21,361 nt of DNA from Patescibacteria group bacterium (GTDB lineage: Bacteria; Patescibacteriota; JAHJAL01), in NCBI GenBank assembly GCA_018814055.1, contig JAHJAL010000032.1, forward strand, positions 1 through 21,361, written 5' to 3'. This document shows, one piece after another, positions 1-21,361 of the stretch. The translations under genes and the position numbers were made by a program. Within the stretch, counting starts at the first letter, position 1. Each line of letters starts with the position of its first letter. The notes under the pieces are model-generated. The model was not told the origin of the DNA. It made no database searches and worked only from the letters and a program-made list of their open reading frames with translations.

Positions 1-127
1 AATCACAAAATTATATCATATAAAACCCTTGTATGTCAACACCATCAATCCTGTATTTATCTGCTTCTTTTTGATACATTAAGTATAGTCAAAATTTATT
101 GTATAGCGACATTTAAACCATCATCTT

Positions 128-1387
128 ATGTACCAATACACAATTATCGGGGGTCATGAACTCAAAGGAGAAATATCTGTATATGGCGACAAAAACACCG
201 CCCTCAAATTGATTCCAGCTACAATTCTTGCTGCCAATAAATGTACTATTAGTAATATTCCCGATATCACTGATATCACTACGATGATGGAAATCATGAA
301 AGACTTGGGTGCCAAAATAAAAAAAATCAAAACAGGTCAATTTGAGTTTGATACCAAGCCTGTCAGAAAAACAACCATCAACCCCCTGTTGGCCCGTAAA
401 CTCCGGGCCTCTACCGTTTTGATGGGGCCCTTGTTGGCCAGATTCAAGAAAGTCAGCATTCCTCATCCCGGCGGATGTGTCATCGGCAAAAGACCGATAG
501 ACATTCACCTGGATGCCTTCAAAAAACTTGGCGCCAAAATATCTATCAAAGATAGCTACTATCACATTGTCACCAAAAACCTCAAAGGTACCAAAATAAT
601 ACCCCATAGTATCAGTGTAACCGGCACCGAAAATATTATGATGGCCGCCGCTATGGCGCAGGGTAAAACTACCATTGAATATTGCGCTTGCGAACCGAGT
701 ATTGTAGCTCTCGCCGATTTTCTCAATCAAATGGGAGCTGATATACGCCAGGCCGGTAGCCCCAAAATCATCATAAATGGGCAAAAACAACTGCACGGCG
801 CCAATACAACCGTTATTTCAGACCGTTTAGAGACAGGCACTTTTATTATCCTTGGTGCCCTTTGCGCCAAAGAGCTGGTGATCAAAAATTGCCAGCCGAA
901 CCACCTGGAAGTATTTTTGGAAATAATCAAAAAAGCCGGAGTCAAAATCAAGCGAAGTCACAATCAAATTGTCGTTTATCGCTCCAAACATCTCAAGCCA
1001 AACAACATTACCACCAATGCTTACCCCGGCTTTCCGACTGACCTCCAAGCACCATATACTCTGCTTATGACACAAGCCGATGGAGTAAGCATGATACATG
1101 AGACAATTTTTGAAGGCCGGCTCAATTATATCGAGTGGCTAAACACGATGGGAGCCAATATCACCCTATGTGATCCGCATCGGGCAATAGTATCCGGCCC
1201 TACCCCTTTGGTTGGTAAAAAAATCGTTAGTCCTGATATCCGGGCTGGCATGACATTGATTATCGCCGGTCTGATGGCCAAAGGAAAAAGTCAAATAGAC
1301 AACATCGATTTGGTTGACCGTGGTTATACCAACTTGGATCAGCGCCTAAAAGAAATCGGTGCCCGGATAACCAGAAAAAAAATCTAA
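128..1387 (+). CDS. murA: UDP-N-acetylglucosamine 1-carboxyvinyltransferase (MurA)
   Basis: Cytoplasmic enzyme that transfers enolpyruvate from PEP to UDP-GlcNAc, the first committed step of peptidoglycan synthesis. At 419 aa it is the usual family length and keeps the key residues: Lys22-Asn23 (DKNTAL), Arg93, the active-site Cys117 in PGGCVIGKRP, Asp305 in GFPTDLQ, Arg372 in DIRAG and Arg398 in VDRGY. The PEP-reactive residue is Cys, so fosfomycin sensitivity is expected from family knowledge (an inference). The ATG at 128 gives the standard N-terminus, but the upstream bases (ACCATCATCTT) contain no Shine-Dalgarno sequence. A possible -10 box TATAGT lies at 84-89 with only a poor -35. It is followed after 17 nt by the mreB homologue, so the two probably form a cell-wall operon. 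Identification is secure. Confidence 0.97.
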   Translation: MYQYTIIGGHELKGEISVYGDKNTALKLIPATILAANKCTISNIPDITDITTMMEIMKDLGAKIKKIKTGQFEFDTKPVRKTTINPLLARKLRASTVLMGPLLARFKKVSIPHPGGCVIGKRPIDIHLDAFKKLGAKISIKDSYYHIVTKNLKGTKIIPHSISVTGTENIMMAAAMAQGKTTIEYCACEPSIVALADFLNQMGADIRQAGSPKIIINGQKQLHGANTTVISDRLETGTFIILGALCAKELVIKNCQPNHLEVFLEIIKKAGVKIKRSHNQIVVYRSKHLKPNNITTNAYPGFPTDLQAPYTLLMTQADGVSMIHETIFEGRLNYIEWLNTMGANITLCDPHRAIVSGPTPLVGKKIVSPDIRAGMTLIIAGLMAKGKSQIDNIDLVDRGYTNLDQRLKEIGARITRKKI

Positions 1388-1404
1388 ATATCAACCCATT
1401 ACTT

Positions 1405-2412
1405 ATGATTTTAAGACAACAATTATCTATCGATCTGGGGACATCAAATATTCGCCTGGGAATACCCAAGAAAGGTATTTTGATCAATGAGCCCGCGGTA
1501 GTTGCCTTGGACAGAAGCAATTACAAAATCATGGCCATCGGCGAGGAAGCTCGCGACATGTTGGGCAAAACACCGTCCGATATCATCGCCGCCAAACCCC
1601 TCAAAAACGGAGTTATAGCCAATTATCGCATCACAGAGGCCATTACCAAATATTATACCGACAAAGTCTTACACAACATCCGACTTCTGGGACCGGAAAT
1701 CATGTCATCAGTTCCGGCTGGTATCACCAGCACCGAACGCCGAGCAATTATTGACGCGATAAAATCCGTCGGTACCAACAATGTTTATATCATCAAAGCC
1801 CCACTGGCCGCCGCCCTGGGCGCCGGAATCGCCATTGCCGAACCACACGGTAATATGATTCTGGATATCGGAGCGGGCACCAGCGAAATAGCGGTTATCT
1901 CCCTAGGCAACATCGTTTCTAATTCTTCCATCCGTGTAGCCGGCGATTCGATGGACCACGCAATTATTGATTACATCCGAAAAAAATATAATTTATCAGT
2001 TGGTGAAAAAACTGCTGAAAAAATCAAAATTGAAATCGGTGCCATCTCCCCGCAAATTGACAATAAATCAATCGAAATCAGCGGCAATAACACTATTTCT
2101 GAGTTACCCGAAATCATCAGTATAACTACCGAAGATACTACCGACGCTCTCAAGAATCCGGTCAAAGAAATTATTCACGCCGTCAAACAGGTACTCCAAC
2201 ATACACCACCCGAATTAGCTTCAGATGTTATCGATCGAGGAATTATTCTCACCGGCAGTGGCGCGAAATTAAGAGGGCTGGATGAACTTCTTAGCCGCGT
2301 CACCGGCGTACCGGTTCACATGGCTGAAGATCCGGAGTTTTGTGTCATCAAAGGCTGCAATATTGCCCTGGAAAATATTGAATCCTACAAACGAAGCGCC
2401 ATCAAAGCTTGA
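1405..2412 (+). CDS. mreB: MreB/Mbl-family bacterial actin, variant active site
   Basis: Actin-fold cytoskeletal ATPase that normally positions the lateral-wall elongation machinery at the inner face of the membrane. At 335 aa it has typical family length. Visible motifs are phosphate-1 DLGTSNIRLG (residues 10-19), phosphate-2 DIGAGTSEIAVISLG (154-168), the RVAGDSMDHAIIDYIRKKY segment (177-195), GEKTAEKIKIEIG (200-212) and the adenosine motif GIILTGSGAKLRGLDELL (279-296). Family members usually read IEEPMAAAIGAG at the catalytic loop. Here residues 130-141 read IKAPLAAALGAG, so both glutamates, including the one that activates the attacking water, are replaced by Lys131-Ala132; Thr159 is kept. 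The protein may bind but poorly hydrolyse ATP (inference). It lies 17 nt after murA with no Shine-Dalgarno. It could be a paralogue rather than the principal MreB of the cell. Confidence 0.9.
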   Translation: MILRQQLSIDLGTSNIRLGIPKKGILINEPAVVALDRSNYKIMAIGEEARDMLGKTPSDIIAAKPLKNGVIANYRITEAITKYYTDKVLHNIRLLGPEIMSSVPAGITSTERRAIIDAIKSVGTNNVYIIKAPLAAALGAGIAIAEPHGNMILDIGAGTSEIAVISLGNIVSNSSIRVAGDSMDHAIIDYIRKKYNLSVGEKTAEKIKIEIGAISPQIDNKSIEISGNNTISELPEIISITTEDTTDALKNPVKEIIHAVKQVLQHTPPELASDVIDRGIILTGSGAKLRGLDELLSRVTGVPVHMAEDPEFCVIKGCNIALENIESYKRSAIKA

Positions 2413-2418
2413 TTAATA

Positions 2419-2497
2419 ATGAATAATGAATAATTAATAATCATACGCACTGATCAAATAATTATTCATTAATCATTATTAATTATTCATTATTCAT
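2419..2497. repeat. 23-bp perfect inverted repeat in the mreB-glycosyltransferase gap
   Basis: Bases 2419-2441 (ATGAATAATGAATAATTAAT then AAT) are exactly reverse-complementary to 2475-2497, separated by 33 nt (2442-2474). Each arm is built from the units ATTCATT and ATTAATT. The right arm runs into the ATG (2496-2498) of the next gene, so in mRNA the stem would cover its start codon. There is no T-run after the right arm, so it is not an ordinary terminator. A 15-nt block of the right arm (TCATTATTAATTATT, 2473-2487) recurs at 18321-18335 upstream of the surface-protein gene, which suggests a dispersed AT-rich element. Function is unknown. Confidence 0.7.
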
Positions 2498-3632
2498 GAT
2501 CCTCGGCATAGATGCTCACAAATTATCCACTCAGTTCAAGACCGGAACTGATCGAGTTACATATTATTTTATCAAACATATCACACCCGAACTCGCTGCT
2601 CAGTTTTCTCAAATCATATTTTATACCAAACAGCCGCTAACACATCAATACCAATCAATTATGCCGGTCAACTCGTTGGTCAAAGTTATCAAGATGCCTT
2701 ACTTTTGGAGTAGTATCGGTCTCTCATGGGAAATGAAAATCCACCCCCCCGATACATTATTTGTACCATCACATTCATTGCCATTTATAACTCCTCCAAA
2801 AACTGCCACTGTTATACATGACATCGGGTTTTATGACCATCCCAATAACTATACCCCAAAACAATATTATCATCTGCAAAAGACAACCGAAATTGCCCTT
2901 AAAAAAGCTAGTACTGTCTTTACCCCTTCCAAATATGTCAAAAAAACTTTGATCGACAAATTTTCAGCGGATCCAAACAAAATAATCGTTGCTCACCTGG
3001 GAGTAGACACAACATTCTTTCACTCCCGTCATAGTCAAAAAACAGTCAACCAGGTTTTAGGAAAATATTCCGAACAAATAAACAAGCAGCCATATATCTT
3101 CTTCCTGGGCAGAATTGATTATCGAAAAAACATTATCAACCTAATCAAAGCATTTTCAAAATTCAAAAAAACCAAAAAATATCCTCATATTTTGGTGATT
3201 TCCGGTAAACCGGGCCGGGGATATCAGGATATTATTCAAATCATACAAGACCTGAACATGCAAAATGATATTATTTTACCGGGATATATCTCTCAAACCG
3301 ATCTGCCAATTTTTTATTCGGAGGCTGAATTATTTTTGTTTCCCTCTCTTTATGAAGGTTTCGGAATTCCTGTTCTTGAGGCACAATCATGTCGTACCGC
3401 CGTTGTCACCTCTAACATCACATCTCTACCCGAAATTGCCGGCAAAGGAGCATTATTTGTTAATCCCCGCGACGTAGAGGATATTGCTGGAGCCATCAAA
3501 AGGGTTATCGACAATCCTACGCTCAAACAGAGTCTGATAGAAAAAGGTATGATAAACGCCAAAAACTACCCCTGGTCAAATTTCACCAATACCATCATGC
3601 CGGAATTATTAAAACTGTGTAAAAAAATATGA
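2496..3632 (+). CDS. Glycosyltransferase family 4 (GT-B fold)
   Basis: Retaining GT-B glycosyltransferase that likely adds a sugar from a nucleotide-sugar donor to a cell-surface polysaccharide or lipid-linked glycan; donor and acceptor cannot be read from the sequence. At 378 aa, it has an N-terminal Rossmann half with VIHDIGFYDHP (residues 106-116). The C-terminal donor half begins at FFLGRIDYRKNIINLIKAF (202-220) and carries the EX7E motif (Glu287-Glu295, EGFGIPVLE) and SLPEIAGKGALFVNP (310-324). No signal peptide or membrane span is evident. It ends by overlapping the next glycosyltransferase gene by 4 bp (ATGA), implying translational coupling. No Shine-Dalgarno is present, and its ATG lies at the edge of a 23-bp inverted repeat. 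Family assignment is firm; specificity is unknown. Confidence 0.9.
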   Translation: MILGIDAHKLSTQFKTGTDRVTYYFIKHITPELAAQFSQIIFYTKQPLTHQYQSIMPVNSLVKVIKMPYFWSSIGLSWEMKIHPPDTLFVPSHSLPFITPPKTATVIHDIGFYDHPNNYTPKQYYHLQKTTEIALKKASTVFTPSKYVKKTLIDKFSADPNKIIVAHLGVDTTFFHSRHSQKTVNQVLGKYSEQINKQPYIFFLGRIDYRKNIINLIKAFSKFKKTKKYPHILVISGKPGRGYQDIIQIIQDLNMQNDIILPGYISQTDLPIFYSEAELFLFPSLYEGFGIPVLEAQSCRTAVVTSNITSLPEIAGKGALFVNPRDVEDIAGAIKRVIDNPTLKQSLIEKGMINAKNYPWSNFTNTIMPELLKLCKKI

Positions 3633-4771
3633 AAAAACCCAAAATAGCCATTGCTCACGAATTTTTATCAATACTGGGTGGTGCTGAAAAAGTTTTAATT
3701 CAAATTCACCGGACTTTCCCCGAAGCACCCATTTTTTGTCTATTGTCAAATCAAAAATTCACCCAAAAATACTTACCCAAAGGTACAATCCATAGCAGCC
3801 GCATAAATCACTTGCCAGATTTTTTAACAAACAAACACCAATTATTCCTAATGCAATTTCCGATAGCTGTTGAGCAATTTGATTTTTCCGAATTCGACAT
3901 TGTTATTTCCAGCAGCAACTCTTTTATGAAAGGTATCATCACCAAACCCTCTACTGTTCACATTTGTTACAATCATTCTCCGACCAGATACATATGGGAC
4001 CAAACTGCCGATTGGATTGAACAAAAAAATTTAGGAATATTCCGACCAATCATTAATTGGCGCTTCAACAAGCTCCGTCAATGGGATTTTTTGGCTGCTG
4101 ATCGAGTTGATCAATTCATTGCCAATTCACAATATGTGGCCAAGCGTATCCAAAAGTACTATCGCCGTGATGTAGACCATGTTCTTTTCCCATCTATCGA
4201 TACCAAGGAATTCAAACCAACTCAAATTGATAAACAAGATTATTACTTAATTCTCTCTCGATTGGAAAATTTCAAACGATTCGACCTGGCAGTCGAAGCT
4301 TTCAACCAACTCAAATTGCCCCTGTATATTGCCGGCACGGGCTCGGCTGAAAGTCATCTAAAATCTATTGCCCAAGAAAACATCAAATTTTTGGGATTCG
4401 TAAGTGATGAGAAAAAAATTGAGTTAATGCAACACGCCAAAGCCTTTATCTTCCCGGGTGAAGAGGATTTCGGAATTGTGCCTATCGAATCACTGGCCGC
4501 CGGCACGCCTGTAATTGCCTACGGAGTAGGGGGCCTACTGGAAAGTATTGAACCTGGTAAAACCGGTTTATTCTTTGACAATCAAACTGTCGATGATATT
4601 CGTGAAGCGGTCACTAAATTTACCAAAAATTATAAACAATTTGACCCAAAATATTGCATCAAGAGTGCCGCCAAATTTGATCACCAGCATTTCTCCAAAA
4701 AATTACAATCAATAGTTAATAATTCCTACCAAAACTCCGACAAAATTCTTTTTGATTCAGTTCGTAAATGA
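3629..4771 (+). CDS. Glycosyltransferase family 4, WbaZ/mannosyltransferase-like
   Basis: Second GT4 enzyme, 380 aa, probably acting on the same glycan as its neighbours. The N-terminal acceptor half begins IAIAHEFLSILGGAEKVL (residues 6-23) and contains CYNHSPTRYIWD (113-124). The latter matches the H-x-P-x-RY-x-W-D signature of WbaZ/RfaB-like mannosyl- and galactosyltransferases (family knowledge). The donor half starts at YYLILSRLENFKRFDLAVEAF (205-225) and has GEEDFGIVPIE with the EX7E pair Glu279-Glu287. It overlaps the upstream GT4 gene by 4 bp and the downstream tagA-like gene by 4 bp, so the three form one translationally coupled unit without Shine-Dalgarno sequences. The exact sugar is unknown; mannose is only a guess from the family. 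Confidence 0.9.
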   Translation: MKKPKIAIAHEFLSILGGAEKVLIQIHRTFPEAPIFCLLSNQKFTQKYLPKGTIHSSRINHLPDFLTNKHQLFLMQFPIAVEQFDFSEFDIVISSSNSFMKGIITKPSTVHICYNHSPTRYIWDQTADWIEQKNLGIFRPIINWRFNKLRQWDFLAADRVDQFIANSQYVAKRIQKYYRRDVDHVLFPSIDTKEFKPTQIDKQDYYLILSRLENFKRFDLAVEAFNQLKLPLYIAGTGSAESHLKSIAQENIKFLGFVSDEKKIELMQHAKAFIFPGEEDFGIVPIESLAAGTPVIAYGVGGLLESIEPGKTGLFFDNQTVDDIREAVTKFTKNYKQFDPKYCIKSAAKFDHQHFSKKLQSIVNNSYQNSDKILFDSVRK

Positions 4772-5667
4772 TCTTAGAAAAAAAATCTTCATCCAACATG
4801 AATAAACATGTCAAAATTCTCGGAGTCAAAGTCCACGCTATTCCTTTTATCAATGTTTACCAAAAGATAACGGAATTCTTAAATTCAAGTGCCCAGCATT
4901 ATCTGGTTACCTGTAATTCCGAGTTCATACTAGCTGCCCAGACTGATCATGAGTTCAAAAAAATTCTTAACCACGCGGACCTATCAGTCGCTGATGGCGC
5001 TGGTTTGCTGTGGGCGGCCAAATACCTCTCTCTTCCCCTCCCCAAAAATATTATTTTCAAAAAAATAACCGCTTTTTGGCAACTGATTTCAAGTTCAATT
5101 TGCTTTACATTCAATCAATTCTACGGCAAATCAATTATTCCTGAACGCATTACCGGTGTAGATTTAGTGCCGGAAATCAGCAAAATTTGCGCCGAAAACA
5201 AAAAAAGCCTCTTTTTGCTCGGCGCTGGACCCAATGTGGCAGTTACTACTGCTACAAGACTAACAGCTTTGTATCCCAATCTAAAAATCGTCGGCACTTA
5301 TGGTGGTCCGGCCAATGTTTGGCAACCCCATTACGACCAACAAATTATCAAAAAAATCAATCAAGCCGTGCCCGATTGTCTGCTCATTGCCTTTGGCGCC
5401 CCCAAACAAGAATGTTGGATCAATCGCAATTTACCCAAACTCAGATCAGTCAGATTAGCCGCCGGTATCGGCGGTGCTTTTGATTTTATCAGTCAGCAAA
5501 AAAGTCTGTTAGGCGGCAAAAAAGCTGTCAGGGCGCCACTTTGGATGAGAAATATGAATATCGAATGGTTACACAGAATGTTTTATCAGCCAGGTAGGTT
5601 TGGTCCAATAATCAATGCTGTAGTAGTTTTTCCATGGAAAGTTTTTCTATCAAAAACCAAGCAATAG
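4768..5667 (+). CDS. WecG/TagA/CpsF (GT26) family glycosyltransferase
   Basis: Family members transfer N-acetylmannosaminyl or related residues to undecaprenyl-PP-linked sugars on the cytoplasmic membrane face, making linkage units of teichoic acids or surface polysaccharides. Recognisable features are the N-terminal VKILGVKVHAIPF (residues 15-27), the acid DGAG at Asp76, LLGAGPNVA (150-158), FGAPKQECWINRN (209-221) and the C-terminal AGIGGAFDFISQ...RAPLWMRNMNIEWLHRMFYQPGR. At 299 aa it is longer than the usual ~240-260. Much of the excess is a hydrophobic, aromatic insertion at about residues 97-120 between LSLPLPK and the normal PERITGVDL. The ATG at 4768 forms an ATGA overlap with the previous gene. 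An alternative in-frame ATG at 4798 would give MNKHVKILG, closer to family N-termini. Specific substrate is unknown. Confidence 0.88.
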   Translation: MILEKKSSSNMNKHVKILGVKVHAIPFINVYQKITEFLNSSAQHYLVTCNSEFILAAQTDHEFKKILNHADLSVADGAGLLWAAKYLSLPLPKNIIFKKITAFWQLISSSICFTFNQFYGKSIIPERITGVDLVPEISKICAENKKSLFLLGAGPNVAVTTATRLTALYPNLKIVGTYGGPANVWQPHYDQQIIKKINQAVPDCLLIAFGAPKQECWINRNLPKLRSVRLAAGIGGAFDFISQQKSLLGGKKAVRAPLWMRNMNIEWLHRMFYQPGRFGPIINAVVVFPWKVFLSKTKQ

Positions 5668-5670
5668 GTA

Positions 5671-5699
5671 TTGTCTATTTCACTAAATCATGATATCTT
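5671..5699 (+). promoter_or_regulatory. Possible sigma-70-type promoter for nusA
   Basis: TTGTCT (5671-5676) and TATCTT (5694-5699) are separated by exactly 17 nt, each matching the consensus at 4 of 6 positions. They lie just after the end of the tagA-like gene. If used, transcription would start near 5706 and run straight into the hairpin at 5714-5744. This is a weak call in AT-rich DNA. Confidence 0.3.
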
Positions 5700-5713
5700 C
5701 TATATAGAGAAAT

Positions 5714-5744
5714 AAATGGTAGCACAGAAAGCTTCCATTTTTTT
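5714..5744 (+). terminator. Terminator-like hairpin in the nusA leader
   Basis: AAATGG (5714-5719) pairs with CCATTT (5735-5740), and AGC (5721-5723) pairs with GCT (5731-5733). One T-T mismatch sits in the stem, the loop is ACAGAAA, and the T-run spans 5738-5744. It lies after the tagA-like stop (5667) and before the likely nusA ATG (5764), with only 19 nt between. Any transcript reaching nusA must therefore pass through it. It may end the glycosyltransferase operon, attenuate nusA, or do both. The stem is short and imperfect. Confidence 0.55.
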
Positions 5745-5763
5745 AATAAATAAAATGTTAATT

Positions 5764-7101
5764 ATGTCACAATTCAACGAAGAAGAATTCTTCGCCGCTA
5801 TTGAAATGATTAGTGAAGAGAAAAAACTTCCCAAAGAAAAAGTGTGGGAAGTTATCGAAGCAGCTCTGGCTGTCGCCTATCGTAAAGATTACGGCCGTCC
5901 CCAGATGGAAATCAAGGCCCAAATGGGTCAGGGCGGTCTGGATGATGTCAAATTCTTCATAGTCAAAGAAGTTATTGCCGATGATGAAGAAGTCAAGGAT
6001 GAGCTCACTCAAATGAATCTCAAGGAAGCCAAAAAGAAAGATCCTGACATCAAAGTTGAAGAAAAAGTCTGGCTACCGGCCGAAGCTCCGGAAAATTTCG
6101 GACGTATCGCCGCCCAAACAGCCAAACAAGTGATAATTCAACGACTTCGTGAAGCCGAAAGAGAAACAGTATTCAACGAATTCAAAGACAAAGAAGGTCA
6201 AATTATTTCCGGTTCTGTCCAGCGGATCGAGGGGCAAAATGTTTTTGTCGACTTGGGGCCAGCCATTGGTATTCTCCAACAATCTGGACGAGTTCCGGGT
6301 GAACATTATCGTATCGGCCAACGACTCAAACTGCTGTTGGAAAAAGTTGAGCAATCTCCCAAAGGAGCTCAAATTGTACTTTCTCGCTCAAACGCTGAAT
6401 TTATCAAAAAACTGTTTACTATCGAAATACCCGAAATTGATTTAGAAACCGTTGAAATCAAATCTATCGCCCGCGACCCCGGTGTACGCAGCAAAGTGGC
6501 AGTCTTTACCAATCAAGAAGGCGTTGATCCCATCGGGTCTTGTGTCGGTCAAAAAGGTACCAGAGTGCAGGCGATTATCAACGAAATTGGTGACGAAAAA
6601 ATTGATATTATTTTGTGGGACGATAATCCGGTGCTATTTATCAAAAATGCTCTATCGCCTGCCAAAATTGCCAAAGTAGTCACCGACGAAAGCAACAAAA
6701 ATGCCACCATTTACGTAGAAGCGGATCAACAGTCCCTCGCGATCGGCCGCAACGGCCAAAATGTCAAACTCGCTTCCAAATTAACCGATTGGAAACTCGA
6801 TATAGTCGAAGCTTCCAAAGAAGTTTTGGAAAAATTAGACGAACAACCAGTTCAGGATAAACCAGCCGTGCCCAAACCAACCGACCGGCCTGCTCCAAAG
6901 GTTACCGATCAAACACCCGCCAACAGCATCGACCAATTATCTATCGGCCGTAAAACTATCACCAAACTCAAAGAAGCCAAATTTGATTCAATCGATAAAC
7001 TGGCTACCGCCAAACTGGATGATTTAACCAAAGTCGAAGGAATCGGACCAGCCACGGCCGGCAAAATCCATAAACTTGCCAAAGAATATACCAAACAATA
7101 A
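5764..7101 (+). CDS. nusA: Transcription termination/antitermination factor NusA
   Basis: Binds RNA polymerase and nascent RNA to modulate pausing, intrinsic termination and antitermination. At 445 aa from this start, it has an N-terminal RNAP-binding domain (1 to ~140, FNEEEFFAAIEMISEEKKLPK onward). Then come S1 (~143-210, GQIISGSVQRIEGQNVFVDLG), KH1 (~218-290, GSCVGQKGTRVQAI), KH2 (~295-350, LAIGRNGQNVKLAS), a Pro-rich linker (~362-388) and a C-terminal helix-hairpin-helix module (389-445, VEGIGPATAGKIHKLA). The ATG at 5764 is preferred over the in-frame ATG at 5716. The latter would add a 16-residue N-terminus not typical of NusA and would put the coding region inside a terminator-like hairpin. 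No Shine-Dalgarno is present. clpC follows 14 nt downstream. The hairpin in the leader suggests feedback control by NusA itself (inference). Confidence 0.95.
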   Translation: MSQFNEEEFFAAIEMISEEKKLPKEKVWEVIEAALAVAYRKDYGRPQMEIKAQMGQGGLDDVKFFIVKEVIADDEEVKDELTQMNLKEAKKKDPDIKVEEKVWLPAEAPENFGRIAAQTAKQVIIQRLREAERETVFNEFKDKEGQIISGSVQRIEGQNVFVDLGPAIGILQQSGRVPGEHYRIGQRLKLLLEKVEQSPKGAQIVLSRSNAEFIKKLFTIEIPEIDLETVEIKSIARDPGVRSKVAVFTNQEGVDPIGSCVGQKGTRVQAIINEIGDEKIDIILWDDNPVLFIKNALSPAKIAKVVTDESNKNATIYVEADQQSLAIGRNGQNVKLASKLTDWKLDIVEASKEVLEKLDEQPVQDKPAVPKPTDRPAPKVTDQTPANSIDQLSIGRKTITKLKEAKFDSIDKLATAKLDDLTKVEGIGPATAGKIHKLAKEYTKQ

Positions 7102-7115
7102 CCCACCAAATACCT

Positions 7116-9635
7116 ATGGAAAAAAACGAATTTTTCGATAAATTTACCCCCAATGCAAAATTGGCGCTCAACAACGCCCAAGATATTGCTCAGGACAATC
7201 TAAGTAATATTGGCAGTGAACAAATACTGCTTGGTATTTTACTTGTCAAACAAAGTTTGGCCAATGACATGCTGTCCAGCTTGAATATATCAGCCGAAAA
7301 AGTGCAATTGGTCCTTGATTTAATCAATGAAGAGATATCATCATCCAAAAAAATTGAAAACAATCAAACTACTCTAACCAAGCAAGCCAAGACAATCATC
7401 GAGGAGGCATTTTTTACCGCCAAGAGATTTAATCATTCATATGTTGGCACTGAACACGTACTCTATGCCATGCTGGGCCACGAAAATTCTCAAGCATGTC
7501 TGGTCCTAAAAAATCTTGGTGTCAACATCAAAAAATTAAAACGTCAAATACAGTTCTTATTTGAGCAATCTCAGAAAAAATCCGATAGTGTCACTTATAC
7601 CGACATGACTGACCCGCTTGATCTTCCGCCAGAGGCAGCAATGTTCAATCCAGTCGCCCCTCCCGGACAAACCAATCAAAAAATTGTTGATCAATTCTCC
7701 ACTGACATCACCCAAAAAGCAGCCAAAAACATGCTGGATCCCGTGATTGGTCGTCAAGATGAGATTGATAGAATAATTCAAATTCTCAACCGCCGTACCA
7801 AAAACAATCCAGTATTGATCGGAGAAGCGGGAGTGGGGAAGACTGCCATTATCGAAGGGCTTGCCCAGAAAATAGTCAACGAAGACGTTCCCGATATTCT
7901 TCAAACCAAAAGGATCCTCACGCTTGATTTACCACTCATGATCGCCGGTACCAAATACCGCGGAGAATTCGAAGATCGCCTCAAAAAAGTTATCAAAGAA
8001 GTAATCAATCAAAAAAACATCATCTTGTTTATTGATGAACTACATATGATGGTTGGCGCGGGAAGTGCTGAAGGTGCCCTTGATGCCGCCAATATCTTAA
8101 AACCGGCTCTATCCCGCGGCGAAATCCAAATTATCGGTGCCACTACCACTGACGAATATCGAAAATTTATCGAGAAAGATTCAGCTCTCGAAAGAAGACT
8201 ACAGTCCATTCTTGTCGAAGAACCAAACGTCGAAGATACCATCAAAATACTGCATGGTCTCAAGCCCAAACAAGAACAACATCACCAAGTAAAAATCCTC
8301 GACGAAGCTATTGAATCAGCGGCCAAACTTGCCAAAAGATACATTTCCGACCGCCAGTTACCCGATTCAGCGATTGATTTACTGGATGAAGCTGCCTCAG
8401 CTGCCTCCATCAAATACAACGTCACCGACAAAAAAGGTACCAAAAAACTCAAACAGAGACTAGATGCCATCATCATGGCCAAGGAACAAGCCGTTGCCAA
8501 CCAAGACTATGAAACTGCCGCCAAGTACCGCGACAAAGAAGCTGAAGTTACACACAAAATAGCCGCTGTTTCTCAAAAAAACAAAAAAACTCAAAAAAAC
8601 AAAAAAACTCAGATTGACTCCGAAGATATTGCTCAGGTATTGGCCAAGTGGACCAAAATACCCGTCTATAAACTTATTACCTCTCAGAAGGAAAAATATT
8701 CCAGTATTGAAAAATCCATCAAAAAACATATTATCAGCCAGGATGAAGCAGTCGAAGTCGTAGCCAAAACTGTCAAAAGATCTCGCACAGGTATATCCAA
8801 CCCCCGCCGGCCACTTGGTTCTTTCTTGTTTTTGGGGCCAACCGGTGTCGGCAAAACCGAACTAGCCAAAGTACTCGCTCGTGAAATATTTGAATCTGAA
8901 GACGCGCTGATCAAAATAGACATGAGCGAGTTCATGGAAAAACATCAAACTGCCAGATTGGTCGGAGCACCGCCCGGATATGTCGGATATGATGATAGCG
9001 GAAAACTAACCGAAGCCGTCAGACGTAGACCATACTCAGTTATTTTACTCGACGAAATCGAAAAAGCACACCCGGAAGTATTCAATCTCTTGCTGCAAAT
9101 ACTCGAAGATGGTGAATTAACCGATGCCAAAGGCAAAAAAGTAAATTTCCGAAACACAATCGTTATTATGACCTCAAATCTGGGCTTAAAAGAATTCAAT
9201 CAACAAGCCAAGATTGGCTTTGCCACCGGTCAGAAAAGTACTCAAAACATCGAGTATCAGGATATCAAAAATCATGTTTTGCAAGAGGTAAAAAATCATT
9301 TCAAGCCCGAATTCATCAATCGCCTTGATCAAATAATAGTCTTTAAACCATTGGATCAAAAAGCCATCAACCAAATAATTGATTTGCAGCTTAGAGATCT
9401 TATAGATCGACTCAAAGAAAAAAACATCAAGCTGAAAGTCGTACCCAGCGCCAAAAAAGTCATAGCCATCTTGGGATACGATCCCCAAAATGGTGCCAGA
9501 CCGATCCGTCGAGTTATCCAACGATATATCGAAGACCCATTAGCTGAAGGATTACTGGACGGAAAATTTTCCGAGGGCATCACGATTAGCGTGCGCAAAC
9601 TCAAAGACTCTCTAGCACTTACCAAAACAAAATAG
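7116..9635 (+). CDS. clpC: ATP-dependent Clp protease ATPase subunit ClpC
   Basis: Hexameric AAA+ unfoldase that feeds proteins to ClpP; 839 aa. The double Clp-N domain spans ~1-150. D1 carries Walker A GEAGVGKT (236-243), Walker [15 protein letters not shown] and the arginine-finger region ALERRLQ. A UVR-type middle segment (~455-480, [21 protein letters not shown]) marks it as ClpC rather than ClpA or ClpB. D2 carries GPTGVGKT (574-581), [20 protein letters not shown] and sensor-2 [10 protein letters not shown]. The IGF tripeptide (700-702) is the ClpP-docking loop, so a ClpP partner should be encoded elsewhere. Between UVR and D2 is a small tandem repeat [12 protein letters not shown], encoded by near-identical A-rich 18-nt units around 8578-8612. 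It sits 14 nt after nusA and 21 nt before rel, in the same transcription unit. No SD is present. Confidence 0.96.
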
Positions 9636-9656
9636 ATTTCGACGAACCCTCCCATC

Positions 9657-11801
9657 ATGGATCAAAGTCAAGAACTCACCAATACTCTTGTCAAAAAGAT
9701 AAAGCACATATCGAAATCCGAAATTGTACAAATCAAACAAGCCATAGATTTTGCCAAAGGGGCTCACCGTAATCAGACTAGAATGTCTGGCGAGCCATAT
9801 TACCATCATTCTTTGCAAACAGCCATTACCCTGGCCGATATGAAAATGGATGCCGCATCGATCATTGCCGGCATTCTTCATGATACCCTGGAGGATACAG
9901 ATGTCGTCTCAGATGAAATACAAAATAAATTCTCACCTGAAATTCTTCAACTGGTTGATGGAGTAACCAAAGTCAGCCAAATCCGGCTCAAAAATTTACC
10001 CGAGTCCACCGAAGAGACAAATAAGCAAAAGCAACTGGAATCATTGCGTAAACTGTTTCTGGCCATGGCCAAGGACTTGCGCGTTGTTATTATCAAACTT
10101 GCTGACCGCCTCCACAATGTACAAACATTGCAATATATTCCCACTGACAAACAGACTAGAATCGCCGAAGAAACAATGGAAATATATGTACCTTTGGCCA
10201 ATCGGGCAGGTCTTTGGCATATCAAATCCCAACTCGAGGATAACTGCTTCAAATACCTGTTTCCACAAGATTACCTCAGATTATACTCAGTCGTCCGCGG
10301 ACAAACCCGTCAGGAAAAGAAATATATTGAGCGAGTCACCAAAAAAATTTCTGCCGAATTAAAAGAATCCAAAATCAAAAACTTCAAAATTGATGGCCGT
10401 ACCAAAAACTTATACAGTATTTACATCAAAACTCTGCGACAAAACAAAAGTGTCGACCAAATTTATGATATATACGCGGTACGCATAATTACTTCCACTC
10501 TCAAAGATTGCTATACCGCTTTGGGAGTTATTCACAGCCTATGGAAACCTATCCCCGGCCGTTTCAAAGATTTTATTGCCGTTCCCAAGCCCAATGGCTA
10601 TCAATCTCTCCACACCTCCGTCTTCGCGCTGGATGGTCAAAAACTCGAAATACAAATTCGTACTGAAGCTATGCATCATCATGCCGAATACGGCGTGGCT
10701 GCTCACTGGTTGTATAAAGAAAAAGACAAATCCCGAAATGAATTCAATTGGGTCAAAGAACTATCTCGCATCAAAGACATCGATCTATCAAGACTCGAAG
10801 ATGAAATCAAAATCGATTTGTTTGAAGATAGAATATTTGTTTACACGCCCAAGGGCGAAGTCAAAGACTTGCCAATCGGATCTACGCCCATTGATTTTGC
10901 TTACAGTGTGCACACCGATATCGGCCATCATCTGATTGGTGCCAAGGTAAACCAAAAAATCGTTACTCTTGACTACAAACTTGCCAACGGCGACATTGTA
11001 GAAATCCTTACATCCAAAACATCACCTGGACCAAAACGCCAATGGCTCGACATTTCTCAAACCAACTTTGCCAAATCCAAAATTCGATCATTTTTCAAAA
11101 AAATTAATCAAACCGAACACAAAAAAACTGGCGAGAAAATTCTCAACGATGATTTGGCCAGCCTGAATTTACCAAAAATAAAAGATATTCCCAGTCCAAA
11201 AATAAAAACACTGATTAAATCTTTACCATACAAAAATATTGAAGATATTTTTGTTGCCATCTCCAATGGCGACGTCTCCAGTAAAAAAATTATCAAGAAA
11301 ATTTTTCCGGAATCAGAGATATTTCGCCAAAAAATTGTTAAACGCACCAAAAAAACTTCCGCGCCTGCCTCGATTCTATTTGGCCACAACCAACGTCTAA
11401 GCTACAAGCTGTCCACCCAATGCTGTCAGCCCCGCTACCCCGAACCAATAATCGGCTATATTACCAGGGGACAAGGGATATCTGTTCACCTGCTGAAATG
11501 TAAAAATACTATTCACAAAGATCCAAATCGACTTCTTATCGCTCATTGGAAAGAAACCAAAGATTATCAATACTACACATCTTTGGAAATTAAATGCCAA
11601 GATCGAGTGGGTATGTTGCATGACATATCCGAAGTTATAATGCGCGCCAATATCAATCTTATTGAGATAAGCGTAATGCAGAAAACTTCGAAATATGTTA
11701 AAATTAAAATCACGATCAACGTCAAAGACCTTGACCAATTGACCTCAGTAATCAAAAGTATTTCCAACATCCCGGGAGTCGAAAGTGCTAAAAAAATATG
11801 A
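9657..11801 (+). CDS. rel: Bifunctional (p)ppGpp synthetase/hydrolase (Rel/SpoT)
   Basis: Long RSH enzyme of 714 aa controlling the stringent response on ribosomes. The N-terminal HD hydrolase looks intact: GEPYYHHSL with His51, ILHDTLED with His75-Asp76, and LADRLHNVQTL (148-158). The synthetase has GRTKNLYSIY (247-256), the RFKD motif (302-305), AVPKPNGYQSLHTSV and IQIRTEAMHHHAEYGVAAHW. RXKD rather than EXDD marks bifunctional enzymes in this family. A TGS domain (~392-453, IFVYTPKGEVKDLPIG) follows. Then comes the Cys-containing zinc-finger/RIS region (QCCQPRYPEPIIGYITRG, Cys589-Cys590) and a C-terminal ACT domain (~640-712). Length is close to typical Rel proteins. Co-transcription with nusA and clpC couples nutrient stress, transcription and proteolysis (inference). 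No Shine-Dalgarno is present. Confidence 0.96.
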   Translation: MDQSQELTNTLVKKIKHISKSEIVQIKQAIDFAKGAHRNQTRMSGEPYYHHSLQTAITLADMKMDAASIIAGILHDTLEDTDVVSDEIQNKFSPEILQLVDGVTKVSQIRLKNLPESTEETNKQKQLESLRKLFLAMAKDLRVVIIKLADRLHNVQTLQYIPTDKQTRIAEETMEIYVPLANRAGLWHIKSQLEDNCFKYLFPQDYLRLYSVVRGQTRQEKKYIERVTKKISAELKESKIKNFKIDGRTKNLYSIYIKTLRQNKSVDQIYDIYAVRIITSTLKDCYTALGVIHSLWKPIPGRFKDFIAVPKPNGYQSLHTSVFALDGQKLEIQIRTEAMHHHAEYGVAAHWLYKEKDKSRNEFNWVKELSRIKDIDLSRLEDEIKIDLFEDRIFVYTPKGEVKDLPIGSTPIDFAYSVHTDIGHHLIGAKVNQKIVTLDYKLANGDIVEILTSKTSPGPKRQWLDISQTNFAKSKIRSFFKKINQTEHKKTGEKILNDDLASLNLPKIKDIPSPKIKTLIKSLPYKNIEDIFVAISNGDVSSKKIIKKIFPESEIFRQKIVKRTKKTSAPASILFGHNQRLSYKLSTQCCQPRYPEPIIGYITRGQGISVHLLKCKNTIHKDPNRLLIAHWKETKDYQYYTSLEIKCQDRVGMLHDISEVIMRANINLIEISVMQKTSKYVKIKITINVKDLDQLTSVIKSISNIPGVESAKKI

Positions 11802-11894
11802 TAAATAAAATGAATTGTTCAATTGTTAGATCGTCGCAACAATTCGACTATTTATTCAACAACCAAACAATTTAACCATTTAACCATTTAACTA
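11802..11894 (+). promoter_or_regulatory. hisS leader: 8-bp tandem repeats abutting the ATG, plus small hairpin
   Basis: TTTAACCA occurs at 11871-11878 and 11879-11886, with a one-base variant TTTAACTA at 11887-11894. These three units end exactly where the hisS ATG begins (11895). Upstream, GAATTGTT (11812-11819) can pair with AACAATTC (11838-11845). The overlapping unit AATTGTT at 11821-11827 offers an alternative pairing. No T-run follows and no Shine-Dalgarno is present. I see no T-box features such as a specifier loop or a conserved T-box sequence. Confidence 0.45.
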
Positions 11895-13175
11895 ATGGCC
11901 AAAAAAATTAAATTCCAGTCTCCCAAAGGCATGCATGATATTGTACCAGCTAGCCAGCCATATTGGCACCATGTTATCTCCACCTTTGAGGAAATCGCTA
12001 TTTTTTCTGGCTATCAAAAAATCAATACGTCTTTGGTGGAATCAATCGACTTATTCACTCATACTGTTGGTGAAACATCAGATATAGTATCCAAGGAAAT
12101 GTTTGTATTGGAAACAAAAAAAGAAAACAAATCCAAATACGTTCTCCGACCTGAATTAACCGCTCCGATAGCCAGGGCATATATCCAGCACGGTCTCAAG
12201 ACTATGCCCAAACCGGTAAAACTGTATACCTATGGGCCACTATTCCGGTATGATCGGCCTCAAGCCGGACGTCTTCGTCAACACCATCAACTCGACCTCG
12301 AACAAATCGGCACTCCTTCTTCCACCGCCGATGCTGAACTGATAAGTTTAATCTGGCAATTATTCAACAAATTAGATCTGACCAATATCGAGCTGCACAT
12401 CAACACTATTGGCAACTTGGAGAACAGAAAGAACCTAATGAAACTCCTCATTAATTATTTTCTCCCTTTCAAGAATCAGCTATGCGCTGACTGCAGACAA
12501 CGGCTCAAGAAAAATCCTCTACGAATTTTGGACTGCAAACAAAAGACGTGTCAAAAAATTATTGAAGATTCGCCGCAACTTATTGATCACGTCGACAAGG
12601 AATCCAAAAAACACTTCTCCGAACTGTTGGATTACTTGGACGAATTGGAAATTCCTTACACCCTCGACCCAAAACTTGTCAGAGGACTGGATTATTACAC
12701 TAAAACTGTTTTTGAATTCATTTCAATTGACGATGGTTATACCCTCGGAGGAGGTGGACGCTATGATGAACTCATCGGTATGCTCGGCGGAGAAAAAACA
12801 CCGGCCGTTGGCGCCGGAATCGGTATAGAAAGAATTATTTTGAAACTTATATCCCAGGGCTATAAACCGGAAATTAGACATACTGCGCCCCAAATTTTCC
12901 TGATACAACTCGGTGCCACCGCCAAAAAGAAATGCTTCAAATTGTTGCACGAACTCCGCAGTAAAGGACTTCGAGTCTCCTGCAGTCTCAACAAGAAAAG
13001 CATATCTTCACAACTCAAATTGGCCAACCGACAAAAATCTGATTTAGCTTTAATCATTGGCCAAAAAGAAGCTATAGATAACACAGTTATCCTTCGTGAT
13101 ATGAGAAGCGGCGTCCAGGACATTATAGATTGGGACAACACCATCTCTGAAATCAGCAAAAGATTGGACATATGA
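11895..13175 (+). CDS. hisS: Histidine-tRNA ligase (HisRS)
   Basis: Class II aminoacyl-tRNA synthetase charging tRNA-His; 426 aa, normal for bacterial HisRS. The N-terminus (FQSPKGMHDIVPAS, residues 7-20) is typical. Motif 2 is seen in YGPLFRYDRPQAGRLRQHHQLDLEQIG (from residue 113). The histidine-binding motif is LVRGLDYYTKTVFEF (~256-270), followed by LGGGGRYDELIGMLGG and motif 3 AVGAGIGIERI. The C-terminal anticodon-binding domain starts around QIFLIQLG. It sits 93 nt after rel and is probably transcribed separately or by read-through; no good promoter is visible. Translation starts without a Shine-Dalgarno, directly after three TTTAACCA-type repeats. Confidence 0.97.
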   Translation: MAKKIKFQSPKGMHDIVPASQPYWHHVISTFEEIAIFSGYQKINTSLVESIDLFTHTVGETSDIVSKEMFVLETKKENKSKYVLRPELTAPIARAYIQHGLKTMPKPVKLYTYGPLFRYDRPQAGRLRQHHQLDLEQIGTPSSTADAELISLIWQLFNKLDLTNIELHINTIGNLENRKNLMKLLINYFLPFKNQLCADCRQRLKKNPLRILDCKQKTCQKIIEDSPQLIDHVDKESKKHFSELLDYLDELEIPYTLDPKLVRGLDYYTKTVFEFISIDDGYTLGGGGRYDELIGMLGGEKTPAVGAGIGIERIILKLISQGYKPEIRHTAPQIFLIQLGATAKKKCFKLLHELRSKGLRVSCSLNKKSISSQLKLANRQKSDLALIIGQKEAIDNTVILRDMRSGVQDIIDWDNTISEISKRLDI

Positions 13176-13202
13176 AGCTGTATAGAAAAAATTAAAAAAC
13201 TT

Positions 13203-13231
13203 AACTTATTCAGACAGAAGATGAGTTTTAT
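13203..13231 (+). terminator. Weak terminator-like hairpin after hisS
   Basis: AACTTAT (13203-13209) can pair with ATGAGTT (13221-13227), with one G-U pair and an 11-nt loop. A short T-rich tail follows (TTTTATA, partly inside the stem). It lies 28 nt after the hisS stop. The stem is AT-rich and marginal. Confidence 0.25.
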
Positions 13232-13252
13232 ATCGGCCGAATAACCGGTCAA

Positions 13253-13288
13253 TAACATAGTTGTTAATAATTATTAACAACTATGTTA
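13253..13288. repeat. 36-bp perfect palindrome (operator or cruciform candidate)
   Basis: TAACATAGTTGTTAATAA (13253-13270) is followed directly by its exact reverse complement (13271-13288), with no spacer and no mismatch; only 6 of 36 bases are G/C. A perfect -10 box TATAAT lies downstream at 13322-13327, which places the palindrome about 45-80 bp upstream of the probable start of the RDD gene transcript. No T-run follows, so it is not a standard terminator. It could be a binding site for a dimeric regulator or a long RNA hairpin at the end of the hisS transcript. Confidence 0.85.
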
Positions 13289-13321
13289 ACATTTACTCTA
13301 TTATTTAGAACCAAAAAAATT

Positions 13322-13327
13322 TATAAT
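13322..13327 (+). promoter_or_regulatory. -10 box TATAAT upstream of the RDD gene
   Basis: A perfect TATAAT lies 27 nt before the ATG at 13355, predicting a short leader of about 20 nt. The hexamer 17 nt upstream (TATTAT, 13299-13304) is a poor -35. Together with the nearby palindrome, this suggests a promoter that needs an activator (inference). Confidence 0.45.
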
Positions 13328-13354
13328 AATACAGACATTCAATGAAATAATAAA

Positions 13355-13771
13355 ATGCAATATCTGCCCGCTCACATTTTTAAGCGAATTCTTGCCGTGG
13401 TGATAGATCATCTGATAGTAATTACCTTATTGACCTTGGTATATACCGAAATACTCCATCCCGATTTTGACCAGTCATCGATAATACTAAACTATACCGA
13501 ATATCTAATATTGTTTACGATAAATTTTATTTATTTTTTTGCCTTGGAGAGTATATTTGGCAAGACCATCGGTAAAAAAATATTCAATCTTGAAATTAGA
13601 GGTACGCATGGAAAAAAGGCAGATATATACCAAACTTTTATTCGCAATCTTATTCGCCCCATTGACTTCATTGGCTTTTACCTGCTGGGATTTATTTTCG
13701 TTGTATATACTCCCCATAATCAACGAATTGGCGACCTGGCCGCGAAAACAGTTGTGGTTGAGAGTATTTAA
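13355..13771 (+). CDS. RDD family integral membrane protein
   Basis: Small membrane protein of 138 aa with three hydrophobic segments (about residues 10-29, 47-67 and 108-124). Family marks are the N-terminal FKRILAVVIDHLIV (Arg11 and Asp18 in the first helix), FGKTIGKKIFNLEIRG (68-83) and the C-terminal NQRIGDLAAKTVVV (122-135). Some RDD proteins have been linked to ion or solute transport, but most have no known function, so none is assigned. The ATG is preceded by AATAATAAA and no Shine-Dalgarno. The stop codon ends only 2 nt before the -35 of the rpsU promoter, so the RDD gene and the ribosomal operon are likely separate transcription units. Confidence 0.88.
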   Translation: MQYLPAHIFKRILAVVIDHLIVITLLTLVYTEILHPDFDQSSIILNYTEYLILFTINFIYFFALESIFGKTIGKKIFNLEIRGTHGKKADIYQTFIRNLIRPIDFIGFYLLGFIFVVYTPHNQRIGDLAAKTVVVESI

Positions 13772-13773
13772 TC

Positions 13774-13802
13774 TTGACTATCATGACCAAATATATGATA
13801 AT
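13774..13802 (+). promoter_or_regulatory. Strong sigma-70-type promoter for the rpsU operon
   Basis: TTGACT (13774-13779, 5/6) and GATAAT (13797-13802, 5/6) are separated by the optimal 17 nt. This is the best promoter match in the window. Transcription should begin near 13809, giving rpsU a leader of about 77 nt. Within that leader CTATGTCA (13808-13815) can pair with TGA-C-CATAG (13844-13852). TCACC (13813-13817) can alternatively pair with GGTGA (13876-13880), which overlaps the Shine-Dalgarno. Confidence 0.7.
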
Positions 13803-13870
13803 CTAAACTATGTCACCATACTTGCAAAAATATTACACTGTACTGACCATAGATCGCCCAATACATACCA

Positions 13871-13880
13871 AAGGGGGTGA
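13871..13880 (+). promoter_or_regulatory. Extended Shine-Dalgarno sequence of rpsU
   Basis: AAGGGGGTGA matches the complement of the canonical 16S rRNA 3' tail over ten positions, with a single G-U wobble (AAGGAGGTGA is the full match). The GGGGG core ends 8 nt before TTG at 13886, the optimal distance. No other gene start in this window has such a sequence. It therefore fixes TTG 13886 as the start, rather than GTG 13877, which lies inside the SD itself. Confidence 0.88.
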
Positions 13881-13885
13881 TTAAT

Positions 13886-14080
13886 TTGACCAAAGTAATA
13901 CGTCGAGACAATGAAAATGTCGAAAGTCTGTTGCGCCGTTTTATCCGCAATGTTCAGCAAAGCCGGGTTCTGGCCAACAAAAAAGAACAACAACGACATA
14001 CAAAACCAATCAAGCGGAAAGTTAAACGCAAAATAGCCATCAAAAAAGCTGCCCGCCAAAGAAGAAGATTGCTCCGCTAA
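13886..14080 (+). CDS. rpsU: Small ribosomal subunit protein bS21
   Basis: A 64-aa, very basic 30S protein located near the 3' end of 16S rRNA, where SD/anti-SD pairing takes place. The sequence fits bS21: TKVIRRDNENVESLLRRFIRNVQQSRVLANKKEQ, followed by an Arg/Lys-rich tail ending AARQRRRLLR. The start is TTG, chosen because it lies at optimal distance from AAGGGGGTGA; the in-frame GTG at 13877 is within that SD. It has its own strong promoter and is followed by ybeY (17 nt), then dgkA, a pairing with ybeY seen in many bacteria. The strong SD with a weak start codon, in a window where other genes lack SD sequences, suggests translational autoregulation by bS21 occupancy of the ribosome (inference; see finding). 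Confidence 0.93.
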   Translation: MTKVIRRDNENVESLLRRFIRNVQQSRVLANKKEQQRHTKPIKRKVKRKIAIKKAARQRRRLLR

Positions 14081-14097
14081 GAGCTAGAAGAGTAGAT

Positions 14098-14508
14098 ATG
14101 ATAGAAATTATCAATCAAACCTCTTACGATATACCTACACTGCAAATCAGGCAATTATTTGCCAGTCTTTTTGATGCTTTCGGAATTCATTCAAAGATTA
14201 ATTTAGAAATTATTTTTCAGGGCAAAAAGCAAATACAACAGCTCAACCGGCAGTATAGGCAGATAAACGAACCCACCGATGTATTGTCATTTCCCCAAAC
14301 CCTGCCGACGGATCTGACCTTAGATCCCAAATTTTTACTCGGCTCCATCGTAATTTGTCCGGATATTGTCAAAGTACAGGAAAAAAAATTCTGCTACCAG
14401 CCGTATTTAATCCATGGCTTTCTCCACTTGATGGGATATGACCATTCAAATTCCTTGCAAAAAAAAGAATGGCGGGCCCTGGAAAAGAAAATAATCAACC
14501 TCATTTGA
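14098..14508 (+). CDS. ybeY: Endoribonuclease YbeY (rRNA maturation factor)
   Basis: Zinc-dependent single-strand endoribonuclease involved in 16S rRNA 3'-end maturation and ribosome quality control. At 136 aa it is slightly short for the family. The signature HGFLHLMGYDH is intact with zinc ligands His106, His110 and His116. LNRQYRQINEPTDVLSFP (residues 49-66) matches the conserved LNREYR...PTDVLSFP block. It is 17 nt after rpsU and 6 nt before dgkA. The upstream AGCTAGAAGAG is purine-rich but only a poor SD match. Co-transcription with bS21 puts two factors acting at the 16S 3' end in one operon. Confidence 0.94.
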   Translation: MIEIINQTSYDIPTLQIRQLFASLFDAFGIHSKINLEIIFQGKKQIQQLNRQYRQINEPTDVLSFPQTLPTDLTLDPKFLLGSIVICPDIVKVQEKKFCYQPYLIHGFLHLMGYDHSNSLQKKEWRALEKKIINLI

Positions 14509-14514
14509 AAAACC

Positions 14515-14871
14515 ATGATCAATCCCAAAAAGTTATCAAAAAGTTTTATCCACGCCTACCACGGGTTAATATATCTGCTCAAACACGAGCAAAATTTCAA
14601 AATTCACTTGTTATTCGGAATTTTGGCTTTAACTCTCGGGCTGGTTCTGCATATAACTTATTATGAATTGCTAATCCTGTTACTTTTGATCGCTTTTGTC
14701 TTCATGGCTGAAATCGTCAACACTGTTATCGAAAATATACTCGATTTACTGCACCCCGAGAAACACCATCAAATCAAAAATATCAAAGATGCCACTGCCG
14801 GCGTAGTGTTATTTGCCAGTTTTGTCGCGATAATAATCGGAATTATTATTTTTCTCCCAAAATTAATCTAA
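14515..14871 (+). CDS. dgkA: Diacylglycerol/undecaprenol kinase (DgkA family)
   Basis: Small integral membrane kinase of 118 aa, phosphorylating undecaprenol or diacylglycerol; in bacteria with this gene beside ybeY the substrate is usually undecaprenol. It has about three membrane helices (around 30-47, 50-66 and 96-115). Active-site residues of the family are present in AEIVNTVIENILDLLHPEKH (Glu66, Asn69, Glu73, Asp77) and IKDATAGVVL (Lys91, Asp92). Undecaprenyl phosphate would serve the peptidoglycan and surface-glycan enzymes encoded at 128-5667. It is 6 nt after ybeY and 5 nt before the response regulator, so it is in the same operon. Confidence 0.92.
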   Translation: MINPKKLSKSFIHAYHGLIYLLKHEQNFKIHLLFGILALTLGLVLHITYYELLILLLLIAFVFMAEIVNTVIENILDLLHPEKHHQIKNIKDATAGVVLFASFVAIIIGIIIFLPKLI

Positions 14872-14876
14872 AAGAT

Positions 14877-15548
14877 ATGAAAATACTAGTTATCGAAGAC
14901 GAAAAAGGAATAGCCAATTTCATTTCCGAAGGGCTGCAACTAGAAAACTATCTGGTTGACTTGGCTTATCTTGGACAGGACGGCTTGGACAAAGCCCTAA
15001 TCAACGAATATGATTTAATTATTTTGGATCTCATGCTACCGGACATCAGCGGCCTCAAAGTTTGTCGTGAATTAAGGGAAAATAATGCTTCTGTGCCTGT
15101 ATTGATGCTGACCGCCAAAAACACCACCGAGGACAAAATTACCGGACTAGATACCGGTGCTGATGATTATCTCACCAAACCATTTGATTTCGACGAACTT
15201 CTGGCCCGTATACGCGCCCTTTTGCGTCGCGGACAATCAAATATAGCCGACAATATCATCAAAGTTGGCCCTGTAAAACTAAATACCAAAACTCATGAGG
15301 TAAACCGCAGCAATAAAAAACTCACCCTTACCAACAAAGAGTACAAACTACTTGAATATCTGATGCGCAGACCCGATGAAGTAATTTCCCGTCACCAAAT
15401 ACTCGAACACGTCTGGGAAACGGATACTGATCCATTCAGCAATACCGTTGAAGTTCATATCCGCTATCTTCGTCAAAAAATAGACAAAAATTACTCCAAA
15501 AAACTGATCAAAACCATTCGCGGCGCCGGGTACAAAATCAGCCACTAA
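14877..15548 (+). CDS. OmpR/PhoB-family response regulator
   Basis: DNA-binding output partner of the histidine kinase that follows 17 nt later; 223 aa. The receiver domain (1 to ~118) carries the acidic pocket Glu7-Asp8-Glu9, phospho-acceptor Asp51 in LIILDLMLPD, Thr79 and Lys101 in LTKPF. The C-terminal winged helix (~125-222) includes LTNKEYKLLEYLMRRPDEVISR, the recognition region SNTVEVHIRYLRQKID and IRGAGYKI. Its position behind dgkA and before a secreted envelope protein suggests envelope sensing (inference); the signal is not identifiable. Confidence 0.95.
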   Translation: MKILVIEDEKGIANFISEGLQLENYLVDLAYLGQDGLDKALINEYDLIILDLMLPDISGLKVCRELRENNASVPVLMLTAKNTTEDKITGLDTGADDYLTKPFDFDELLARIRALLRRGQSNIADNIIKVGPVKLNTKTHEVNRSNKKLTLTNKEYKLLEYLMRRPDEVISRHQILEHVWETDTDPFSNTVEVHIRYLRQKIDKNYSKKLIKTIRGAGYKISH

Positions 15549-15565
15549 ATTTTCAATGTCCAAAA

Positions 15566-16987
15566 ATGAGCAGTATACGTACCAAATTTACTTTCCTATA
15601 TACCCTAATTATGACCTTTATCGTCATAATTTTTGCTGTCTCCAGCTATTTACTACTTTATTACAACATATTAAATAATCTCGAAAAAACACTCAACCGA
15701 ACCAGCCAGGAAATCATAGAGCAGTACCTGCGATATGATGAGGAAACCGGATTACAAGTTGTCTCTAATCAATCCGACACCACTTTGTCAGATGATTTAT
15801 TCATCAAAAACCTATCACTTCGCATCGTTGACAAAGACAAAAATATTATTACCCAATTGGGCTCTTTCAAAAAACAAATCAAACCCAGCCAAAGCAAAAT
15901 CAACAACACGCTTTTTACCGGTAATTCATCATTATCCATCGACGACGATATCGACAGCAACCAAAACATCTATTTGGCGGCGCCTATTATTATCCAAGAC
16001 AATATCGTCGGTGTAATCGAATTAAGTCAACCCACCGGAAATTCATTCACCGCCCTGCAGCAGCTGGGGTTGATCTTAATTGCGGGCATCTTTGCCAGTA
16101 TTGCTATCAGTGTTGCCGCCGGTTATTATTTAAGCCGCAGTCTGCTGGGCTACATCAATCAACTGATAGACAACGTGGAAGCCATTACCAGATCACAAGA
16201 TCTGGAAAAACGCCTGCCCGTACCAAATAAGTACAAAGATGAACTCACCAGATTAGCCGGCACTTTCAACAACATGTTGGTAAATTTACAAAGCGAATTC
16301 ATCCGCGAAAAAAATTTTACTGCCAATGTTTCACACGATCTGCGCACGCCCATCACCATAATTCAAGGTAACGTCGACCTGGCGCTTCGCAAAAAAACTC
16401 TCACTCCCGGCCAAACCACCAAAACACTCCACAAAATCAAACACGAAACCAAGAGAATGGGCGCTATTATTGATGATTTACTTGAATTATCATCTATTGA
16501 AAAAAATCAGAATACCCAATTCCAAAAATTAAATCTGGTCAAAGTATTAAATCAGATCGTCAATAATTTTCAGGATAAAATTCTAGCAAAAAATATCATT
16601 CTGGTTTACAAAAAACCCAAAAATAATAACAAATATCAAATCAATGGACGCCTGGAACAAATTGAAAGATTACTCAGTAACATCATTGACAACTCTATCA
16701 AATACAACAAGCAAAATGGCAAAATTATTATTAAATTATCTCAAAAACTCGGCAAAATCTACGTCAGTATCCAGGACACTGGCCCGGGAATTTCTACCAA
16801 ACATTTACCTTATATTTTTGATCGTCATTATCAAGTAACCAAAAGCGAAACTGGCATTATTCAGGGTTTCGGCTTGGGCCTGTCTATCGCCAAAGAAATT
16901 GTCAAAATCCACTCTGGTAAAATCTATGCGACAAGTAAGGTCAATCAAGGCACGACCATAAAAATTGTTTTTCCACAATTCACTTAA
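15566..16987 (+). CDS. Membrane sensor histidine kinase (HAMP-HisKA-HATPase)
   Basis: Sensor kinase of 473 aa. TM1 is at about residues 9-32, followed by an extracytoplasmic sensor region (~33-162, no recognised fold). TM2 is at ~165-190, and HAMP at ~190-245. HisKA carries the phospho-acceptor His257 (FTANVSHDLRTPI). HATPase_c has the N box NIIDNSIKYN (372-381), G1 DTGPGIS (404-410) and G2 GFGLGLSIAKEIV (434-446). All catalytic motifs look intact. It is the last gene of the rpsU-ybeY-dgkA-regulator-kinase run. No hairpin with a T-run follows it before the next gene. Confidence 0.95.
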   Translation: MSSIRTKFTFLYTLIMTFIVIIFAVSSYLLLYYNILNNLEKTLNRTSQEIIEQYLRYDEETGLQVVSNQSDTTLSDDLFIKNLSLRIVDKDKNIITQLGSFKKQIKPSQSKINNTLFTGNSSLSIDDDIDSNQNIYLAAPIIIQDNIVGVIELSQPTGNSFTALQQLGLILIAGIFASIAISVAAGYYLSRSLLGYINQLIDNVEAITRSQDLEKRLPVPNKYKDELTRLAGTFNNMLVNLQSEFIREKNFTANVSHDLRTPITIIQGNVDLALRKKTLTPGQTTKTLHKIKHETKRMGAIIDDLLELSSIEKNQNTQFQKLNLVKVLNQIVNNFQDKILAKNIILVYKKPKNNNKYQINGRLEQIERLLSNIIDNSIKYNKQNGKIIIKLSQKLGKIYVSIQDTGPGISTKHLPYIFDRHYQVTKSETGIIQGFGLGLSIAKEIVKIHSGKIYATSKVNQGTTIKIVFPQFT

Positions 16988-17114
16988 TATATCCTTAATC
17001 TTCTATGAAAATCCTCTTTTTATGAAGCGTATTTATATTTACAAATCTTATCCAAATTTAATCTTCCGCGATATATATTGTTAGTACAGGGTACGCAAAC
17101 CAATTATTTCCACT

Positions 17115-18233
17115 ATGAAAAAAACCAGATATCTCACCATTATTATATTGTCTGTCACGCTGTTGTTGATACTAACATCCAATCCGAGTTTTGCCTCCGG
17201 CTTGGATTTTTCCCGTGGCGTCATGCCCGACAGCCCCTTGTATCCCATCGACCTCAACCTGGAAAAATTAACTCTCATTTCTGCCGGCCAAGACACCATC
17301 AAACAAGCCAAACTGCACTTCCAATACAGCACAGAAAGATTAAACGAATTAGATTACCTAACTTCCGACCAGGACATAGAAATCAGTAACATTATTGACG
17401 TCAGCGACGAATACCAAAAAAGCATAAATAAATTCGCTAAACTCCTAAGTACTTCTGATAATTCATCCGAAATAGAAGGATTACCTCCCCAAATTGATCA
17501 ACTCCAAGCGATTCAGACCAAAGTAGTCGACAAAATAAACAATCAACAATCTTCTCCCGAATTAAAGATAGTGGTTAAATCTGCCATCAAAGAATCACAA
17601 GCCGAAATTATTCAAGCAGTTGAATCTGCCAAAAAACCTATCAAAAATTCTGGCCCCAACAGTGAAAACAGTGTTATTGAAACGAAACTGGACAAAACTA
17701 TCAAGAATCTAAGCATCACCAAAGAACAACTGTCAAAAGAGATCAAACAGGACGAGATAACTCTCAAGTCAGAAACCAAAGTAACATCCCCAGTTACTAC
17801 TGAAATTACCAACATCAAAACTAATTCTGAAATTTCCAACAAGAACAATCCGGAAAATATCAGCTCTGAAACTGATTCCCCCGAAGTATCTTTGCCGGTC
17901 AATCCAGAAATTAGTAATCAGTCGGCTCAATGGTATTATTCACCTTCCTGTGATTATGTTTCTATTGTTCCCGGTAAAGATCCGGTCTGTGGAGAAGACA
18001 TGATTGCTGTTTCTACCCTGGCTCCCGACCATTCATTTTTTTCCAAATACATTTACAAAGATGATAAATACATTCAAAACATAGACGACCTTATCCAAAA
18101 AGAAGAAGACAAAGTAGTCATAGTAGAAGAAAATACTGAAGTATTCGTAGAAATTGTTGAAACTCCGGAACCCGAAAATTCAGTTGGTAATCCAGTTGCG
18201 GAAAGCACGGAAAATAGTACAACGGATCTCTAA
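17115..18233 (+). CDS. Secreted DUF5667-like protein with a metal-binding-like C-terminal patch
   Basis: 372 aa with a signal peptide (KKTR, then a hydrophobic run at 6-21, likely cleaved after SFA-27). FSRGVMPDSPLYPIDLNLEKL (from residue 32) followed by the helical AKLHFQYSTERLNELDYL (65-82) matches the DUF5667 pattern common in CPR bacteria; its function is unknown. Then comes a helical and Ser/Thr/Lys-rich linker (~120-265). Residues 274-298 (YYSPSCDYVSIVPGKDPVCG, then EDMIA) resemble the heavy-metal-binding domain pattern YTCPMHP...PGKCPxCGMDLV. The C-terminus (~327-372) is strongly acidic. It follows the two-component system by 127 nt and could be its target or sensor partner (inference). 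Confidence 0.8.
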   Translation: MKKTRYLTIIILSVTLLLILTSNPSFASGLDFSRGVMPDSPLYPIDLNLEKLTLISAGQDTIKQAKLHFQYSTERLNELDYLTSDQDIEISNIIDVSDEYQKSINKFAKLLSTSDNSSEIEGLPPQIDQLQAIQTKVVDKINNQQSSPELKIVVKSAIKESQAEIIQAVESAKKPIKNSGPNSENSVIETKLDKTIKNLSITKEQLSKEIKQDEITLKSETKVTSPVTTEITNIKTNSEISNKNNPENISSETDSPEVSLPVNPEISNQSAQWYYSPSCDYVSIVPGKDPVCGEDMIAVSTLAPDHSFFSKYIYKDDKYIQNIDDLIQKEEDKVVIVEENTEVFVEIVETPEPENSVGNPVAESTENSTTDL

Positions 18234-18300
18234 TTTTCACTATTATAAATACTGCCAGTTTTTACATATTTTTTTCAGATTGCTTTGCACCTTAACAAAA

Positions 18301-18345
18301 TATTAATCATCATTCATCATTCATTATTAATTATTAATTATATTT
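18301..18345. repeat. AT-rich low-complexity repeat tract
   Basis: A run of ATTCATC/ATTAATT units. It contains TCATTATTAATTATT (18321-18335), identical to 2473-2487 in the inverted repeat before the first glycosyltransferase. The rest of the gap from 18234 is AT-rich; I see no gene and no convincing terminator for the DUF5667-like gene there. Confidence 0.45.
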
Positions 18346-18480
18346 ATGTATATCATGGCAAACTATAGGGTTTACTTATTCAATACTTATTATGCGGTCG
18401 ATAGATGTTAATCCCATCTTTAATAAGTCAAGTAAATACCGGTTTCCTTATTGATATTGTTTACCGTATTTTATTTTTAA
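18346..18480 (+). promoter_or_regulatory. Candidate structured leader of the surface-protein gene
   Basis: Long 5' region with nested pairing: TTTACTT (18371-18377) with AAGTAAA (18430-18436), ACTTATTA (18385-18392) with TAATAAGT (18421-18428), and AGATG (18403-18407) with CATCT (18415-18419). A competing hairpin pairs AAATA-c-CGGT (18434-18443) with ACCGTATTT (18463-18471), followed by the T-rich tail TATTTTT. It shares bases with the first stem, so the two are mutually exclusive. A 21-codon mini-ORF (18346-18411, start MYIMANYRVY, five Tyr) ends inside the third hairpin. I do not recognise a known riboswitch class. AT-rich DNA makes chance pairing a real concern. Confidence 0.4.
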
Positions 18481-18492
18481 ATTTATTTTACT

Positions 18493-20766
18493 ATGTATAA
18501 AGCAAAGTCTAACTTAGGCAAAGTTGTTAGCATTGTTGGCATGTTTGCCATCATTGTGGCCACTTTTGCCTTCGCCTTTACCACAGCTCCTGTAGCTGCT
18601 GCCGAATACGACTACCAATGGGCAAGTCAATCAGACTGGCCTACACTTCCTCAAGGCGGTAGCTCTACCTTGACTTTGACACTAAAAAATACCGGTACTG
18701 CAGCCTGGACCAATTCAGGATCAAATCCTGTCCGTCTGGCTACAGTCAATCCTCAAGATCGAAACTCTGGATTCTACAAAGCTGGCGAATGGGAAGCAAC
18801 CAATCGTGCGGCCAACCTCAATGAATCTAGTGTTGCTCCTGGAGAATTTGGATCCTTTACATTTACTGTAATGGGCAACCCAGCTCCCGGGCACTATCCG
18901 GAATATTTTGCTCCAGTAGTGGAGAATATGGCCTGGATGGACAATCTTGCTGCATATCCACAAGGTAGATATGGTATCTACTGGGATATCACTGTTACCC
19001 AGGGTGCTGGTGCCAGCGGCTATTCAGCCGAATTAGTGTCAAAATCTGATGACCCAAGTATCGCTCCCGGCGACAATGCCACCATGACTGTTACCGTCAA
19101 AAACATCGGTACAGCCACTTGGTCAAACACTGGCGCCAATCCAGTCCATCTTGGAACCTGGGATTCACAAGATCGCAGTTCAAGTTTCTATGATGTCAAC
19201 TGGTTAACCACCAATCGCGCGGCCGCCCTAGATGAAGCCAGTGTTGCCCCCGGAGCTCAAGGAACATTTGAGTTCATACTCAAAGTACCTTCCAGCAAGT
19301 CAGAGGGAACATACACTGAAAATTTCAACCTGGTAGCTGAGAACCTAGCCTGGTTCAACCTACCGATTTCCTTTACTATTACCGTTGCGGGTACACCTAC
19401 CGGTGACGTAACTGTATCATTGGCTTCTGACACACCTACCGGCATGACCCTTCCAAAGGGCGCCACTGGTGTACCTATGGCCAAATTCAAATTCGTTGGA
19501 ACCGGCACAATCAACAGCCTCACTGTCCATCGCTATGGTGTTGGTGCAGTTGGTGCTTTCGACAACGTCTATCTCTATGAAGGCGATAATCGCCTAACCA
19601 ACGGCCGAAGTATCTCATCTGCCACACACAATGCCGAATTCAACAATCTCGGCTTTGATGTATCTGGAACTGACTACCTAACCGTAGTTGCTGATTTTGA
19701 CGCAGCTGCTCAAGGCCAACATGGTTTTGAGATCCAATCAGCTGACAAAGTCAATCTATCATCAGTCAGTGGATCATTCCCTGTCAAAGGTGAATTATTC
19801 GCTGTTGGTGATGAAGTAGCTAGTCAGGTCACAATCAATGACAAACCAAATCCAGCCAATCCTTCTGTTGGTGAATTTGCCGAATTGGCCAAATTCGAAA
19901 TCGTCAATGGAGTCAACAGTACTGACTTCCGACGCATCACTCTCACTCAAGCTGGTACCATCAACAATGATGATCTATCTGACCTTGAGTTGTGGAGTGA
20001 CAATGACAACAAACTATTGGCCGAAGCTCCATCACTAGATGGTGACCAACTCAACTTCCAGATTGCCAACTCTCCCGGCTATGGCATGCCTGATGGTTCT
20101 ACTCGCAAATTTACCGTCAAAGGTATGACATCCGGTAAGAGCAATCGAACCGTCCGATTCTATACTGAATACTCATCTGACATCCTGGTCATTGATACTC
20201 AGTATGATGTTGGCGCTCAAATCACCAATGCATATGATGGTACAGGTACCGACTTCTCAGAAGTTACCCTCGAGGGTGGTGATGTAACTATCGCCTACGG
20301 CGGTCCCGCTGCCGGCGATATCTCCAAGAATGGAGAAGATCAAGTAATGCTTAATTTTGCCATCACTTCTGCTTCAAGAGACCTAGAAGTCAAGAAAGTA
20401 AGTCTGACTCTAGCTGGTGAAGACGCTGGTGGTGCTGATACCGACCTTCTCAAAAATGGTACTACTTACTATTTCGACGATATCAAAATCCGACAAACCG
20501 ATAGTGCCTACACCGCCGCCAGCACTCAAGCCGTGGGCAGTGTTTTGATGGGTCCAAAATCTCTCGCCAGTGCTACTTGTACAGGTGCTGAGACCAGCTG
20601 TGACCTGTCATTTACTGACACATTCGATATTATGGGTGGCGAAACCATGTATCTGCAAGCTACCTGGGATCCTTCCAATGATATCTTCCATGATGGCACA
20701 CATTCCTACCGAGCCACGATTGGCCCATGGGATGACAACAACTTCCGATACACCGACCCAACCTAA
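18493..20766 (+). CDS. Secreted surface protein with two NBR1-type Ig-like domains (frame interrupted by TAA)
   Basis: 757 aa up to the TAA. The signal peptide has a hydrophobic core at ~11-30 and likely cleavage after AAA-37. Two tandem NBR1/FW-type Ig domains follow: ~39-169 and ~177-298. Both show the pattern SLxLxNTGTAxW...NPVxLxT..P/SQDR.S.FY...W...NRAA.L.E.SVAPG...F.F, and ENLAW near the end. From ~307 onward there are roughly 130-residue beta-rich repeats (about 307-420, 440-570 and 596-740) with motifs such as INSLTVHRYG, FDNVYLYEGDNRL and EVKKVSLTLAGEDAGG. Two Cys (696, 703) may form a disulfide. It is probably a cell-surface or S-layer-like protein (inference). No SD is present. The reading frame continues past the TAA with a further repeat of the same kind, so this is most likely the N-terminal part of a larger gene. 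Confidence 0.85.
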   Translation: MYKAKSNLGKVVSIVGMFAIIVATFAFAFTTAPVAAAEYDYQWASQSDWPTLPQGGSSTLTLTLKNTGTAAWTNSGSNPVRLATVNPQDRNSGFYKAGEWEATNRAANLNESSVAPGEFGSFTFTVMGNPAPGHYPEYFAPVVENMAWMDNLAAYPQGRYGIYWDITVTQGAGASGYSAELVSKSDDPSIAPGDNATMTVTVKNIGTATWSNTGANPVHLGTWDSQDRSSSFYDVNWLTTNRAAALDEASVAPGAQGTFEFILKVPSSKSEGTYTENFNLVAENLAWFNLPISFTITVAGTPTGDVTVSLASDTPTGMTLPKGATGVPMAKFKFVGTGTINSLTVHRYGVGAVGAFDNVYLYEGDNRLTNGRSISSATHNAEFNNLGFDVSGTDYLTVVADFDAAAQGQHGFEIQSADKVNLSSVSGSFPVKGELFAVGDEVASQVTINDKPNPANPSVGEFAELAKFEIVNGVNSTDFRRITLTQAGTINNDDLSDLELWSDNDNKLLAEAPSLDGDQLNFQIANSPGYGMPDGSTRKFTVKGMTSGKSNRTVRFYTEYSSDILVIDTQYDVGAQITNAYDGTGTDFSEVTLEGGDVTIAYGGPAAGDISKNGEDQVMLNFAITSASRDLEVKKVSLTLAGEDAGGADTDLLKNGTTYYFDDIKIRQTDSAYTAASTQAVGSVLMGPKSLASATCTGAETSCDLSFTDTFDIMGGETMYLQATWDPSNDIFHDGTHSYRATIGPWDDNNFRYTDPT

Positions 20767-21361
20767 TGGGTACCGGATGCTGACATCGTGCCCGCAGGCA
20801 CACACGATGGTAACCTGCGAACCGTCACCGAGAGCACTCTCGAAGTTTCTCTTGACGGTAGTGTTACCACCGACACTGTTGTCAAAAACCAAAAAGACGT
20901 CCAATCAGTCGCTTTGAAATTCTCAACCGGCAACGATCCCATTACCGTAGACCAGGTCAAACTGACCGGCTACATTGATGGAGACGCTGGTGGTATGACT
21001 GGTGACTGGGACGGCCAGGATGCTGATGCATCCAACACCCGCCTCAAAGACGTCGTCCAAAATGTTCGTCTAGTAAATGACGGATCTGTTCTAGCCGTTG
21101 GAACCGTTCAAGCATCAGGCGCCAAAAACGTAGCTACTGATGGAACTGTTACCTTTAGCGGCATGAACTGGGATCTGCTTTCCAATTCCAGTGAAGTCAC
21201 TGAAGTTTGGTATGATGTCAGTTCTTCCGCCTACACCGGCGGAACCGGGGAACACGTCGCTTTTGATATAGACAACGTCAGTACTGACGTTGATGCTACC
21301 AACGATGAGGGCGACTCCGTCACCCCAACACCCGCTGGTTCTGTCAACGGCGAACCGGGCG
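20767..21361 (+). pseudogene. In-frame continuation of the surface-protein gene beyond TAA (3' part, runs off window)
   Basis: Directly after TAA 20764-20766 the same frame stays open for 198 codons to the window edge. It begins WVPDADIVPAGTHDGNLRTV and includes a further repeat: VDQVKLTGYIDGDAGG...NVRLVNDGSVLAVGTVQ...EVTEVWYDVSSSAYTGGTGEHVAFDID. This parallels VKKVSLTLAGEDAGG...SYRATI upstream of the stop. The ATG overlapping the stop (20766) hits TGA after five codons. No signal peptide or plausible independent start follows, so it is not a separate gene in normal form. Possible readings are a nonsense mutation (for example CAA to TAA), an assembly or sequencing error, or stop-codon read-through. 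Confidence 0.75.

Follow-up and report, generated by a model that had tools for sequence, protein, structure and literature searches.

The window, that is, the whole stretch of 21,361 nucleotides analyzed here, carries the gene of ribosomal protein bS21 (rpsU) between genes for an RDD-family protein and YbeY. Seven of the window genes were identified with Pfam, and the remaining names come from a reading of the translations. The elements of the rpsU locus are the following:

13355..13771, + strand: upstream neighbour, an RDD-family protein (PF06271)
13774..13802, + strand: candidate sigma-70 promoter TTGACT-17-GATAAT (10/12 matches, weak evidence alone)
13809..13885, + strand: putative rpsU 5' leader of about 77 nt, placed by the position of the promoter
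13852..13882, + strand: predicted hairpin (predicted fold), in which GATCGCCC (13852-13859) pairs with the 3' half of the Shine-Dalgarno sequence (13875-13882)
13870..13882, + strand: extended Shine-Dalgarno sequence (SD) AAAGGGGGTGATT, a 13-bp complement of the canonical 16S tail
13886..14080, + strand: rpsU, encoding bS21 of 64 aa with a TTG start (PF01165; alignment with nine relatives)
14098..14508, + strand: downstream neighbour ybeY (PF02130), 17 nt past rpsU and without an SD

The open reading frame 13877-14080 is identified as bS21 by its match to PF01165 (34 bits against a cut-off of 27). Translation from TTG 13886, and not from the overlapping GTG 13877, yields the N-terminus common to the nine relatives in the alignment. 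The G-run of the SD ends 8 nt 5' of this TTG. Pairing of AAAGGGGGTGATT with the 16S tail GGATCACCTCCTTT comprises 13 bp, with an energy of -19.5 kcal/mol in RNAduplex and of -22.3 kcal/mol as a bare stack sum (hereafter, own scale). As the initial annotation of this DNA had claimed, rpsU is the sole gene of the window with an extended SD: at 16 other starts nothing stronger than -7.9 (stack sum) is found, and this best pairing falls outside the SD core. Elsewhere in the window, positions 17115-18233 encode a DUF5667 protein, which is followed at 18493-20766 by a large protein that is predicted to be exported and contains an N_BRCA1_IG-like domain (PF16158).

The gene had also been credited with its own strong promoter. 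The element TTGACT-17-GATAAT is indeed present; its designation as strong is plausible at best, since shuffles of the promoter region yield 2.0 (sd 1.5) sites with an equal score of 10/12. Another suggestion was that the motif TCACC could mask the SD. This motif does lie at 13813-13817, but its role as a masking element is not supported: in the predicted fold, 13852-13859 is the partner of the SD, leaving AAAGG in the loop. A search of the window against Rfam gave zero matches at the gathering score.

The genome to which the window belongs is assembled into 925,018 bases in 173 contigs. Besides the window, 80 contigs were examined, 18 of which are all N; the readable part amounts to 379,607 bases (41% of the genome) and holds 434 other genes of at least 60 aa. 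Gene starts were taken from a simple ORF caller, so the SD values of single genes are rough. A mock position upstream of each gene start, scored like an SD, served as the control. General SD usage above mock was not seen among the 434 genes of this readable 41%. In RNAduplex, 34 genes against 39 mock positions reach -9 kcal/mol and 4 against 6 reach -13 kcal/mol, and the count for genes is below that for mock at eight of nine thresholds, the exception being -15 (2 vs 1). On the own scale the counts are 53 vs 53 at -9, 22 vs 17 at -11 (the largest excess over mock on this scale) and 5 vs 10 at -13. By SD energy (RNAduplex), rpsU is the first of the 435 genes of the readable part, which bears out its description as an outlier. 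The readable genome resembles those of Flavobacteriales, in which SDs are rare genome-wide according to the available text of PMC9976891, and rpsU is the outlier.

Literally, rpsU is not the sole strong SD of the genome, since the second-best of the 435 genes reaches -18.4 (RNAduplex). This gene (L286, contig C77, 5069-5986) encodes a predicted secreted protein of 305 aa. Its SD, AGAGGGGGTGAT, is the only other one near rpsU strength among the 434 genes and overlaps the end of the upstream gene; the contig is plasmid-like in appearance. The core AAGGRGGTGA occurs 7 times genome-wide (the reversed pattern, 4 times). At the six other sites a start codon is absent, the frame has 12 codons, or the site lies inside a longer ORF (the frames were partly read by eye), one site being ambiguous. 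At the latter (L125, contig C48, about 1490-1515, minus strand), AAAGGGGGTGA stands ahead of a lipoprotein-like ORF of 145 aa; ATG, GTG and TTG are absent at normal SD spacing, and an SD-internal GTG or an ATT could serve as the start.

Relatives were drawn from the whole phylum, because the genome is alone in its order and class within the compared set. A scan of the genomes' contigs with the window protein alone gave zero close homologues. Of 379 genomes, 294 have a match to PF01165. The sample consists of the 30 best of these matches, supplemented mostly by a single match for each family from among those listed, and is thus non-random. From 90 loci, L250 and L264 were dropped (start not found), which leaves 88 relatives in 61 families. 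The rpsU starts were picked for the best SD and those of the neighbours were not, save in the comparison with the best of three starts given below; in 7 of these 88 loci, the start picked in this way is located far 5' of the conserved domain.

Recurrence of the rpsU SD among relatives, a check named beforehand, was found. With starts chosen as above, an SD of -13 or below (RNAduplex) is present in 51 of 88 relatives and, by family medians, in 37 of 61 families; a strong rpsU SD is absent in the other 37 relatives. The same threshold (RNAduplex) is reached by 27 of 891 neighbouring genes and by 7 of 891 mock positions. Where eight or more neighbours could be compared (55 loci), rpsU ranks first by SD within its neighbourhood in 33, with 3.3 expected (RNAduplex), and still in 26 when the neighbours are given the best of their first three starts (own scale). 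Some SD usage is seen at the neighbouring genes of the relatives (127 of 891 at -9 or below, mock 67; RNAduplex). The extended SD of rpsU is not universal, since that of E. coli rpsU is -8.5 (RNAduplex). A unit closely like that of the window, GGAGGTGATTTTTT-TTG, is found in L152 and L221 (both CPR2); in these two loci and in L227 the SD has -20.7 to -23.6 (own scale) and stands 3-5 nt 5' of the TTG.

The weak start codon had initially been regarded as the partner of the strong SD. Counting non-ATG codons among starts picked for the best SD was rejected as biased, since this choice favours non-ATG in any gene (neighbours treated alike give 398 of 891 non-ATG). For this reason, genes were counted in which ATG is unavailable in frame from the upstream stop (at most 120 nt back) to five codons past the start. 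ATG is unavailable by this definition, leaving a TTG or GTG start, in 29 of the 55 rpsU genes with a strong SD (own scale; 22 of 41 families) against 4 of the 33 other rpsU genes. Over the first 25 codons past the upstream stop, ATG is missing in 28 of 55 strong-SD rpsU genes; the figures are 7 of 33 for the remaining rpsU genes and 133 of 892 for the neighbours. The supposed partnership was thus upheld, and the no-ATG counts indicate that long SDs and weak start codons recur together as a unit.

A 16S gene was not found in the assembly of 925,018 bases. The tail was searched for in 80 of the 90 genomes with a pattern that requires CTCCTT, two mismatches being tolerated overall. It matched in 65 of 80 relatives, all of which have CCTCC, the pattern itself demanding CTCCTT; the expected retention of CCTCC holds for the relatives in which the pattern matched. 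The 65 tails are ATCACCTCC (57), ATTACCTCC (5), AACACCTCC (2) and AATACCTCC (1); one reading of the 16S tails covered a single strand only. AAYACC tails occur in 14 genomes, 11 of which have an rpsU match (7 of these above the family cut-off). Of these 11 altered-tail genomes, two have an rpsU SD with a better fit to their own tail, one has an SD for which this is not the case, and eight are without an SD at rpsU. The two better fits are L240 (genome G014, tail AATACC; -20.8 with its own tail vs -16.2) and L263 (genome G103, tail AACACC; -16.5 with its own tail vs -12.0). In the 5 ATTACC genomes the rpsU SD is absent when scored with the canonical tail. This mixed covariation weakly suggests that the pairing between the rpsU SD and the tail is real.

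An extended SD on rpsU alone is found in F. johnsoniae, in which feedback has been proven genetically and biochemically; initiation on rpsU is faster when the ribosomes lack bS21, and this requires the extended SD (McNutt et al. 2023, PMC9976891, from the part of the paper available). The same text describes sequestration of the 16S tail in Bacteroidota by bS21, bS18 and bS6, with Tyr54 of bS21 in the tail pocket, and characterizes the rpsU SD of this phylum by an energy below -13 kcal/mol, 9-13 bp, and the strongest position in the genome or among ribosomal genes; in Bacteroidia the mode is about -20 kcal/mol, computed with another program. The rpsU of the window is similar in that it stands out by its SD from a genome whose readable 41% shows no general SD usage, and in its 13 bp and -19.5 (RNAduplex, vs about -20 with the other program); the CCUCC tail is shared by the relatives in which a tail was found. 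The genes of bS18 and bS6 are present in the genome. It is unlike the Bacteroidota case in that it belongs to another phylum, Y54 is absent, the rpsU start in Patescibacteria is often TTG or GTG, and the system is known here from sequence alone. The non-ATG start appears to be a Patescibacteria addition, not seen in the available portion of the F. johnsoniae account (PMC9976891).

At the position of F. johnsoniae Y54, the bS21 of the window has K, and all 17 of the 88 relatives that were aligned have K or R. In this respect the window, with an extended SD on rpsU and a bS21 without Y54, is like Chlorobia, whose rpsU has an extended SD within the limits used for Bacteroidota, also without Y54; a further 11 contact residues are either kept in Chlorobia or replaced conservatively, and autoregulation has been predicted only (PMC9976891, available text). 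According to the accessible part of a review (PMC10931766), conservation of the C-terminal region with which bS21 hides the tail is limited to Bacteroidota, and the Flavobacterium mechanism is termed a unique case.

The most likely purpose of the rpsU SD would be autogenous control of bS21. Initiation on rpsU could proceed by a route unused in the genome at large, namely the 13-bp pairing of the leader with the 16S tail, and the TTG start would make the gene dependent on this pairing. In complete 30S subunits the tail would be unavailable or unused, and subunits without bS21 would expose it, capture rpsU mRNA and restore bS21. We infer that the occupancy of bS21 would determine whether the tail is accessible, and that the feedback would follow from this. 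Such logic would explain why the SD of rpsU is an outlier, why the anti-SD is kept and why the start codon depends on an SD. The initial interpretation along these lines keeps its outlier SD, its recurrence, the CCTCC of the relatives and the link to non-ATG starts, and loses the masking by TCACC. Several observations speak against feedback, namely K or R at the Y54 position in the window and in all aligned relatives, the conservation of the tail-hiding C-terminal region in Bacteroidota alone, the moderate SD usage at other genes of the relatives, which the strength of the rpsU SD does not follow locally, the 37 of 88 relatives without a strong rpsU SD, and the altered tails, with one case not covarying and eight without an SD. 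On the whole, our judgment inclines slightly towards autogenous feedback at the window rpsU, with translation of the gene by ribosomes lacking bS21.

A long SD could also provide constitutive high-efficiency initiation, offsetting the weak start or fixing a high rate with no feedback. Its combination with TTG or GTG could then be understood as a balanced constitutive design, and the strength of the rpsU SD in fact shows no correlation with SD usage around it (Spearman -0.01, n=55). This explanation seems rather unlikely to us given that rpsR is without an SD and rpsF has just GAAGGAG (-11.5, own scale), these being the sole ribosomal genes compared by name with rpsU, that the SD of E. coli rpsU is as modest as stated above, and that rpsU stands out in many families, as it does in Bacteroidota with proven feedback (PMC9976891, available text).

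Alternatively, bS21 could act with the opposite sign: it would aid the pairing of the tail with mRNA, and the strong SD would rescue rpsU translation when pairing is poor, or make a positive loop. The bS21 profile (window and nine relatives) is far nearer to a 365-entry bS21 chain, which we take to be E. coli bS21 (E 3.8e-11), than to F. johnsoniae (0.012). In E. coli, SD mRNAs depend on bS1, uS2 and bS21 (PMC4929434), and bS21 provides SD pairing (PMC10931766), as far as the accessible text of these two sources goes, and these descriptions of bS21 as promoting or required for SD initiation also count against the feedback considered above. A readable genome without SD usage, as in Flavobacteriales, fits a normally unused tail, and a helping role of bS21 is considered improbable. 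Classical repression, in which bS21 binds its own leader (e.g., the 13852-13882 hairpin) and masks the SD, could draw on the 8 bp and -10.3 kcal/mol of the hairpin predicted over the 3' half of the SD. However, masking is at chance: the unpaired value is 0.41 in the window vs 0.40 in the shuffled leader, and the mean over the window and 55 relatives is 0.43 vs 0.41 (40 shuffles each). Masking was thus rejected as a conserved switch, and repression of this kind is judged highly improbable.

A report of bS21 feedback or of an extended rpsU SD in Patescibacteria was not found in a literature search that was thin on subscription journals and preprints. The window rpsU is probably a fresh variant of the known bS21 feedback switch. 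Translation of rpsU by bS21-free ribosomes is among the few clear cases of specialized ribosomes in bacteria. If it is true in Patescibacteria, the circuit is either ancient or has evolved twice; it would also give a reason for a non-SD genome to retain its anti-SD and offer a way to study the control of ribosomes in a phylum of which few members are in culture.

Relatives without the extended SD point to other modes of initiation. The named loci L150-L229 (e.g., L153-L170), the best 80 of 176 from an alignment-based scan, are mostly labelled Saccharibacteria, and this set overlaps the genomes of the relatives. A -10 box (at least 5/6 matches) that ends 4-9 nt 5' of the rpsU start is present in 56 of these 80 loci; a control position gives 3. 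Such a box is present in 6 of 25 relatives with no SD and in 0 of 55 with a strong SD. Many Saccharibacteria rpsU genes are thus probably expressed as leaderless bS21 mRNA, judging by promoter position. In the no-SD loci, -10 boxes are frequent at genes other than rpsU as well (37 of 219, control position 15), so that rpsU is not set apart there by a leaderless start. E. coli 61S ribosomes, which are drug-induced and lack several proteins including bS21, select leaderless mRNA (PMC4929434, available text). The likeness lies in the choice of a special mRNA class by bS21-less ribosomes, many Saccharibacteria rpsU looking leaderless; unlike the situation supposed here, 61S ribosomes arise from drug treatment with several proteins missing, and the parallel concerns the leaderless relatives and not the window.

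It could be supposed that throughout Patescibacteria rpsU is built for starting by bS21-less ribosomes, although not always by the same route. Some of the genes would combine an extended SD and a weak start, many of those in Saccharibacteria would be transcribed without a leader, and in one family a folded spacer would keep a GGAGGTG at a distance from the start. The occupancy of bS21 would then be sensed via the mode of initiation, and the feedback would be older and more varied than the Bacteroidota case. This generalization is offered tentatively and is regarded as doubtful.

In the family with the distal motif (f38), GGAGGTG (in one case GGGGGTG) lies 48-82 nt 5' of the rpsU start in 12 of 18 sampled genomes (L074-L078, L080-L083, L086, L087, L269); L078 has a nearer SD besides. 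Compared with shuffled sequences, the spacers have more stable predicted folds (z from -1.0 to -5.8, mean -3.3). In L074, L077 and L083, which belong to one genus, the hairpin stems are differing but complementary and occupy places that are similar by eye, although a simple sequence alignment does not bring these structures into register. The distal GGAGGTG together with its folded spacer may constitute an unreported structured leader.
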